A stretch of DNA of 64,000 nt from Elusimicrobiota bacterium. GTDB taxonomy: Bacteria; Elusimicrobiota; UBA8919. A model generated the notes under the pieces. It saw only the letters and a list, made by a program, of their open reading frames with translations. It searched no databases and had not been told where the DNA came from. The stretch lies in contig JAFGLF010000044.1 of assembly GCA_016928195.1 (NCBI GenBank), forward strand, positions 124,001-188,000. Direction: 5' to 3'. Shown in pieces: positions 1-64,000 of the stretch (position 1 is its first letter; the number at the start of each line of letters is the position of its first letter). Made by a program: the position numbers and the translations under genes.

Positions 1-227
1 TAGAAATCTTGGGAACTGGCTGTCCAAAGTGCAAAAAACTGATGGAACTTACGGAAAAAGCAGTAAAAGACACCGGTGTCTCCGCTGAAATCTCAAAAGT
101 GGACAAAATTAGCGACATAATGAGCTACGGCGTTATGGTCACGCCTGCTTTGGCTGTTGACGGTGAAGTAAAAGCAGCGGGAAGAATACCGTCTGAAGAG
201 GAGATAAAAAAATGGCTCAAAAAATAA
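1..227 (+). CDS. Thioredoxin-like small redox protein, 5' end missing
   Basis: The frame is open to the left edge and reads EILGTGCPKCKKL at once, so the true start lies just outside the window; the in-window TTG at 9 is probably not the start. The visible 75 residues carry a CPKC redox motif near the N-terminus and a TPALAVDG segment with the cis-proline of the thioredoxin fold. Proteins of this family (about 77 aa, redox-active disulfide protein 2 type) often sit in arsenic operons with CcdA-like membrane proteins and probably pass electrons to arsenate reductase or other thiol enzymes. Its 3' end overlaps arsC by 16 nt, so the two genes are translationally linked. Confidence 0.85.
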   Translation, partial: EILGTGCPKCKKLMELTEKAVKDTGVSAEISKVDKISDIMSYGVMVTPALAVDGEVKAAGRIPSEEEIKKWLKK

Positions 228-640
228 AAGTTCTATTTGTCTGCGTTCATAACAGTGCAAGGAGCCAGATGGCAGAGGCATTTCTTAATAATCTTGCAGG
301 AAACAAATTTGAAGCAAAAAGCGCCGGTATAACGCCCGCTAAACTTAACCCTGTCGTTGTGGATGTTATGAAGGAAATGGGAATTGATATTTCCGGCAAT
401 AAAACAAAAGGCGTTAAAGAGTTCATTGACATAGTCAATATGTTTGATTATGTGATAACCGTATGCGACGGATCCGGGTGCCCACTGTTGCCGGGAAACG
501 TAAAACAGATGCATTGGTCTTTTCCGGACCCGTCGGAATTTACAGGCACGAACGAAGATAAACTGGCAAAAACCAGAGAAGTCAGAGGCCAGATAAAATC
601 AAAAATCGAGGATTGGATAAAAAATTTCAGGGAAATTTAA
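212..640 (+). CDS. arsC: Arsenate reductase, low-molecular-weight phosphatase (thioredoxin-dependent) type
   Basis: Reduces arsenate As(V) to arsenite As(III) in the cytoplasm so that the Acr3 pump encoded downstream can export it. The 142-residue protein has the usual family length. It starts with the P-loop CVHNSAR (Cys11 to Arg17), the anion-binding CX5R site of LMW phosphatases. Cys85 and Cys90 (CDGSGC) match the pair that relays the disulfide in thioredoxin-coupled ArsC, and HWSFPDP carries the general-acid Asp106. The ATG at 212 lies inside the upstream thioredoxin-like gene, a likely reductant. Confidence is high because the motif set and operon context agree. Confidence 0.95.
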
Positions 641-645
641 AAAAA

Positions 646-1410
646 ATGAAAAAAGAGAATGTAAAACAGAAAATCAGGGAAGGGTATGCAAAAATTGTGA
701 AGGAAAACAGTTCCTGCTGCTGCGGGCCGGCAACGTCGTGCTGCAGAAGTGAGTCCGCAGCAGAGATAAGTAAAAATCTCGGATACACGGATAAAGAAAT
801 ATCAGGCATTCCTGACGGTGCCAATCTCGGGCTTGGATGCGGGAATCCTACTGCGCTGGCATCATTAAAAAAAGGCGAAATCGTTCTTGACCTCGGCTCC
901 GGAGCAGGATTTGATTGTTTTCTTGCGGCAAACCGTGTGGGTGAAACAGGAAAAATTATCGGTGTGGACATGACTCCGGAGATGGTGCAAAGGGCTTCGG
1001 TAAATGCTAGGAAAAACGGCTACAGAAATGTCGAATTCCTGCTGGGAGAAATTGAAAAACTTCCGGTTGCGGACAGCAGTATTGATGTTATAATTTCAAA
1101 CTGCGTCATCAATCTTTCGCCGGACAAGGAAACCGTTTTCAAGGAAGCCTTTAGGGTGCTGAAGGCGGGCGGAAGAATACTGGTATCCGACATCGTACTT
1201 CTCAAAGAACTGCCGGAAAAAGTGAAGGATTCCTCCGAAGCATATATTGCATGTGTTTCCGGAGCGATACTGAAAGATAAATATTTGAACCTTATGAAAG
1301 ATGCGGGATTTTCCGAAGTGAAGGTCCTAGAAGAAATATCTTTCGGAACGGAACACATAACAGGCGATTTCGACGGTGTTAAAAGCATCCGGGTCAGCGG
1401 AATAAAATAA
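646..1410 (+). CDS. arsM: Arsenite S-adenosylmethyltransferase
   Basis: Methylates As(III) with S-adenosylmethionine, giving methylated and volatile arsenicals. The 254-residue product has a cysteine-rich N-terminus ([12 protein letters not shown], about residues 22-33), SAM motif [12 protein letters not shown] near residue 80, and the family cysteines at Cys65, Cys153 ([11 protein letters not shown]) and Cys203 (IACVSGA); the last two correspond to the arsenite-binding pair. I chose the ATG at 646, six bases after the arsC stop, rather than the in-frame TTG at 613 inside arsC, because family members begin with K/E-rich residues followed by REGYAKI. Same operon as arsC and acr3. Confidence 0.93.
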
Positions 1411-1421
1411 GGGGGAAAAAT

Positions 1422-1481
1422 ATGCACAAAGCAGGTAAAAGATTTTTCCGTACGACACCGATAGTATTCTTATGCTGTTAA
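1422..1481 (+). other. Tiny 19-codon ORF, possible gene remnant
   Basis: A GGGGGAAAAAT ribosome-binding-like stretch precedes an ATG that opens a 19-codon frame ending in Cys-Cys. Another frame of the same stretch reads TDSILMLLKGHER and stops just before the next gene, which looks more like the end of a real protein. The segment may be a frameshifted remnant of a small ars-operon gene, or a leader peptide. No function can be assigned. Confidence 0.2.
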
Positions 1482-1494
1482 AAGGCCATGAACG

Positions 1495-2013
1495 ATGATA
1501 CAAATAAATATCAAAAATTATATTCTATTAGTATCTATATTTCTGTTTGTATTCGGATGTGAAAAAAATAATGACAAGAAAACCAAAATAGTCAATAAAC
1601 CTTCCGAAACCGGTATCAAAGAAACAGTCAAAACCGAAACAATCAATAAATCCGCCGCACCTGTTCCAAAAAACACTGCAAGAAGAGATGCAAAAACCCC
1701 GGAAGAACAAAAAAAGGAAACAACTGAAATCAAGGTTACATTTGTGGAACTCGGGTCGGTCGGGTGCATTCCGTGCAAAAAGATGCAGCCGATCATGGAA
1801 GCGGTTGAAGAAGAATATAAAGGACAGGTAAAAGTTGTATTTTATGATGTCTGGACAGACGAAGGAAGACCTTACGCCGAAAAATACAAAATCCGACTTA
1901 TCCCGACACAGGTATTTCTAGATAAAGACGGCAAGGAATATTTCAGGCACGAAGGATTTTTCCCGAAGGAAGAACTTGTCAAAATTTTAAAAATGAAAGG
2001 GGTTAACCAGTGA
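1495..2013 (+). CDS. Thioredoxin-domain lipoprotein
   Basis: A 172-residue exported thiol-redox protein. A hydrophobic signal peptide ends in a lipobox-like FVFGC with Cys22, so it is probably lipid-anchored facing the periplasm. Residues 23-75 form a Lys/Glu/Thr-rich linker. The C-terminal thioredoxin domain has a GCIPC redox site (Cys91, Cys94) and a cis-proline at RLIPTQV. The next gene, a CcdA-like electron carrier, overlaps it by four bases (GTGA), so the pair probably forms a transmembrane reducing relay. In ars operons such pairs are commonly found but their substrate is not established. Confidence 0.85.
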   Translation: MIQINIKNYILLVSIFLFVFGCEKNNDKKTKIVNKPSETGIKETVKTETINKSAAPVPKNTARRDAKTPEEQKKETTEIKVTFVELGSVGCIPCKKMQPIMEAVEEEYKGQVKVVFYDVWTDEGRPYAEKYKIRLIPTQVFLDKDGKEYFRHEGFFPKEELVKILKMKGVNQ

Positions 2014-2708
2014 CAGAAGCAATATTTAACTGGTCGTACCGCTTGCTGGAATCAGGCTCATATCCTGCCTTGACCGCCTCGTTTATCTGGGGTATATTAA
2101 GTATCCTCTTAAGCCCCTGTCATCTGGCAAGTATTCCGCTTATAATCGGCTACATAGACGAACAGGGAAAAATTTCAACAAAAAGAGCATTTTTAATCTC
2201 ATTTCTTTTCGCGTCGGGAATACTTATCACAATAGCGGCAATCGGCGTCATCACGGGTTTGCTCGGAAGAATAATGGGTGATGTCGGTAAATATGGCAAC
2301 TATTTTGTATCGGTTATATTTTTCATCGCAGGGTTACATCTGCTCGGTATAATCCCGTTGAATTTAAAAGGTGCTGCCGCTGGAGATTACAAAAACAAAG
2401 GACTGATAGCGGCTTTTGTTCTGGGTTTGATTTTTGGGATTGCTCTTGGTCCCTGCACGTTTGCGTATATGGCTCCGATGCTCGGCATTGCATTCACAAT
2501 CGCTTCAAAAAATCTATTTTTTGCAATAACATTGATATTTTTTTACGCTGTCGGACATTGCTCCGTAATTATTTTGGCCGGGACATTCACGGAAATTGTT
2601 CAGCACTATCTGAACTGGAACGAAAAATCAAAAGGTGCTGTAATACTTAAGAAAACCTGCGGGATACTTGTTATTCTCGGAGGCTTATATCTTTTAATCG
2701 GGAGATAA
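2010..2708 (+). CDS. CcdA-family thiol-disulfide electron carrier, membrane protein
   Basis: Polytopic 232-residue membrane protein with about six hydrophobic segments. It has the two family-defining cysteine motifs LLSPCHLAS (Cys37, helix 1) and ALGPCTFAY (Cys149, helix 4), which swap disulfides to move electrons from cytoplasmic thioredoxin to the periplasm. The GTG start at 2010 overlaps the stop of the thioredoxin lipoprotein gene, its likely partner, and acr3 follows after three bases. True cytochrome c biogenesis genes are absent nearby, so a role in redox support of arsenic resistance is more likely than heme ligation. That role is inference from context. Confidence 0.88.
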   Translation: MTEAIFNWSYRLLESGSYPALTASFIWGILSILLSPCHLASIPLIIGYIDEQGKISTKRAFLISFLFASGILITIAAIGVITGLLGRIMGDVGKYGNYFVSVIFFIAGLHLLGIIPLNLKGAAAGDYKNKGLIAAFVLGLIFGIALGPCTFAYMAPMLGIAFTIASKNLFFAITLIFFYAVGHCSVIILAGTFTEIVQHYLNWNEKSKGAVILKKTCGILVILGGLYLLIGR

Positions 2709-2711
2709 TTT

Positions 2712-3755
2712 ATGGCAGAAAGTATTGTAAAAAAATTATCATTTTTGGACAGGTTTTTAACCCTCTGGATTTTTCTGGCAATGGCAATCGGTGTTTTTTC
2801 GGGGTATTTTTATCCGCAAATTGTTGATTTTTGGAATCAGTTTCAGGTTGGAACAACTAACATTCCAATTGCAACCGGACTGATTCTGATGATGTATCCG
2901 CCGCTGGCAAAAGTAAAATATGAGGAACTCGGCGATATCTTTCGGGATGTAAAAGTTCTCTGTCTTTCTCTTGCCCAGAACTGGATAGTTGGTCCAATCC
3001 TAATGTTTCTTCTGGCAATAATATTTTTAAGGAACTATCCTGAATATATGGTCGGCCTAATTATGATTGGTCTTGCCAGATGTATCGCTATGGTTATTGT
3101 CTGGAATGAGCTTGCCTGCGGGGATACGGAATACTGTGCGGGACTGGTCGCTTTTAATTCAATTTTCCAGGTTCTGTTTTTTTCGGTTTATGCATGGGTA
3201 TTCATAACAATTTTACCGGGATGGTTCGGACTGAAAGGTGCTGTCGTGAATATTACTATAGGTCAGATAGCTAAAAGTGTGTTTATTTATCTTGGGATTC
3301 CGTTTATTGCCGGTATAATAACAAGGTTCGCATTGATAAAAATAAAAAACAAGGAATGGTATCATACTGAATTTATTCCCAAGATAAGCCCGCTCACTTT
3401 AATAGCGCTCTTGTTTACAATTGTTGTTATGTTCTCGCTGAAGGGTGAGTTTATTGTAAAAATTCCGCTTGATGTTTTAAGAGTTGCTTTACCGCTTTTA
3501 ATTTATTTTGTTGTGATGTTTCTGGTTTCATTTTATATGGGCAGAAAAGCAGGTGCGGGCTACTGCAAAACTGCAACACTTTCTTTTACAGCGGCAAGCA
3601 ACAACTTTGAATTGGCGATTGCAGTGGCAATATCCATTTTTGGAATAAACTCGGGTGTTGCCTTTGCTGCCGTAATAGGTCCGCTGGTTGAAGTACCTGT
3701 TCTAATCTTTCTGGTAAATTTAGCTCTGTATTTAAGAAAATTTTTTTTCAGCTGA
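2712..3755 (+). CDS. acr3: Arsenite efflux transporter, ACR3 family
   Basis: Exports arsenite from the cytoplasm, completing the operon that begins with arsC. The 347-residue protein has about ten transmembrane segments. The ACR3 signature [20 protein letters not shown] (about residues 119-138) holds the essential cysteine of helix 4 (Cys124), and [11 protein letters not shown] near residue 297 holds the conserved acidic residue of helix 9. A strong family match. This is the last gene of the ars operon; no clear hairpin-plus-T terminator follows, and the next gene has its own promoter. Confidence 0.95.
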
Positions 3756-3783
3756 ATCCGTCCAAAATTAAGTATTATTCCTC

Positions 3784-3812
3784 TTTACAAAAAAGCAAAA
3801 ATTCAATATAAT
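3784..3812 (+). promoter_or_regulatory. Sigma-70-type promoter of the ankyrin gene
   Basis: TTTACA (3784-3789), a 17-bp spacer and a perfect TATAAT (3807-3812). Transcription would start about 3819, only a few bases before the ATG at 3823, and no Shine-Dalgarno sequence is visible. The message is therefore predicted to be leaderless or nearly so. Confidence 0.75.
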
Positions 3813-3822
3813 AACTTAGATT

Positions 3823-6174
3823 ATGAAATTTAAAGCACTACCGGTAATCATCATATCAATGTTCATCTCATGTTCTGCATTGTCTGCAGATATTATTATT
3901 CCCAAAAAAGCTATTAAAAAAAATGATGTGTCCGGAGTTAAAAAAGCAATACAAGAAGGTGCGGATGTCAATGCAAAGGATACTTTCGGAGAAACACCGC
4001 TTATGCTGGCAGCAGAGGAAAATTCTCTTGATGTCGCAAAACTATTAATAGAAAAAGGCGCGGATATCAATGCAAAAGACCGTTTTAGTATGACACCTTT
4101 ACTGAGGGCAGCTTTACGTAACTCTCTTGATGTCGCCAGACTGCTTATAGACAACGGTGCTGATATCAATGCAACAAACTCTTCTAATATGACAGCACTG
4201 ACCGTAGCAATCCTGAACAATTCGGTGGATGTAGCAGACCTGCTTGTCAAAGCAGGTGCTGATATAGATGTAAAAGACAATTTAGGTTCGACAATACTTA
4301 TGCTTGCTGCAGCGAAAGATTCCTTCAAAGGAGCAAACTTCCTGTTAGGGAAAGGAACGGATGTTAATACAAAAAATTTATTCGGTGAAACCACGCTTAT
4401 GCTTGCCGCAGCAAAAAACTCACTGGATACAGCCAGACTGTTAATAACCAACGGGGCAGATATTAACGTAAAGGATAACTCGGAATTTACGGCATTGATA
4501 TTTGCTGCCGCCAATGATTCTATTGATGTTGCCGAATTACTTATAGAAAACGGAGCAGAAATAGATACAAAAAACAGTCATGGTAACACGGCATTATTAA
4601 CAGCTCTGTTAAAAAATTCATTAAAAACGGCAAGATTACTGATAAAAAAAGGAGCAAAACTAAATATAAAAAACAGTGACTATGAAACGGCTTTAATAAT
4701 CTCAGCAAAAAAAGATTTCACCGATATAGCAGAGCTATTGGTAGAAAAAAAGGCAAAACTTAACATAAAAAACAAATTTAACGAAACAGCACTGATACTG
4801 GCTGTAAAATCCAAATCCCTTACTATAGCAAAACTGCTTATAGAAAACGGCGCAAACCTTAATATAAAAAGCAAATATAAAGAAACCGCATTATCCATAT
4901 CGATTGTAAACAATTTTTTAAATATAGCAAAACTTCTGATACAGGAAAAGGCGAAACTCGACACAAAAGATAAAGACGGCAAAACACCGCTTATCCTGGC
5001 TGCAGAAAGAAACCTTGCCGAGATTACAAGTTTACTGATAGATTACGGGGCAAAAATCGATGCAAGAGACAAAAACAAATCAACGGCTTTAATAGAATCC
5101 TCTGTTTATAATGCTCAGGATTCTTCCAAAATACTGATACAAAAAGGGGCAAAGGTTAACTTAAAAAACAAGGACGGTGAAACAGCCCTAATGCTTGCAT
5201 CCGGGAACGCAGCACCGGATGTAGTAAGGTTATTATTAGCCAGCGGTGCTGATGTCAATCTGAAAAACAGCAGGGGTGAAACAGCTCTTATGCTTGCTTC
5301 GGCAACCGATTTTGCGGATGCAGCAGAATTATTGATAACCAATAAGGCAGATGTCAATGCAGTAACAACCATTAAACAGACAGCACTGATGTTTGCAGCT
5401 TCGAACAACTCTGCAAAAACAGCCGAATTGCTTATAAAACACGGTGCAAAGATCAATACACAGAATGAAAACAGCCAAACCCCGCTCATCCTTACATCGG
5501 TAACTAATTCTTCGGATGTAGCAAAAATCCTCCTTGCCCACGGAGCGGATATTAATATAACCGATAATAATAATTCAACCGCATTGATAGAATCTGCCAG
5601 GCATAATTCCTTGGATACATTAAAATTACTTGTAAATGAATATTCCGATGTTAATGCAGCAGATAATACCGGCAAAACAGCGTTGATGTTTGCGGTAATA
5701 AACAACTCTTCGGATGCCGTAAAAACACTGCTGGCAAAAAATGCAGATGTCACAATAAAAGACGTCGGCAGACAAACCCCGTTAAAAACCGCAGTAAAAA
5801 ACAACTCTCTTGATATAATAAAGTTATTATTGGAAAACGGTGCGGATATCGAAGAGACAAACCAGTTCGGAGAAACTCTATTAATGTGGTCTGCTTTAAA
5901 TTGTTCTTCGTATACCGTAAAAATACTTATAGAAAAAGGAGCTGCTGTAAATGCGAGAAATGCCGACGGCAGAACAACATTAATGTTCCTGGCAATAAGA
6001 AAAGACGCATCGGATATAGCAGATATGCTTATTGAACACAGGGCAGAAGTTGACGCAAAGGATAAATACGGCTACACAGCATTGCGGCTTGCAACTATAT
6101 ACGACAATCAAGAACTCATTGCGGTATTGCAGAAACATAGCAAAAAGGGTCAGGGTGTAGGGAATAGGCAGTAG
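3823..6174 (+). CDS. Secreted ankyrin-repeat protein
   Basis: A 783-residue protein made almost wholly of ankyrin repeats. An N-terminal hydrophobic stretch ending in CSALSADI looks like a signal peptide cleaved after ALSA. From about residue 32 to the end there are roughly 22 repeats of about 33 residues with the usual pattern: GETPLMLAAEENSLDVAKLL then IEKGADINAKD. No enzymatic domain is visible. Secreted or periplasmic ankyrin proteins bind other proteins; the partner is unknown. The gene is monocistronic with its own promoter and probably a leaderless message. The near-identity of neighbouring repeats suggests expansion by internal duplication. Confidence 0.9.
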   Translation: MKFKALPVIIISMFISCSALSADIIIPKKAIKKNDVSGVKKAIQEGADVNAKDTFGETPLMLAAEENSLDVAKLLIEKGADINAKDRFSMTPLLRAALRNSLDVARLLIDNGADINATNSSNMTALTVAILNNSVDVADLLVKAGADIDVKDNLGSTILMLAAAKDSFKGANFLLGKGTDVNTKNLFGETTLMLAAAKNSLDTARLLITNGADINVKDNSEFTALIFAAANDSIDVAELLIENGAEIDTKNSHGNTALLTALLKNSLKTARLLIKKGAKLNIKNSDYETALIISAKKDFTDIAELLVEKKAKLNIKNKFNETALILAVKSKSLTIAKLLIENGANLNIKSKYKETALSISIVNNFLNIAKLLIQEKAKLDTKDKDGKTPLILAAERNLAEITSLLIDYGAKIDARDKNKSTALIESSVYNAQDSSKILIQKGAKVNLKNKDGETALMLASGNAAPDVVRLLLASGADVNLKNSRGETALMLASATDFADAAELLITNKADVNAVTTIKQTALMFAASNNSAKTAELLIKHGAKINTQNENSQTPLILTSVTNSSDVAKILLAHGADINITDNNNSTALIESARHNSLDTLKLLVNEYSDVNAADNTGKTALMFAVINNSSDAVKTLLAKNADVTIKDVGRQTPLKTAVKNNSLDIIKLLLENGADIEETNQFGETLLMWSALNCSSYTVKILIEKGAAVNARNADGRTTLMFLAIRKDASDIADMLIEHRAEVDAKDKYGYTALRLATIYDNQELIAVLQKHSKKGQGVGNRQ

Positions 6175-6189
6175 GGTGTAGTAAATTCC

Positions 6190-6208
6190 CGCCCATCGAA
6201 GATGGGCG
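6190..6208. repeat. Palindromic hairpin CGCCCATC-GAA-GATGGGCG
   Basis: Perfect 8-bp stem with a 3-nt loop, just after the ankyrin gene. No T-run follows, so it is more likely one of the many palindromic elements of this genome than a terminator. A second palindrome-like piece (GCCCTGATAAATATCGGGGC) follows at about 6215-6234. Confidence 0.6.
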
Positions 6209-6337
6209 AGGCTCGCCCTGATAAATATCGGGGCGGCAGAATGCAGAATTTAGAACTGAGAATTTAAATATAAAAATTTGCGATAATTCGCGTTGTGTTG
6301 TTTATCCGCGTGTATTCGCGTTACATTGGAGAAACCA

Positions 6338-7822
6338 ATGTTAGAAAAAGTAGACCTTTCCAAGAAAATAGAAAAACCGCAATATAAAAAAATAATGCCT
6401 GACCTGGAAGTAAAAATAGGAGAACTGCAGAGACACTCCAAAGAACTAAAAATACCTGTTATAATTGTTTTCGAGGGCTGTGATGCAGCAGGTAAAGGAA
6501 CACTAATCAACAAATTGATTCAACCGCTTGACCCGAGAGGTTTTACCGTCCATTCCATACTCCCGCCGAATGAAGAAGAAGAATTAAGACCGTTCCTCTG
6601 GAGATTCTGGACCAAAACACCGGCCGACGGCAGGTTTGCCATATTCGACAGAAGCTGGTATAGAAGAGTACTTACCGACAGAGTTGACAAACTGCTTAAA
6701 AAAACCGAGTGGACAAAATCATACGATGAAATAAAATCATTTGAAAGACAGCTTGCAGACGGCGGGAATGTTATTATTAAACTGTTTCTGCATATAAGCA
6801 AAAAGGAGCAGAAAAAAAGACTTAAAAAACTCAAAAAAAACCCTTCCACAAAATGGCGGGTGACAAAACAGGACTGGAAAAGACATAAACAGTACAAAAA
6901 AATATTACTTGCTGCAAACGAAATGATAGAAAAAACGGATGCGAACCACTCACCCTGGGCAATCATAGAAGCCCACGACAGGAGATTCGCTGCCGTAAAA
7001 ATCTTTAAAACCGTTATTGAAGCAATCGGAAACAAAATTAAAGAAAAAAAAGAAATGGCAGAAAAAAATAAATCCATTGCCAAACCTGCAATAAGATTAA
7101 AAACACTTGATTCGTCCATACTGGACAAAGTCAATCTTAAAAAATCAATGACAAAAGAAGAATATAAAACCAAACTGGAAAAATACCAGGAAAGAATAAG
7201 AGAAATAGAACATCAGATATATAAGAAAAGAATACCCATAATCATTCTTTATGAGGGCTGGGATGCAGCGGGTAAGGGAGGAAACATCAGACGGTTGACC
7301 GGAAATATGGACCCGAGAGGATACGAGGTCATACCTGTTGCAGCACCCAATGACATTGAGAAATCACACCATTATCTGTGGCGCTTCTGGAACAGCATCC
7401 CGAAAGCGGGACACATCGCCATATTCGACAGAACATGGTACGGCAGAGTTTTAGTCGAAAAAATTGAAGGATTTTGTTCCAAAGAAGAATGGAAGCGGGC
7501 ATACAAAGAAATAAACGAAACAGAAGAACACCTCGCAAATTTCGGAACCGTAATAGTAAAATTCTGGATACACATAAGCAAGGACGAACAACTCAGGAGA
7601 TTCGAAGAAAGAAAGAGAACCCCGCACAAAAGATGGAAAATAACCGACGAGGACTGGCGTAACCGGGAAAAATGGGCACAAACAAAAGCAGCAGTGGATG
7701 AAATGCTTTTCAGGACAAGCACGACTTATGCACCCTGGACTATTATAGAATCAAACTGTAAATACTACGCCCGTATAAAAGTTTTAAAAACAGTAATTTC
7801 AACAGCAGAAAAGGTTTTATGA
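6338..7822 (+). CDS. pap: Polyphosphate:AMP phosphotransferase (two PPK2 domains)
   Basis: Uses polyphosphate to phosphorylate AMP to ADP. The 494-residue protein has two tandem PPK2 domains, the layout of class II PPK2/PAP enzymes. Walker A motifs are FEGCDAAGKGT (about residues 45-55) and YEGWDAAGKGG (about 304-314); lid and Walker B segments repeat in both halves (AIFDRSWYRRVL and AIFDRTWYGRVL). The ATG at 6338 is preceded by GGAGA at good spacing; the longer in-frame extension reads through low-complexity spacer words and is not protein-like. It complements the ppk1/ppx set at 23-28 kb. Confidence 0.93.
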   Translation: MLEKVDLSKKIEKPQYKKIMPDLEVKIGELQRHSKELKIPVIIVFEGCDAAGKGTLINKLIQPLDPRGFTVHSILPPNEEEELRPFLWRFWTKTPADGRFAIFDRSWYRRVLTDRVDKLLKKTEWTKSYDEIKSFERQLADGGNVIIKLFLHISKKEQKKRLKKLKKNPSTKWRVTKQDWKRHKQYKKILLAANEMIEKTDANHSPWAIIEAHDRRFAAVKIFKTVIEAIGNKIKEKKEMAEKNKSIAKPAIRLKTLDSSILDKVNLKKSMTKEEYKTKLEKYQERIREIEHQIYKKRIPIIILYEGWDAAGKGGNIRRLTGNMDPRGYEVIPVAAPNDIEKSHHYLWRFWNSIPKAGHIAIFDRTWYGRVLVEKIEGFCSKEEWKRAYKEINETEEHLANFGTVIVKFWIHISKDEQLRRFEERKRTPHKRWKITDEDWRNREKWAQTKAAVDEMLFRTSTTYAPWTIIESNCKYYARIKVLKTVISTAEKVL

Positions 7823-7910
7823 CGGTCTGCCCCGCATCTCCCGATCTACCGGGATGGTGCTGGGGTTATATCCTCAGCAGAAAAAATTTTATAAAGATTG
7901 GGGTAACTAT

Positions 7911-9230
7911 ATGAAGATATTACTGGTTTCGCCTTGCATAGATCCTGAAACAAAGACTCCTGAGGGACTTATGATACCTCAGCTATCCCTATATATATTG
8001 GAAGGACTTACTCCTGCCGTGCATGAAATAAAAATAGTCGAAGAGGAGCTTGAGAATATAAATCTTGATGAAAAATGCGATCTGGTGGGGATAAGCTGTA
8101 TGACTCCTAATGCTCCCAGGACATATTATTTGTCCGGTGAGTTTAGGAAAAGAGGAAAAAAAGTGGTTCTCGGGGGAATCCATCCCACGCTTCTTCCTGA
8201 TGAAGCCCTTCGATATGCCGACTCCGTGGTGGTCGGCGAGGTTGAAGGTGTCTGGGAACAATTACTTGAAGATTTTCAAAAAGGCAGATTACAGAAAAAA
8301 TATCACCAGCCGCTGCCCGTCCTGGACAGATATATACCTATGAGATACAGAAAATCCGTCAAAAGAAAATTGTTTGATGTTATGCCGATAATGGCCACGC
8401 GCGGGTGTCCTTATAATTGCGAGTTCTGCTGTGTTTCTGATATCTTCGGAAAAAAGATGCGGCACGTCCCCATCGCTAATATAGTCCGTAACTTAGAAGA
8501 ATTCCGGCATAAAATGTATATATTTTTAGATGACAATATTATAGGAGAACCCAATTATGCAAAAGAACTTTTCAAAGCAATAAAACCTTTTAAAATCAAA
8601 TGGGGGGGGCAGGCCTCGGTATCATTTGTACATGATACTGAACTTATGAAACTGGCTGCCGACAGCGGCTGTATGATACTTTTTGTCGGGATAGAAAGCG
8701 TATCCGAATCCCAGTTAAAAAGAATGCCTAAATCAATCAAGAAAATTAAGCTGATAGACGAAGCTATAAGAAAGATAAAGGATATGGGCATCCATTTACA
8801 TACATCCTTTGTATTCGGTTTCGATGGCGATACAAAAGCTATCTTCCCGGAAACTCTTGAATTTTTGCAGAGAAATAAAATTGGAACGGCCTCCCTGAAT
8901 ATTTTAACGCCTTATCCCGGGACAAGGGTATATAAACAGTTCAAAAAAGAAGGCCGGCTCCTTACCACCGACTGGAAATACTATGACCATTCTACCGTTG
9001 TTTTCAGCCCCAAGAATATGAGTGCCCGTGAACTTCAGGAGGGGGAAATATGGGTCAAAAAAGAATTTTCCCGTATGCCGTCTATATTAAAAAGACTTCC
9101 CGGGAATTTGTCCCATCCACTTTTATATTTATCCATGAACCTCGGTATCAGAAAAAATGTCAGAGTTGATACCGCAAGATTGCCTAATCTGGCATCGGAG
9201 ATATTCGGGTCAAGAACATATGAAAAATAA
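7911..9230 (+). CDS. B12-binding-domain radical SAM protein
   Basis: A 439-residue enzyme with an N-terminal cobalamin-binding Rossmann-like domain (MKILLVSPCIDP; DLVGISCMTPNAPRTY; VVLGGIHPTLLPDEA) and a radical SAM core with the CX3CX2C cluster motif GCPYNCEFC at about residues 166-174. Such proteins perform methylations or other radical reactions on lipids, pigments or peptides; the substrate cannot be read from sequence. The DxxH B12 motif is not evident, as in many family members. The ATG at 7911 has GGGG upstream. Its end overlaps the ROK gene by 11 bp, which suggests co-translation but not an obvious pathway. Confidence 0.88.
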   Translation: MKILLVSPCIDPETKTPEGLMIPQLSLYILEGLTPAVHEIKIVEEELENINLDEKCDLVGISCMTPNAPRTYYLSGEFRKRGKKVVLGGIHPTLLPDEALRYADSVVVGEVEGVWEQLLEDFQKGRLQKKYHQPLPVLDRYIPMRYRKSVKRKLFDVMPIMATRGCPYNCEFCCVSDIFGKKMRHVPIANIVRNLEEFRHKMYIFLDDNIIGEPNYAKELFKAIKPFKIKWGGQASVSFVHDTELMKLAADSGCMILFVGIESVSESQLKRMPKSIKKIKLIDEAIRKIKDMGIHLHTSFVFGFDGDTKAIFPETLEFLQRNKIGTASLNILTPYPGTRVYKQFKKEGRLLTTDWKYYDHSTVVFSPKNMSARELQEGEIWVKKEFSRMPSILKRLPGNLSHPLLYLSMNLGIRKNVRVDTARLPNLASEIFGSRTYEK

Positions 9231-10557
9231 ATTTTTTATCGGTATAGATGTCGGCGGGACAAAGATATCGGCCGGACTGGTAACCGATTCTGGAAAAATC
9301 CTCAGCAGGGAGAAGCACCCCACCCCTAAAAAAGCAAAACACAAAAAAATCTTTTCCGTTATTCTAAAACTCATTAAAAACATCCTTGGGGAAAAAAATC
9401 TTACTTCCAAAGACCTGGAAGCAATAGGAATCGGAATCCCCGGTATTGTGGACACGGAAAAAGGGCAAATCCTGACAACTCCGAATATAAATCTGGCAGG
9501 TTTCGATATTGTTAAAAAAATCAGGAAAAGATTTAAAGTGAAAGTTTTTATCGGCAATGACGTGAACCTTGGAACATTAGGGGAAAAATGGCTCGGGGCT
9601 GCAAGAAACGCAAAGAATGTCATCGGGATATTCCCCGGAACCGGCGTAGGCGGCGGAATAATAATTAACGGCAAACTGCTTACCGGTACAAGCGGAGCAG
9701 CCGCAGAAATAGGACATATTATTATTGATGTCAACGGTCCCAAATGTACCTGCGGCAACCGCGGATGTATAGAAGCTGTGGCGGGCCGCTGGGCTATCGA
9801 AAGGGATATCCGCAATGCAGTAAAAGACGGAGAAAAAACATTAATAACCAAACTGCTCGGAAAAAACCCTAAAACAATAAAAAGCAAAGTTTTAAAAAAG
9901 GCACTGAAAAAGAAAGATGCACTGGTTACAGACATTATTAAACATGCTTCCAAAAATCTCGGCAAGGTATGTATTACATTAAGGCACATCCTTGACCCCG
10001 AAGCAATAGTATTCGGCGGCGGATTGGTGGAAGCATGCGGTAAGTTTATCCTGCCTATCATAAAAAAGACCCTTGATAAAGACCCGTTTTTTTCCAGAAT
10101 ACCGGAATGTAAAATAGTAGAATCGCGTTTAGGGGATGACGCTGTAATCCTGGGTGCCGTAGCCCTCGCCCGGCAATATCTGGGGAGGGATATTTCCGCA
10201 TCTTCCTTAAAAGATTTATATCCTGAAATACACTATACTGCTGACGGCGTGATAATAAACGGTATTTCGTATAATAAAAATGTATTTATCCGCGCAGACG
10301 GTAAAATTAAAACTAAAAAAGCTTTTGGAACCGTACATAAGATAGACCCTGATGAACTGAAAAAAATATGCAAGAAAAAACCGCAGGTTCTTATTATCGG
10401 CTCCGAAAAAAATACTTCTTTACGGCTTACAAAACAAGCAAAGAAATCCCTAAAACGTAAGGGAATTATCTGTAAATTATTTCCGGTTAAGGAAGCCATC
10501 CGCTTTTATAACAAAACAAACTTAAGAAAAGCAATATTTTTACAAGTCACCAAATGA
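9220..10557 (+). CDS. ROK-family sugar kinase fused to an Mth938-like C-terminal domain
   Basis: Residues 1 to about 315 form a ROK kinase, which phosphorylates glucose or related sugars: phosphate-binding FIGIDVGGTKISAGL at the N-terminus, catalytic FIGNDVN, GTGVGGGII, and the structural zinc motif CTCGNRGCIEA (about 176-186). Residues about 330-445 are extra and resemble the Mth938/NDUFAF3 (DUF498) fold: GVIINGISYN, HKIDPDELKK, PQVLIIGSEKNT, then LRKAIFLQVTK. I do not know this fusion from characterised proteins. The ATG at 9220 overlaps the radical SAM gene; the stop overlaps the next ATG (ATGA). Sugar specificity is not readable. Confidence 0.85.
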   Translation: MKNKFFIGIDVGGTKISAGLVTDSGKILSREKHPTPKKAKHKKIFSVILKLIKNILGEKNLTSKDLEAIGIGIPGIVDTEKGQILTTPNINLAGFDIVKKIRKRFKVKVFIGNDVNLGTLGEKWLGAARNAKNVIGIFPGTGVGGGIIINGKLLTGTSGAAAEIGHIIIDVNGPKCTCGNRGCIEAVAGRWAIERDIRNAVKDGEKTLITKLLGKNPKTIKSKVLKKALKKKDALVTDIIKHASKNLGKVCITLRHILDPEAIVFGGGLVEACGKFILPIIKKTLDKDPFFSRIPECKIVESRLGDDAVILGAVALARQYLGRDISASSLKDLYPEIHYTADGVIINGISYNKNVFIRADGKIKTKKAFGTVHKIDPDELKKICKKKPQVLIIGSEKNTSLRLTKQAKKSLKRKGIICKLFPVKEAIRFYNKTNLRKAIFLQVTK

Positions 10558-11867
10558 CAGAAAAACCCAACAGAGTATTAAAAATCTTTTTTGCCCTGAT
10601 AGCTGCAGCAACGCCTGTCGCAGTATGGCTGGTTGGAATCATTGATATACCCGTACGTTCTGCAGTTCTGCTTTCCTTTCTGCTTTTCCTAATTTTTCTT
10701 CTGTTATTTCTAACCAAATATTCGAAATACGCTCTATCGGTAAACCTTATAATCTTTATAATCACAGGCACCATAACACTCATTACTGCGGATTTTATTC
10801 TCCGGATTTCTCTATGTAAAAAACTGTATTACCGTCCCGACGAAATGTTCATTCAGCAATGGCCTAAATGGCCTCCAAGCGTCAGATACAAAAAAAATAT
10901 TACCTTTTCAGGCACTACATTCGGCGACCTTTCGGCAATGTCAAAGGATAAAAATCTCAGGGAAAAAAGAAATATTATATTCAGGACCGATTCTTACGGC
11001 TTCAGAAACAACCCGGCTGAAAACCATAAAGTTTACGACGTAGTTATACTGGGCGATTCCTTCGGAGCAGGAACAGGAACAACACAAGACCGGACGTGGG
11101 TAAATATTTTAAATACCAGATACGGCCTTAGAACCTATAATCTTTCCGTACCGGGCAGTCCGTGGCGTTCCTATCAGAATCTTTCCGCTGAAATTGAAAG
11201 GTTAAAATTAAATTCAAAATCCACGGTCTTAATGGCAATATTCACAGGGAACGACCTTGACGAGAACTGCCAGAATCCCGATATAAACCTATCGCTTCTT
11301 TCATTGACCGGCTTATACCAGTTTATAAAACCGTCACTGGACATTTTCCGGTCACGTTCTCCTATACGTCAGTTAATATCCAGAATTACACTATCGGACA
11401 GCTCGACAGAAAACGTACTGGTCAGGAAACTGCCGGACGGACAAAAAATTTTATTTTACCGGCCTTATGCAGACCGGAAAAACAGGTCAAAAGAAGAGAT
11501 TAAAAATCATCCGAACTATAGATACTTCACAAAAACTATTCTTAAAATAAAGGATATCGCAGACAAACATTCCGCTAATCTTAAGATAGTTCTGATACCG
11601 AGCAAACCGGAGGTTTACAGCTGGGTATTGGATAATTCGGCCCCCTGGACCGCAGATACAAAACCATCGGCTTTTTCGGTTATCTTAAAAGATTTTTGTA
11701 AAACCAACGATATAAAATTTCTTGATTTAAAACAATTTCTTGTACCTGCTTCAAAAGAAGTTTTTAATGATTCCAAAAGTTTACTCTGGTGGACGGATGA
11801 TACCCACTGGAACGAAACAGGTCATAGCGTTGTTGCAGAAACTGTTTACAAAAGCTTTTTTAAATAG
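10554..11867 (+). CDS. Membrane-anchored SGNH/GDSL-type hydrolase
   Basis: A 437-residue protein with two N-terminal transmembrane segments (about residues 8-30 and 35-78 region) and an extracytoplasmic SGNH domain. Block I is VVILGDSFGAGTG (Ser about residue 168), an FTGNDLDE segment resembles block III, and the catalytic Asp/His pair lies in DDTHWNETGH (about 415-424), the arrangement of AlgX/AlgJ-like O-acetyl transfer or esterase proteins. Likely acts on an exported polysaccharide. The start overlaps the ROK stop by four bases. Substrate and direction (esterase or acetyltransferase) are unknown. Confidence 0.82.
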   Translation: MTEKPNRVLKIFFALIAAATPVAVWLVGIIDIPVRSAVLLSFLLFLIFLLLFLTKYSKYALSVNLIIFIITGTITLITADFILRISLCKKLYYRPDEMFIQQWPKWPPSVRYKKNITFSGTTFGDLSAMSKDKNLREKRNIIFRTDSYGFRNNPAENHKVYDVVILGDSFGAGTGTTQDRTWVNILNTRYGLRTYNLSVPGSPWRSYQNLSAEIERLKLNSKSTVLMAIFTGNDLDENCQNPDINLSLLSLTGLYQFIKPSLDIFRSRSPIRQLISRITLSDSSTENVLVRKLPDGQKILFYRPYADRKNRSKEEIKNHPNYRYFTKTILKIKDIADKHSANLKIVLIPSKPEVYSWVLDNSAPWTADTKPSAFSVILKDFCKTNDIKFLDLKQFLVPASKEVFNDSKSLLWWTDDTHWNETGHSVVAETVYKSFFK

Positions 11868-11895
11868 TAAAATATCCATATTAAAGGGGAATTCT

Positions 11896-12267
11896 ATGAA
11901 ATGTTACAACCATCCTGAAAAAGACGCGGCAGGTATATGTAAACATTGCAGTAAAGGTCTGTGTAAGGAATGTGCTGTTGATGTTGGCGGAGGATTAGCA
12001 TGTATTAATTCATGCGAAGATGAAGTCAGGGAAGTAAATAAAGTAATATCCCAGAGCAAAACGGTATATCAAAAAGCAGGAAAGTCATACACACAAAATG
12101 CAGTAATTTATGGATTACTTGGTTTTTTCTTTTTATTATTCGGTATCGGCAGTTTATTATTAGTAGGCGGTGGTTTTCCTGCACTTTTTCTTATAATTCC
12201 GGGAATAATATTTTTATTAGGAGCTTTTTTCTGCTATTCTAGCGGCAAAAAAATAGGAGGAACATAA
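11896..12267 (+). CDS. B-box-type zinc-finger membrane protein
   Basis: A 123-residue protein. Residues 1-45 hold a Cys/His cluster, CYNHPEKDAAGICKHCSKGLCKECA, spaced like a B-box/rhodopsin-like zinc finger, with a further Cys pair in ACINSC. Residues about 75-120 form two transmembrane helices. The longer frame beginning at 11740 overlaps the SGNH gene; the ATG at 11896 has AAGGGGA upstream and is preferred. It is followed after one base by another membrane protein gene. Function unknown; such small zinc-finger membrane proteins are common in deeply branching bacteria. Confidence 0.75.
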   Translation: MKCYNHPEKDAAGICKHCSKGLCKECAVDVGGGLACINSCEDEVREVNKVISQSKTVYQKAGKSYTQNAVIYGLLGFFFLLFGIGSLLLVGGGFPALFLIIPGIIFLLGAFFCYSSGKKIGGT

Positions 12268-12268
12268 T

Positions 12269-13252
12269 ATGTCTGATAATGAACAGGCGGTACAGAATCA
12301 GGATTTTAAAGACCGGAAGACGGGACTTGTCATATTCGGAATCCTCCAGATTATACTCGGTATAGTTTGTGCTCTCATGATACCTCTTATGATATTCAGT
12401 ATGGTTATGAGAGGCAGTTCTTCCGCAAATATGTACGCTACTACTACTACTACTACGATTCCGGGTATTACATTCTATGTTTTATTTGCAGTCGGTTTTA
12501 TCTGGCTGGGAATCGGTTCCATTAAGGCGCGGCGGTGGGCAAGAGCACTTGTATTGGTTATTTCATGGATATGGATTATCTGCGGTATAAGCGGAATGTT
12601 ATTTATGATTTTTATTATGCCCGATATGTACAGCCGGATGCCTGAAAAAGCAGCACACTTTATGAAGTACTTCATGATAATATTCCTGTCAATCCTTTAT
12701 ATAATTATACCCGGAGCAAATATTCTTTTTTACGGAAGGAAAGATGTAAAACTAACATGTGAATCCAGAGACCCGGCTATACGCTGGACAGATAAATGCC
12801 CTCTGCCTGTCTTGGCTATGAGTATAATATTCGCCGGCTGGACGCCGTCAATGTTATTAATGGGGTTTTACGGATGGGCAATCCCATTTTTCGGATTTAT
12901 ATTAAGCGGAATACCCGGTCTGATAATAATACTGATTGTGATGCTTCTGGCGGGTTATGTCGCATGGGGTTCATATAAACTGGATATTAAAGCTTGGTGG
13001 GGGGCTGTCCTGCTGACCATAATATGGTCTGTATCGGCAATTATTACATTTCTGCAAAAAGGTATATACGAGCTTTATGAAAAGATGAATTTTCCTGAAC
13101 AGCAGCTGGCAGTGATGAAACAATACGACATAATGCAGGGGTCAACAATGTCTTGGTATATAGGACTCAATGCTATTGTTTTTCTTGTATTTCTCATATA
13201 TATAAAAAAATATTTTAAATCTTCTTCAGCCAATCCTTACATAACAGGTTAA
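12269..13252 (+). CDS. Polytopic membrane protein of unknown function
   Basis: A 327-residue protein with about seven or eight hydrophobic segments (roughly residues 20-45, 68-87, 93-120, 130-155, 178-200, 205-232, 238-262, 295-315). A strong AGGAGG site precedes the ATG and the gene starts one base after the zinc-finger gene, so the pair is probably co-expressed. A run of ACT codons gives six threonines near residue 55. I recognise no catalytic motif. No T-rich terminator separates it from the convergent flavodoxin gene four bases downstream. Confidence 0.7.
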   Translation: MSDNEQAVQNQDFKDRKTGLVIFGILQIILGIVCALMIPLMIFSMVMRGSSSANMYATTTTTTIPGITFYVLFAVGFIWLGIGSIKARRWARALVLVISWIWIICGISGMLFMIFIMPDMYSRMPEKAAHFMKYFMIIFLSILYIIIPGANILFYGRKDVKLTCESRDPAIRWTDKCPLPVLAMSIIFAGWTPSMLLMGFYGWAIPFFGFILSGIPGLIIILIVMLLAGYVAWGSYKLDIKAWWGAVLLTIIWSVSAIITFLQKGIYELYEKMNFPEQQLAVMKQYDIMQGSTMSWYIGLNAIVFLVFLIYIKKYFKSSSANPYITG

Positions 13253-13255
13253 AAG

Positions 13256-13741
13256 CTATAAAGCCGATATCAGATTCTTGGCCCAGTTTTTCGCTTTCCC
13301 GGCATCGGCATCTCTGTTATGTTTCAACGGTTCCTTAAAATCAATCTCTCCTAAAATTGTATTTCCGCTTAAAGCTTTTTTCATTCTTTCGAAAATTTTT
13401 CCTTTACCGCCTCCGTGACAGCAGAACAAACCCATTTTTTTGTTTGACGGTCTACCTGTTGAAAAAAAAGTATTTAACGGCGGAGCATATGTCCATGCCC
13501 ATACAGGAGTCCCTATAAACAAAATATCGTAATCCTGAGGATTTCTTTCAAGGGGGAATAACTCCGGCTTTGTTCTCATCATTGCCTCTCTGCCTCCCCA
13601 TAAATATTTCATAAATCCTTTTGATTTGGGTTCGTTCCTGGGCTTTAATTCAAGGACATCGGCATTTACCTCGTCTGCAATATTTTCCGCTATGAATTTC
13701 GTATTGCCGTCAAGAGAATAAAAAACAACCAGTTTTTTCAT
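13256..13741 (-). CDS. Flavodoxin family protein
   Basis: A 161-residue FMN-binding electron carrier or flavodoxin-like oxidoreductase. The N-terminus MKKLVVFYSLDGNTKFIAEN carries the phosphate-binding loop (SLDGNT), and PQDYDILFIGTPVWAWTYAPPL plus GLFCCHGGGKGK match the two isoalloxazine loops of the WrbA/flavodoxin-4 kind. An AGGAG site precedes the ATG. It lies upstream-to-downstream after the F5/8C gene on the same strand with an 18-bp gap, so the two may be co-transcribed, though no functional link is obvious. Confidence 0.85.
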   Translation of the reverse strand: MKKLVVFYSLDGNTKFIAENIADEVNADVLELKPRNEPKSKGFMKYLWGGREAMMRTKPELFPLERNPQDYDILFIGTPVWAWTYAPPLNTFFSTGRPSNKKMGLFCCHGGGKGKIFERMKKALSGNTILGEIDFKEPLKHNRDADAGKAKNWAKNLISAL

Positions 13742-13759
13742 ATAGTTATCTCCTGTTTT

Positions 13760-14698
13760 TTATCTTACCAAACCGGTAATTTTGAATTCAAATATGGAAT
13801 AACCGTATGGGGTTAGTCTTTCTTTGCCAGATAATCTGACATAGCGGCCGGACTGAGGTTTGATTTTTATCTTGTCTTCTCCGCCGTCTTCATCATCCGT
13901 AGAATACACGGTTTTCCATTTTTTCTTATCCGAAGATACGTCTATGGTATAGGACTTGGCAGCTGCAGTTTCCCATTTAATATATATTTCGGAAACATCG
14001 GCTTCTTTTCCCAAATCTGCAATAATCCACTGGGGATCCGAATGCTCACTGCTCCATCTTGTTTCAGGGTCACCGTCAAACGCTTTTTCGGGCTCATAAT
14101 CCGAATTCTTTTCAACCGAAGAAGCAAATACTTTCTCAACAGTCAGAAACTCCAAAGAAACATCGGGTATATATTTTAAATCTTTTATATCATTTTCTTC
14201 ATGGTCGGTTATTCTGGCAGACAGGTTCCATCCTCCTCCCAGGTCATTAACTTTAAATAAAAGACGATTCTTTCCTTTTTTCAGTTTGATATTGACGCTG
14301 TCTTCATCCAGAGTAAGCCCGCGGGGAATATCATTGTTCAAAACCATATCACCGTTCACCCAGATACGTACTCCGTCATCACTGCCTGCCAGAAGAACGG
14401 CTTCCTGTTCACGTGGAGAAACAACCTCTACATAGGCAAAACCGTTACAGTTATCATTCGGCCCGAACAAATCCGGAGAATCGAAATTCAAAGCATCATC
14501 CAAAACGGAAAACAGTCTCCACCTCTCGCCGCCTGACTTACGGCCTTCTTTAGCAACGATACTTCCTTCATTTTTAAAACATTCTTCATCCATAGTGCCT
14601 TTCTGAAAAGGTCCGCAGACATACCAGGACCTTATATACCCGGCAGAAAGAGAAACATGAAACAACAGGATAAAAAGTATTGTAATTATTGTTTTCAC
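13760..14698 (-). CDS. Secreted protein with C-terminal F5/8 type C (discoidin) domain
   Basis: A 312-residue exported protein starting with GTG behind a strong AGGAGG. A signal peptide (to about residue 19) precedes a segment GYIRSWYVCGPFQKG and a beta-rich domain with VRIWVNGDMVL, similar to the carbohydrate-binding modules that precede hydrolases. Residues about 190-312 form an F5/8C domain (AFDGDPETRWSSEHSDPQWI). A very similar domain ends the esterase encoded at 17585, so both may bind the same glycan. No catalytic residues are visible. It sits downstream of the large hydrolase gene on the same strand. Confidence 0.8.
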   Translation of the reverse strand: MKTIITILFILLFHVSLSAGYIRSWYVCGPFQKGTMDEECFKNEGSIVAKEGRKSGGERWRLFSVLDDALNFDSPDLFGPNDNCNGFAYVEVVSPREQEAVLLAGSDDGVRIWVNGDMVLNNDIPRGLTLDEDSVNIKLKKGKNRLLFKVNDLGGGWNLSARITDHEENDIKDLKYIPDVSLEFLTVEKVFASSVEKNSDYEPEKAFDGDPETRWSSEHSDPQWIIADLGKEADVSEIYIKWETAAAKSYTIDVSSDKKKWKTVYSTDDEDGGEDKIKIKPQSGRYVRLSGKERLTPYGYSIFEFKITGLVR

Positions 14699-14823
14699 TA
14701 AACCTCCTCCTGATATAACATTCGTTATATCTGATTATACAGATTTTGCCGTCAGAATCTAATCTGCGTAATCTGCGATATTTCTGCGACCTCTGCAAAA
14801 ATTATTAGATTCTTCAACAAAAA

Positions 14824-17370
14824 CTATTTAAATAATATTTCTTTTAAAATCTCTGAAGTAAAGTCAACATCCTTACTAAGTTCGTTATCTTCGCCTTTCC
14901 ATGTCAGTGCATCATATAAAAAGACCGTTTTTGTACCGTCCTTACTCTGTGCAACGGCAGCCTTTCCGTCTGAGAAAGCCGCCAGCACTTTACCGGGGAC
15001 CTCATTCTTCTCAAGGGGAACCATCCAGTATGCCGTGCCTTTACTCGATTTTTTTCCGGCTTTAATATTAACATCGACATTCATTCCTGTGCTTGTACCT
15101 CCTTCAAGAGTTACGGCAAAAATATGTATTTTTTTGTTCACAGGCAATACGATTGTTTTAATCTTTTTAGTTACATTACAGTTTACCGCAATATGTGTCA
15201 TAAAAACATCTTTTTTATCCATACTTTTACCTTTTACAGCTGCGTGTCCAAAAACCGGTGTATACTTCCAGTCCGTCACCGTTGCTCCCATAAATTTTTT
15301 CTCTTTACTGCCGTCACTATAAACAATCTCTATACTGCCGACCGTATCGGAATCATGGGAAGCTGCCAGAAAATGTATAACACTGCAGGATTCCGGACTA
15401 AACTCAATCTTTTGTCCGCTGCATTGGATATTGTTATTCTTACCGTCCGATGTATCCGGAAACATGAATGCGATATCTGCTCCGTTGCAGTCGAATATCT
15501 TTTCTCCTGCAGGAAGAGATTCTGAGCTGTATGCCGGATTATTTCCAAAGATTCCGTCTTTTTTATTCTTCTCCGAAGCTATTCCGTCATTATTAAAATA
15601 TTTATCCAGTTTTAAATGCGTAATCCTGGGACGGAATTTTTCGTAATCGATATCCAGCAGGGAAAGAAACCATTTATCGGTTTTATTGCACCTATCATCC
15701 ATTACTCCGGCCTGAACCATGGTAATAACCTTTTTACTTTCAAGCTTTTTTCTGTCTTCCATTGACAGCAGTTCAAGTGAATTACCGCCTATAATAATAG
15801 GTTTGTCATCTTCCGGTATCTCGGATGTGAACTTAAAGGATATCCATTTTTCTTCAAAAACATCTACTAACTTGGTAAAAAGCTCCGTCTTTGTAATATC
15901 CTCCGAAGGTTTCTTGATATATTTGGAGCATTTTTCAATCATTCTGTCGAATTCCTTTAAAAAATCATTTTCGAGTATCATTACCAGCGATTTAAACTGC
16001 CTGAAACATGCCTTGGGAGCAGCAATAGCATACTTAGGATAATAAATCCATACCTGTGTATCCTTTTCTTTATTGTAGTTTACAGGCAGCTTATCATTTA
16101 TGTACTGTCCCAGGTCGGAAACAGGTTTTAATGTTCTGTCATCCCTGATATAACCGAAATCGCCTTCAAAGAGTTTATCATAAAACTTGAAATGGGTCCA
16201 TCCGCCCATCCACGGCCAGATATTCTCAAGCGCTGTCTGTCTCAAATACATTTCTGCAGCCAGGTCCTCGTCGCCGTCCCGTGAGTAGGCATACATTTTA
16301 AACGGAGGGTTCTGTTTAAGAGGGGAGGTCCTGAAACCTGTCTCGCTTATATATGAAAGCATATCCTGTAAATCCGAATGCCATTTCACCATATAAAGCA
16401 GTTCACCCAGTCCTATCCAGTCACGTCCTAAATCCTGTCCGGAATTGTAGTGAACCGGAGACACAAAATCAAGACCCGAACTTTCTTTTGTAGACAGGGG
16501 GAAAGGACATACCTCCGGCATCTCCGTAGTATAAGTAACCATACGCTGGGGGATATCTATTTTTCTTATATATGAGGTAAGTTCCTTAAGAAAATCATCC
16601 GTTGTCCACAGGGCATATTCATAAATATCGAGCCGCCACGGCTGTTCCGTCAGTTCACGGATAACACCGTTTCTGATAACCTCTTTATCGTCGAGTATAT
16701 CATTAAAAGATTTATAATCCTTTCTCCACAGTTTGTTTAAAACTTCAATTTTTTTATACTTCTTTTTCAGCCATTTCGGCATATATTTTATACTGGCACT
16801 GCCGAGCATGACCTTGCCCACATGTTTCTCGCCGCTCCAGTCAAGTGGGAACAGCCAGCGCTGGTCCATATCTATTGCCTGCACGCAGGGGTGTTTTTTG
16901 AAAATCGGGCAGTAGGCATCAAAGTATTTTTTGGCATTCTCGCGGAAATCAGGGTCCATAAAATCAGGAAACTCCTTTAATGTCTTGGGAAAATCCGGCA
17001 GTTCATAGTAGTTCATCCTCGGATAAAAAGCGAATTCATTCGCATCACACCATGTCAAAACCTCTTCAAGGTTAAAAAGTCCGTACAGGTTCAAAGTGTT
17101 AAACCCGTGTTTTTTCATGATTATCAGATCATTTATACCCTTTTTTGCATCCTTTGCTTCCTCCGAATAAACCCCGGTATCCGGTCCCCAGGCATAACAC
17201 ATAGCAATAGAGTAAAACGGTTTCCCGTTCGGGTCAATAAATATTTTCCTGCCGTTTACCTCTTCTATCCTGAAATACCCTTTTTTCCATCCTTTAGCCG
17301 TAAGAACGGAATTCAATAAAAAAATGCTTAAACTGCATACAGCCGCAAATACAAAAAACCTCTTTTTCAT
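14824..17370 (-). CDS. Secreted glycoside hydrolase, agarase/GH42-like TIM barrel
   Basis: An 848-residue exported protein: signal peptide to about residue 25, then a TIM-barrel region (GKPFYSIAMCYAWGPDTGVY; KKHGFNTLNLYGLF; HPCVQAIDMDQRW; a YISETGFRTSP segment whose Glu could be the nucleophile; IWPWMGGWTHFKFYDKLFEGD), then a large beta-rich C-terminal half (from about 440) with no recognised catalytic motif. The barrel resembles beta-galactosidase/agarase clans in GH42 and GH-A families, but I cannot fix the family. AAAGGAG precedes the ATG. It is divergent from the esterase gene and lies in a carbohydrate-degrading cluster with GH9. Confidence 0.75.
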   Translation of the reverse strand: MKKRFFVFAAVCSLSIFLLNSVLTAKGWKKGYFRIEEVNGRKIFIDPNGKPFYSIAMCYAWGPDTGVYSEEAKDAKKGINDLIIMKKHGFNTLNLYGLFNLEEVLTWCDANEFAFYPRMNYYELPDFPKTLKEFPDFMDPDFRENAKKYFDAYCPIFKKHPCVQAIDMDQRWLFPLDWSGEKHVGKVMLGSASIKYMPKWLKKKYKKIEVLNKLWRKDYKSFNDILDDKEVIRNGVIRELTEQPWRLDIYEYALWTTDDFLKELTSYIRKIDIPQRMVTYTTEMPEVCPFPLSTKESSGLDFVSPVHYNSGQDLGRDWIGLGELLYMVKWHSDLQDMLSYISETGFRTSPLKQNPPFKMYAYSRDGDEDLAAEMYLRQTALENIWPWMGGWTHFKFYDKLFEGDFGYIRDDRTLKPVSDLGQYINDKLPVNYNKEKDTQVWIYYPKYAIAAPKACFRQFKSLVMILENDFLKEFDRMIEKCSKYIKKPSEDITKTELFTKLVDVFEEKWISFKFTSEIPEDDKPIIIGGNSLELLSMEDRKKLESKKVITMVQAGVMDDRCNKTDKWFLSLLDIDYEKFRPRITHLKLDKYFNNDGIASEKNKKDGIFGNNPAYSSESLPAGEKIFDCNGADIAFMFPDTSDGKNNNIQCSGQKIEFSPESCSVIHFLAASHDSDTVGSIEIVYSDGSKEKKFMGATVTDWKYTPVFGHAAVKGKSMDKKDVFMTHIAVNCNVTKKIKTIVLPVNKKIHIFAVTLEGGTSTGMNVDVNIKAGKKSSKGTAYWMVPLEKNEVPGKVLAAFSDGKAAVAQSKDGTKTVFLYDALTWKGEDNELSKDVDFTSEILKEILFK

Positions 17371-17464
17371 ACCGTCTCCTTTTAATATCTTAAATATATG
17401 TATTTTCGTCTATTTTAACCCACTAGCCCGGAAAAGTCAAGCATTTTTTTACCCGTAAGGGTAC

Positions 17465-17497
17465 CCCCGTGTCTAGATTTCGCAGAAATCTATGGGG
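17465..17497. repeat. Hairpin in the divergent promoter region
   Basis: TAGATTTC-GCA-GAAATCTA (17474-17492) is a perfect 8-bp stem, extended by CCCC (17465-17468) and GGGG (17494-17497) arms. It lies between the divergent hydrolase and esterase genes, upstream of both, so it could be an operator rather than a terminator; no T-run follows. Confidence 0.5.
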
Positions 17498-17529
17498 CAA
17501 AATTCCACTTGTTTCTTCTGATTTTCCTC

Positions 17530-17558
17530 TTGATATTCCGGGTTCGTTTATGTAGAAT
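17530..17558 (+). promoter_or_regulatory. Sigma-70-type promoter of the esterase gene
   Basis: TTGATA (17530-17535), a 17-bp spacer and TAGAAT (17553-17558), 26 bp before the start codon, with GGGGG as ribosome-binding site between. Confidence 0.65.
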
Positions 17559-17584
17559 AAAATATCCAAAGGGGGTAATATATT

Positions 17585-18715
17585 ATGAACTTGTTAAGAT
17601 TACTTACAGTATTCGTTTTATCTTTTTGTTTACTTGTCTGTGGATGTAGTATTAAACAAAAAAAAGGGGAGATATCGGTACAACAGTGTAAAACATTTAA
17701 AAAGAAATTCACAAAAACCGTCACTCTTAACTATCTGCTGTTTACTCCGGAAAACTATTCAAAAGATAAAGATAAAAAATGGCCTTTGATACTTTTCCTG
17801 CACGGTGCCGGAGAACGCGGAAGCAACCTGGACAGCGTAAAAATCCACGGTATTCCCAAGATAGTGGAAAATAAAAAAGATTTTCCTTTCATAGTTGTTT
17901 CACCTCAATGCCCCACAGGTGAATGGTGGAGTGAAGATTTTTTAGTTGAAGCACTTAACGGATTAGTCGATAGAATTGTCAGGACCTACAGAGTTGACAA
18001 GGAAAGAGTTTACGTAACCGGGCTCAGTATGGGCGGTTTCGGAACATGGGCATTAGCCATAGCATATCCAGAAAAGTTTGCCGCGATAGCCCCGGTCTGC
18101 GGAGAGGGCGACCCGGGCAAAGTATACCGTATCCGGGAAATTCCTGCATGGGTATTTCACGGAAAGAAAGATGAAACCGTTCCTATAGAAAACTCGCAGG
18201 TAATGGTCGACGCCTTGAAAAAATGCCAGGGGAACGTAAAGTTTACAATTTATCCGGAAGCAGGTCATGACTCGTGGACAGAAACATATGACAACCCGGA
18301 ATTATATAAATGGTTTCTGGAACATAAAAAGGTCCATAAGAAATTTCTGACCATAAAACCCGCGCAGGTCACGGCATCATCAGGCGATATTTATCCGGCA
18401 TTCGACGGGGATTTCGGCAGCAGATGGGAAAGCGAGTGGACAGACCCGCAATGGATTATAATCGACCTGGAGGAACCTACCGCAATCAATGATATAGTTA
18501 TCTACTGGGAAACGGCCTTCACCAAAAAATACGAAATCCTTTCTTCTCCGGATAAAATTAACTGGAAGCCGGTTTATGTCGAAAATAATTCCGACGGAGC
18601 AGTCGACGAAATCAAACTTGACGGTAAAATAAAAACACGTTATCTAAAATTCGATTTGAAGAAACGCGGTACCCAATGGGGCCACTCCATCTGGGAAATA
18701 GCAATAAGCTTATAA
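17585..18715 (+). CDS. Lipoprotein esterase (CE1/dienelactone-hydrolase-like) with F5/8C domain
   Basis: A 376-residue exported alpha/beta hydrolase. The signal peptide ends in a lipobox-like LLVCGC. The hydrolase domain (about 40-250) shows the oxyanion region LFLHGAGERG, nucleophile elbow GLSMGGFGTW (Ser), acid loop FHGKKDETVP (Asp) and catalytic His in PEAGHDSW, as in feruloyl/acetyl-xylan esterases. Residues about 258-376 form an F5/8C carbohydrate-binding domain nearly matching the one in the 13760-14698 protein (AFDGDFGSRWESEWTDPQWI). Probably removes acyl decorations from a plant-type polysaccharide attacked by the neighbouring GH enzymes. It has its own promoter. Confidence 0.87.
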   Translation: MNLLRLLTVFVLSFCLLVCGCSIKQKKGEISVQQCKTFKKKFTKTVTLNYLLFTPENYSKDKDKKWPLILFLHGAGERGSNLDSVKIHGIPKIVENKKDFPFIVVSPQCPTGEWWSEDFLVEALNGLVDRIVRTYRVDKERVYVTGLSMGGFGTWALAIAYPEKFAAIAPVCGEGDPGKVYRIREIPAWVFHGKKDETVPIENSQVMVDALKKCQGNVKFTIYPEAGHDSWTETYDNPELYKWFLEHKKVHKKFLTIKPAQVTASSGDIYPAFDGDFGSRWESEWTDPQWIIIDLEEPTAINDIVIYWETAFTKKYEILSSPDKINWKPVYVENNSDGAVDEIKLDGKIKTRYLKFDLKKRGTQWGHSIWEIAISL

Positions 18716-18732
18716 ATAAAAGGAGAACTTAA

Positions 18733-19200
18733 ATGAAAAAAACAGTGACTATATGCTTAATCTGTATCTGTGTTGTTTCCATAATCTTTGCACGGCAGGA
18801 ACGAATAGCTCTATGGAAAGCGGTTTCTCTGACTGCAGAACTGCCCAAACCTCACGGCAACGCACAGTTAAAAATCGAAACAACCGGAGATTGGGGAAAA
18901 CTGCAAATCAGTTCAATGAAACTTATTCTGGAGGACGATGAAGAAGAAATAATTATTCCGAAAAAAGCCTTTGAAGACCTTCTGAACCCGCAGCTTAATT
19001 CGGTACAAATCAGGTCTGCGATAGGATACGACCAGAAATTCTATATTTACATCTATTTTGAATACGGGGACAAAGCACTGAAAGGCAAAGGGGAATTCCC
19101 TTCCGTAAGTATTTCTATCTGTGAAGGAAAAGTATTGGAACGTTCAATAAAAAGACAGCTGGAAATAAATCAGTGGAAACATGACGATATGAAGCTGTAA
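18733..19200 (+). CDS. Small secreted protein of unknown function
   Basis: A 155-residue protein with an N-terminal signal peptide (hydrophobic to about residue 20) and an AGGAG site before the ATG. The mature part alternates beta-prone segments (LQISSMKLILEDDEEEIIIP; KFYIYIYFEYGDKALKGKGE). It follows the esterase gene by 17 bp and is probably in the same transcript. I recognise no domain. Its 3' end converges on the GH9 gene with 7 bp between stops. Confidence 0.7.
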   Translation: MKKTVTICLICICVVSIIFARQERIALWKAVSLTAELPKPHGNAQLKIETTGDWGKLQISSMKLILEDDEEEIIIPKKAFEDLLNPQLNSVQIRSAIGYDQKFYIYIYFEYGDKALKGKGEFPSVSISICEGKVLERSIKRQLEINQWKHDDMKL

Positions 19201-19207
19201 AACTTCA

Positions 19208-21559
19208 TTATTTTACTTTTATCAGTTTACCAACTTTTCTATAAACCTCTTTTTCTTTCCGTTTTGACTCTACATCATCACCCACAGGGGCAAAATTATC
19301 GGATTCCAGTTCAGCCATTAATACAAGAAGCATCGCATTATGCGGTTTCCAGTATTCTCCGGAATTCCAGTCAATAACCCATTTCGGTATATCTTCGTCA
19401 CCCGGAGAAACATATCCGTTCGGCAGACCGCCGCGTACAGGCCCCTTGTTGCAGTGTGACACCACAACCCAGGGATTGGTGGTACCGACACCGCTTATCA
19501 TACAGAATCCTAAAGGATTTTTTCCAAGCACCCAGTTAATCTGGTTTTCCGCAATCTCGGCAAACAACCGGTCGTTTGTCAGACGGGCATACCTCAGTGC
19601 AATTATTCCCATAGCCATTATATCACAGTTCAACCCGTGGTCTCCTACATTTGAATTCGGAGAGGCAAAAAAGTAACGTTTTATTTTCTTGCTGTCTTCT
19701 TCCGGTTCAAGTGCCTGTGCTACCAGTCCATAAGGATTCAATTCCGTTGTTCTCTTCAGATATCCGTAAGCAAAACAATCCAGACGAAATAGCAGTTTTT
19801 CCCTGAAGGGATCATCCGGTTCCAGTACTTCAGCCAGTTCCAGTAATCCCATCTGAATTCCCATAGCATGTACGAATTTATGCTGATGGTTAAAATCCCT
19901 TTTTTCCATATTCCTGAAAAATCTTCCGAATATTCTTTCATCACTGCGCGAATAGTCCAGGTACTGCAGATTCAAAAGCTCTTCCGCATAATTTTTGGCA
20001 ACATTTAAATATTTTTCATCGTTGGTCGCTTCATACAATCTCATCGTTGCCCACACAAACATTCCGATATCAGCTGCCTGGTCAAGCTGTTTTTCCGAGA
20101 CGAATTCCCATGACAAAACCGCAGCTTTTAACGACTCTCTTGAAAGTCTAGAATTTATACCCTTAAGCGCCATTGACACCTCGGACATAGCAACAGTATA
20201 TGCAGTGTTGATATCAATTGCATGTCCCTTGTTTAAAAACAGGTCGTTATCATCCAGCTCTGCAGTCATATACGCAGGCCAACAGCCGTCAAATTTTTTA
20301 TTGACCCCTATATATACTCCTCCGGTTTTAGCATCCTGCATTGCCAGACAAAACCGTGCTGCATATTCTATTTCATCTATTATAGGATCGAATTCTTCAT
20401 TTCTTAACTGCTCAGGCCCGCTCCGCCGAGGCGGAGACGAGGCGAGCAGAATTCTTGCCCATCTCGCCATTGCCCAGACCCAAGTGGGCGTTGTTGACAT
20501 CCATTTTTCTATATCTAGCTCGGTGTCTATATATCCTCCGGGAACAGGGTCGTAATGATTGGTTCTCTCCGGATATCTGGTGGATTTAATATAATAAAAC
20601 TGCGGCTCGCTCAGTTCATCAATCAGTATATTGTTGCGTATCGAAAAAGTGTATGAGGGGAGGGAAACTTTTTTATTATCCACCGTTGTTTCAACAATAA
20701 GTTTATAATCCCCGGGTTCATCGAACTCATCAAACTTTATAAGCCAGTAATATCCGCCCCATTCATGTTCACCCAGTTTCCTTGCACGTCCTCCGAAAAC
20801 TCTTTCTCCTTCTTCTTCGGTAACTATTTTAAATTTGACCTTGGGGTTAACTTTTTTTTCGGAATTAACCAGTTTGACAACAGCCCTTTTAATTCCCGCA
20901 GGTTCAAACCCTACCTGATTCATAGACAATTCAATATGCGGGTCAGCACCGATTATTCTTAATTCATCGAATTCAACCCAGCCCTTAAAGGCACCTTTTA
21001 CTCCTAACTCCCTGCTTATTATAAGCTCAAGTTTATACGGCGGGTCAGGAACTTTATTGCTGCCGCCCCAGCCGTATGTAATCTCCGAAATATCAAACTC
21101 GGCTTTATGCCAGTCGGATGTTTTTGCACCGGAAAACATCCTGCGGATAAAAGTACCGCCGTCACTATCGACAATTTTTAACTCCACCTGATTCGGCAAT
21201 CCTTTTGCCCTGAGCCAGAAACTGACTTTCCTGTGTTCATTAAAGTCAAAATCAACCGGTTTAGTGAACCCGACAAAATGCCCGTCCTCCGGAACCTCAT
21301 ATTCTGCACGCAATACATTACCGGACCTTCCGGAACGGACAGATAAAGTCATTTTTTCCTTGCCGGATTCCGGTCTCACGATACTCCAGCCGGCATCATC
21401 GTCAAACCCTTCTATAAGCACACCGCTTTTATCGGAGGACGACGGTCCCCAGCCGAGATTCTGTTCGCAGAATTCAACATTTTCCGAAAAAGCATAACAG
21501 TTCAACATTCCTAAAAACAAACAGACCATTGCCGCATTACAAACTCTGTTTTTAATCAT
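19208..21559 (-). CDS. Secreted GH9 family glycoside hydrolase (cellulase/glucanase)
   Basis: Hydrolyses beta-1,4-glucans. The 783-residue protein has a signal peptide, a CBM4_9-like binding region (about 40-205), an Ig-like CelD_N domain (about 210-310) and a GH9 (alpha/alpha)6 barrel (about 330-760). Visible GH9 features are NWVLGKNPLGFCMISGVGTTNPWVV... split by the usual loop, VVSHCNKGPVRGG, and the C-terminal WNSGEYWKPHNAML segment that carries the acid. An in-frame GC-rich palindromic element adds LASSPPRRSG (20412-20447). GGAGG precedes the ATG. Together with the neighbouring esterase and F5/8C proteins it suggests plant-fibre degradation. Confidence 0.9.
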   Translation of the reverse strand: MIKNRVCNAAMVCLFLGMLNCYAFSENVEFCEQNLGWGPSSSDKSGVLIEGFDDDAGWSIVRPESGKEKMTLSVRSGRSGNVLRAEYEVPEDGHFVGFTKPVDFDFNEHRKVSFWLRAKGLPNQVELKIVDSDGGTFIRRMFSGAKTSDWHKAEFDISEITYGWGGSNKVPDPPYKLELIISRELGVKGAFKGWVEFDELRIIGADPHIELSMNQVGFEPAGIKRAVVKLVNSEKKVNPKVKFKIVTEEEGERVFGGRARKLGEHEWGGYYWLIKFDEFDEPGDYKLIVETTVDNKKVSLPSYTFSIRNNILIDELSEPQFYYIKSTRYPERTNHYDPVPGGYIDTELDIEKWMSTTPTWVWAMARWARILLASSPPRRSGPEQLRNEEFDPIIDEIEYAARFCLAMQDAKTGGVYIGVNKKFDGCWPAYMTAELDDNDLFLNKGHAIDINTAYTVAMSEVSMALKGINSRLSRESLKAAVLSWEFVSEKQLDQAADIGMFVWATMRLYEATNDEKYLNVAKNYAEELLNLQYLDYSRSDERIFGRFFRNMEKRDFNHQHKFVHAMGIQMGLLELAEVLEPDDPFREKLLFRLDCFAYGYLKRTTELNPYGLVAQALEPEEDSKKIKRYFFASPNSNVGDHGLNCDIMAMGIIALRYARLTNDRLFAEIAENQINWVLGKNPLGFCMISGVGTTNPWVVVSHCNKGPVRGGLPNGYVSPGDEDIPKWVIDWNSGEYWKPHNAMLLVLMAELESDNFAPVGDDVESKRKEKEVYRKVGKLIKVK
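20412..20447. repeat. In-frame palindromic element within the GH9 gene
   Basis: CTCCGCC-GA-GGCGGAG (20421-20436) is a perfect stem embedded in a GC-rich 36-bp stretch in an otherwise AT-rich coding sequence. It is read through as SSPPRRSGP in a loop between helices of the GH9 barrel. The same TCCGCC/GGCGGA core recurs in many spacers of the window. Confidence 0.7.
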
Positions 21560-21568
21560 TATTTCCTT

Positions 21569-23023
21569 TTACCTCCAGTTAATTAATAATTCTTTTTTAA
21601 ATACCTTTTCAAACAAATCTGCTTTACGTTTACCAAATTCCTTATCCGGACCGGAAAACTCTTTGGCTTTTATTTGAATAACGACTTTTTCCGGAAGGAT
21701 TCTACAGTTTAAATATTTTACCATACTTAAATGGGTTCTGTCCAGACCGTCCGCAATACGCAAAAGAGAGGATAACTTATTTACTACATCTCTGGAAACA
21801 CGGGTCAATGAAGAATAATATTTATGAGATTTTTTCGGGAGTGCACGGCGGTGGTAACGGACAATCAGGGCTGTAATCATTTTTTCTTCTTCGCTTAAAG
21901 GAAGATTTTTCGAATTTAAAATAATGTCCCTGCCGGTTTTATGATGCTTCCTGGTTCCCTTACTCAGCCCGCTTCGCCTGCCTCGCTCGCCTCGCTGCGA
22001 AGCGGGCAAGGCGGGCCGAATCGAGGCGAGCCCGATATCATGCAGAAGTCCGGCTGACTCCAGCAATACCCTTTCTATTCGACTGTCCAGACCATGCAGG
22101 GACTTTAAACTGTCGAATAACTGCAGTGCTGTTCTGCCGACCTGATGGGAATGCTCCTTTTCGTAATCACAGGACTCCGCCAGTTTTAAAACCTGTTTTA
22201 TTAAATCTTTACGATTTATGGATTTAACTTCATGCTTGCCCCGTACCGCGCAAGGTTTACCCTGAACCATGCCCAAAGGGCTTTGGTTTGGGGCTCTGGT
22301 ACCGGGGTCCAAACTCTTGCCTTCACGTACCGCCTGCAGTAACTCCTGCGGGAACCCTTCATTCCGCATTTTTTTCAGCATGGCATCCATTTTATATGCA
22401 ACCCTGATATTTTTTACCGACAGCTTTCCTTTTTCTATATCCAGAACAGCATATGAAGCCCTCGGGTCGCCGTCAAAAGGCCTGCCGACACTTCCGGGAT
22501 TTATAAACCGCACACCGTCAACCGTCTTATCCATAAAAAGGTGGGAATGCCCGCAAAGGACCGCGTCTGCACCTGTTTTTCCTGCCAGCTCTGAAAATCT
22601 CCCGCGCGGGGTATCCGGCTTCAGCGGCTCGTCATCAGCATCGAAAGTGCCGTGAACAAAAATAAATTTTTTATCTTCCTCTTTCAGTATCAGCCGTTCG
22701 GGTAATCTTTTTAAATATCTTTTAGTATTTTTCGAAATATTTTTATATGTCCAGCGGAGAGAAAAAAACTTTACAGGGTCCTTCTTTTTTTTCCATTTCG
22801 ATTTCTTCTTTTTAAATTCAAGTATTTTGGTATCGTAATTACCGCATATAGTCCTTACCTGCTCTTTCTGTAATCTTTCAACAACTTCATTAGGATACGG
22901 ACAGTAACCCGCCAGATCACCCAGTCCCCAGATATTATCAACGCCTCTTTTACCGGCATCACTCAGCACCGATTCCAGAGCAGGTAAATTACCATGAATA
23001 TCAGCAATTAAAATAACTCTCAT
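21569..23023 (-). CDS. Metallophosphoesterase fused to Ppx/GppA-type HD domain
   Basis: A 484-residue protein. The N-terminal half (1 to about 215) is a YfcE/MJ0936-type metallophosphoesterase with all metal motifs: DIHGN, GDLAGY, GNYD, HGTFD, GHSH, and NPGSVGRPFDGDPRA. The C-terminal half (about 265-484) is an HD domain like the one ending Ppx/GppA proteins (HDIG; IVRYHRRALPKKSHKYYSSL; KLSSLLRIADGLDRTH). Two GC-rich palindromic insertions lie in frame, one splitting the HD domain directly after HDIG. It lies in a run with CHAD, ppk1 and ppx genes, so a role in polyphosphate or nucleotide signalling is likely, substrate unknown. Confidence 0.85.
   Translation of the reverse strand: MRVILIADIHGNLPALESVLSDAGKRGVDNIWGLGDLAGYCPYPNEVVERLQKEQVRTICGNYDTKILEFKKKKSKWKKKKDPVKFFSLRWTYKNISKNTKRYLKRLPERLILKEEDKKFIFVHGTFDADDEPLKPDTPRGRFSELAGKTGADAVLCGHSHLFMDKTVDGVRFINPGSVGRPFDGDPRASYAVLDIEKGKLSVKNIRVAYKMDAMLKKMRNEGFPQELLQAVREGKSLDPGTRAPNQSPLGMVQGKPCAVRGKHEVKSINRKDLIKQVLKLAESCDYEKEHSHQVGRTALQLFDSLKSLHGLDSRIERVLLESAGLLHDIGLASIRPALPASQRGERGRRSGLSKGTRKHHKTGRDIILNSKNLPLSEEEKMITALIVRYHRRALPKKSHKYYSSLTRVSRDVVNKLSSLLRIADGLDRTHLSMVKYLNCRILPEKVVIQIKAKEFSGPDKEFGKRKADLFEKVFKKELLINWR
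21964..22033. repeat. In-frame palindromic element directly after the HDIG motif
   Basis: A roughly 65-70-bp GC-rich block with a perfect 10-bp stem GCCCGCTTCG (21967-21976) / CGAAGCGGGC (21998-22007) and repeated GCCTCG words. It adds about 20 residues (ASIRPALPASQRGERGRRSG) between HDIGL and SKGTRKHHK. In the related Ppx protein at 26362 the same place reads RDIGLFIHNRSHHK without any insert. Confidence 0.8.
22243..22316. repeat. Second in-frame GC-rich element in the same gene
   Basis: A GC-rich stretch read as SLDPGTRAPNQSPLGMVQGK and on into PCAVRG, in the linker between the phosphoesterase and HD domains. It contains GGTACCGGGG and CCCCGTACC words like those of the 39-bp repeat at 63250, and the stem CCCAAAGGG. 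Confidence 0.5.
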
Positions 23024-23036
23024 ATTAATTTGTAAT

Positions 23037-23157
23037 TTGTTGAGGTCCGATTTTTATCGGACCGAGATCCGCCGTGACGGAAACCCAAGAACGCCGTTAT
23101 ATATTCTATCATAGAACATAAGAACTTTAGAACTTTAGAACTTTAGAACGCCGTTTT
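23037..23157. repeat. Composite spacer repeat (two palindromes plus GAACGCCGTT tail)
   Basis: GAGGTCCGATTTTTATCGGACC forms palindrome A, GATCCGCCGTGACGGA forms palindrome B, followed by ACCCAAGAACGCCGTTATAT and three tandem GAACTTTA words before a second GAACGCCGTT. The same composite order recurs at 34567 and 43383, and inverted near 59575-59635. Confidence 0.75.
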
Positions 23158-23172
23158 TATCTCCGTCATGCC

Positions 23173-24090
23173 TCACCTATCCACCCATCCAACCAGCTTT
23201 TCCCATATCCCCGCCTGTTTCTGTCTTTTCCATATTTCAACAAACTCTCTGTATGTCTGCGAACGGAAAACCCTGCAGTTGTTTATAAAATATGTTACTG
23301 CATTTTTTAAATCTTTGTTCTTTTTCTCTTTAGTCCGCCAGCCGGCGGAGGCGGGCAACAACTTAATCCAGACATCGAAATCGTGAAGTTTTCCCAAAGC
23401 TGCCTGAATCTGACGTGCCGAAGATATGAATATACCCGTTTTGTTTCCGTAAAAAGGCCTGAAACTCTCAAGCGTGTACCGCAGTTTTTTTGCAGCAATA
23501 CGCATATTGTGAAGTTCTTTTATCCTGTGCGGACTGTGTACAAACGGTTCGAGCTTTAGTAAATCATTCACTCTTCTCATGATAAGCTTTTTTCCTAATC
23601 CGTACAATTTATCTATATTTTTTTTCTTAGAACCGTGTGCAGCTTTCTTCAATGCTTTTTTTATTTTTGTAAGAGTTCCTGCTTTTTCCAGCTTATCCAG
23701 AGCTTTTACAACATCCTTCTGAAGTTTCCTGCGTTTTTTAATAAGTATCTGCAGTAATTCGCCGGTTCCCGGCTTATATTCGCGCCGGGGTAATTTTCTC
23801 CTGAATTCCTTTACAAAAATTATCTGGGTGTCCAGGTCTCTTGCTTCCCCAAGGGATTTTGCCGATTTACGGAGCTGCCTTTTCCATTTTCTAAGATTTT
23901 TTTTAGAAAAAATGTCCCTGAAAATCCAGAAAGCATTGCGGATCCTCCGCGAGGACGTGCGCATCTTATGTATACATTCTATACACTCTGCCGGTTCGGA
24001 TAACTTAGCGCCGTCTTTTTGTTTATTAAGGACATGAAGATGCTTGCTGATTATTTTTCCTGCATACTGATTATAATTCGTTATACTCAT
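23173..24090 (-). CDS. CHAD domain protein (polyphosphate-binding)
   Basis: A 305-residue, strongly basic, alpha-helical CHAD protein. CHAD domains bind inorganic polyphosphate through conserved His and basic residues. The two halves of the domain each carry the motif: CIHKMRTSSRRIRNAFWIFR (about 37-57) and ELHNMRIAAKKLRYTLESFR (about 190-209). No CYTH domain is attached. The gene lies between ppk1 and the metallophosphoesterase-HD gene on the same strand, fitting a polyphosphate-granule role. A TCCGCC/GGCGGA palindrome near the C-terminus (23334-23349) is read as PASAGWR in frame. Confidence 0.9.
   Translation of the reverse strand: MSITNYNQYAGKIISKHLHVLNKQKDGAKLSEPAECIECIHKMRTSSRRIRNAFWIFRDIFSKKNLRKWKRQLRKSAKSLGEARDLDTQIIFVKEFRRKLPRREYKPGTGELLQILIKKRRKLQKDVVKALDKLEKAGTLTKIKKALKKAAHGSKKKNIDKLYGLGKKLIMRRVNDLLKLEPFVHSPHRIKELHNMRIAAKKLRYTLESFRPFYGNKTGIFISSARQIQAALGKLHDFDVWIKLLPASAGWRTKEKKNKDLKNAVTYFINNCRVFRSQTYREFVEIWKRQKQAGIWEKLVGWVDR
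23334..23349. repeat. In-frame palindrome within the CHAD gene
   Basis: TCCGCC-AGCC-GGCGGA followed by GGCGGGC, inside the coding sequence and read on the minus strand as LPASAGWRTK, between two helices of the CHAD domain. Confidence 0.65.
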
Positions 24091-24234
24091 AAGGAATGAT
24101 TACAGCGATAAACGGAAAGATGACAGTGATAGGGAAAACTACAAAAAGCTTTCTTCTGCGTAATCTGTCCGCCGTGGCAGAAACAAGTGAACGCCCTTCT
24201 TACTTGTAACTTGTAACTTGTAATTTGTAATTTA

Positions 24235-26274
24235 TTAATTTGTGTAGTGTGTTATAAGATGTTCCTGTATGTTCAGTTTTTCCTGTTCCGGTTTCTGTTT
24301 AACGTAGTTTTTATCTTTAAATAAAATCCAGGAATTGAGATTATCCTTCCAGTAGTTATCCATAATAAACAGCAGATGTTCTTTCAGGTCATCCTTAAAT
24401 ATCTCAAAAAGTAATTCTATGCGGCGGTCAAGATTACGGGTCATCCAGTCCGCCGAAGAAAGAAATATGCGATGGTCTGCATTATTGTTAAATATGTAAA
24501 TTCTGGAATGCTCGAGAAATCTGCCGACCACACTCTTTACTTCTATATTCTCGCTCAGTCCGGCAACACCCGGAATAAGACAGCATATACCGCGCACAAC
24601 AAGCTTGATTTTTACTCCTGCCGAAGATGCCTGATAAAGCTTTTCTATTATCTGCGTATCTTCGAGTGAGTTCATTTTTGCGAATATAAGTCCGTTTTTA
24701 TATTTCTTCTGATGTTCGATTTCCTTATCGGTAAGCTCAAAAAAATACTGGCGTAAATCATTGGGGGAGGAAACAACTCTTTTCCAGCGCGAGGGTACCG
24801 AGTATCCTGTTATAACATTGAATGCGTCCGAAATATCCCTGGCAAAATCGTCGTTTGCGGTAAAATAACCGATATCGGTATAGATACGTGCTGTCCTTTC
24901 GTTATAATTCCCGGTAGAGAGATGGACATACCGTTTAATCTGGCCTTCTTCCTTTCTGACAATCAGCGTAATCTTGGAATGCACCTTCATACCGGCCAGA
25001 CCGTACATAACATGACATCCTGCTTCCTCAAGCTCTCTTACCCAGCCGATATTTTTTTCTTCCTCGAACCGTGCCCTTATCTCGACAAGAACCGTTACCT
25101 GTTTTTTGTTCTTTGCCGCTTCCTTCAACGCTTTAATAATGGCGGAATCCTCGTTGGTCCGGTACAGCGTCATTTTTATTGCAAGCACATCAGCATCCTT
25201 TGCTGCCGCCTGGACCAAATCAACCGTGGGCTGAAAGGACTGGTACGGGAGATGCAGAAGAAAATTCCCGTTTTTTATCTTGTCAAAAATATTTTCATAC
25301 TCTAACTTCGCCGGTGTAAACGCGCGGTAGCACAACTGAGGTACTTCAATCTGCGAAATCAATTCGAATAAATATGTTAAATCCATATCGCCGTCTATAA
25401 CGGCCATCTCGTCTTTTGAAAAATCTATTGTCCGGCAGAGCAGTTCCAGTGTTTCGGGATTGGAGGATTTCTCTGCTTCTGCATATACCGGCTTTGCCCA
25501 CGGCCTCTTTTTCAGTTCGCTTTCTATGGTCCTGAGCAGGTCTGCGGAATATTCCTCCGTAACGGCAATTTCGCTGTCGCGTATAACACGGAACAGACAG
25601 CTCCCTATAATCTTCCAGCCCTTGAAAAAAGCGTCCAGGTTCTGCCTGATTATCTCTTCTATTAAAATGAAACTGAACTCGTTTTCCGGCGACGGCAGTT
25701 TTAAAAGACGGGGAACTGCTTTAGGTACAGGGACTATTGCAAGCTGTGCTGCGGAATACCTGCTCAATGAAACCGCAAAAGCAATGGTTTTAAACGGCAG
25801 TACCGGGAACGGACGTCCCTGGTCTATTGCCATAGGCGTAGCGATGGGGAACAAAGTTGTTTCAAAATACCTTTTGATATATTTCTTCTGCTGGTCATTC
25901 AAATCCCCGTACTTTTTTATAAATATCCTGTTTTTTTCTTTTTCCTTCTGAATCTTCGCATGATAGATCGTATACAGCCGTTTATTTAAAAATGCTATCC
26001 TTGTTTTCATTTCGGTAAACAAATCCTGCGGATAATAACCCCATTTATCTTTTTCGTTAAGTCCCATGGCAATTAACCTTTTTACTCTTGCCATTCTAAC
26101 CATTAAAAATTCATCCAGGTTATTTACGAATATGGCTAAAAACCTTAAGCGTTCCAGAAGCGGGTTCTGTGAATCCGTGGCTTCTTCCAACACCCGTTCG
26201 TTGAATGAAAGCCAGCTTAAATCCCTGTGAAAAAATTTTTCCTCAGGGTTCATAGTTTTTATATCCGTCGCCAT
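24235..26274 (-). CDS. ppk1: Polyphosphate kinase 1
   Basis: Reversibly makes polyphosphate from ATP. The 679-residue protein has the usual length and domain order: N-terminal helical domain (FFHRDLSWLSFNERVLEEA), head domain, and two phospholipase-D-like catalytic domains. The phosphorylated histidine lies in GMKVHSKITLI (about residue 430), followed by HLSTGNYN; the second conserved histidine is in FLEHSRIYIF (about 588), followed by SSADWMTRNLDRR. Either M1 or M8 could be the start; M1 has GAGAG upstream. It lies between the ppx and CHAD genes on the same strand, with an 87-bp repeat-type spacer before it. Confidence 0.95.
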   Translation of the reverse strand: MATDIKTMNPEEKFFHRDLSWLSFNERVLEEATDSQNPLLERLRFLAIFVNNLDEFLMVRMARVKRLIAMGLNEKDKWGYYPQDLFTEMKTRIAFLNKRLYTIYHAKIQKEKEKNRIFIKKYGDLNDQQKKYIKRYFETTLFPIATPMAIDQGRPFPVLPFKTIAFAVSLSRYSAAQLAIVPVPKAVPRLLKLPSPENEFSFILIEEIIRQNLDAFFKGWKIIGSCLFRVIRDSEIAVTEEYSADLLRTIESELKKRPWAKPVYAEAEKSSNPETLELLCRTIDFSKDEMAVIDGDMDLTYLFELISQIEVPQLCYRAFTPAKLEYENIFDKIKNGNFLLHLPYQSFQPTVDLVQAAAKDADVLAIKMTLYRTNEDSAIIKALKEAAKNKKQVTVLVEIRARFEEEKNIGWVRELEEAGCHVMYGLAGMKVHSKITLIVRKEEGQIKRYVHLSTGNYNERTARIYTDIGYFTANDDFARDISDAFNVITGYSVPSRWKRVVSSPNDLRQYFFELTDKEIEHQKKYKNGLIFAKMNSLEDTQIIEKLYQASSAGVKIKLVVRGICCLIPGVAGLSENIEVKSVVGRFLEHSRIYIFNNNADHRIFLSSADWMTRNLDRRIELLFEIFKDDLKEHLLFIMDNYWKDNLNSWILFKDKNYVKQKPEQEKLNIQEHLITHYTN

Positions 26275-26317
26275 ATTCTCTTCTCTCTCACTCTCTTACT
26301 CTTCGAAGCGAAGCGGA

Positions 26318-26335
26318 GATCCGCCGTGGCGGATC
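26318..26335. repeat. Spacer palindrome GATCCGCC-GT-GGCGGATC
   Basis: Perfect 8-bp stem in the ppx-ppk1 spacer, followed by CATCTGTCATCTGTCATTCGTC words. A close relative lies ahead of nusB at about 40256-40272, followed by GTCATTTGTCATTTGTC words. Confidence 0.7.
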
Positions 26336-26361
26336 ACTCGTCATCTGTCATCTGTCATTCG

Positions 26362-27900
26362 TCATGGTGTATTCTGCACAGCAAGGTTTACCTTATTGCC
26401 CGTAATCTCCTCGAAATATTCTTTTCTGTCAAGAAAATACATTTTTTCCAAAGTAAAGTTCTGATAAGTTTCCACTATCAGCGTAACATCCTGGTTGCGG
26501 TTCAGTTTAACCTGCAGGCTTTTAACTTTCTGTTTATGCGACGCATCCAGCGAATTGGCAATTCTCAACAGCGCACTTAGTTTCTGAACCAGTATCTGTT
26601 TATCCAGGGGGAGGGAACTATAAAGAACATGCGTATTCTTTGGGGTACCCCTGCGGTGATAACGCGCAATACACGCAATGATTTTTACTTCGTCATCTGT
26701 CAGCCTGAACAATCTCGAACAGCTTATTATATATTCCGTATGTTTATGATGTGACCTGTTGTGTATAAAAAGCCCGATATCGCGCAGATAAGCCGCAAGT
26801 ATAAGGTATAAAGAGTCCTCTTCATTTATACCGAGATGCCCCTTTAAAGCATCGAACAATACCTGTGACAAATGCGCCACCTGCTTGGCATGATTTAAAT
26901 CCACGTTAAACTTCCGGCACAGAAAACGTGCCGCGGAAACAAGCTGGTTTGTTTTATTATATTTTTCGGCAAGCTCAACATTCAGAAGAATATTGGCCAA
27001 AATCGCTTCTGCAAGCGAAGTATTAAAAATATAAATATGTTTGTTCTTGGTCAGGCTGAAAAAGTTATTCAGGATTATTGCATACTCGGTAATTACATCC
27101 GCTATATCCAGGGGGATTTTATACTCCCTGGCTATCTCTTCCACTCTTTTGTCTACCAACTGCATCATAAAGGTCTCGGCATCCTTGGCTCCGAGCTGAT
27201 AAAATTTTTCTTCTTCTTTTTTTTCCCTGGCCAAAATCTGCTGAATATATAACGAATAATTTTCATCGATAAGTATGATGTCATCCATATGGATTTCGGG
27301 GATATTCCTTTTCAGATACTGGAATGCATTTCCTATATATTCCTTAACCACCTCATGGTTCTCTTCCATACTTCCGTCCAGTTTATTCATAAGCTGTCTT
27401 ATACGCATGGTACCCACAGGAAGGGCAAAATTCGACAGTATCAAACCCTTTCCCATCATAGAAACATCCAAACTTCCGGCACCCAGTTCTGCAATCAGCA
27501 GATTTTTCATATGAATCGGATAGGTTTTTTTCAGCATATAAGATAAGTATGAATCGCTGTAGTAAACAACATCTCCTGCGGTAAATACCTCTATCTTAAA
27601 ACCTGTTCTTCTTAAAACAGCATCTATAAAAATATCCCTGTTCCTGGCTTCGCGTACAGCGGTAGTAGCGATTACAATAACATTCCTGGTTTCGTATTCA
27701 TCCAGTACCTGCTTGTATTTACCCAGAATACTGACGGTCTGGTTTATTATTTCCTGCGATATACGTCCCTTGAGAAAAGTATGTTTGCCTATAGGAACTA
27801 TATTCTTCAGGTGTTCCAGAATTTTTATATCCTTTTTTACCAGTTCGCCGATACTCAATTTAATAGAGTTGGATCCGATATCGATAACGCCTGCTCTCAT
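26362..27900 (-). CDS. ppx: Ppx/GppA family exopolyphosphatase
   Basis: Degrades polyphosphate, or pppGpp in the GppA branch. The 512-residue protein has an N-terminal actin-like ASKHA phosphatase domain: VIDIGSNSIKLSIGEL at the start, ATTAVREARN, LIAELGAGSLDVSMM, LPVGTMRIRQL. The C-terminal part is an HD-type helical domain in which the first His is replaced (RDIGLFIHNRSHHK), so this domain is probably not a metal phosphohydrolase. It is the first gene of a minus-strand run that continues with ppk1, the CHAD gene and the HD-phosphoesterase gene. Exopolyphosphatase activity is likely but GppA activity cannot be excluded. Confidence 0.9.
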   Translation of the reverse strand: MRAGVIDIGSNSIKLSIGELVKKDIKILEHLKNIVPIGKHTFLKGRISQEIINQTVSILGKYKQVLDEYETRNVIVIATTAVREARNRDIFIDAVLRRTGFKIEVFTAGDVVYYSDSYLSYMLKKTYPIHMKNLLIAELGAGSLDVSMMGKGLILSNFALPVGTMRIRQLMNKLDGSMEENHEVVKEYIGNAFQYLKRNIPEIHMDDIILIDENYSLYIQQILAREKKEEEKFYQLGAKDAETFMMQLVDKRVEEIAREYKIPLDIADVITEYAIILNNFFSLTKNKHIYIFNTSLAEAILANILLNVELAEKYNKTNQLVSAARFLCRKFNVDLNHAKQVAHLSQVLFDALKGHLGINEEDSLYLILAAYLRDIGLFIHNRSHHKHTEYIISCSRLFRLTDDEVKIIACIARYHRRGTPKNTHVLYSSLPLDKQILVQKLSALLRIANSLDASHKQKVKSLQVKLNRNQDVTLIVETYQNFTLEKMYFLDRKEYFEEITGNKVNLAVQNTP

Positions 27901-28132
27901 ATATTATCACCCTTGTCACCGAATTACACAAAAAAATACCCGAATTACACAAATAAAATTCATTCGTCCGCCTTCGCCGGCTGGCGAATGGCGGATTCGT
28001 TGTAATTCGTGTTATTCGTATTTTTCTATTATACCTGATTTTCTCTCATAAATCAAGCAAATAATAACAATCCGGAAATGCAGTTTTTGTATCCGCTACT
28101 ATCTACCTATCTACCTGTCTACCTATTTACTT

Positions 28133-28153
28133 GTCCTGAGCTTGTCGAAGGAC
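28133..28153. repeat. GTCCT...AGGAC repeat of a type seen in many bacterial genomes
   Basis: The 21-bp sequence GTCCTGAGCTTGTCGAAGGA(C) with short inverted ends resembles the intergenic TCCTTCGACAAGCTCAGGA sequence that recurs in unrelated bacterial genomes. Only one copy was noticed in this window. Confidence 0.5.
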
Positions 28154-28195
28154 TCTTACCTCGTTTTTAAAAATTTACACCCATGCAGAAAAGAC

Positions 28196-28223
28196 TTGAC
28201 AAATTTCTCATTTTTTATATACT
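28196..28223 (+). promoter_or_regulatory. Sigma-70-type promoter of smc
   Basis: Perfect -35 TTGACA (28196-28201), 16-bp spacer, TATACT (28218-28223), about 60 bp before the smc start codon. Confidence 0.65.
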
Positions 28224-28284
28224 TTATAAAAGATGGTAAAAAAATACACTTAGTTAGCAAAATAAAATAATTAATGGAGCGGTT

Positions 28285-31200
28285 ATGCAACTAAAATCAG
28301 TAGAGCTGTATGGATTCAAATCCTTTGCCGACAAAACGTTTTTGAATTTCGGTGAAGGAATTACCGGTATTGTCGGGCCAAACGGCTGCGGAAAAACAAA
28401 TATTACGGACGCAATAAAATGGGTGCTTGGCGAACAATCGGCAAAATCTCTGCGCGGCTCAAAAATGGAAGATGTCATATTCAACGGTACAACCTCCAGA
28501 AAAGCAACATCCCTTTCGGAAATAACCCTGACATTCGACAACTCGAAAAATGTTCTTCCTATCGATTATTCCGAAGTAAGCGTAACAAGGCGTCTCTACC
28601 GCTCCGGAGAATCGGAATATTTACTGAACAAAACACCGGTCCGGCTCAAAGACATACGGTCGCTGTTCCTGGATACGGGCATAGGCACAAGTTCGTACTC
28701 CATAATGGAGCAGGGAAAAATCGATTTTATACTTCAGTCCAAACCCGAAGAGAGAAGAAACATATTCGAGGAAGTGGCAGGTGTTTCCAAATACAAAGTA
28801 AAACGGGAAGAAGCACTGAGGAAACTCGAACGTGTCGGACAGGACATGCTCCGTCTTAACGACATTTTATCCGAACTGGAATCCCAGAAAAGCAAACTTG
28901 ATTCACAGGCAAGAAAAGCAAAGCAGTACCAGAAATACCTGAACGAACTTAAAACATACGAGATTAATTCATTGGTAAAAAAATATTTCGAAATTAAGGA
29001 TTTAAATACCGCAAAAACCAAAGAACTGGAAGCGGTCAATGAAAAAAACCTGCAGATATCGGTCAAAATAGACGAGGTGGATGCCAATTACTCCAAAGTA
29101 AAGATAAATCTTACAGCCAAAGAAGACGAACTTATAGCAAAACGGACAGAGGCAAACAGGATTGATTCTTCGATACAGCTGTTAAAAGAACGTATTTCAC
29201 TGGCAGAAACCGGAAAAACGGAACTTTTAGAACGCAACCAGGAGGCACAGAACGAAATACAGCAGGGAGAAACCGACCTGAACAACTACTCCAACGAACA
29301 TAAAGATATAACGCGCCGGCTGGAAGAGTATGAATCCGTTGTCGCTTCCTCCAACGAAGTTCTTTCCAAAAAAACAGAGGAAAAAAACAAACTGGAATCG
29401 GAAATCTCGGAATTAGCCAAAGAAATCGAATCCGCAAGAGAAGAAATTTTCAGTATCGCCACAACGACTACGGAACTGAACAACAAAATTCTTAATGACG
29501 AACACCTCCTCTCGGAATTGAATCAGCGTATAGAAAAAACCCGGGTCCAGAAAGAAGAGACGACAGCCCAAAAAGACGAAAAAGAAAAAAATCTCAACGA
29601 ATTAAAAACCGAGATTCAGGGCATCCAGAAACTTCTGGAAGAAAAAAGCAAAGAAGGGACGGAACAAAACGAGAAGAAGCTTCAGCTTAACCGGACAATA
29701 GAACAGCTCCAAAACCGGCTTTTCGAAAAGAAAAACACCCTGGCACAGATTAATGCACGCCTCGAATCCCTGACCGGTTCTTCCAATTACGAGTTAAACC
29801 AGAAAATCAAACAAACCTTTCCGGACAAAATTTACGGAACGGTAAGCGAGCTTATTTCGGTCAGAGATACCGCCGATATGCATATATTACAGTCGGCACT
29901 GGGCGAAAAAAGCGATTATCTTATCTGCGATACCCCGCAAACAGCATTCGAAGTCATCGACTGGCTTAAAAACACCCGGGAAATGAACGGCTGGGCTTCA
30001 TTTCTAGTTCTGTCGGATATAGAAAAAATAGGTATAAGCCAGCCCGGCGTTTTCTCGGGCAAACTGCTTACTGAACTTATCGACTGCAAACCGGAATTCA
30101 GGAAGACGGTTGAATTCCTTCTCGCCAATGCTGTGCTTCAAAAAGAGAATATACACATACCGGGAATAATCCAGGGCGGCAAAAAAACCGGAGTAAAAAA
30201 AGGCGGCCTGGAAATAACAAACGACATAAAAAATCTCAAAAAAGAAATCGAAACGGTAAACGACGGTATTTCCGAAACAGAATCTCTTCTGCAAAATTCT
30301 CAAAAAGAAATCGCAGACATCGAATCCTGGTTAAAGGATAATTCGGAAACAATCGAAACATGCAAAAACAACCTGCTGATCTCTTCCAAAAACCTTGCGA
30401 CCCTGGAAGAATCATTAAAAACTTCCGGCAACTTCCTGCAGTTACTGGCAAACGAACACGAAGAGTTTCTGAAACAGAAGGCATTCAGGGAAAATACCGT
30501 CTCCCAGAACAAACAGATACTGTCCAGGAAATCCGAGAGGGAAACAACGGCTAAAACCCGGCTTTCCGAAATGCTGGCACATAATCAGAAATGCCAGGAC
30601 AGCATAAAAAACATCTCCGGGGAAATAACCAGAATGACAGTGGACTTCTCTGTCAAAAACTCGCAGCTGTCGCACTTAAAGGACAATTTAAAGAATATCT
30701 CCGGCAACATGGAATCCGCCGGAATAAAAATAGAAAAGGCAAAAAAATGGCTTACCGGCTCCGGTACAAAACTGTCGGAATTCGAAAAAACCCTGAAGAA
30801 CTCAGCGGAAGAAATCAACCGTATTACGGTTTCCAAAGACAGCATGGACGACGTCGTTAAATCAGTGGAGAAAGCAAGGGACGAGATAAAAAACGAAATC
30901 CTGGATATCGAAAACACACTGCGGGAATTAAGAATCTCCCAGCAGAAAATTCAGGATGAGATGAGGGGGATAGACCGTTCGGTATCCGCGACCGCATCGG
31001 AAATAAGGCAGATAGAAAACAGAATAAGGGAAGAAAAGGAAATCGCTTTTGAAGATGCAGTAAACAACTACCAGGAAATAACATTGACGCAGGACTCCGT
31101 AGAAAAACTTAAAAAGAAAATCGAGGCACTCGGAGCAGTAAACCTTGCCGCTCCGGAAGAATACGAACAGCTTGAACAGCGTTATAATTTCCTTTTCAGA

Positions 31201-31743
31201 CAGAAAACCGACCTGGAAAAGGCAAGGGAAGACCTTCACTCGGCAATAAACAAGATAAACATGACAACCAGACAGAATTTCCATAAAACCTTCATGATAG
31301 TACAGGATAACTTCAGAAAAATATTTACACAGCTTTTTGAAGGCGGTGAAGCAGACCTGCTCCTTACGGACGAAAGCAACCTGCTCGAAACAGGCGTTGA
31401 CGTCATCGCACAGCCGCCGGGAAAAAAACTACAGCATATATCGCTTCTTTCCGGAGGTGAAAGAGGGCTTACAGCCATAGCACTTCTGTTCGCAATATAC
31501 CTTGTAAAACCGGCACCCTTCTGCATCCTTGACGAAATCGACGGTCCGCTTGACGATGCAAATGTCTTGAGATTTACAAGAATGTTAAAAGAATTTGCCA
31601 AAACATCCCAGTTCTTCGTAATAACACACAACAAGCGCACGATGGAAGCAGCAAACATCCTTTACGGTATAACAATGGAAGAACTCGGTGTTTCCAAGAC
31701 CATATCCGTCAAACTGGAAGGCGAAAAAGTAGGCATCTCGTAA
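28285..31743 (+). CDS. smc: Chromosome segregation protein SMC
   Basis: ATPase that organises and segregates the chromosome as the core of the SMC-ScpAB complex. At 1152 residues it has normal length. N-terminal head with Walker A GPNGCGKT (residues 31-38) and the Q-loop region; coiled coil about 165-500; hinge about 510-660; return coiled coil to about 990; C-terminal head with signature LLSGGERGLTAIALLFAIY (about 1052-1070) and Walker B PFCILDEIDGPLDDAN. The ATG at 28285 has GGAGCGG upstream. Genes scpA and scpB are not in the window. Confidence 0.97.
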   Translation: MQLKSVELYGFKSFADKTFLNFGEGITGIVGPNGCGKTNITDAIKWVLGEQSAKSLRGSKMEDVIFNGTTSRKATSLSEITLTFDNSKNVLPIDYSEVSVTRRLYRSGESEYLLNKTPVRLKDIRSLFLDTGIGTSSYSIMEQGKIDFILQSKPEERRNIFEEVAGVSKYKVKREEALRKLERVGQDMLRLNDILSELESQKSKLDSQARKAKQYQKYLNELKTYEINSLVKKYFEIKDLNTAKTKELEAVNEKNLQISVKIDEVDANYSKVKINLTAKEDELIAKRTEANRIDSSIQLLKERISLAETGKTELLERNQEAQNEIQQGETDLNNYSNEHKDITRRLEEYESVVASSNEVLSKKTEEKNKLESEISELAKEIESAREEIFSIATTTTELNNKILNDEHLLSELNQRIEKTRVQKEETTAQKDEKEKNLNELKTEIQGIQKLLEEKSKEGTEQNEKKLQLNRTIEQLQNRLFEKKNTLAQINARLESLTGSSNYELNQKIKQTFPDKIYGTVSELISVRDTADMHILQSALGEKSDYLICDTPQTAFEVIDWLKNTREMNGWASFLVLSDIEKIGISQPGVFSGKLLTELIDCKPEFRKTVEFLLANAVLQKENIHIPGIIQGGKKTGVKKGGLEITNDIKNLKKEIETVNDGISETESLLQNSQKEIADIESWLKDNSETIETCKNNLLISSKNLATLEESLKTSGNFLQLLANEHEEFLKQKAFRENTVSQNKQILSRKSERETTAKTRLSEMLAHNQKCQDSIKNISGEITRMTVDFSVKNSQLSHLKDNLKNISGNMESAGIKIEKAKKWLTGSGTKLSEFEKTLKNSAEEINRITVSKDSMDDVVKSVEKARDEIKNEILDIENTLRELRISQQKIQDEMRGIDRSVSATASEIRQIENRIREEKEIAFEDAVNNYQEITLTQDSVEKLKKKIEALGAVNLAAPEEYEQLEQRYNFLFRQKTDLEKAREDLHSAINKINMTTRQNFHKTFMIVQDNFRKIFTQLFEGGEADLLLTDESNLLETGVDVIAQPPGKKLQHISLLSGGERGLTAIALLFAIYLVKPAPFCILDEIDGPLDDANVLRFTRMLKEFAKTSQFFVITHNKRTMEAANILYGITMEELGVSKTISVKLEGEKVGIS

Positions 31744-31759
31744 AAATAAATGCCGTTTC

Positions 31760-31882
31760 TAACATAGAACATAAGCTGAAAGTCCGCCTATGGCGGAAAC
31801 ATTAGAACTTAAGAACGCCGTTATATATTCTATCCTAGAACATAAGAACCTAAGAACATTAGAACTTAAGAACGCCGTTTTT
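31760..31882. repeat. Spacer repeat: TCCGCC palindrome and AGAACTTAAGAACGCCGTT words
   Basis: Between smc and the glycosyltransferase gene: AGTCCGCCTATGGCGGAAAC palindrome, then ATTAGAACTTAAGAACGCCGTTATAT, ATCCTAGAACATAAG words, and a second GAACGCCGTTTTTA ending 17 bp before the start codon. Part of the composite repeat family also seen at 23037, 34567 and 43383. Confidence 0.7.
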
Positions 31883-31896
31883 ACCTGTAACTTGCT

Positions 31897-32628
31897 ATGT
31901 CCTCAATAAACATATTATCAACAAGAATTGATAATATCACCCTTAATGAAGCCCCGGAACTTATCCATACCTTTTTAACCGACGGTAATCCGCACCAGAT
32001 AATAACTGCAAATCCTCTTATGCTTCTGGAAACCGGAAAAAATAATGAGCTGGAAAATGTTTTCCGTGACGCCTCTCTTATTATCCCTGAAAGTTCCGGA
32101 ATACACTGGGCAGCCAGATTCCTCAAAACACCGTTAAAAGAAAAAATCCCCGGCATTGATTTTATGGCATTCCTGTTAAACCATGCACAGGAAAAAGGTT
32201 ACTCCGTATTTTTTCTCGGAGCACGGGAAAAAGTCATCGTAAAAACCGTGGAAAATATAAAACAGCGATACCCGAAACTGAAAATTGCCGGATATAACAA
32301 CGGCTATTTTTCGGACAACGAATCAGCCGTGGTTTCAAAAATAAAAAATTCGCATGCGGACATCCTCTTCGCAGGGCTGAATACTCCGTTCCAGGAAACA
32401 TGGATACATAAAAACCTTAAAAACCTGAATGTTAAAATTGCGCTTGGAGTCGGAGGGAGCTTCGACGTTTTTTCGGAAAATTTAATGCGGGCACCGTTAT
32501 GGATGAGAAAGTCCGGCATAGAATGGCTTTTCCGGTTACTTCAGCAGCCGTGGCGGATACTAAGAATCACCAAACTCCCATTATTCATATTAAAAGTCCT
32601 CCACCAACGAATTACTTCGAACCAATAA
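31897..32628 (+). CDS. WecG/TagA/CpsF family glycosyltransferase
   Basis: Transfers an N-acetylaminosugar (ManNAc or ManNAcA in known members) to a lipid-linked intermediate for cell-surface polymers. The 243-residue length is typical. Recognised segments are ITANPLMLLE near residue 38, SGIHWAARFLK, VFFLGAREKV, AGYNNGYF, AGLNTPFQETWI and GVGGSFDVFSE followed by the amphipathic C-terminal tail. The usual PDG.G catalytic aspartate region reads PESSG, a conservative Asp-to-Glu change if aligned correctly. The start has no clear Shine-Dalgarno site; the spacer before it is repeat sequence. Confidence 0.87.
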   Translation: MSSINILSTRIDNITLNEAPELIHTFLTDGNPHQIITANPLMLLETGKNNELENVFRDASLIIPESSGIHWAARFLKTPLKEKIPGIDFMAFLLNHAQEKGYSVFFLGAREKVIVKTVENIKQRYPKLKIAGYNNGYFSDNESAVVSKIKNSHADILFAGLNTPFQETWIHKNLKNLNVKIALGVGGSFDVFSENLMRAPLWMRKSGIEWLFRLLQQPWRILRITKLPLFILKVLHQRITSNQ

Positions 32629-32636
32629 ACGCCGTT

Positions 32637-32800
32637 TATATTTCCAACTTTTAACCTTTAATTTTAACCTTCAACCTTTAACCTTGTAATTCTGTCTATT
32701 TATTTGTATAATTTATATACCATACGAATGAGGGAACACGAATATCAGCAACTGTTTTATTCGTGAAATTCGGGATAACATTCGCGGCCTTTTTCGTGTG
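32637..32800. repeat. Word-repeat spacer ahead of the metallophosphoesterase gene
   Basis: TTTTAACCTTTAATTTTAACC words (32648-32685), then a promoter, then ACACGAAT (about 32734) echoed by ATTCGTGAAATTCGGGATAACATTCG (32759-32783). The same plan of a word and its reverse complement occurs in many other spacers here. Confidence 0.55.
32684..32712 (+). promoter_or_regulatory. Sigma-70-type promoter
   Basis: TTGTAA (32684-32689), 17-bp spacer, perfect TATAAT (32707-32712), about 95 bp before the metallophosphoesterase start codon. It is embedded in word-repeat sequence. Confidence 0.55.
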
Positions 32801-32807
32801 CATTTAT

Positions 32808-33512
32808 ATGCGATATGCAATATTCTCTGATATTCATTCAAATATCGAAGCTTTGGAAGCAGTCCTGAAAGAACTTGAAAAAGAGAATATTGATAAGTAT
32901 ATCTGCTGCGGGGACATAGTCGGCTACGGCCCTGACCCCAACGAATGTATAGAAAGAGTGAGAAATATACATACAGTTGCAGGGAACCACGACAGAGCAG
33001 CAATAGGCCAGGTGGATATAAGCAAGTTTAACGACCGTGCAAAAGCAGCGATTCAATGGACAACTTCAGCCATAACCGGGGAAAATAAGAATTTTCTTGC
33101 TTCTCTGCCAAAAAAAATTGTAGGCGAGGACTTTACGATTGTTCACGGCAGTCCTAGAGACCCGATAAACGAATATCTTCTGGACATATTCGCCATGTCC
33201 GACAATATGGAATTCTTTACGACAAAGATGTGCTTTGTCGGCCACAGCCATCATCCGTTTATTTACAACCAGAATGACGGATTAACAAAAGTGGATGACG
33301 GACAAACAGCGGAAATTACCTCAAAAACAATAATAAACGTCGGCTCCGTGGGGCAGCCGCGCGACGGCGACAACAGGGCATGTTTTATAACCCTTGAAGA
33401 CAACCGGATAAAACTTTTCCGTATTAAGTATGATATAGAAGCGGTTCAGGAAAAAATGAAGAAACATAATCTTCCGGAATCGCTTATAACAAGATTGTCC
33501 CACGGCAGATAA
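32808..33512 (+). CDS. YfcE/MJ0936-type metallophosphoesterase
   Basis: A 234-residue calcineurin-like phosphoesterase with the full metal set: FSDIHSNIEALEAVL, CGDIVGYGPDPNECIE, AGNHDRAA, VHGSPRDP, GHSHHP and NVGSVGQPRDGDNRA. It is a stand-alone relative of the N-terminal half of the 21569-23023 fusion protein. I chose the ATG at 32808 because the upstream in-frame extension (from 32763) translates spacer words and the family begins MRYAIFSDIH. The physiological substrate is unknown; members hydrolyse phosphodiesters or act as protein phosphatases. Confidence 0.9.
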   Translation: MRYAIFSDIHSNIEALEAVLKELEKENIDKYICCGDIVGYGPDPNECIERVRNIHTVAGNHDRAAIGQVDISKFNDRAKAAIQWTTSAITGENKNFLASLPKKIVGEDFTIVHGSPRDPINEYLLDIFAMSDNMEFFTTKMCFVGHSHHPFIYNQNDGLTKVDDGQTAEITSKTIINVGSVGQPRDGDNRACFITLEDNRIKLFRIKYDIEAVQEKMKKHNLPESLITRLSHGR

Positions 33513-33606
33513 CATAAAGGCAATTACAAGTGAGCTAAAGTTTAAAGTGCCTAAAGTTAAGGATTAACCTTTAATTTTAACCTTTAACCTTTAACTTTTA
33601 ACCTTA
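33513..33606. repeat. Word-echo spacer ahead of trxB
   Basis: Left arm: ATTACAAGTGAGC, TAAAGTTTAAAGTGCC, TAAAGTTAAGG. Right arm: TTAACCTTTAATTTTAACC, TTTAACCTTTAAC, TTTTAACCTT. The right-arm words are the reverse complement of the left-arm words, so the transcript can fold on itself. The left arm shares the 20-mer CTAAAGTTTAAAGTGCCTAA with the ribH-nusB spacer. Confidence 0.65.
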
Positions 33607-33622
33607 TGAACGGAGTGAATAT

Positions 33623-34567
33623 ATGTACGATACCATAATCATCGGGGGAGGTCCTGCCGGTCTGACAGCAGGCATCTATGCCTCAAGAGCACGGCTGAAA
33701 ACATTACTTATCGACAATTATAATATCAACTGTCAGATGATTACAACCGACCTGATAGAAAACTTCCCCGGATTCCCTGAAGGTGTAAGAGGCACTGAAC
33801 TCCTGTCGAAACTTAAAACACAGGCAGAAAAGTTCGGCCTTAAAACCGTATCCGCGGAAGTAATATCTGCGGAATGTACACCTAAACAAATCAAAATAAA
33901 AACAGACAGCGAAACCTACACACCGCTTTCATTGATTGTAGCAACCGGTGCCGTACCGAGAGCATTAGATGTTCCCGGAGAAGCAGAGTTAAAAGGTAAA
34001 GGCGTTTCCTACTGTGCAACCTGCGATGCAGCATTTTTCAGGGATAAAACGGTAATTGCAGTCGGCGGAGGGAATACGGCAATAGAAGAAGCACTCTTCC
34101 TGACAAAATTTGCAAAGAAAATTTTTGTCGTACACCGCAGGGACAAACTGCGGGCAACGAAAATTCTGCAGGAAAGAGCATTCAAGAACAGCAAAATAGA
34201 GTTCTTATGGAACTCAAAAGTTATCGGCATCGGCGGAACCAATAAAGTGGAAAATGTTACCGTTGAAACCGTACGCAGTCCTTCCCCTCCAAAACGCGAA
34301 AAAGTAAACTGTGACGGCATTTTTGTATTTGTCGGCTATACGCCAAATACATCCTTCTTAAAAAATATAGTTAAACTGGATGAATCGGGATACATAATTA
34401 CCGATAACGAAATGAAAACCGGCAAAGACAATATCTTTGCCTGCGGCGACTGCAGGGCAAAAATGCTGAGACAGATTATTACCGCCTGCGGTGAAGGCGC
34501 ATCTGCAGCATTTTCGGCGGAAAAATATCTTGAAAAAATAAAGAAGACCGAATGCGAAACCTGTTGA
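33623..34567 (+). CDS. trxB: Thioredoxin reductase
   Basis: NADPH-dependent flavoenzyme that reduces thioredoxin; 314 residues, the normal low-molecular-weight type. FAD motif IIIGGGPAGLTAGIYAS at the N-terminus, redox disulfide SYCATCDAAFF (about residues 130-134), NADPH motif AVGGGNTAIEEALFL and HRRDKLRA, and C-terminal FAD motif NIFACGDCRAK. GGAG precedes the ATG at good spacing. It could serve the thioredoxin-like proteins of the ars operon. No gene partner in the immediate neighbourhood. Confidence 0.95.
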   Translation: MYDTIIIGGGPAGLTAGIYASRARLKTLLIDNYNINCQMITTDLIENFPGFPEGVRGTELLSKLKTQAEKFGLKTVSAEVISAECTPKQIKIKTDSETYTPLSLIVATGAVPRALDVPGEAELKGKGVSYCATCDAAFFRDKTVIAVGGGNTAIEEALFLTKFAKKIFVVHRRDKLRATKILQERAFKNSKIEFLWNSKVIGIGGTNKVENVTVETVRSPSPPKREKVNCDGIFVFVGYTPNTSFLKNIVKLDESGYIITDNEMKTGKDNIFACGDCRAKMLRQIITACGEGASAAFSAEKYLEKIKKTECETC

Positions 34568-34782
34568 GGTTCGATTTTTATCGGACCGAAATCCTCCGTG
34601 GAGGATGAATTCTGTCCGCCGTGGCAGAAACATAAGAACGCCGTTTCATCCTTGAACATAAGAACATTAGAACTTTAGAACATAAGAACGCCTTTTCATC
34701 CTTGAACATAAGAACATTAGAACTTTAGAACATAAGAACGCCGTTTTTTATCCCCGTCATTTGTCATTTTGTCTTTAGGGTC

Positions 34783-34811
34783 TTGACATTTCCGACGTTT
34801 TTTGATATTAT
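34783..34811 (+). promoter_or_regulatory. Promoter of the riboflavin operon
   Basis: Perfect TTGACA (34783-34788), 17-bp spacer, TATTAT (34806-34811). It lies just ahead of the FMN riboswitch, so transcription should start about 34818. Confidence 0.75.
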
Positions 34812-34821
34812 ATATATACTC

Positions 34822-34975
34822 TTCGGGGTTAGGTGCCTCTGCATGTCAAGGCAGGGAATTCCTTACCGGCGGTGAAAGTCCGCGACCCCGCCAAAAATAG
34901 TAATATTTAGGCGGATTGAATCTGTGAAATTCAGATACCGACGGTTACAGTCCGGATGATAGAAGAGCGATATTA
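34822..34975 (+). ncRNA. FMN riboswitch (RFN element)
   Basis: Recognised by its conserved blocks: CTTCGGGG at the start, CAGGGAATTCCTTACCGGCG followed by GTGAAAGTCCGCGACCC, a variable hairpin (GCCAAAAATAGTAATATTTAGGC), TGAAATTCAGATACCGACGG and TTACAGTCCGGATGATAGAA, then GAGCGATA. It binds FMN and controls the riboflavin genes that follow. An extra GTGCCTCTGCATGTCAAGG segment lengthens the first arm. The terminator at 35008 suggests transcriptional control: FMN binding favours termination. Confidence 0.93.
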
Positions 34976-35007
34976 GCAAGTTAACAAATTTGTTAATCAG
35001 TAAACTG

Positions 35008-35036
35008 ACCCCGAGGAATCTCCCGGGGTTTTTTTG
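35008..35036 (+). terminator. Intrinsic terminator of the FMN riboswitch
   Basis: ACCCCG (35008-35013) pairs with CGGGGT (35024-35029), followed directly by a run of T residues to 35035. It lies between the riboswitch and ribD, the usual place of the expression platform. Confidence 0.85.
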
Positions 35037-35072
35037 TTCACGGAGTCCCGATAAAATCGGGACGAGTAAACA

Positions 35073-35136
35073 ACCCCGCTGAGTGCGCTAAAATTATCCC
35101 TTAAGGAGAATTTTAGCGTATGCTATGAAGCGGGGT
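35073..35136 (+). promoter_or_regulatory. Nested hairpin enclosing the ribD translation start region
   Basis: Outer arms ACCCCGCT (35073-35080) / AGCGGGGT (35129-35136) and inner arms CGCTAAAATT (35086-35095) / AATTTTAGCG (35109-35118) are both perfect. An AGGAG sequence (35104-35108) sits in the apical loop, and GCGGGG of the outer arm is the nearest purine-rich site to the ribD ATG at 35146. It may control ribD translation or be another palindromic insertion. Confidence 0.55.
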
Positions 35137-35145
35137 AAAACTAAT

Positions 35146-36207
35146 ATGGATAAAGACAAACAATATATGAAATTGGCTTTACAGCTTGCCGAAAAAGGAC
35201 GGGGCTGGGTAAGCCCCAATCCTATGGTTGGCTGTGTAATCGTCAGGAACGGAAACGTCATATCAACAGGTTATCATGAATACTTCGGAGGAGCACATGC
35301 AGAACTTGACGCACTGAAAAAATGCAAACCCGGCCAGGCAAAAGGGGCAGATATGTATGTCAACCTCGAACCCTGCTGTCACTATAATAAAAAAACAGAC
35401 CCCTGCGTTCCTCTGATAATAAAAAGCGGCATTAAAAACGTCATAATCGCTATGAAAGACCCTAATCCGTTAGTTTCGGGAAAAGGCACAAGGCAATTAA
35501 AAATTTCGGGAATACAATGCAAAACCGGGATTCTGCAAGAAGAGGCAGAACAATTGAACGAATCATATATAAAATTCATAACAAAAAAAATTCCTTTTGT
35601 TACTTTGAAAATGGCTTTTTCTGCGGACGGCAAAACAAAAACTTCGACCGGTGACAGCAAATGGATAAGCTCGGACAGCTCAAGAAAAATCGTGCATACA
35701 CTCAGAAGTACGACGGATGCGGTACTTGTAGGTATAAACACCGTATTAAAAGACAATCCCGAATTAACTTCTCACGGAACAGGTAAAAACCCGGTAAGAG
35801 TTATACTGGACGAAAACCTGAAAATCCCTTTAAGTTCGAATGTAATCAACGGCCCGGGCATAACAGTAATAGCAGCCTCAAAAAGAGCGAATAAGCAGAA
35901 GAAATTAAAACTCAGGGAAATCGGGACCAAAATGCTCGAAATACCTCTAAAAAATACAGGGTACCTGAATCTGAAAAAACTGCTTATTGAACTTGGAAAA
36001 CTCGATATTTCATCTCTTCTGGTCGAAGGGGGAGAAACCATTGCCCGGTCATTTTTAGCCGAAAAACTCGTTGATAAAATTATGTTCTTTTTCTGTCCGA
36101 AAATTACTGCCGGTGCAAAGAAAATGAAAGACGCTGTTGTTATAAAAAACCCGTCAGTAAAAAAAATAGAAAACGATTTATTATACGAAGGATACTTAAA
36201 TAATTAA
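35146..36207 (+). CDS. ribD: Bifunctional riboflavin deaminase/reductase
   Basis: Carries out the deamination and side-chain reduction steps of riboflavin synthesis. N-terminal deaminase with zinc site HAELDAL and PCCHYNKKTDPC, flanked by GWVSPNPMVGCVIV; C-terminal reductase (about 150-353) with VTLKMAFSADGKTKT, STTDAVLVGINTVLKDNPELT and SLLVEGGETIARSFL. I prefer the ATG at 35146 (MDKDKQYMKLALQLAEKG) because the in-frame ATG at 35125 lies inside the hairpin arm, but either is possible. First gene after the FMN riboswitch. Confidence 0.94.
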   Translation: MDKDKQYMKLALQLAEKGRGWVSPNPMVGCVIVRNGNVISTGYHEYFGGAHAELDALKKCKPGQAKGADMYVNLEPCCHYNKKTDPCVPLIIKSGIKNVIIAMKDPNPLVSGKGTRQLKISGIQCKTGILQEEAEQLNESYIKFITKKIPFVTLKMAFSADGKTKTSTGDSKWISSDSSRKIVHTLRSTTDAVLVGINTVLKDNPELTSHGTGKNPVRVILDENLKIPLSSNVINGPGITVIAASKRANKQKKLKLREIGTKMLEIPLKNTGYLNLKKLLIELGKLDISSLLVEGGETIARSFLAEKLVDKIMFFFCPKITAGAKKMKDAVVIKNPSVKKIENDLLYEGYLNN

Positions 36208-36298
36208 AAAGATTAAAAGATTGAAAGATTCAAAGATTTCTAAATCTTTATAATTTTTCTAATTTTTCAATCTTTATAATTTTTCTAACCTTTAATTT
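36208..36298. repeat. Word-echo spacer, word AAAGATT / AATCTTT
   Basis: Left arm: AAAGATT, AAAAGATT, GAAAGATT, CAAAGATT in succession. Right arm: AATCTTTATAATTTTTCT twice with variations, ending at the start codon of the PHP gene. The right arm is made of the reverse complement of the left-arm word. Confidence 0.7.
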
Positions 36299-37291
36299 AT
36301 GAGCGAAGCGAAAGATTACTGCGGTGCTATCCATATACATACATCCTATTCCTTTGACGGCCACAGGAATATGGATGAAATCATAGAATCTGCAAACAGA
36401 TGCGGGCTGGACTTTATTGTTATCAGCGACCATTTTTCCCTTGAAGCAAAAAAATACGAAGGATGGTATAAAAACACCCTTGTTATTGTCGGCGAAGAAA
36501 TTACCCCGAGATACAATCATTACCTTGCACTTGATATAAAAAAAGCAGTTGTTACCGGCAGCGATGAAGATAAACCGCAGAAATACATAGACGAAGTCGC
36601 CGCACAGGGAGGGTTCGGGTTTATCGCCCACCCAGACCATACAGGCAACAAAAAATTCGGAGTCAAGTCATACATGTGGAAGGACTGGTCTGTAACAGGA
36701 TTTACCGGTTTCTGCATATGGGACCTGCAGACCGACTGGCAGGAAACCTTAACCGGTTATCCGAAAGCACTTTTGAGTTATTTATTTCCTGCGTATTTCC
36801 TGAAAGGTCCTAAAAAGGAAACACTCGAAAGATGGGATGCTATAAACCAGACGGAAAAAAAATATATACTGGGTGAAATAGATAATCACGAAAGCCGGAG
36901 GAAATATTTCGGAATCAAAGTAAAGGTCTTCAAGTTTGACCGGGCATTCAGAATGCTCCGGACACATATATTACTGGACGAACCGTTTTCGAATAATAGT
37001 GACGATATTAAAAAAGTTTATAATGCTTTCAAAACAGGGAAATCCTTTGTTTCGAACGATTACTTTTTCAATGCAAGGGGTTTCGAATTTTATGAACACA
37101 ACGGCAGAATAACCGCAAAAACACCGGTAAAAGCCGTTATCAGGATTGTGAAAAACGGAAAATACATAGCCGAAGAATTTACCGACAATCTGTCCCTGGG
37201 AATTTCAGAGAAGGGCGTATATAGATGCGAGTGTTATCTGAAAAAATTCGGGCTAAAACCCTGGATCTTTTCCAACCCCATCTTCATATGA
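36299..37291 (+). CDS. PHP-domain metal-dependent hydrolase
   Basis: A 330-residue protein with the PHP (polymerase and histidinol phosphatase) metal-binding motifs: IHIHTSYSFDGHRNMDEII at the N-terminus, VISDHFSLE, IVGEEIT and GFIAHPDHTGN. The C-terminal 150 residues are not assigned. PHP proteins hydrolyse phosphoesters, and this one lies inside the riboflavin gene run, where the phosphatase that removes phosphate from the ribityl intermediate is often unknown; that link is only a suggestion. No Shine-Dalgarno site is visible before the ATG. Confidence 0.78.
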   Translation: MSEAKDYCGAIHIHTSYSFDGHRNMDEIIESANRCGLDFIVISDHFSLEAKKYEGWYKNTLVIVGEEITPRYNHYLALDIKKAVVTGSDEDKPQKYIDEVAAQGGFGFIAHPDHTGNKKFGVKSYMWKDWSVTGFTGFCIWDLQTDWQETLTGYPKALLSYLFPAYFLKGPKKETLERWDAINQTEKKYILGEIDNHESRRKYFGIKVKVFKFDRAFRMLRTHILLDEPFSNNSDDIKKVYNAFKTGKSFVSNDYFFNARGFEFYEHNGRITAKTPVKAVIRIVKNGKYIAEEFTDNLSLGISEKGVYRCECYLKKFGLKPWIFSNPIFI

Positions 37292-37455
37292 AACGCGAAT
37301 GACCGCGAATAGAGAAGAAAACGCGAATTAACCTGCCCGCAGTGGCTGCGCCACAGGCGCTGCAGGCGGGCGCGAATGAAAGCCATTATTCATATTTAAT
37401 AATTCTTTGCGACCATTAGCGTTAGATTCGCGTGTATTAGCGTTCCGAGCAAAGC
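37292..37455. repeat. Word-echo spacer, word CGCGAAT / ATTCGCG, with GC-rich palindrome
   Basis: Left arm CGCGAATGACCGCGAATAG and ACGCGAATTAACC; centre a GC-rich palindrome GCCCGCAG...CTGCAGGCGGGC (about 37333-37371); right arm GCGACCATTAGCG, TTAGATTCGCG, TGTATTAGCGTT, ending shortly before ribE. The pap spacer (6280-6325) carries only the right-hand kind of words. Confidence 0.65.
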
Positions 37456-37465
37456 GAGGGAAACC

Positions 37466-38152
37466 ATGTTCACAGGTATAATCGAAGACCTTGGAATTAT
37501 TAAAAAAATAAATAAAAATCAGCTTACCGTTACCACAAAGCTGGATGGTATAAAACTTGGTGACAGTATCTGCATCAACGGAGTTTGTTTAACAACTACT
37601 CACTGCTCACCTGCCTCGCCGTCGTCAGGCGGGCTGCTCACTGCTCACTGCTCACTTATAAAGGCTGATATATCCGCAGAAACTCTAAAGCGGACAAACC
37701 TTGGCATGTTAAAACCCGGAGACAAGGTCAATCTCGAAAGGGCAATGAAAACGGACGGGCGGTTTGGCGGACATTTTGTAACAGGGCATATTGATGGCAT
37801 TGGAAAGATTAAAAAATTGGAAAGATTAAAAAATTTTAAGGTTATGAAGTTTTCTGTACCAGAAAGTTTATCAAAACATATAGTTGAAAAAGGTTCTATC
37901 GCCATCGACGGCATCAGTTTAACTGTCTCAGCAGTTACCCAACTCACTGCTCACCTGCCTCGCCGTCGTCAGGCGGGCTACTGCCTACTCACTGTTTCCG
38001 TAATTCCTTATACACTGAAAAACACAACTCTGGACATGAAAAAAGCAGGGGATACCGTAAATATCGAAACAGACATACTTTCTAAATATGTTTTGAAGTC
38101 ACCGGAAAAAAAAGAAATAACAATCGAGATGCTCAGAAAGGCAGGATTCTAA
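37466..38152 (+). CDS. ribE: Riboflavin synthase alpha chain with two in-frame repeat insertions
   Basis: Dismutates two 6,7-dimethyl-8-ribityllumazines to riboflavin. Clear family hallmarks: MFTGIIEDLG start, ADISAETLKRTNLG, GGHFVTGHIDG, KGSIAIDGISLTV, NTTLDMKKAGDTVNIETDIL. Riboflavin synthase is an internal duplication of two barrels; here the same loop of each barrel (after CLTTT and after SLTVSAVT) is lengthened by about 14 and 13 residues relative to the E. coli enzyme. Both extensions contain the same 37-bp element, read in different frames. At 228 residues the protein is slightly long. GGGAAACC lies before the ATG. Confidence 0.92.
   Translation: MFTGIIEDLGIIKKINKNQLTVTTKLDGIKLGDSICINGVCLTTTHCSPASPSSGGLLTAHCSLIKADISAETLKRTNLGMLKPGDKVNLERAMKTDGRFGGHFVTGHIDGIGKIKKLERLKNFKVMKFSVPESLSKHIVEKGSIAIDGISLTVSAVTQLTAHLPRRRQAGYCLLTVSVIPYTLKNTTLDMKKAGDTVNIETDILSKYVLKSPEKKEITIEMLRKAGF
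37599..37635 (+). repeat. 37-bp element, copy 1, within ribE (N-terminal barrel)
   Basis: Identical over 37 bp to copy 2 at 37943. GC-rich core GCCTCGCCGTCGTCAGGCGGG with inverted ends, flanked by CACTGCTCACTGCTCAC words. Here it is read as HCSPASPSSGG. Confidence 0.85.
37943..37979 (+). repeat. 37-bp element, copy 2, within ribE (C-terminal barrel)
   Basis: Same 37 bp as copy 1, but read one frame over, giving LTAHLPRRRQAG. It lies in the loop equivalent to that of copy 1. Confidence 0.85.
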
Positions 38153-38155
38153 TAA

Positions 38156-38285
38156 GACACGTTGATAGGTTGATACGTTGATATGTAAAACCTAAATCCG
38201 TATCACCGTATTTCGTATCACCATATTTCCGTATTTCCATATTTCCATATCACCGTATTTCCATATCACCGGAATCAGAGGTATA
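38156..38285. repeat. Word-echo spacer, words TTGATACG / CGTATCAC
   Basis: TTGATAGG, TTGATACG, TTGATATG on the left; GTATCACCGTATTTCC words on the right, up to ribBA. The 60 bp 38171-38230 occur again, perfectly and in reverse orientation, at 61010-61069. A looser relative lies ahead of ribH (39495-39590). Confidence 0.8.
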
Positions 38286-38288
38286 TAT

Positions 38289-39485
38289 ATGCTATTTTCG
38301 TCGATGAAAGATGCAATCAAAGATTACAAAAAAGGCAAAGCAGTAATTATTGTGGATGACCCGTCGCGCGAAAACGAAGGCGACATAGTTTTTGCAGCAG
38401 AAAAAATCACTCCTGCAAAAATAAACTTCATGGCAAAACACGGCAGGGGACTTATCTGTATTACGGTTGAAGGCAGACGCCTTGACGAACTGGAACTGGG
38501 ACCCATGGTTACAAACGGCGCAGAGGTACGCGAGGCAGCATTTACCGTTTCAGTTGACGCCAAACACGGCATAACCACAGGTATCTCTGCACACGACAGG
38601 GCAGCAACCGTCAAAGCAATTATAAATCCGAAGACCAAACCCGCCGATCTGATCAGGCCCGGACACATTTTTCCTCTGCGTTATAAGGAAGGCGGAGTAC
38701 TCGTACGTGCCGGACATACCGAATCCGGGGTTGACCTTGCAAGAATGGCAAACCTGTATCCCGCAAGCGTTATCTGCGAAATAATGAACGAAGACGGGAC
38801 AATGGCGCGTATGCCCCAGCTTTTAAAATTCGCCGGGAAACATAAACTGAAAATCATTACAATCGCACAGCTCATAGAATACAGACGCCGGACCGAAAAG
38901 CTTATAGAAAAAATAACATCAACGAACTTTCCGACACGCTACGGAAATTTCATACTGCATTCATATATAGACAAACTTACCGGGGAAAACCATATTGCTC
39001 TGGTAAAAGGGAATGTAAGAAACAAAAAGAACGTGCTCGTACGCGTACATTCGTCCTGTCTTACAGGAGATACATTACATTCGGTAAGATGCGATTGCGG
39101 GGACCAGCTGGAAAAATCGATGCAGCTTATCCAGAAAGAAGGTAAAGGTGTACTGTTATATATACACCAGGAAGGAAGGGGAATAGGTCTTGCCAACAAA
39201 ATTAAAGCATACGAACTGCAGGACATGGGCTACGACACCGTAGAGGCAAACATAAAACTCGGATTCAAGCCCGACCTGCGCGACTACGGCATAGGCGCCC
39301 AGATACTTGCAGACCTGGGACTGTCAACAATAAAACTTTTAACTAACAATCCGAAAAAAATCGTCGGACTTGAAGGTTACGGTTTAAAAGTCACAAAAAG
39401 AATCCCGGTCAAAGTTAAGCCAAGGTCTAAATTCGCAAGAAAATATTTAAAAACAAAAAAGGAAAAATTCGGCCATCTTTTGTAA
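38289..39485 (+). CDS. ribBA: Bifunctional DHBP synthase / GTP cyclohydrolase II
   Basis: Makes both riboflavin precursors: 3,4-dihydroxy-2-butanone 4-phosphate from ribulose 5-phosphate, and the pyrimidine from GTP. 398 residues, normal for the fusion. DHBP domain (1-200): DDPSRENEGDIVFAAE, TTGISAHDRAATV, GHTESGVDLARMA. GTP cyclohydrolase II domain (205-398): zinc site SSCLTGDTLHSVRCDCGDQL, HQEGRGIGLANKIKAY, DLRDYGIGAQIL, LLTNNPKK. AGAGG precedes the ATG. Riboflavin operon gene under the FMN riboswitch. Confidence 0.97.
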   Translation: MLFSSMKDAIKDYKKGKAVIIVDDPSRENEGDIVFAAEKITPAKINFMAKHGRGLICITVEGRRLDELELGPMVTNGAEVREAAFTVSVDAKHGITTGISAHDRAATVKAIINPKTKPADLIRPGHIFPLRYKEGGVLVRAGHTESGVDLARMANLYPASVICEIMNEDGTMARMPQLLKFAGKHKLKIITIAQLIEYRRRTEKLIEKITSTNFPTRYGNFILHSYIDKLTGENHIALVKGNVRNKKNVLVRVHSSCLTGDTLHSVRCDCGDQLEKSMQLIQKEGKGVLLYIHQEGRGIGLANKIKAYELQDMGYDTVEANIKLGFKPDLRDYGIGAQILADLGLSTIKLLTNNPKKIVGLEGYGLKVTKRIPVKVKPRSKFARKYLKTKKEKFGHLL

Positions 39486-39590
39486 GGAACACAAATAAAC
39501 GTTGATATGCTGATATGCTGATACGTATATATGTGAAAATCATTTAACCATATCACCGTATCACCGTATTTCCGTATCAGCGGTAATCAG
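39486..39590. repeat. Word-echo spacer ahead of ribH
   Basis: GTTGATATGCTGATATGCTGATACG on the left and CCATATCACCGTATCACCGTATTTCC / GTATCAGCGGTAATCAGCG on the right; a relative of the 38156 element with a different centre (TATATATGTGAAAATCATTTAA). Confidence 0.65.
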
Positions 39591-39605
39591 CGATTAGGAG
39601 GTTTC

Positions 39606-40073
39606 ATGTCAAAGGTTTTTGAAGGTAAACTGGTGGCAAGGGGATTGAGGTTTGGAATAGTCGTCTCAAGATTCAACGAGTTCATATCATCCAAACTTCT
39701 GGACGGCTGTCTTGATTCGCTCAGGAGGCACGATGCAGACGACAAGAATATTGACGTTGCATGGGTACCGGGCTCTTTTGAAATCCCGCATGCAGCAAAA
39801 AAACTTGCTTCGTCAAAAAAATACGATGCAGTTATATGCCTCGGTGCTGTAATAAAAGGCGATACACCGCATTATGATTACATCGCATCGGAAGTCACAA
39901 AAGGAATCGCGATAACCGGCCTGGAAACCGGCATACCGATAGCTTTCGGTGTAATCACGACAGACACACTCGAACAGGCAATAGAACGCGCAGGAACAAA
40001 GTCAGGCAACAAAGGTGCAGAAGCAGCAATGACAGCAATAGAAATGGCAAACCTGTACGATGTAATAAGATAG
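39606..40073 (+). CDS. ribH: 6,7-dimethyl-8-ribityllumazine synthase
   Basis: Condenses the RibA and RibB products to lumazine, the substrate of RibE. 155 residues, the normal length. Motifs: [46 protein letters not shown] followed by ASEVTKGI, and [21 protein letters not shown] precedes the ATG at ideal spacing. Last riboflavin gene of the run. Confidence 0.97.
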
Positions 40074-40180
40074 TTCAGAGTTTAAAGTTACAAGTGACTA
40101 AAGTTTAAAGTGCCTAAAATTACAAGTGCCTAAAGTTAAGGAATAACTTGTAACTTGTAATTTGTAATTTGTAACTTTCA
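40074..40180. repeat. Word-echo spacer, words ACAAGTG-CTAAAGTT / AACTTGTAA
   Basis: Left arm has GTTACAAGTGAC, TAAAGTTTAAAGTGCC, ATTACAAGTGCC, TAAAGTTAAGG; right arm has TAACTTGTAACTTGTAATTTG and TAATTTGTAACTTTC. The 24180-24234 spacer before ppk1's end carries the same AACTTGTAACTTG words. Confidence 0.65.
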
Positions 40181-40188
40181 TTTATCTC

Positions 40189-40217
40189 TTGACGTACAGC
40201 ACTATTTTTGCCATAAT
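40189..40217 (+). promoter_or_regulatory. Promoter ahead of nusB
   Basis: TTGACG (40189-40194), 17-bp spacer, CATAAT (40212-40217). It would give nusB and ligA a start independent of the riboswitch. Confidence 0.55.
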
Positions 40218-40348
40218 TATTATATTTACATCCGTAACTTGTCGTAGCGTAGCGGAGATCCGCTGTGGCGGATAACTTGTCATTTGTCATTTGTCATTTG
40301 CCCGCTTCGCCCGCGAAGCGAGGCGAGTCATTCGTAATGGAGTTATTT

Positions 40349-40762
40349 ATGGGCTCAAGAAGAACATCACGTGAATGTGCAATGCAAATACTCTACACAA
40401 TGGACGTCTGCAGAATGCCCAAAAAAGAGGCAGAGGAATCATTCTGGCAGACAAAAACCTATTCAAATGATGTGGTCTCATTTGCAAACGAACTTGTTGA
40501 CGGCACCTCCGGCAACCTTAACGAAATCGACAATATTTTAATGGAAATAGCCGAAAACTGGGAATTGAACCGCATGGCAGGTGTTGACAAAGCAATACTC
40601 AGGATAGCATCCTATGAACTTATCTATACTCCAAAAACACCTTCCAATGCCGTTATAAACGAAGCAATAGAACTTGCAAAGAGCTTTTCAACCGACGATT
40701 CAGGCAAATTTGTCAACGGTATTTTGGACAAAGTAAAAAAATCCCAAAAAAATAAAATATAA
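40349..40762 (+). CDS. nusB: Transcription antitermination factor NusB
   Basis: RNA-binding factor that joins NusE (S10) on boxA of rRNA leaders. The 137-residue helical protein matches family length: SRRTSRECAMQILYTMD at the N-terminus, WELNRMAGVDKAILRIASYE, and TPSNAVINEAIELAKSFS followed by TDDSGKFVNGILDKV at the end. I chose the ATG at 40349, which has GGAG seven bases upstream; the earlier in-frame codons translate a GC-rich palindromic repeat (GCCCGCTTCGCCCGCGAAGC region). It follows ribH, a common neighbour of nusB. Confidence 0.93.
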   Translation: MGSRRTSRECAMQILYTMDVCRMPKKEAEESFWQTKTYSNDVVSFANELVDGTSGNLNEIDNILMEIAENWELNRMAGVDKAILRIASYELIYTPKTPSNAVINEAIELAKSFSTDDSGKFVNGILDKVKKSQKNKI

Positions 40763-42974
<2,212 letters not shown>

Positions 42975-43380
42975 CGAATATGTTGCATTTAATTCTCAAA
43001 GCATAGCCTTATATATGTATAATAATGCCGTTCCTAACATATAACTCAAGAACCCAAGAACTCGAGAACCCAAGAACGCCTTTTTTATCTACCTATCTAC
43101 CTATTTCCAATACTTTATCTCCAAATTACCGCACTTATTTCCCACAACATCTCTAAAATCTTCAATATATTCCACTTACTCACTTACTCACTCACTCACT
43201 CACTCACTGTCTCATAGAGTGCTAAGGATTTCAGACCCCTTTTTTACCCTAAATTTTAACCAAAATCAGCCATTAGACAACAAAAAAATAAAAAACTTAA
43301 AGTAAAAAATAGCCACCTTCCCAAAAACTTAAATTTAGGCCTTTTTAAGCTACTTTTTGACTATTTAAGGTACTTAACAG

Positions 43381-43460
43381 CGTTGAGGTCCTTAGGACCG
43401 TTGAGTCCGGAGGACGAAATCCGCCTGTGGCGGAAACAAATGAACGCCGTTTTCCTTCTC
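43381..43460. repeat. Composite spacer repeat
   Basis: GTTGAGGTCCTTAGGACC, GTTGAGTCCGGAGGACG, AAATCCGCCTGTGGCGGAAAC then AAATGAACGCCGTTTTCC: the palindrome A, palindrome B, GAACGCCGTT order seen at 23037 and 34567. Confidence 0.75.
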
Positions 43461-43870
43461 CCTGAAGTTTATAAAATTAAGGTTTTAACCTAAAATCCGC
43501 AATTCGAAATTGAGAATTCGAAATTTAATCCGCCTCCGGCGGACCTTGCCCATCTTCCTGTGCAACTTTTTACTTGACTTTTCTATATCTTTCTATTATA
43601 ATAACTTCAGCAAAATCCCATTCCGGTAATACTTCCAATCTTGACTTAGGAACTTGAAAAATAGTTCAATAGTTTACTACAAGCAATTTTATAATAAAAA
43701 TATCAAATTCGTCATTATCCTTAAATCCACAATTCGTAATCGAAAATGCAGTTTATAAATAAGACTTTAACCTAAAATCCGAAATCCTTCCGCCTAGGCG
43801 GAAGACCCGCCTAAATGCCGAAGCTAATGCACGCCATCTTATGAAATTTGAGGTGGGCTTTTGGCGGGTA

Positions 43871-43900
43871 AAGTGTTTGCGACTTTGCTCGCAAACACTT
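43871..43900 (+). repeat. Strong hairpin at the island boundary
   Basis: AAGTGTTTGCGA (43871-43882) and TCGCAAACACTT (43889-43900) form a perfect 12-bp stem with loop CTTTGC, about 90 bp before the first island gene. A weak T-content follows, so a terminator is possible but not convincing. It could equally be the end of an inserted element. Confidence 0.5.
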
Positions 43901-43986
43901 TCTGGAGCCACCCTGGAGGTTAATAAGGTAGAATATTAATGAGGCAAAATTAAGAATTAATAATTAAAATTTAAAAAGGAGACAAA

Positions 43987-44679
43987 ATGCGTTGTCCAAG
44001 ATGCAATACAGAAAATAAAGAATCATCTAATTTTTGCAAAAAATGTGGTGAAAAAATATTAAAGCCAGACACAAATACTCAAAGAGTTACAATAGAACAA
44101 AGATATTTACCTATACCCAAAGAAGAAAATATTTTTCCTCATTCATTCAAAGAATTATTTAATAAATCTAATTTGGGTTTTGGCTGGTTTGTGTGGTGGC
44201 GTTCTCTCGGAATGGCGCTTTTATTTACATTTTTAATCAGTATAATCATTACTATACTTTTTGGACATATCGAAGATAATGAACTGGGCGCCATTGGACA
44301 GCTATTGGGTATTATCGGTTATATAATTGGATATAATTATTCTGCAAAATTAGCAAGCAGAAAAAAATATGGAATTATAATAAAAAAATTTATTGGATGG
44401 TCAATTGCTTGGAGAGTTTACATATACTCATTAATGCTTGCTATCCCGTATATGCTTATTGGGATATTTGCTGCTATTAGTATTCCTAAAATGGCAGACT
44501 CTATAAAAGCAAGCAGTAGTTTATCGGTCCTTTGTTATATTATCCTTATTCTTCTTGCGATTGTAGTTTGCGGTTTTTTTATTCTTACTCCTTTTTTATT
44601 GATTTTTCTAACTGGACGTGTAAGTAATATCATAATTCTTAGGAAATTTAAAAAATATAATATTAATGAAGAAAAATAA
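43987..44679 (+). CDS. Zinc-ribbon membrane protein
   Basis: A 230-residue protein: N-terminal zinc ribbon CPRCN...FCKKCGEKI (residues 3-24), a linker, then about four transmembrane segments (about 75-97, 102-120, 140-165, 178-208). AAGGAGA precedes the ATG. The next gene product also combines a zinc ribbon and membrane segments, so they may work together. No enzymatic motif. First gene of the AT-rich island. Confidence 0.72.
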   Translation: MRCPRCNTENKESSNFCKKCGEKILKPDTNTQRVTIEQRYLPIPKEENIFPHSFKELFNKSNLGFGWFVWWRSLGMALLFTFLISIIITILFGHIEDNELGAIGQLLGIIGYIIGYNYSAKLASRKKYGIIIKKFIGWSIAWRVYIYSLMLAIPYMLIGIFAAISIPKMADSIKASSSLSVLCYIILILLAIVVCGFFILTPFLLIFLTGRVSNIIILRKFKKYNINEEK

Positions 44680-44752
44680 CCTTTGCCTGGGACTTTAGAA
44701 GATAGTGTTTAACCTATTGATTTATCTAAGTAAGTAGCAAGGCTGAGTTAAA

Positions 44753-46561
44753 ATGAACGAATTGAAAGAAAAATATTCAAAACTAACCGATGATGAACTT
44801 TTAACTATAGTATATGTTGAAAGTTCAGATTATACCGAAGAAGCAATAAAAGTTGCAAAAATAATTTTAGATGAACGAGGTATAGGGTATCCTTCTGAGG
44901 AAACAATATCGCAAACCAAAAAAACTTACCAGGAGTCAAAAAAAATAGAAGAAAACCTTAAATATAAAGATGTTGGGGGATGGCTTCTTTTCTTCTGTAT
45001 TAGCCTCACAATAATTAATCCTTTATATAATCTTGTCGAGATTATAAATATGCTCAAGTCTTTCACAGTTTTTGTTTTTATAGGTAGTATTTTTGATATA
45101 GGATTATCAATTTATGGCATTTATGCTGGCATGTCTCTTTGGAAAATCCGTCCGCATGCAGTCAAAACTGCGAAGAGATTCCTCCTTGTTTCTTTAATTT
45201 ATGTTGTTTCTATAACGGTATTACTTATTATTTTAGGTATTATTAATGAAGAATTTATTAAAATAGCTACCCGTTCGGTGGTTTATTTTATCATTTGGTA
45301 TTCCTATTTAAGCAAATCAAAAAGAGTAAAAGAGACTTATGGGCTAGATTCTATACCACAACAAAATTTGCCAGAAGAAAACACTGAAAAGGAGGCGCCA
45401 AAGCAATGTCCGAAATGTGGAGCAAAAAATGACGAAGATTCTGAATTTTGTATTAATTGTGGCGAAAAAATAAATTTAGATATTACAATAGAAACTGTTC
45501 AAAATAAACCAGAAAGATCTGATACTATTGGAATAAAAAAGCCAGGTTTTTCTTTTAAAAGATATATAAAACAATGGAAATTTATTACTATTGGGGTTGT
45601 CGTTGTCCTTATTATTGGATTATGGTATATCATTCCTCCAAGTTCTTCATCAATTTTCGAAAAAGAAAAAAATAAAATAGTTTCCATTGTATCTTCAAAA
45701 GGTCTTTTAAAATCACCAATTAAAGGAACAGGTTTTGTAATTGGTCCTTCAGGCAAAATTGCTACAAATTATCATATTATTTGTGGGGCATATAAATGTT
45801 CGATAAAATTTCTTAATGGAGAAAGTTATGATGAGGTAAATGTTTTAGCAGTAGACGCAAAACGTGATATCGCAATACTACAAATTAATGCATTACATTT
45901 GCTGCAAGCAAAACTTGGTAATTCAGCTAAAGTAAAAACGGGCAATAAGTGCTATGTTATTGGTAATCCATTAGGTTTTGAACGGGTAATATCAGATGGC
46001 ATTGTTAGTAATATTGTCCATAGTGAACAAGGATATACGAGTATACAAATCACAGCACCTGTTTCTGAGGGTAATAGCGGCGGGCCTGTTTATGATAGGA
46101 GAGGACGAGTAATCGGTATTGCAACGAGTAGTGTTAAGGAAGGGCAGAACCTGAATTTCGCTGTGCCAATTAATTATGTAAAACCATTGCTTTTAAGAAA
46201 AAAACGGGAAATTTCACTTAAAGAATACACAAAAAATGATGCAAATGCTTATTTATATGCTGGGTTAGAAGAAATGGTTTGTAAAAATTACAGTACTGCC
46301 ATAAATCAATTCTATAAAGCTTATGAAATGGATTCTACATTAACAGAAGCTTGTTATATGATAGGATTAACCTATATATTAAATAAAGATTTTAAAGTAG
46401 CAAAAAACTGGTTAAAATATTATATAAAACTGGAACAAAATAATTCAGAAAATATATCACTAGTTTCAACTGCCGAAAAATTCATTAAGGAAATGGAACT
46501 TAATGAAAAAGAACAACAAATTAAATTGCAAGAAGAATACATAAAGTTATTTGGTTATTGA
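44753..46561 (+). CDS. Membrane protein with zinc ribbon, HtrA-like trypsin domain and TPR
   Basis: A 602-residue multi-domain protein. Order: N-terminal helical segment; four membrane segments (about 72-190, DUF2569-like); zinc ribbon CPKCG...FCINCGEKI (about 219-240); a further transmembrane helix (about 275-300); a trypsin-like S1C protease domain with GTGFVIGPSGKIATNYHIIC (His about 341), DAKRDIAIL (Asp about 371) and GNSGGPV (Ser about 442); C-terminal TPR-like helices (about 500-600). No PDZ domain. The zinc ribbon is predicted cytoplasmic and the protease on the other side of the membrane, suggesting a signalling or quality-control role, which is inference. Confidence 0.82.
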   Translation: MNELKEKYSKLTDDELLTIVYVESSDYTEEAIKVAKIILDERGIGYPSEETISQTKKTYQESKKIEENLKYKDVGGWLLFFCISLTIINPLYNLVEIINMLKSFTVFVFIGSIFDIGLSIYGIYAGMSLWKIRPHAVKTAKRFLLVSLIYVVSITVLLIILGIINEEFIKIATRSVVYFIIWYSYLSKSKRVKETYGLDSIPQQNLPEENTEKEAPKQCPKCGAKNDEDSEFCINCGEKINLDITIETVQNKPERSDTIGIKKPGFSFKRYIKQWKFITIGVVVVLIIGLWYIIPPSSSSIFEKEKNKIVSIVSSKGLLKSPIKGTGFVIGPSGKIATNYHIICGAYKCSIKFLNGESYDEVNVLAVDAKRDIAILQINALHLLQAKLGNSAKVKTGNKCYVIGNPLGFERVISDGIVSNIVHSEQGYTSIQITAPVSEGNSGGPVYDRRGRVIGIATSSVKEGQNLNFAVPINYVKPLLLRKKREISLKEYTKNDANAYLYAGLEEMVCKNYSTAINQFYKAYEMDSTLTEACYMIGLTYILNKDFKVAKNWLKYYIKLEQNNSENISLVSTAEKFIKEMELNEKEQQIKLQEEYIKLFGY

Positions 46562-46678
46562 ATAAACTAAAGAGTGGTGGAATCACCTGTTTAAGTGAGT
46601 AGAATAAAGGAAATGTTTCTAGTTTTTAAAGGCAAAAAATACAAATACCAAATTGTCTAAGGAGTACCTTAAAAAATT

Positions 46679-47329
46679 ATGGAAATTGCAAAATTAATCT
46701 TAGAGTACATAAGAGTAATTATTTGGCCAATTACAGTAATTTTTTTATTGATATATTTTAAAGATGAAATTATTTATTTACTCCGACGGGTAAAAAAGGC
46801 AGATTTACCAGGCGGCATATCCATAGAAGCATTTCCTGATGGAATCAAAGAAGCAAAGATTTTATCAAAAGAAGTCAAAAAAGAGGAAGAAGAGAAAAAA
46901 AGAGAGAAAAGAACATTACCAACTATTACCTTAACAAAAGCAAACACTCGTATGCTTAATCTAGGACTGATTCCATCTCCTTCTGGTCTCGCGTTATCAT
47001 ATTATCGGAATCTTATTGAACAAGATCCAAATATAGCTTTAGCTGGTCTACGTATTGAGGTTGAAACAATGTTAAAAAATCTTGCTAAAGGTTTTAAAAT
47101 CCCGATAAATAAACGTGACAGCGCTAATATTATTGTACAGAAACTAAAAAATAGGTCATCAATTACTTCTCGGCAAGCAGAGCTTCTTAGTTATATAATA
47201 AAATTGTGTAATACTGCAGTACATGGAATCAGGGTATCATCATCGCAAGCCGAAGAAATTTTTAAGATTGCTGAAGTGCTTCGGGATCAATATATATCTT
47301 GGCTGAGTTGGGGATTTCAAAATAAATAA
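46679..47329 (+). CDS. Membrane-anchored DUF4145/HEPN-like protein
   Basis: A 216-residue protein with one N-terminal transmembrane helix (about 8-30), a charged linker (KEVKKEEEEKKREKR) and a C-terminal all-helical domain with LRIEVETMLKNLA and LCNTAVHGIRVSSSQAEEI, the R...(N)xAxH pattern of DUF4145 and related HEPN-type domains. AAGGAG lies 13 bases upstream of the ATG. It precedes the TIR gene by 35 bp, so the two are probably co-transcribed. HEPN-like proteins are often toxins or defence components, but this assignment is tentative. Confidence 0.6.
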   Translation: MEIAKLILEYIRVIIWPITVIFLLIYFKDEIIYLLRRVKKADLPGGISIEAFPDGIKEAKILSKEVKKEEEEKKREKRTLPTITLTKANTRMLNLGLIPSPSGLALSYYRNLIEQDPNIALAGLRIEVETMLKNLAKGFKIPINKRDSANIIVQKLKNRSSITSRQAELLSYIIKLCNTAVHGIRVSSSQAEEIFKIAEVLRDQYISWLSWGFQNK

Positions 47330-47364
47330 AAAATTAAACAACTTATTCATCAAAGGAATAAATT

Positions 47365-48294
47365 ATGGTTAAAAACAAACGAGATGTATTTATTTGTCAT
47401 GCAAGTGAAAACAAGGATAAAATCGTTAGACCATTAGTTAAAGAATTTGACAGACTTGGTATATCATATTGGTTTGATGAAGCAGAAATATCTTGGGGCG
47501 ATAGTTTGACAAAAAAAGTTAATGAAGGGCTTAGAATGTCAAAGTATGTATTAGTTATCCTTAGTTCATATTTTGTATCAAAGAAATGGCCAGAGAAAGA
47601 ACTTTATTCTGCATTAAATATTGAATTATCATCTGATAATATTAAAGTATTACCTTTAATTGTTGGGACTGAAAAAGAAAAAGAACTGATATTGGAAAAC
47701 TATCCATTAATTAATGATAAAAAATATTTACCCTGGAATAACAACATAAGTGATATTGTTAATGCTTTGATGAAAAAGTTGAATACGGCTAATACAAAAA
47801 AACAAATTAATAAATTTACAGATGAAAGTATAGAATCTGATATCCCTATACCAAAAATAAAAAAGAAATTCACTGACCGGGACAGAAACATTTTTTTAAA
47901 GGAAGCATTTAATGAAATAAGAAAATATTTTGAAAAAGCTTTAAAAAAGATTCAAAACCATTATAGTAAAGTTGAATCCGAGTTAATTGATATTCATAAT
48001 TTAAAATTTATTGTAAAAATATACTCTAACGGCGAACTAAAAAATCAATGTAAAATCTGGATAGGTGGTCTTGATTCTTCTTATTCAATTGGATATAAAG
48101 AAGGGGATTGTAACATAGATGATGATAATTCTTATAATGATATTTTATATGTTAAAGATAATGAATATGAAATGGGGTTTGATCCTTTAAGTAAAAACCT
48201 GAGTAATAGTAAATATAGAGATGTTGAAATATTGGATTTAAAACTTACTTGTGAATATCTATGGGAAAGTTTTTCAGAATCATTAGAATATTAG
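47365..48294 (+). CDS. TIR-domain protein with unknown C-terminal domain
   Basis: A 309-residue protein. Residues 5-140 are a TIR domain: DVFICHASENKDKI, YWFDEAEISWGDSL, SKYVLVILSSYF, and WPEKEL with the NADase glutamate Glu79 four residues after Trp75. Bacterial TIR proteins are usually NAD+-degrading effectors of phage defence. The C-terminal 150 residues are not recognised and may sense a trigger. It is followed 9 bp later by a small zinc-ribbon gene and then by a Pycsar-like pair, all on the same strand. It was not possible to tell whether it is part of one system with them. Confidence 0.82.
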   Translation: MVKNKRDVFICHASENKDKIVRPLVKEFDRLGISYWFDEAEISWGDSLTKKVNEGLRMSKYVLVILSSYFVSKKWPEKELYSALNIELSSDNIKVLPLIVGTEKEKELILENYPLINDKKYLPWNNNISDIVNALMKKLNTANTKKQINKFTDESIESDIPIPKIKKKFTDRDRNIFLKEAFNEIRKYFEKALKKIQNHYSKVESELIDIHNLKFIVKIYSNGELKNQCKIWIGGLDSSYSIGYKEGDCNIDDDNSYNDILYVKDNEYEMGFDPLSKNLSNSKYRDVEILDLKLTCEYLWESFSESLEY

Positions 48295-48303
48295 GAGGTA
48301 ATA

Positions 48304-48450
48304 ATGAAAAAACAAGAGTTTGTGTGTAAAAACTGTGGCAGGAAGTTTGTAAAAGAGATTTTTGAAAAAGGTGAGGCAGAAGAAAAAGGATTAAGAGTGT
48401 CTCTTGTAACTTGTCCATATTGTGGCAGTAGAAATGTTGAAAAGATATAA
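48304..48450 (+). CDS. Small zinc-ribbon protein
   Basis: A 48-residue protein with two CxxC knuckles, FVCKNCGRK (Cys8, Cys11) and VTCPYCGSRN (near the C-terminus), the form of a rubredoxin-like or treble-clef zinc ribbon. AGGAGG precedes the ATG at ideal spacing, and the gene starts 9 bp after the TIR stop. The function is unknown. Its place between TIR and cyclase genes suggests a regulator or adaptor. Confidence 0.7.
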   Translation: MKKQEFVCKNCGRKFVKEIFEKGEAEEKGLRVSLVTCPYCGSRNVEKI

Positions 48451-48525
48451 GATAAGAAAGATGGGTTTGCTTCACATTTTTTCAAAAGTGGTTTTAAATA
48501 GTTAAGTAATAATTGGGAGGTATCT

Positions 48526-48690
48526 ATGACTTGGGTATTGCGGAAAGACAGGAATCATCCTATGTGGGGGCCTAAACCTCCAAAAATTCCTAGGGGTCCA
48601 AGAGGTCCAAGACTACCTAGACTTCCACAATTGCCTAAACCGCCAAAACCGCCAGCTCCACCTGGGTATAAATATGTTTGGAAAAAATAA
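48526..48690 (+). CDS. Proline-rich small protein
   Basis: A 54-residue basic peptide with 16 prolines: MTWVLRKDRNHPMWGPKPPK at the start, then GPRGPRLPRLPQLPKPPKPP, and a hydrophobic KYVWKK end. It would form an extended polyproline stretch that could bind an SH3-like or other peptide-binding domain. GGGAGG lies at proper spacing before the ATG. It is in the same run as the TIR and cyclase genes. No similar protein is known to me. Confidence 0.6.
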   Translation: MTWVLRKDRNHPMWGPKPPKIPRGPRGPRLPRLPQLPKPPKPPAPPGYKYVWKK

Positions 48691-48734
48691 GATCTAGGGG
48701 TCATATATGGAAAAATGATTTCGGGAGGATAAAA

Positions 48735-49481
48735 ATGTGGAATAAAGATTATTTGGACAAAATAATAGAAAGGACAAATAAACGAATTAGTAGCTTAAGT
48801 GAAAAATTATTAGAAGTTAAACCAGCAAGGCAAATGCCAGAGGAAGACCAAGTAACTATTGGTAGTGGTAGACAAATGGAAGTTGCTGTGCTTTTTTTAG
48901 ACATTTGTAATTATAGTACTTGGTTTAATGATAGTTATGATTCTCAAAAAATCGTTTTATCTATTATGAACATATTTATGGCTGAAATGATAAATATAGT
49001 AAGAGATTATAAAGGAGAATTTGAAAAAAATACAGGGGATGGATTAATGGCCTATTTTGGGACAGAAACAAATAATTCCTCCGAATGTGTTAAATTAGCT
49101 ATTGATGCAGCTTTAACTATGCATTATTTTAATGATAGTTTATTTGCTCCTTATATGTATCAACAAGGCGCACAAGCAAAAGTAGAATTTAGAGTAGGTA
49201 TAGATTACGGGAAAATAACAATTGGTCGAGTAGGGGCGCCCGGCGGATTCAATTCATTTGTTGCAATTGGTACAACCGCTAATATAGCAAATAAATTACT
49301 CAAGGTAGCTGGTTCAGGAGAAATTGTAATAGGCCAACATGTTAAAGACCTATTACCATCATATAGACAAAAATATTGTAAATTAATACTTATGGGTTCA
49401 GGATTTGAGTATATAAGATCTCAAACACCTTATTGGGCATATAGATATACAAGTAGATGGAAACATCCACAATTAACTTGA
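48735..49481 (+). CDS. Class III nucleotidyl cyclase, Pycsar-like
   Basis: A 248-residue stand-alone cyclase. Metal-binding aspartates are in AVLFLDICNYS (Asp56) and KNTGDGLMAYFG (Asp102); the dimer-side segment is GIDYGKITIGRVGAPGGFNS then AIGTTANIANKL, with Asn183 conserved but the usual transition-state Arg replaced by Lys187. The next gene encodes a DUF5706-like membrane protein, and this pair defines Pycsar anti-phage systems, where such cyclases make cCMP or cUMP. GGGAGG precedes the ATG at 48735; the longer frame from 48678 overlaps the proline-rich gene. Product nucleotide is not readable. Confidence 0.85.
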   Translation: MWNKDYLDKIIERTNKRISSLSEKLLEVKPARQMPEEDQVTIGSGRQMEVAVLFLDICNYSTWFNDSYDSQKIVLSIMNIFMAEMINIVRDYKGEFEKNTGDGLMAYFGTETNNSSECVKLAIDAALTMHYFNDSLFAPYMYQQGAQAKVEFRVGIDYGKITIGRVGAPGGFNSFVAIGTTANIANKLLKVAGSGEIVIGQHVKDLLPSYRQKYCKLILMGSGFEYIRSQTPYWAYRYTSRWKHPQLT

Positions 49482-49520
49482 TTAATTATACTGATAGTAA
49501 CAAAAAAACAGGAGGTAGTT

Positions 49521-50177
49521 ATGAATAAACTAGAAAATGAAGAATATGTAAAAGAAGATATCCCTCAAATACAAACATCAGAGAAAAAAATAATATTAGA
49601 AGATGTTAAAAAATTGAACTCCGCAGATATTCTAAAAGAAAAAAATGATACTAAATCGGAAATAATTGCTAGTGAAAAAAAACCGTATCCTGATATTATT
49701 AAAGGAATGTCCATTTTTATAAGAGACTATATAACTAACAATATATCATTAGGAGATTCCAAGGCGGGGATTTTTATCGGTGCTGTAACCGGAGTTTTAA
49801 CAATCACATATTTACATGGTCCTGAAATGTTTAAAAAATCTTTAAAAACATGGGCTTTTTTTGAATTTACTTCTTTTATTGGATGTTTATTACTTGTGAT
49901 AAGTATATATTTTTCTCTGCGTGTAGTTTGGCCTAGAACTTTAACAAGTAAAAAAAAGGGGCTTGTTTCATGGGTGCATATAGCTAATTACAAGGATGTA
50001 ACAGAATACGTAAAAGAAATTTTTTCAACTAATGAGAGTCAAATAATAGAGAATCTTTATGAATTAAACTATGATCTGTCTTCTATCTGTAATAAAAAGT
50101 ATATAAATTTGAAACTTGCCTTTGTGATTGGTTTTATTGGAATTGCAATTTGCATTTTTGTGCTTATAATGGGTTAG
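49521..50177 (+). CDS. Pycsar-type transmembrane effector (DUF5706-like)
   Basis: A 218-residue membrane protein. The first 65 residues are charged and probably unstructured. ISLGDSKAGIFIGAVTGVL (about 75-93) starts the first transmembrane segment with the typical aDxKAg motif; the second segment is about 111-134, followed by VVWPRT; the third is about 198-217 after NKKYINLKLA. This order matches the PycTM effector family, thought to disrupt the membrane when cyclic CMP/UMP is made. AGGAGG precedes the ATG. It lies 39 bp after the cyclase gene. Confidence 0.8.
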   Translation: MNKLENEEYVKEDIPQIQTSEKKIILEDVKKLNSADILKEKNDTKSEIIASEKKPYPDIIKGMSIFIRDYITNNISLGDSKAGIFIGAVTGVLTITYLHGPEMFKKSLKTWAFFEFTSFIGCLLLVISIYFSLRVVWPRTLTSKKKGLVSWVHIANYKDVTEYVKEIFSTNESQIIENLYELNYDLSSICNKKYINLKLAFVIGFIGIAICIFVLIMG

Positions 50178-50338
50178 GGGATAGTGTTTAACTGGTTAAA
50201 TAAAACTTTTCTACTTTCGCCATAGGTAAATGGGAATAGTTCTGGTTTTTAGATTTCTCCAACTTTCACTAGTAATCTTAACTGGAAATTGGGAATAAAA
50301 ACTAAAGAGTATCTCCTCAAATATTCAGGAGATGTTTT

Positions 50339-51277
50339 ATGGGTTTTAGATTTAGAAAATCAATATCACTGGGCAAAGGATTAAGATTAAATATCGGTAA
50401 AAAAGGACTAGGTTTGAGTGCTGGGGTAAAAGGTTTACGTGTCGGAGTTGGAAATAAAGGAGTTTATACTCGTATTGGAATTCCAAAGACAGGGCTGGGT
50501 TCAGTAAATTATTTGGGTAAAGGTAAAAAAACCTCCCAAGAACAAGTTTCTTATAGTTCAAACAACCATTCACCTGGTTGTTCAGTTGGGTGTGTATTTG
50601 TTTTTTTGTATTTTATTGGATTTATTTTGTTGCTTATAAAACCAATAATTGGATTTTTTGTTTTACTAATTATGGGAATCGTTAATTATACTTGGTATAG
50701 TAGTCCAACGGAGAAGGCAAAACGAAAGCTACAAAAATCAAAAAAGCATATTAGTGAGCAAAATTATGAGGAATCTATAAAATGCCTACTAGAGGCCAAT
50801 AACATTGATCCAAAAAACGAAGATATAATTTATTTGCTCGGCAAGGTTTTACATGAGGTCGGAAAATATTCTGAGGCAATTTTATATTTCAAAGTTATAT
50901 TTGATAAATACCCAGAAGATTATGAAATAAAACTACTAATAGGAAATTGTTATTACAAAATAAATAAGTTTGATGAAGCGCTAAATGTTTTACAAAAAAT
51001 ACCAGAAGAATTTGAAGAATATTTAAAGGTTATACAACTATTAGGTGCATGTTTTGCACAACAAAAAAAATATGATTTAGCCATTGAAGTTTTAAAAAAA
51101 GCTCCATTGCAAAAGAGAAATTTAGATGATGATTTACTGGAAGTACACTATAGTCTTGCCCTTGTTTATGAGTTATCGGGTGATAATAAAAATGCACTAA
51201 AACATTATAAGAAAGTTTATACTCAAAATATAAGCTATCGTGATGTAGCAGACAAGATTAAAGGCTTAGAGAAGTAA
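50339..51277 (+). CDS. DUF4236 / TPR membrane protein
   Basis: A 312-residue protein. Residues 1-60 are a DUF4236 domain with its glycine-rich ladder (FRKSISLGKGLRLNIGKKG; VGNKGVYTRIG). One or two transmembrane helices follow (about 83-120), then about six TPR-like repeats (140-312; NYEESIKCLLEANNIDPKNE, KYSEAILYF). AGGAG precedes the ATG. The spacer before it (50178-50338) contains no gene. Function unknown; the layout suggests a scaffold at the membrane. Confidence 0.78.
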   Translation: MGFRFRKSISLGKGLRLNIGKKGLGLSAGVKGLRVGVGNKGVYTRIGIPKTGLGSVNYLGKGKKTSQEQVSYSSNNHSPGCSVGCVFVFLYFIGFILLLIKPIIGFFVLLIMGIVNYTWYSSPTEKAKRKLQKSKKHISEQNYEESIKCLLEANNIDPKNEDIIYLLGKVLHEVGKYSEAILYFKVIFDKYPEDYEIKLLIGNCYYKINKFDEALNVLQKIPEEFEEYLKVIQLLGACFAQQKKYDLAIEVLKKAPLQKRNLDDDLLEVHYSLALVYELSGDNKNALKHYKKVYTQNISYRDVADKIKGLEK

Positions 51278-51338
51278 CAGTAGTAACAAGGTCAGGTCTC
51301 GAAAATTGTATCTTGAAAAAATAATTTTGGAAGAAAAA

Positions 51339-52337
51339 ATGGAAGTTAAAATAACTAAGTCTGAAATCCCGATAATATGGATTGATACCTCTATCATAAA
51401 TCATATGACAATGTGGAAATTTAAGTTAAATAAGCTTGATGGGGATTTAGAGGAAAAAATTTCAAAACTATATAATGCGATTTACACTAATACTCGAAAA
51501 GGAAAACTTATTTGTCCATTGGCTGAGCAAGATGAAGAAATTTGGGTAGAACGTGACAAATGGTTTGATGTGATACGAAAGCTCTCATTAAGTATTAAAA
51601 CTAAAGCCCCACTTGATATTGAACACAATCAACTAAAATATTTCATGAAAGCCTATGTAAATGGAGATACAACAGTTACTCTTAAATATACTGATGCATT
51701 TTATTCAGACCCTGTACACGAGTTAAAAGATATTTTAAAAAGCCCTGTTTTTATTGATATTAAACGTAATATTCCATTTGGAAAAGAATACCAGAAAAAC
51801 CTAAAAAAGAGTATATATCAGGCAATGGAAGAACAAAGAAAAAAAAATGTAGAGGCTAATGTAACTTTTGACCAGCAAATAAGGGAAGAATACATTGGTG
51901 AACTGCAGGCATTATTTATTCTTCAAAGACAATTCATGTCAGGTCAATTTAAAGATGATAATGATCAACTCAATGCAACTTGTGGGGCAATAAATTTAAA
52001 CGAACAATTGGTGCTTTGGGAGAGCCTCACCGGCAAAGCTATGGATTATAAAGGATTAATAGGTTTTTACAAATCGGTTCATCACAAATCAATGCCGTTT
52101 AGTAATATTTCATGCAATCTTTACGCATGTATTATGACAGCTAAACAACCAATCAGGAGCGGTGATGTCATGGATATTAAACACGCCTCAACATTCCTAC
52201 CTTTTTCAAATATGTATATCACTGATAGGGCAATAAGTGCATTTCTTAAGAAAAGAGGTTTTGATAAATTGTATAATACAACTGTTTGTTATCTTGGGGA
52301 TACAAGTGTAATAAATGATTTTTTCTCAAAGCTATAA
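51339..52337 (+). CDS. PIN-like protein of unknown function
   Basis: A 332-residue protein. The N-terminal PIIWIDTSIIN (Asp16) and the C-terminal MDIKHASTFLPFSNMYITDR (acidic residues about 278 and 295) match the ends of a PIN-type nuclease fold, with a long helical insert between. A middle Glu/Asp set (DAFYSDPVHELKD) could supply the remaining acidic residue. The in-frame TTG at 51306 is possible, but the ATG at 51339 has a GGAAG site. Large PIN-like nucleases occur in mobile and defence islands; activity is not established. Confidence 0.6.
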   Translation: MEVKITKSEIPIIWIDTSIINHMTMWKFKLNKLDGDLEEKISKLYNAIYTNTRKGKLICPLAEQDEEIWVERDKWFDVIRKLSLSIKTKAPLDIEHNQLKYFMKAYVNGDTTVTLKYTDAFYSDPVHELKDILKSPVFIDIKRNIPFGKEYQKNLKKSIYQAMEEQRKKNVEANVTFDQQIREEYIGELQALFILQRQFMSGQFKDDNDQLNATCGAINLNEQLVLWESLTGKAMDYKGLIGFYKSVHHKSMPFSNISCNLYACIMTAKQPIRSGDVMDIKHASTFLPFSNMYITDRAISAFLKKRGFDKLYNTTVCYLGDTSVINDFFSKL

Positions 52338-52483
52338 TTGAACGAACCAAAGAAGGTACAGGTGTAGGGTCCCGAAACGTGAAAAAATAATACCGGAGAT
52401 GCCAGTAATTACCTTAAAAATATTTGCATAAAAAAACATTAATGAATCTTGAAAAAATAAGAAATTATGGGGACGTTTCTGAT

Positions 52484-52560
52484 AAGGACTGCGAGGGGGA
52501 CGGAGTTGACTTGGTTCACTTAACAAAAATCAAAAATTGCACCCTGAAAAAATGATTTTG
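52484..52560 (+). repeat. 77-bp direct repeat, copy 1
   Basis: Identical to 53691-53767. It begins AAGGACTGCGAGGGGGACGG and ends with a GATTTTG. It is preceded by ATGGGGACGTTTCTGATAA, a motif recurring with variations at 53640, 53850, 55000 and 55040. Confidence 0.9.
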
Positions 52561-52592
52561 AGAATGAATAAATAAAAATTGTTGGAGAAAAA

Positions 52593-53627
52593 ATGAGAAA
52601 TTTAAAACTTAATAACATTTTTTGGTTACTTATTTTTTGTATTGCATTGATTTTACAAACATCTTTTTTAACTGCTGCAGACCCGAAGTTAAAGGAATCG
52701 CTTATAGATGATATGCAATATTATGAAAAAGTCGTAAAACCAATGGGTAGAAATGCCCAAATAAACTTTCTAAATAGGGTTATTCAGAAGTATGAGGACA
52801 AAGGTATTGCACCAATGTATCTTACTCCAATTGAAGAAAAATTAAGAACATTACAAGAAAAACCTGTCCAGAGAAGAAGATTGAATGATTTTGATGGAAC
52901 AGATATTGAAGATATAAAAAAAACCAGAGAAACAAAAAACACATATGGTTTTTGTGATGCTTATGGGGGAATAATTTTTAACAATGATGTTTATGAAAAC
53001 GGTTCTGTTGCGGGTATAAAACTGGGGATTTTAGGATCTGTTGTGGGCGGGTCGTTAGATGTTGATTATATTGATACCGAAACAAAAAACGGGTCGGCAG
53101 ATTTTACTATGTTCCCAATATCGGTATCGTTTATTGTATTACCGGCGAAGTGGCTTTCTTTTAATGTTGGCGGGGGTTATTATATTATAGATTATTCTTA
53201 CAACTCAATGCTGTATGGCAGTGATGAATATTATCGTGACTATTGGGATGACTTTTATCTTTATTATTACTGGACGGGTGGTTCATGGAATAGTTATGCA
53301 TATTATTTTTTAACTCTCAAAGAAAAATTTGAAAATAGTTTTGGTTTCCACGCAGGGATTGATTTTGACATTCCCATTTATAAAGGTTTATCTTTCGGTA
53401 TAAATACAAAATATTTAATATTAAAACCAACTTTGAATACAACAGGAACTCTAACGGAAAGTTATTATTTTTATAATAAAACGTATACACAATCTTCTTG
53501 GAATGACGATTATTGGTATTGGGATTATGATTATTATTATGAGTATACTACTACTGCCATTAAGACCTCTGAAGAGATAGATTTGAGTTCATTGGTTTTA
53601 ACAGGCGGATTGAAATTTAAGTTTTAA
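52593..53627 (+). CDS. Outer-membrane beta-barrel protein between direct repeats
   Basis: A 344-residue exported protein. The signal peptide (to about residue 30, FLTAADPK) precedes a helical/charged segment (30-115) and then a beta barrel of about eight to ten strands rich in Gly, Tyr and Trp (WLSFNVGGGYYIIDYSYNS; SFGFHAGIDFDIPIYKGLSF), ending with the C-terminal phenylalanine (GGLKFKF) expected for BAM-dependent barrels. GGAGAAAAA precedes the ATG. The gene is enclosed by two identical 77-bp direct repeats, which suggests past duplication or mobility of the block. Confidence 0.78.
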   Translation: MRNLKLNNIFWLLIFCIALILQTSFLTAADPKLKESLIDDMQYYEKVVKPMGRNAQINFLNRVIQKYEDKGIAPMYLTPIEEKLRTLQEKPVQRRRLNDFDGTDIEDIKKTRETKNTYGFCDAYGGIIFNNDVYENGSVAGIKLGILGSVVGGSLDVDYIDTETKNGSADFTMFPISVSFIVLPAKWLSFNVGGGYYIIDYSYNSMLYGSDEYYRDYWDDFYLYYYWTGGSWNSYAYYFLTLKEKFENSFGFHAGIDFDIPIYKGLSFGINTKYLILKPTLNTTGTLTESYYFYNKTYTQSSWNDDYWYWDYDYYYEYTTTAIKTSEEIDLSSLVLTGGLKFKF

Positions 53628-53690
53628 AGTTAGGGAAAATGGGGACGTTTCTAATAAAGGTACATAATAAGGACTGCGAGGGGGAAAAAT

Positions 53691-53767
53691 AAGGACTGCG
53701 AGGGGGACGGAGTTGACTTGGTTCACTTAACAAAAATCAAAAATTGCACCCTGAAAAAATGATTTTG
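53691..53767 (+). repeat. 77-bp direct repeat, copy 2
   Basis: Identical to 52484-52560; just before it the first 15-16 bases (AAGGACTGCGAGGGGG) are also present once more at about 53669-53684. Confidence 0.9.
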
Positions 53768-54051
53768 CGTAGGAAACTTTTATTATATTTAGGCCTTGCC
53801 GGCTTATTTTTATTATAATAAGAAATTATTGGGACGGTTCTAATAAAATAGAAAATGGGGACGTTTCTATTAAATCGGTTCCGATAAACCGGAATCTACA
53901 CTGGCTTCGAGACCTATGCTACGCTTCGGCTTCGCTCCGAGAATTAATCCGCCATTGAGGCATCGGCGGATTTTCGCTTCGCCCTGAACACCATGCGGTG
54001 CCCAGTACCAGATGGTACAGGGCGGTGCAGGGCTTTGCTTCAAAAAAATAC

Positions 54052-54080
54052 TTGACAAAAATCATATTATAGTTTATAAT
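54052..54080 (+). promoter_or_regulatory. Perfect sigma-70 promoter of the toxin-antitoxin locus
   Basis: TTGACA (54052-54057), 17-bp spacer, TATAAT (54075-54080): full consensus. TATAGTTTA (54068-54076) and TAAACTATA (54100-54108) form a perfect 9-bp inverted repeat that overlaps the -10 box and the start point, a probable operator for the XRE antitoxin. Confidence 0.85.
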
Positions 54081-54118
54081 CTATAGTAGATATAGGTTTT
54101 AAACTATAGGGGAACGGT

Positions 54119-54464
54119 ATGAACAACAAGGTTCATGAAATACAATTAAGGGTGTTAGAGATATTTTCAAAAACATCTAAAACCTTCGCATTGGCAGGAG
54201 GCACCGCATTAGAACTTTTTTACCTGAAGCATAGATTTTCCAGAGACCTTGATTTCTTTTCTCCAAATTATACCGTAAAAGAGATTCAAAATATAGTTTC
54301 ACAGATTAAATCAGGATTGAAACTACAAGTGAAATTTGAAAATGAGTTTTCTGCTGCCGGACATGGATCTGGATATATATCAAAAAAAATTCGATACTTC
54401 GAAAATGCTTAGTTATATTGACGGCGAGATACAAAAATTTATAGGTGGAGAAATAAAAATATGA
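54119..54464 (+). pseudogene. Truncated, frameshifted AbiEii-type nucleotidyltransferase toxin
   Basis: The first frame (54119-54412, 97 codons) holds the nucleotidyltransferase motif FALAGGTALELFYLKHRFSRD followed by LDFFS, typical of AbiEii/AbiGii toxins, which are normally 200 residues or more. It stops early. Another frame then reads LPDMDLDIYQKKFDTSKMLS and ends at 54464, overlapping the ATG of the next gene (ATGA), as expected for the original toxin end. I conclude that an internal deletion with a frame change destroyed the gene. The middle of the toxin is missing, so a simple read-through would not restore it. Confidence 0.65.
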
Positions 54465-54958
54465 ATATTAAGAAATATTTCTGGAGCCTAAATAGTAAGG
54501 CAATTAGGAAAACAAAAAAAATACTTAAAAACACGGACCATCCAGGATTTACCAAAAATATGGTTGCCATATTATCACGATGCGATAAACCCAGAGAGGT
54601 ATTTTCTTTAATTACAAAGAAAAAATTTACGGAAGTATGGCCTAAAATCAGGCGATACTGGGCAAAAACAAACCAATCGCCCGAATTCAGGGCGTGGTGG
54701 CAAACTGTTTATGAAGGGCTGTTAGGAATTCAGAAAAAAAAGATGCCGGGTGAACCGTCAGTATTTGCCTCGCAAATCGGTAAAACTATCAGGAACTACA
54801 GAATTGAAAAAGAAATAAGTCAGTCTGATCTGGCTAAAAGGAGCGGGATTAATCAACCGGATATATCAGCAATAGAGAAAGGTAAAAAAAATATTACTAT
54901 TGAAACACTTTTGCGTTTATGCAAGGTTCTGGGTATAAAAGATATACCTGTAACCTAA
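54461..54958 (+). CDS. XRE-family antitoxin-like transcriptional regulator
   Basis: A 165-residue protein whose C-terminal 60 residues are a helix-turn-helix of the XRE type (IRNYRIEKEISQSDLAKRSG; QPDISAIEKGKKNITIETLL). The first 100 residues are helical and not recognised. It overlaps the toxin remnant by four bases, and the inverted repeat over the promoter is its likely operator. It probably keeps repressing the locus even though the toxin gene is broken. GGTGGAG lies upstream at some distance. Confidence 0.8.
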   Translation: MNIKKYFWSLNSKAIRKTKKILKNTDHPGFTKNMVAILSRCDKPREVFSLITKKKFTEVWPKIRRYWAKTNQSPEFRAWWQTVYEGLLGIQKKKMPGEPSVFASQIGKTIRNYRIEKEISQSDLAKRSGINQPDISAIEKGKKNITIETLLRLCKVLGIKDIPVT

Positions 54959-55072
54959 CGGACGCGAGGTCGCCTGTTTAGGTGATTGTTCCGCCATAAA
55001 TGGGGACGTTTCTAATTTTCCACCTAATAAGAAACAATGGGGACGGTTCTGATTAATCCGCCCCGCAAAAAC

Positions 55073-55098
55073 CATAAATGGACAAATGTCCATTTATG
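55073..55098. promoter_or_regulatory. Operator palindrome 1 (TGGACAAATGTCCA core)
   Basis: Perfect 26-bp palindrome: 12-bp arms around a central AA. It ends 27 bp before the start codon of the LexA-like regulator gene, so it is probably an autoregulatory site. Confidence 0.75.
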
Positions 55099-55125
55099 AA
55101 ATATAAAAAATTAGTGTTCTGAAAT

Positions 55126-55362
55126 ATGAAGACAAAGTTGCTGGATGAAAAAACGGTTTTTAACTTCATCAGGGCCTCGCTGTCACGCAGAAAGATACCT
55201 CCGACTGTAAGGGAAACGGCATCCTACTTCAAAATTTCCAAATCAACCGCACATTTATACCTGAAAAGACTATCCGCAGGAACAAAAATCAAAACAAGAA
55301 GAATACAAAACAGTAAAAGAATGGTTGCAAGGGGAATAATCCTAAAACCGCAAAAATCATAA
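55126..55362 (+). CDS. Small LexA-like winged-helix DNA-binding protein
   Basis: A 78-residue protein that matches only the N-terminal DNA-binding domain of LexA: KTVFNFIRASLSRRKIPPTV then RETASYFKISKSTAHLYLKR, with helix-turn-helix ISKSTAHLYLKRLS. The S24 autoprotease domain of LexA is absent, so RecA-triggered self-cleavage is not expected. Two 26-bp palindromes of the LexA-box form flank the gene, and three more precede downstream genes, so it is probably a local repressor that also controls itself. No Shine-Dalgarno site is clear. The stop codon lies inside operator 2. Confidence 0.72.
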   Translation: MKTKLLDEKTVFNFIRASLSRRKIPPTVRETASYFKISKSTAHLYLKRLSAGTKIKTRRIQNSKRMVARGIILKPQKS

Positions 55363-55383
55363 ATGGACAAATGTCCATTTATG
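55358..55383. promoter_or_regulatory. Operator palindrome 2
   Basis: Identical 26-bp palindrome; its left arm contains the stop codon of the regulator gene. It lies just upstream of the -35 box of the next promoter. Confidence 0.75.
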
Positions 55384-55393
55384 ATTAGAAAGC

Positions 55394-55422
55394 TTGCATT
55401 TTTGGACGGGAAATAGTATAAT
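55394..55422 (+). promoter_or_regulatory. Promoter of the CsgG-like gene
   Basis: TTGCAT (55394-55399), 17-bp spacer, TATAAT (55417-55422). It is bracketed by operator 2 upstream and operator 3 downstream, an arrangement suited to tight repression or looping. Confidence 0.7.
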
Positions 55423-55430
55423 CCCCAAAG

Positions 55431-55444
55431 TGGACAAATGTCCA
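55431..55444. promoter_or_regulatory. Operator palindrome 3
   Basis: TGGACAAATGTCCA core with weaker outer arms, starting 8 bp after the -10 box, across the predicted transcription start. Confidence 0.75.
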
Positions 55445-55485
55445 TTTAAGTTCAGAATTAACCCCAGAAAGTATGGAATAAATAT

Positions 55486-56781
55486 ATGAAGAAATTGTTT
55501 CTGACAATTCAAGTTCTAATTTTAGTACTGATAAGTCGAGGCATTGCTAAAACAGAGATAAAAACTAACATTGCGGTGGCAGAGTTTACTGCTAGTAATG
55601 TATCACGTGTGGACGCTGTTGCAGTGAGTAATTTTTTCCGCATGGGATTAGTTACCACCAATCTATTTAATGTATTGGAACGCAACAATATGGAAATGAT
55701 ACTTGCTGAGCAAAAATTCCAGATGAGCGGTTGTACGGACCAGAAGTGTGCAATCAGAATGGGGAAATTATTAAATGTTGAAAAAATGGTTACTGGCGAT
55801 CTAAGTCACTTTGCCGGGATTTATTATATTACTTGTCATGTATTGGATGTAGAAACAGGTAGAATTACACATTCTGAAAAAATTCAATGTATATCTAAAA
55901 GTGATTTACCGGATAAAGCAGAAGAATTAGCAGAAATACTCGGCAAGCGGTTGACCGGTAAGATACCGCCAAAGGCACGTGTAGTTACATTGAAATCAAG
56001 AGGAATTATAACGGAGATTAAGGATACCGAATGTGTTATTATAAATCAGGGAAAACTTGATGGTGTTAAGGATAGAAACATATACTATATTTACGATTCG
56101 GTTAAATATGAAAAAACAGGTAAAATAAGGATAACAAAAGTAGAAACTGAATACTCCGAAGGCAGGATAGTTAAAATTTACAAAGATAAACCAGAACCAG
56201 GACAGACAATTAAATATGCCGGCCGGCACAGAATGCATAGTTTTGGTATAATGGGTAATTGGGCAATTAGTAAAGAAGGAACTGACTTAGGGGGTTCGGA
56301 AAATAGAAATTTAAGCGGATATTATGATGTTGTCTGTCTTTCTGGATGGGGATTCCAGTTTTCAGTTGGAACTGTTGAGGAAGAAAAAGAACGAAGGAAT
56401 ATTGGTGATCTAACCAATTTATCCGTTGCTATTATAAACGTGGAATATAGATCTTTTAGATATACTGCCTCGGCAATTGCAAAATACTATTATAATTATG
56501 ATTATTCAGTATCCCCATATTTCGGAGTTGGTTTATCAAAGGCTATTTACAAATATCATAGTGCGGACTATCCTTACTTTCCGCGCCCGTATCACCGGAT
56601 AATTTTAAATGATGATGAGAAAGAAACAATCACGCCGGTGTTGAATATCGGAGCAGATATCTTTAGTAATAAAAAAATACATTTTGCTATTGATGTAAAA
56701 GGATATATTGCTCTACAAAACTTCAGTGGTTTCAATCCAAGTCTACTGGTTCCATCAATTTGCTTAGGTTACAATTGGTAA
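55486..56781 (+). CDS. CsgG-like secreted protein with C-terminal barrel-like region
   Basis: A 431-residue exported protein. A signal peptide (to about residue 20) is followed by a CsgG/LpoB-like domain (25-165: NIAVAEFTASNVSRVDAVAV, FNVLERNNMEMILAEQ, CAIRMGKLLNVEKMVTGDL), an FlgT-C-like beta segment (165-250) and a 180-residue beta-rich part ending in YNW, resembling an outer-membrane barrel. It may form or regulate an outer-membrane assembly. Operators 2 and 3 of the LexA-like repressor flank its promoter. Confidence 0.75.
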   Translation: MKKLFLTIQVLILVLISRGIAKTEIKTNIAVAEFTASNVSRVDAVAVSNFFRMGLVTTNLFNVLERNNMEMILAEQKFQMSGCTDQKCAIRMGKLLNVEKMVTGDLSHFAGIYYITCHVLDVETGRITHSEKIQCISKSDLPDKAEELAEILGKRLTGKIPPKARVVTLKSRGIITEIKDTECVIINQGKLDGVKDRNIYYIYDSVKYEKTGKIRITKVETEYSEGRIVKIYKDKPEPGQTIKYAGRHRMHSFGIMGNWAISKEGTDLGGSENRNLSGYYDVVCLSGWGFQFSVGTVEEEKERRNIGDLTNLSVAIINVEYRSFRYTASAIAKYYYNYDYSVSPYFGVGLSKAIYKYHSADYPYFPRPYHRIILNDDEKETITPVLNIGADIFSNKKIHFAIDVKGYIALQNFSGFNPSLLVPSICLGYNW

Positions 56782-56869
56782 ATGCCCTTGCTGCAAAGTG
56801 CGAACAAATTCCTAAAATAAGTGTCTTAATAAGTGTAAGTAAAAACCTTTCATGGTTTTGAAGGAATTT

Positions 56870-57268
56870 ATGGGAAAAACAAAGTCAGGTATCTATATTC
56901 CGGTATTTTACTTAGTACTGGTGGTGTTGTTTACGGGTTGTGCCACGGCACCTGACCGGATTGACTCTCTTGTAACCCGCCTTTCATCTGACCATCTATG
57001 GCAGAACGGTGAATATCCGATCCTCGGCCTGCCAAAAAGCGCTTCCACAGAGCAGGTTGTTGCCAAGGTTTTCAAGATGACCGGCTTTGATAAAGGACAT
57101 GTGACGAAATATAAAATTCTGAAAGTTAGGGAAGTGCGAATTACGGGTAGTCTTCCGGATGTTTATACAGCGGTACTTGTGTCTACGGATTTCGGCAATA
57201 AGATAGTACTTATCCGATACGACGGGCCAAATCTCGGATGGTGGAGCCGGGTTTATGACACCGCATAA
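56870..57268 (+). CDS. Small lipoprotein
   Basis: A 132-residue protein with a lipobox, VVLFTGCATAP, after a hydrophobic signal segment. The mature part has mixed alpha/beta character and no recognised domain. I prefer the ATG at 56870, preceded by AAGGA, over the in-frame ATG at 56852. It lies 88 bp after the CsgG-like gene and may share its transcript. No operator palindrome precedes it. Confidence 0.68.
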   Translation: MGKTKSGIYIPVFYLVLVVLFTGCATAPDRIDSLVTRLSSDHLWQNGEYPILGLPKSASTEQVVAKVFKMTGFDKGHVTKYKILKVREVRITGSLPDVYTAVLVSTDFGNKIVLIRYDGPNLGWWSRVYDTA

Positions 57269-57342
57269 TTCATAAAATAAAGGGGACGCCCGCCTGAATG
57301 ACGAAGTCGGGCAGGGTTCTGATTAATCCGCCCCGGCAAAAT

Positions 57343-57368
57343 CATAAACGGACAAATGTCCATTTATA
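57343..57368. promoter_or_regulatory. Operator palindrome 4
   Basis: TGGACA in the left arm is changed to CGGACA; otherwise the 26-bp palindrome is kept. The 25 bp before it (GGTTCTGATTAATCCGCCCC) also match the stretch before operator 1. It ends 16 bp before the start codon at 57385, overlapping the ribosome-binding region. Confidence 0.7.
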
Positions 57369-57384
57369 AAAAGGAGGCAAGGTA

Positions 57385-57888
57385 ATGAAAAAAATTACAG
57401 CGGTTTTTACATTATTATTATTTTATATTTTGGTACATTATAAAGTTAGTTATGCACAACTTGAAGGAAGACCATTCGGGGTTTATCCTTCTAGTTCTAA
57501 ACATACAGACCTTGAAGGGTACAACATTCCTGTAGAAATATCAGTACTTGAATGGGAATTGCTAAAAATACAGGTTTTACATTTCTCTAAAATATCAAAA
57601 TGGGATGAATTTGATTTAATTACATCTGTTGAATTATCATCTACAAAAAGCAGACCAACAAAAATACTGCTTACCTTTACTGTAAATAATAATCAATATG
57701 TAAAACTAAAGAGTGATATTTCGAAAAAAGTATTTATAAATGCAATTGAGACTATGTGTAAAACCATTAAAATTTTTATCCCGGAAGTAGACTCAAAACT
57801 CAATGTTACTGCTATTTTCTCAACTGCTGCTTTTAATGGTAAAATACTCGCTAGATATGATGACGGTAAAATCTATTTAGAGAATTAA
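57385..57888 (+). CDS. Secreted protein of unknown function
   Basis: A 167-residue exported protein with a signal peptide ending near VSYAQLEG. The mature part has alternating strands (TKILLTFTVNNNQYVKLKSD) and a central helix. AAGGAGG precedes the ATG. I recognise no family. Operator 4 lies directly upstream, so the LexA-like repressor probably controls it. Confidence 0.65.
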   Translation: MKKITAVFTLLLFYILVHYKVSYAQLEGRPFGVYPSSSKHTDLEGYNIPVEISVLEWELLKIQVLHFSKISKWDEFDLITSVELSSTKSRPTKILLTFTVNNNQYVKLKSDISKKVFINAIETMCKTIKIFIPEVDSKLNVTAIFSTAAFNGKILARYDDGKIYLEN

Positions 57889-57943
57889 TGTAACAAGCTC
57901 ACTTATTTAGGTGATTGGTCCACCGCGGCGGACTCAACAAAAT

Positions 57944-57969
57944 CATAAGCGGACAAATGTCCATTTATG
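57944..57969. promoter_or_regulatory. Operator palindrome 5
   Basis: Same 26-bp palindrome with two changes in the left arm (CATAAGCGGACA). It ends 16 bp before the start codon at 57986, the same distance as operator 4 from its gene. Confidence 0.72.
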
Positions 57970-57985
57970 AAAAGGGGACAAGGTA

Positions 57986-58864
57986 ATGAAAAAGATATTT
58001 ATATGTACGGTTGCTGTTTTCTTATGCTTTAAAAGTGTTTCTGCCGATACCGGACGCCCGCAGGGAGAATCCAGTCTGCTGAGTGTAACCGGCAATATTA
58101 CAAATTACGCAAATGACGTGGTCCTTCGGGAATTAAATACTGACAAGGAAAATGACCTGCTTATGCAGTTTTTGCAGATTGTAAATGTATTGTTAGACCC
58201 GGACAAAGGCATTTCGAGTAATAACATAAAACCAAATGATTTTATGAGCTGGATGCCTTTATTCCTGTCTACAATGCCCAAGGAAAAAAAGAAGATTATA
58301 AAATTGTTGAAAAAGAAATATATGGGAGACCATCCGAGCGGAATATTCTTCGGGCCCTCCGCAGATGATTTAGTCCGGTACAGGTTCGCCTTCGGATGTT
58401 CGCACTATGCAAGGGTATTCATCGCTGTTGTTAAAGCATTAAAGCTTGTCGATAATCCGGAAAATATGCGTTATGCAGTATCCTGTTTAGCCGAAGATTA
58501 TAATAAAGTCCTGCTGAATCCAAAGAAAAAGAAAACAATAAACGGCCATCAGTTCGTATTTGTTAAGATTAAAAACAAATGGTATGCAATAAGTGCCAAC
58601 TATCCGAATGATTATATAGAATTCCCCAAAAGTTTTAATTTGGACAAAATAGATATAAAGCAGAAAAATATCCGGATAGTTTTTAAATCTCATCCGGATA
58701 AAATACTGTTATTAAGAAAAATCGGCAGGGATTATAATGACGACTGCAATGATAATACACTGAAAAATCTGATGAATATATACCGTTCTGGCGAACCGGA
58801 TTCATCAGAATTAAAATGGGAATTAAGCGTTAATCCCGGTGGAGCGGGATCTTCGCCCCGATGA
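57986..58864 (+). CDS. Secreted protein, possibly transglutaminase/papain-like fold
   Basis: A 292-residue exported protein with a signal peptide ending near SVSADTG. The central part FGCSHYARVFIAVVKALKL and INGHQFVFVKIKNKWYAISA resembles the Cys and His blocks of transglutaminase-like cysteine peptidases, with NYPND as possible third residue. The assignment is weak. The last codons (PGGAGSSPR) come from a GC-rich palindromic element that also contains the stop codon (GCCCCGATGAATCGGGGC, 58853-58870). AGGGGA-type site upstream, and operator 5 just before it. Confidence 0.55.
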   Translation: MKKIFICTVAVFLCFKSVSADTGRPQGESSLLSVTGNITNYANDVVLRELNTDKENDLLMQFLQIVNVLLDPDKGISSNNIKPNDFMSWMPLFLSTMPKEKKKIIKLLKKKYMGDHPSGIFFGPSADDLVRYRFAFGCSHYARVFIAVVKALKLVDNPENMRYAVSCLAEDYNKVLLNPKKKKTINGHQFVFVKIKNKWYAISANYPNDYIEFPKSFNLDKIDIKQKNIRIVFKSHPDKILLLRKIGRDYNDDCNDNTLKNLMNIYRSGEPDSSELKWELSVNPGGAGSSPR

Positions 58865-58890
58865 ATCGGGGCTTCGAAAAAGGGGATAAT

Positions 58891-59046
58891 ATGAATAAAG
58901 CTGCAAAAATAGTTTTAGTGATAATAGGAGTAATATTATTTCTTCTCGGTTTTGGTAATATTTGGGATGATTCACAAGTGTTAGTTTACGACCTTACAGC
59001 GATATTTGCGGGAATAGGGTTTATTATAATAGGCAGGGCAAAATGA
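58891..59046 (+). CDS. Small two-helix membrane protein
   Basis: A 51-residue protein with two hydrophobic segments (KIVLVIIGVILFLLGFG; LTAIFAGIGFIIIG). The ATG at 58891 has AGGGGAT upstream; the longer frame from 58861 translates the palindromic element. It overlaps the tspO gene by four bases (ATGA), so the two are translationally coupled. Function unknown. Confidence 0.65.
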   Translation: MNKAAKIVLVIIGVILFLLGFGNIWDDSQVLVYDLTAIFAGIGFIIIGRAK

Positions 59047-59531
59047 TAAATATCAAACCTATTGAGATTGTTAAATTGTCGGCGTGCATAGGTGCCTGCC
59101 TTTTGGCAGGGGTTATCGGCTCTATTTTTACCTCGTCTTCGGTTCAGACATGGTACCCGACGCTTATAAAACCGTCTTTCAACCCTCCGGACTGGGTGTT
59201 TGCACCTGTATGGACTGCACTTTATATCCTTATGGGTATATCCGCTTATCTTATACTGAATAAGGGTTTTGAGAATAAAAGTGTACGGATATCCTTGTTG
59301 TTATTTGACACGCAATTGATGCTGAATATATTATGGTCTTTTTTATTCTTTTATCTGCATTCTCCGTTTCTTGCCTTTGTGGAAATAATTATCCTGTGGT
59401 TTATGATTCTGGTTATAATGTTAAGATTTTTTAAACTTTCCAAAACAGCGGGTTTACTTCTTGTTCCGTATATACTCTGGGTAACATTTGCAGCGGTTCT
59501 CAATTTTTATATATTCAAATTAAACCCATAA
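59043..59531 (+). CDS. tspO: TspO/MBR family membrane protein
   Basis: A 162-residue, five-helix membrane protein of the tryptophan-rich sensory / peripheral benzodiazepine receptor family. Family hallmarks: GSIFTSSSVQTWYPTLIKPS followed by FNPPDWVFAPVWTALYILMG, LLFDTQLMLNILWSFLFF, and a C-terminal YILWVTFAAVLNF. TspO proteins bind porphyrins and respond to stress or light. The start overlaps the preceding small gene. It is probably transcribed with the operator-5 genes. Confidence 0.93.
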   Translation: MINIKPIEIVKLSACIGACLLAGVIGSIFTSSSVQTWYPTLIKPSFNPPDWVFAPVWTALYILMGISAYLILNKGFENKSVRISLLLFDTQLMLNILWSFLFFYLHSPFLAFVEIIILWFMILVIMLRFFKLSKTAGLLLVPYILWVTFAAVLNFYIFKLNP

Positions 59532-59559
59532 AGAGCTACAAATTACAAGTTAAAAGTTA

Positions 59560-59640
59560 TCCGCCGCCGGGGCGTCAGCGGATCTTTCCTCCACGGAGGA
59601 TTTCGTTCCGATAGAAACCGGAACTCAACGCTACAAAAAT
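59560..59640. repeat. Composite spacer repeat, inverted orientation
   Basis: Read on the minus strand it gives GTTGAGTTCCGGTTTCTATC, GGAACGAAATCCTCCGTGGAG and a TCCGCTGACGCCCCGGCGGA palindrome: the order seen at 34567 and 43381. So the element occurs in both orientations. Confidence 0.65.
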
Positions 59641-59670
59641 TTCAAAATAACTTTCCTATAAACCTCTTGT

Positions 59671-59695
59671 ATAATATAATATAATATAATATAAT
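59671..59695 (+). repeat. Pentanucleotide tract (ATAAT)5 acting as overlapping -10 boxes
   Basis: Five perfect ATAAT units; with the preceding T each junction reads TATAAT. TTGTAT (59667-59672) lies 17 bp before the last TATAAT (59690-59695). The tract is about 47 bp before the barrel gene start codon. Confidence 0.75.
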
Positions 59696-59741
59696 AAACG
59701 AAAACATTGTAGAAATACAGTGGAAATACAATAGAAACAAA

Positions 59742-60995
59742 ATGAGCATATCGAGAATCATGATTGCCGGCTGGCTGGTTATGCTTACGGCCGTATGTGT
59801 CTTTGCCAAGGACTACGAGTTCAGCGGATATACCGAAACAGGTAAACGCTCTTCTGCAGAGGACTTCGAAGAAGAGGATGCGGACGACGATTACACGTAT
59901 CATAACTATCATCTGAAGTTCAAACATGATATATCCGAACTTCTGAGTTATAACATCGGTTCGTTCATATACGACAAGGACTATAAATACAGTGATTCTC
60001 TGGATAATACATCAAAAATCTTTAAGACGGTATGGATATATTACATGGAACAGAAAAACGGCGACCCTGTAAGGTTAAATATCGGGTTTAACTATAAAAC
60101 CAAACGTTATACCAATGCCCCGAACCTGGAATTTGACCAGATTACCGCAGCGCCGTCATTTACCTTCATGAAGAAGGATAAATACACCGTTGATTTTAAG
60201 TTTGGGTTCAGCCAGTTCGACTACCCAGAAGCAACAAATAAGGACTTATATAAATCTTTTGCCGGGCTGGACGGCAAAAGATATTTCTTCAACAAAAAAC
60301 TTCTGGCTGTCTCATCCGCAAGGTTCGAACAGGCAGACCAGTCCGAAGCAGGACGTAAAAAGAACAAACTGGAATTTACGGAAGGGTTTGACTGTAAATT
60401 TGCACTGCCGTGGCTCTATAAGATTAAAACCAGGTTCAAATGGGGCGACAGGGATACTAAAGACGACATCGAGCGTTCCGTTGATTATGACTACGGGTAT
60501 TTCCGCTATAATATCAGGACCGACCATAAAATCGGCTCAAAAGTAAAGGCAAATTTAAAGTTCCAGTTCTTTAAAAAGGACTATATAACCGCTGCTTATG
60601 ACCATAAGGGTTATTACGTTTCAAACGGATGGGATTACGATTTTTTTAATGACAAAGAGAAACGAATCTGGTTTAATATGGATGCAGAACACAAGGATGT
60701 GCGGTATGAAGACCGGATTGTCAGTGATTATAAAAAGGAAAGCGCGGGGTTAACGGCATCGTACCAGAAAAAGAAAAACTGGAAAGTTTCAGCCGGCACC
60801 AAAGGAATCATTTATGACTACAGGACACCGGACAATGACAAAAAAAGATATTATGCTGCCCTTGCCGGCGAAAAAATGTTTATGCAAGGCAGGTTGACCA
60901 CCACGCTGGATTTAAAATACCGCCACACAAACAGTGAATTACGAAATGATACGGATTATGAAACGGTAAGGGTTGCGTTCAGGTATAGGTTCTGA
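59742..60995 (+). CDS. Outer-membrane beta-barrel protein
   Basis: A 417-residue exported protein with a signal peptide (AVCVFAKDYEF) and a continuous pattern of about 16-18 amphipathic strands (YKIKTRFKWGDRDTKDD; LKFQFFKKDYITAAY) ending in VRVAFRYRF with the terminal phenylalanine. Rich in Lys, Asp and Tyr. Probably a porin-like or TIGR03016-like barrel; substrate unknown. No strong ribosome-binding site is seen. The promoter region is a pentanucleotide repeat that could make expression variable. Confidence 0.8.
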   Translation: MSISRIMIAGWLVMLTAVCVFAKDYEFSGYTETGKRSSAEDFEEEDADDDYTYHNYHLKFKHDISELLSYNIGSFIYDKDYKYSDSLDNTSKIFKTVWIYYMEQKNGDPVRLNIGFNYKTKRYTNAPNLEFDQITAAPSFTFMKKDKYTVDFKFGFSQFDYPEATNKDLYKSFAGLDGKRYFFNKKLLAVSSARFEQADQSEAGRKKNKLEFTEGFDCKFALPWLYKIKTRFKWGDRDTKDDIERSVDYDYGYFRYNIRTDHKIGSKVKANLKFQFFKKDYITAAYDHKGYYVSNGWDYDFFNDKEKRIWFNMDAEHKDVRYEDRIVSDYKKESAGLTASYQKKKNWKVSAGTKGIIYDYRTPDNDKKRYYAALAGEKMFMQGRLTTTLDLKYRHTNSELRNDTDYETVRVAFRYRF

Positions 60996-61009
60996 CAGTA
61001 GGGTGATAT

Positions 61010-61069
61010 GGAAATATGGTGATACGAAATACGGTGATACGGATTTAGGTTTTACATATCAACGTATCA
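61010..61069 (-). repeat. Inverted copy of the ribE-ribBA spacer element
   Basis: Reverse complement of 38171-38230, 60 of 60 bases identical by eye. It lies just after the barrel gene and before the small gene at 61108, with further GTATCAGCATATCAG words. Confidence 0.88.
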
Positions 61070-61107
61070 GCATATCAGCGTATCAACATATAAATGGGGG
61101 TACTACT

Positions 61108-61389
61108 ATGGAAAAGGAAAAGAGGGATGCTATCAGGTTTGGTGTAGATGAAATCGCGATAGAAATCGTGAGTGAGCCGTATGTAGTAAATACCTATCAC
61201 GGCTTTGCGCCTGTGGTGGATGCGAAATTAGAGGACAAGCAGGAAGTAAAAATTATGTACATAGGTGCAAAATCACTTGCAGACCCTCTATCACAGATGC
61301 TAAAACAGAACAAGGGTAAATTTACAGGGCTTAAGCTAAAGATAAAAAAAGAATCCAACGACAACAGGGCTCCTTATATTGTAAAATAA
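61108..61389 (+). CDS. Small conserved-type protein of unknown function
   Basis: A 93-residue soluble protein (MEKEKRDAIRFGVDEIAIEI; SLADPLSQMLKQNKGKFTGL). GGGGG lies seven bases before the ATG at 61108; the longer frame from 60973 only translates the word repeat. It has no membrane segment or cysteine. No family recognised. Its neighbours are a barrel protein and a histidine kinase. Confidence 0.68.
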   Translation: MEKEKRDAIRFGVDEIAIEIVSEPYVVNTYHGFAPVVDAKLEDKQEVKIMYIGAKSLADPLSQMLKQNKGKFTGLKLKIKKESNDNRAPYIVK

Positions 61390-61484
61390 AAAACATGTTC
61401 TTGTGTTCTTAAGTTTCCGCCACGGCGGACCTTCGGCTTGAGTTTTTGTGTTAAAAAGATTAGATAAATAAATTTTGAATTTCG

Positions 61485-61502
61485 GTCCCGATAAATCGGG
61501 AC
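61485..61502. repeat. Palindrome GTCCCGAT-AA-ATCGGGAC
   Basis: Perfect 8-bp stem ahead of the histidine kinase gene. It is the same palindrome type as 35045-35063 (GTCCCGAT-AAA-ATCGGGAC) and resembles the GTCCGAT...ATCGGAC half of the composite spacer repeats. Confidence 0.7.
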
Positions 61503-61519
61503 CTTCGAAGGGGTGATTT

Positions 61520-62992
61520 ATGCTGCAAACATACCTGAGCTGTACCTTTATATTGGCAGGTGCTTTAATAATGCTGTCAAGCATTATTAAATCCAGAAAA
61601 ACCTTTTCTCTTATCAGATCGATTCCGATGCCGAACCGGAAGCATGTTTCGCCTCTGCTCAAAACACACATAATATTAATGGTGTTCTTTTTAACCGGCT
61701 ATGTTATAGTCGGTCTTGCATTATTTTTTAACCTGCCGATATTCAGCGAGATATTCGTCGGATTGATATTCATGTTCGGAGCCGTTTTTGTTATGCTGGG
61801 CATAATTATACAGAACATAATGATTACGGAAATCAACCAGTATTTTTCCATCCGTATAAAAATAGAAAAACTTGAATCGATCGGAGTGCTTGCAGGGGGT
61901 ATTGCACACGACTTTAACAATATCCTGACCGGAATTCTGGGAAATGTAACACTTGCAAAAACATACGTAAAAAACAAAGATGAACTTCTTTTTGATATAT
62001 TAAAAGATATAGAAAATGCATCTCAAAGGTCAAAAACGCTGACTGCCCAGCTGCTCGCTTTCGCTAAAGGCGGGATTCCCATAAAGAGAGTTACCAATAT
62101 AGGCGAACTGACAAAAGATACTGTCAAATTTATACTAAGGGGTTCCAATGTTGCAAGCAGTATTACAATACCGGAAGACCTCTGGCTGGCAGAGGTGGAC
62201 GGCGAACAAATATCGCAATCCATCAACAACTTGATTATAAATGCCAACCAGGCCATGCCGGAAGGCGGTGTAATGGAAGTAACGGCAGAAAATACAGCGG
62301 TAAGTCCGGGAAAAGGTTTCCCGGTTTTTATGGAGGACGGAAAATATGTAAAGATAACAATAAGGGACCACGGGCATGGAATAGAAAATAACACTCTGGA
62401 TAAAATATTCGACCCGTACTTTACAACAAAGCAAAAGGCAAGCGGTCTCGGACTTACAACGGCATATTATATAATAAAAAACCACAACGGCTATATCACG
62501 GTGGCATCGGACATAGGCAAGGGCTCGACTTTCTGTATTTATCTGCCGGCTTCCGAAAAGGAAACCGTTACCGGACAGATAGAAGAGTTAAATATTTTTA
62601 CCGGGCGCGGAAAAATACTGATAATGGATGATAACGATACCGTAAGAAAAACCATAGGTAAAATGCTCACGAAATTGGGATATACGGTGGAACTTAGCAA
62701 GGAAGGTTCGGAAACCATCGAATTATACGAAAAAGCAAAAAAACAAAATCAGGGCTTCGATGCTGTTGTTATGGATTTAACTATTCCCGGCGGAATCGGC
62801 GGTAAAGAGGCGGTAAAAAGATTACTTGAAATAGACCCCAAAGCTAAAGTAATTGTTTCCAGCGGATATTCCGATGACCCGATAATATCCAAACATAAAG
62901 AATACGGGTTCACGGATGTGGTCACAAAACCTTACACACTTGAAAAACTAAGTGAAGTCCTGCATAAAGTATTAAAAAGAAATATACCTTGA
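61520..62992 (+). CDS. Hybrid histidine kinase with C-terminal receiver domain
   Basis: A 490-residue two-component sensor. Four hydrophobic segments (about 5-20, 52-72, 77-100 region) form a membrane sensor; the HisKA H-box is VLAGGIAHDFNNILTGILGN (His about 131); the HATPase domain has NLIINANQAMPEGG (N-box), DHGHGIEN (G1) and TKQKASGLGL (G2). A receiver domain (about 365-490) carries MDDND and the phosphorylated Asp in VVMDLTIPGG (about 420), with a conserved Lys in VVTKPY. No output regulator is in the window. GAAGGGG precedes the ATG. Confidence 0.92.
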   Translation: MLQTYLSCTFILAGALIMLSSIIKSRKTFSLIRSIPMPNRKHVSPLLKTHIILMVFFLTGYVIVGLALFFNLPIFSEIFVGLIFMFGAVFVMLGIIIQNIMITEINQYFSIRIKIEKLESIGVLAGGIAHDFNNILTGILGNVTLAKTYVKNKDELLFDILKDIENASQRSKTLTAQLLAFAKGGIPIKRVTNIGELTKDTVKFILRGSNVASSITIPEDLWLAEVDGEQISQSINNLIINANQAMPEGGVMEVTAENTAVSPGKGFPVFMEDGKYVKITIRDHGHGIENNTLDKIFDPYFTTKQKASGLGLTTAYYIIKNHNGYITVASDIGKGSTFCIYLPASEKETVTGQIEELNIFTGRGKILIMDDNDTVRKTIGKMLTKLGYTVELSKEGSETIELYEKAKKQNQGFDAVVMDLTIPGGIGGKEAVKRLLEIDPKAKVIVSSGYSDDPIISKHKEYGFTDVVTKPYTLEKLSEVLHKVLKRNIP

Positions 62993-63048
62993 GAACAAAA
63001 AACCCGGCTCTTTCTTCTGGTTTGAATATAAAATTTTAAAAATATAAA

Positions 63049-64000
63049 ATGTTTAAAATATATATAAATAAATTACTACAAAATAGAAAGGGCTGGGCAG
63101 GCTATTTTATTATAGTTCCGATTGCGTTATTTATTGGCTGCAGATTAATCTCCAAACGCCCCATACAGCATGAATTGAATATCACAGATACTAATAAGAT
63201 AGAAACCGCGAATCCCGTCAAAAAAGAACCTTCCATTGCTTCTCCTGCAGCCCCGAACCACTCTGAGACCCCGGGTACGGGGTTAGCAGAATATGACAAA
63301 CCCGCCCCGAACCACTCTGAGACCCCGGGTACGGGGTTAGCAAAATACATGGACAGTCGGTCAGGGACACAGGACAGCAGAAAACAGGAAATCCCGTTAC
63401 AAAATGAACCGGCAGATGTCGACCTTTTCAGGGAAATTCCCGAAGACCGGCCCAAAATACCGGTTGCTGACTGGGTCGATGCGGAAATAAAAACCCTTGT
63501 ATTTACCGGATTCGATGAACCTCAGAAAAGTATAGCTGAGCTTTTCAGAAACGGCAAATATAACCGGCTCAATAAATTAATTCAGAAAAATGTACTGCCC
63601 GATATACAGAAAGAGTATATATCCGGAGAACTCGAGTTCGCAAAAAAAAGATATCCGGAATCCATAAAACATTATGACTCAATACTGAGTACCGGAACCG
63701 AATCCGATTTTCCGGCATATGCAATGTTCAGGAAAGCGGAAGCTTTATATAATACAGGAGAATTCGGACAGGCCCTTGTTCTCTTTAATAAGATTACTCC
63801 TAAAAAGGATTTTCTTATCCCTGAAATAGAATTCTCAAAAGCACAATGTTACCTGAAAACCGGCGAAACCGAAAAAGCACTCGGAATAATGGAACAGTTA
63901 ATTTCGAATTATCAGGGTTATCATCCGGACGACCGGCTCAATTACTGCATAGGCCTTGTTCTTTATTACCGGAAAAGGTCAACCGAAGCACTGGATTTCT
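63049..64000 (+). CDS. TPR-repeat envelope protein, 3' end beyond the window
   Basis: The frame is open to the right edge (317 codons seen). A hydrophobic segment (FIIVPIALFIGCRLI, about 18-33) anchors or exports the protein; a cysteine in FIGC could be a lipobox. A low-complexity linker follows with two copies of PNHSETPGTGLA, from a 39-bp GC-rich element duplicated in tandem (63250 and 63304). From about residue 155 there are TPR-like repeats (YNRLNKLIQKN; YPESIKHYDSIL; FGQALVLFNKI; TEKALGIMEQL). No Shine-Dalgarno site is clear. Function unknown. Confidence 0.8.
   Translation, partial: MFKIYINKLLQNRKGWAGYFIIVPIALFIGCRLISKRPIQHELNITDTNKIETANPVKKEPSIASPAAPNHSETPGTGLAEYDKPAPNHSETPGTGLAKYMDSRSGTQDSRKQEIPLQNEPADVDLFREIPEDRPKIPVADWVDAEIKTLVFTGFDEPQKSIAELFRNGKYNRLNKLIQKNVLPDIQKEYISGELEFAKKRYPESIKHYDSILSTGTESDFPAYAMFRKAEALYNTGEFGQALVLFNKITPKKDFLIPEIEFSKAQCYLKTGETEKALGIMEQLISNYQGYHPDDRLNYCIGLVLYYRKRSTEALDF
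63250..63288 (+). repeat. 39-bp in-frame element, copy 1
   Basis: Starts GCCCCGAACCACTCTGAGAC and contains ACCCCGGGTACGGGGT with stem CCCCG/CGGGG. Identical to copy 2 at 63304-63342, same reading frame (length divisible by three). Confidence 0.85.
63304..63342 (+). repeat. 39-bp in-frame element, copy 2
   Basis: Identical to 63250-63288. The GTACCGGGG/CCCCGTACC words at 22243-22316 in the HD gene look related. Confidence 0.85.

Follow-up and report, generated by a model that had tools for sequence, protein, structure and literature searches.

The closest described systems are short repeats of bacterial genomes. Intragenic REPs with GTAG or CGTC tags (De Gregorio et al. 2013, PMC3733652) are short palindromes inside ORFs, sometimes occur twice in a gene and have hosts that include DNA ligase and tRNA synthetases; the tag stands at one end of the palindrome, REPs of the CGTC type have a stem of 8-9 bp and a loop of 4-5 bp, and those of the GTAG type come with a linked RAYT transposase. 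Rickettsia palindromic elements (RPE) are about 150 bp long, lie in frame in unrelated conserved protein genes and encode a conserved peptide. The heptanucleotide elements of Geobacter metallireducens (PMC2700814), a GC-rich single family with octamer pairs on opposite strands, were proposed to act as regulatory RNA. The heptamer repeats of Nostoc, Xanthomonas and Beggiatoaceae (PMC4692102, PMC4679880) are abundant and dispersed; they lie mostly between genes, with a minority in ORFs, and are under-represented in coding sequence. The literature searched held no report of such repeats in Elusimicrobia or of heptamers in ORFs there, which is weak evidence. Here we describe a repeat built of heptamers and a palindrome that lies twice within a riboflavin synthase gene, ribE, in 64,000 nucleotides of an Elusimicrobiota genome (the window).

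The ribE ORF contains two Lum_binding domains (Pfam PF00677, 6.8e-45) and has homologues among PDB entries down to an E value of 1e-44. Its product shows two lumazine-binding barrels with conserved motifs and retains the residues that are invariant across 26 other RibEs. The gene is surrounded by what we take, from family knowledge of their sequences, to be ribD, ribBA and ribH. The genome is a 2.37-Mb draft in 87 contigs, with a completeness of 98.4% and an estimated contamination of 6.2%. The original prediction was of a 37-bp element present twice in ribE and read in two frames. The DNA is indeed identical at both places, but the exact direct repeat measures 38 bp (ACTCACTGCTCACCTGCCTCGCCGTCGTCAGGCGGGCT), and when mismatches are allowed it reaches 53 bp at 92%. 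By chance, 0 occurrences of its 27-bp core are expected (100 shuffles of the window). Copy 1 begins at CDS offset 132, in frame 0, and is translated as ...THCSPASPSSGGL...; copy 2 begins at offset 476, in frame 2, and its peptide, ...LTAHLPRRRQAGY..., is unrelated to the first. Identical DNA read in two frames bears out the proposal that the DNA, not the peptide, was copied.

Both copies have the same anatomy: ACTGCTC-type heptamers lead into an imperfect palindrome, CCTGCCTCGCCGTCGTCAGGCGGG, which is followed by further heptamers (Table 1). Beyond what the original prediction had recognized, the element is a composite of heptamer array and palindrome and has many counterparts in the genome. 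The arms of the 24-bp palindromic core, CCTGCCT and AGGCGGG, pair over 7 positions with one T-G and enclose 10 nt; in the predicted fold the loop is 7 nt. Predicted as DNA, the folds of the two ribE palindromes show no advantage over shuffled sequences (z -0.9 and -1.1), and no RNA family was found at the ribE element. Elsewhere in ribE, at window positions 37799-37832, there is a perfect 17-bp tandem duplication. We considered it as a third insertion and rejected this, because relatives have equal length there; it is perhaps a length-neutral template switch.

Table 1. Coordinates of ribE, its repeat copies and related features, in window positions unless a locus or contig is named.
Feature	Position	Strand	Evidence
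ribE, riboflavin synthase, 228 aa, host of both insertions	37466..38152	+	Pfam, PDB homologues, Foldseek
Copy 1, exact 38-bp repeat, read in frame 0	37598..37635	+	
Copy 2, exact 38-bp repeat, read in frame 2	37942..37979	+	
Left heptamer tract (ACTGCTC type), copy 1	37596..37609	+	
Palindromic core CCTGCCTCGCCGTCGTCAGGCGGG, copy 1	37610..37633	+	8 genomic copies, <=3 mismatches
Right heptamer tract, copy 1, (CTGCTCA)x3.3	37634..37656	+	TRF
Left heptamer tract, copy 2	37942..37953	+	
Palindromic core, copy 2	37954..37977	+	
Right, degenerate heptamer tract, copy 2 (CTACTGCCTACTCACTG)	37978..37994	+	
Related intergenic palindrome CCTGCC...GGCGGG within GCGAAT tract, upstream of ribE	37332..37370	+	
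(TCGTCCA)x4.9 tract, in-frame loop insertion in ligA (40935-42974)	41427..41460	+	
Signal-peptide array examples in this genome	L136, L145, L149, ORFs of C19, C34, C62		

The two copies lie at the tip of an equivalent beta-hairpin, one per barrel, after CLT in barrel 1 and after SLT in barrel 2, in agreement with the loops originally named. When the protein is aligned to solved RibEs, gaps open at precisely both insert sites, and in the AlphaFold model (mean pLDDT 88.9; insert blocks 67 and 62) the inserts form the tips of the predicted hairpins E40-49/E61-68 and E150-159/E172-179. Distant RibEs obtained by searching genome contigs served for the structure alignment and for loop lengths: the hairpin at site 1 has 25 residues here against 12-14 in unrelated RibEs (63 of 63 measured), and that at site 2 has 26 against 13 (54 of 54). 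Foldseek aligned the model to 4e0f with a TM of 0.87, and as modelled the fold is intact despite the inserts. The enzyme probably stays active with both loops, and the loop peptides are likely to have no function of their own.

Both parts of the composite are dispersed. The palindrome has eight genomic copies (at most three mismatches), and outside ribE its flanks are mostly ATTTG...CAATTTGCGTTT, and one locus has TATCTGC heptamers. In-frame copies are present in a fusion of two glycosyltransferases (L001), in a phosphohexomutase (L006) and, reversed, in an amylase-like gene (L004), and a further one lies close to the beginning of an M16 peptidase-like ORF (L008). Its reading is independent of frame: PASPSSGG or SASPSSGG in ribE copy 1, the glycosyltransferase fusion and the phosphohexomutase, and LPRRRQAG in ribE copy 2. 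Related CCTGCC...GGCGGG palindromes occupy many intergenic sites, several adjoining 7- or 8-mer tracts. A search for ACTGCTC tracts gave 17 overlapping matches at about 10 places, all in frame, on the coding strand and inside protein genes: the two ribE hairpins, GatB, MurG, RmlD, a TrmA-like methyltransferase, HisC and several signal peptides. This one-way orientation is expected from selection for an open frame, because the complement of the tract reads GAG CAG TGA and so supplies a stop. As to the glycosyltransferases, the 769-aa frame at L001:385-2691 (minus strand) joins the two through GACGATG heptamers and the palindrome, and is possibly a repeat-made gene fusion.

In bacterial coding sequence, tandem repeats whose period is not a multiple of three are normally excluded. 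We sampled 589 mechanically called ORFs, each 150 aa or longer and together 689 kb, and Tandem Repeats Finder reported 60 arrays of period 7, 8, 14 or 16 in 52 of them, against 2-9 in 20 synonymous shuffles and 0-5 in 20 codon shuffles. Arrays with a period that is a multiple of three were not in excess in the same sample (17, against 10-26 in shuffles). About half of the period-7/8 arrays fall within the first 40 codons, and many of these are the hydrophobic core of a signal peptide; the N-terminal arrays are less certain than the interior ones, because some ORF starts may be miscalled. With all units counted, tract density is 66 per 100 kb between genes and 7 within genes. The heptamer and octamer arrays that often encode signal-peptide cores include FLLTAHCSLFTIHCLYA and FLLSVICHLSSVIC. 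Valyl-tRNA synthetase (ValRS) of this genome (G000) carries an octamer composite of about 80 bp twice, the two 91% identical, at loops that are both missing from Thermus ValRS; the composite is present a third time in a DeoB-like gene. Several of the ValRS elements are hairpins whose units are complementary; for three of them the DNA fold z lies between -4.0 and -4.5. Separately, window positions 44000-55000 are low in GC (about 0.30-0.35 against 0.41) and encode a TIR-like protein (47365-48294) as well as cyclase-like and trypsin-like proteins, judged by eye; the region is a possible island.

The same loops carry other repeats in relatives. RibE of the nearest relatives shows an identity of about 60-64%, a distance at which the comparison does not define the insertion junctions. 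Within the family, in the ribE barrel-1 hairpin, G006 and G007 have GTTACTC-type heptamers, G003 and G004 have GAGTTCAC octamers, G001 has a palindrome flanked by CTCTAAT heptamers, G002 (L036:1501-2259) has a longer, different repeat, CACCCTGAACAAAGTGAAGGGT, read as CHPEQSEGS, and G005 has a plain loop. Related ribE genes, to which the original prediction had pointed for comparison, therefore have short loops in some cases and tracts of unrelated units in others, and it is not the case that all relatives share long loops with diverged DNA. Both ValRS loops hold tracts of other units in G007 and G004, and neither insert is present in G001, G002, G005, G009 or G010. The LigA loop has TCGTCCA units in G000, ACTTCCC-like units in G003, G006 and G007, and ACTGCCC-like units in G004; it is short in G001, G002, G005 and G008-G010. 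MurG was left out of this presence/absence comparison. Samples of G003, from the same family, and of G011, from another family, are about as tract-rich as G000, and an Endomicrobia sample (G024) and G036 showed no such tracts in coding sequence.

We consider it probable that a dispersed repeat, the palindrome set in ACTGCTC heptamers, reached a ribE loop and that local copying of the DNA of copy 1 then produced copy 2. Under this proposal, tracts of 7- and 8-mers, alone or with a palindrome, would be copied around the genome in this lineage; those inside genes would survive at sites that encode a protein loop or signal peptide, provided that the reading frame meets no stop in the tract. The element would first have reached one ribE hairpin tip; the second copy would then have been laid down in the equivalent hairpin, with the palindrome or the heptamers as the point of slippage or template switching, and the loop peptide would be a by-product of the DNA repeat. 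Exact repeats shared between coding sequences of the sample and 22 bp or longer were listed, and the list was read by hand with overlapping ORFs removed: about 15 dispersed-element pairs link different genes, and two pairs lie each within a single gene (ribE and ValRS). Given a chance of 0.0024 that a random pair shares a gene, the expected number of same-gene pairs is about 0.04 (P about 8e-4). Two further same-gene pairs, ordinary protein repeats by their look, were left out of the count. The same-gene excess therefore favours local copying, on the small numbers of two gene pairs. Plain in-register gene conversion between the barrels was rejected as the source, because the copies are 344 bp apart and the barrels 330 bp apart at the LT motif, which places the repeat 14 bp out of register. 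It is rather unlikely that one genomic element inserted on two separate occasions, the two hairpins being equally permissive, and that neither copy gave rise to the other. In favour of this course, the genome does contain the palindrome and the heptamer tract at other places, the two loops tolerate insertion and relatives have tracts in single loops; against it, ribE was the only gene in which the palindrome was seen together with ACTGCTC flanks, there in two copies, and same-gene pairs are over-represented.

Growth in place, by polymerase slippage of heptamer seeds with palindromes as a secondary addition and identity provided by recombination, would account for the tandem structure of period 7 or 8 and for the differing units at the same loop among relatives. 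We regard it as quite improbable, since slippage alone is insufficient where one unit and one 24-bp palindrome recur in unrelated genes, and since the repeat is displaced against the barrels. That the loop peptides were selected for a function, for example as an interaction or regulatory loop of RibE, with the DNA identity incidental, is highly improbable: the two peptides made from the one DNA sequence bear no relation to each other, those of relatives are unrelated or absent, and the same DNA is found in genes of unrelated proteins, although both loops are kept open and the copies sit at equivalent places. A draft metagenome in many contigs with some estimated contamination invites the suspicion of an assembly or binning artefact, but both inserts preserve the frame, and insertions of the same kind occur in dozens of genes and in several independently assembled relatives. 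An artefact is very unlikely, because in-frame tracts were found in 52 of 589 ORFs and tracts occupy the same loops in relatives.

Beyond the preferred origin of copy 2 from copy 1, we put forward tentatively, as a possibility short of even chances, that a process in this lineage keeps rewriting 7- and 8-mer tracts at fixed loops and copies them preferentially within a gene. If so, the RibE, ValRS and LigA loops would carry a different unit in each species, and the process would be a continuing source of new loops and signal peptides. Tracts with units of 7 or 8 bases are found in about 9% of the sampled genes, including the usually essential ValRS, LigA, MurG and GatB, and the loops reused with other units in relatives amount to a natural catalogue of insertion-tolerant loops. 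The system offers a view of selfish or accidental DNA turning into protein sequence, and ribE is a clean example of it, because one DNA sequence gives two unrelated peptides at equivalent places of one fold.

The ribE element resembles REPs, RPEs and heptamer repeats in mode of life, and we make no claim of descent from any of them. None of the eight genomic copies of the palindrome has a GTAG or CGTC end tag, CGTC being present only inside the loop, and arms of 7 positions around a 10-nt loop depart from the stem and loop of CGTC REPs. The only Y1 transposase gene found in the genome is associated with GTAG-type hairpins and not with the ribE palindrome, to which no enzyme was found linked; this RAYT-like ORF (L135:1393-1860, G000:C78) appears to hold three GTAG-type REP hairpins (e.g. 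CGTAGGGGCGGATTTATCCGCCC). Intragenic REPs share with our element the short palindrome inside ORFs, the occasional pairing within a gene, and hosts such as DNA ligase and tRNA synthetases; the ribE palindrome differs in being embedded in 7- and 8-mer tracts and in lying at equivalent loops of one enzyme. As with RPEs, palindromic DNA is inserted in frame in unrelated genes, but the ribE element, a 24-bp core in a 38-bp repeat that is read in at least three ways, has neither the length of an RPE nor a conserved peptide. Octamer pairs on opposite strands are shared with the Geobacter elements, whereas here there are many unit families and placement in loops. Tandem heptamers at many loci of one genome, which characterize STRR-type repeats, are found here as well (ACTGCTC at about 10 places and many other period-7 units), and like the repeats of Nostoc, Xanthomonas and Beggiatoaceae they are abundant and dispersed; those repeats are under-represented in coding sequence, whereas the in-gene arrays of this genome stand far above shuffles.
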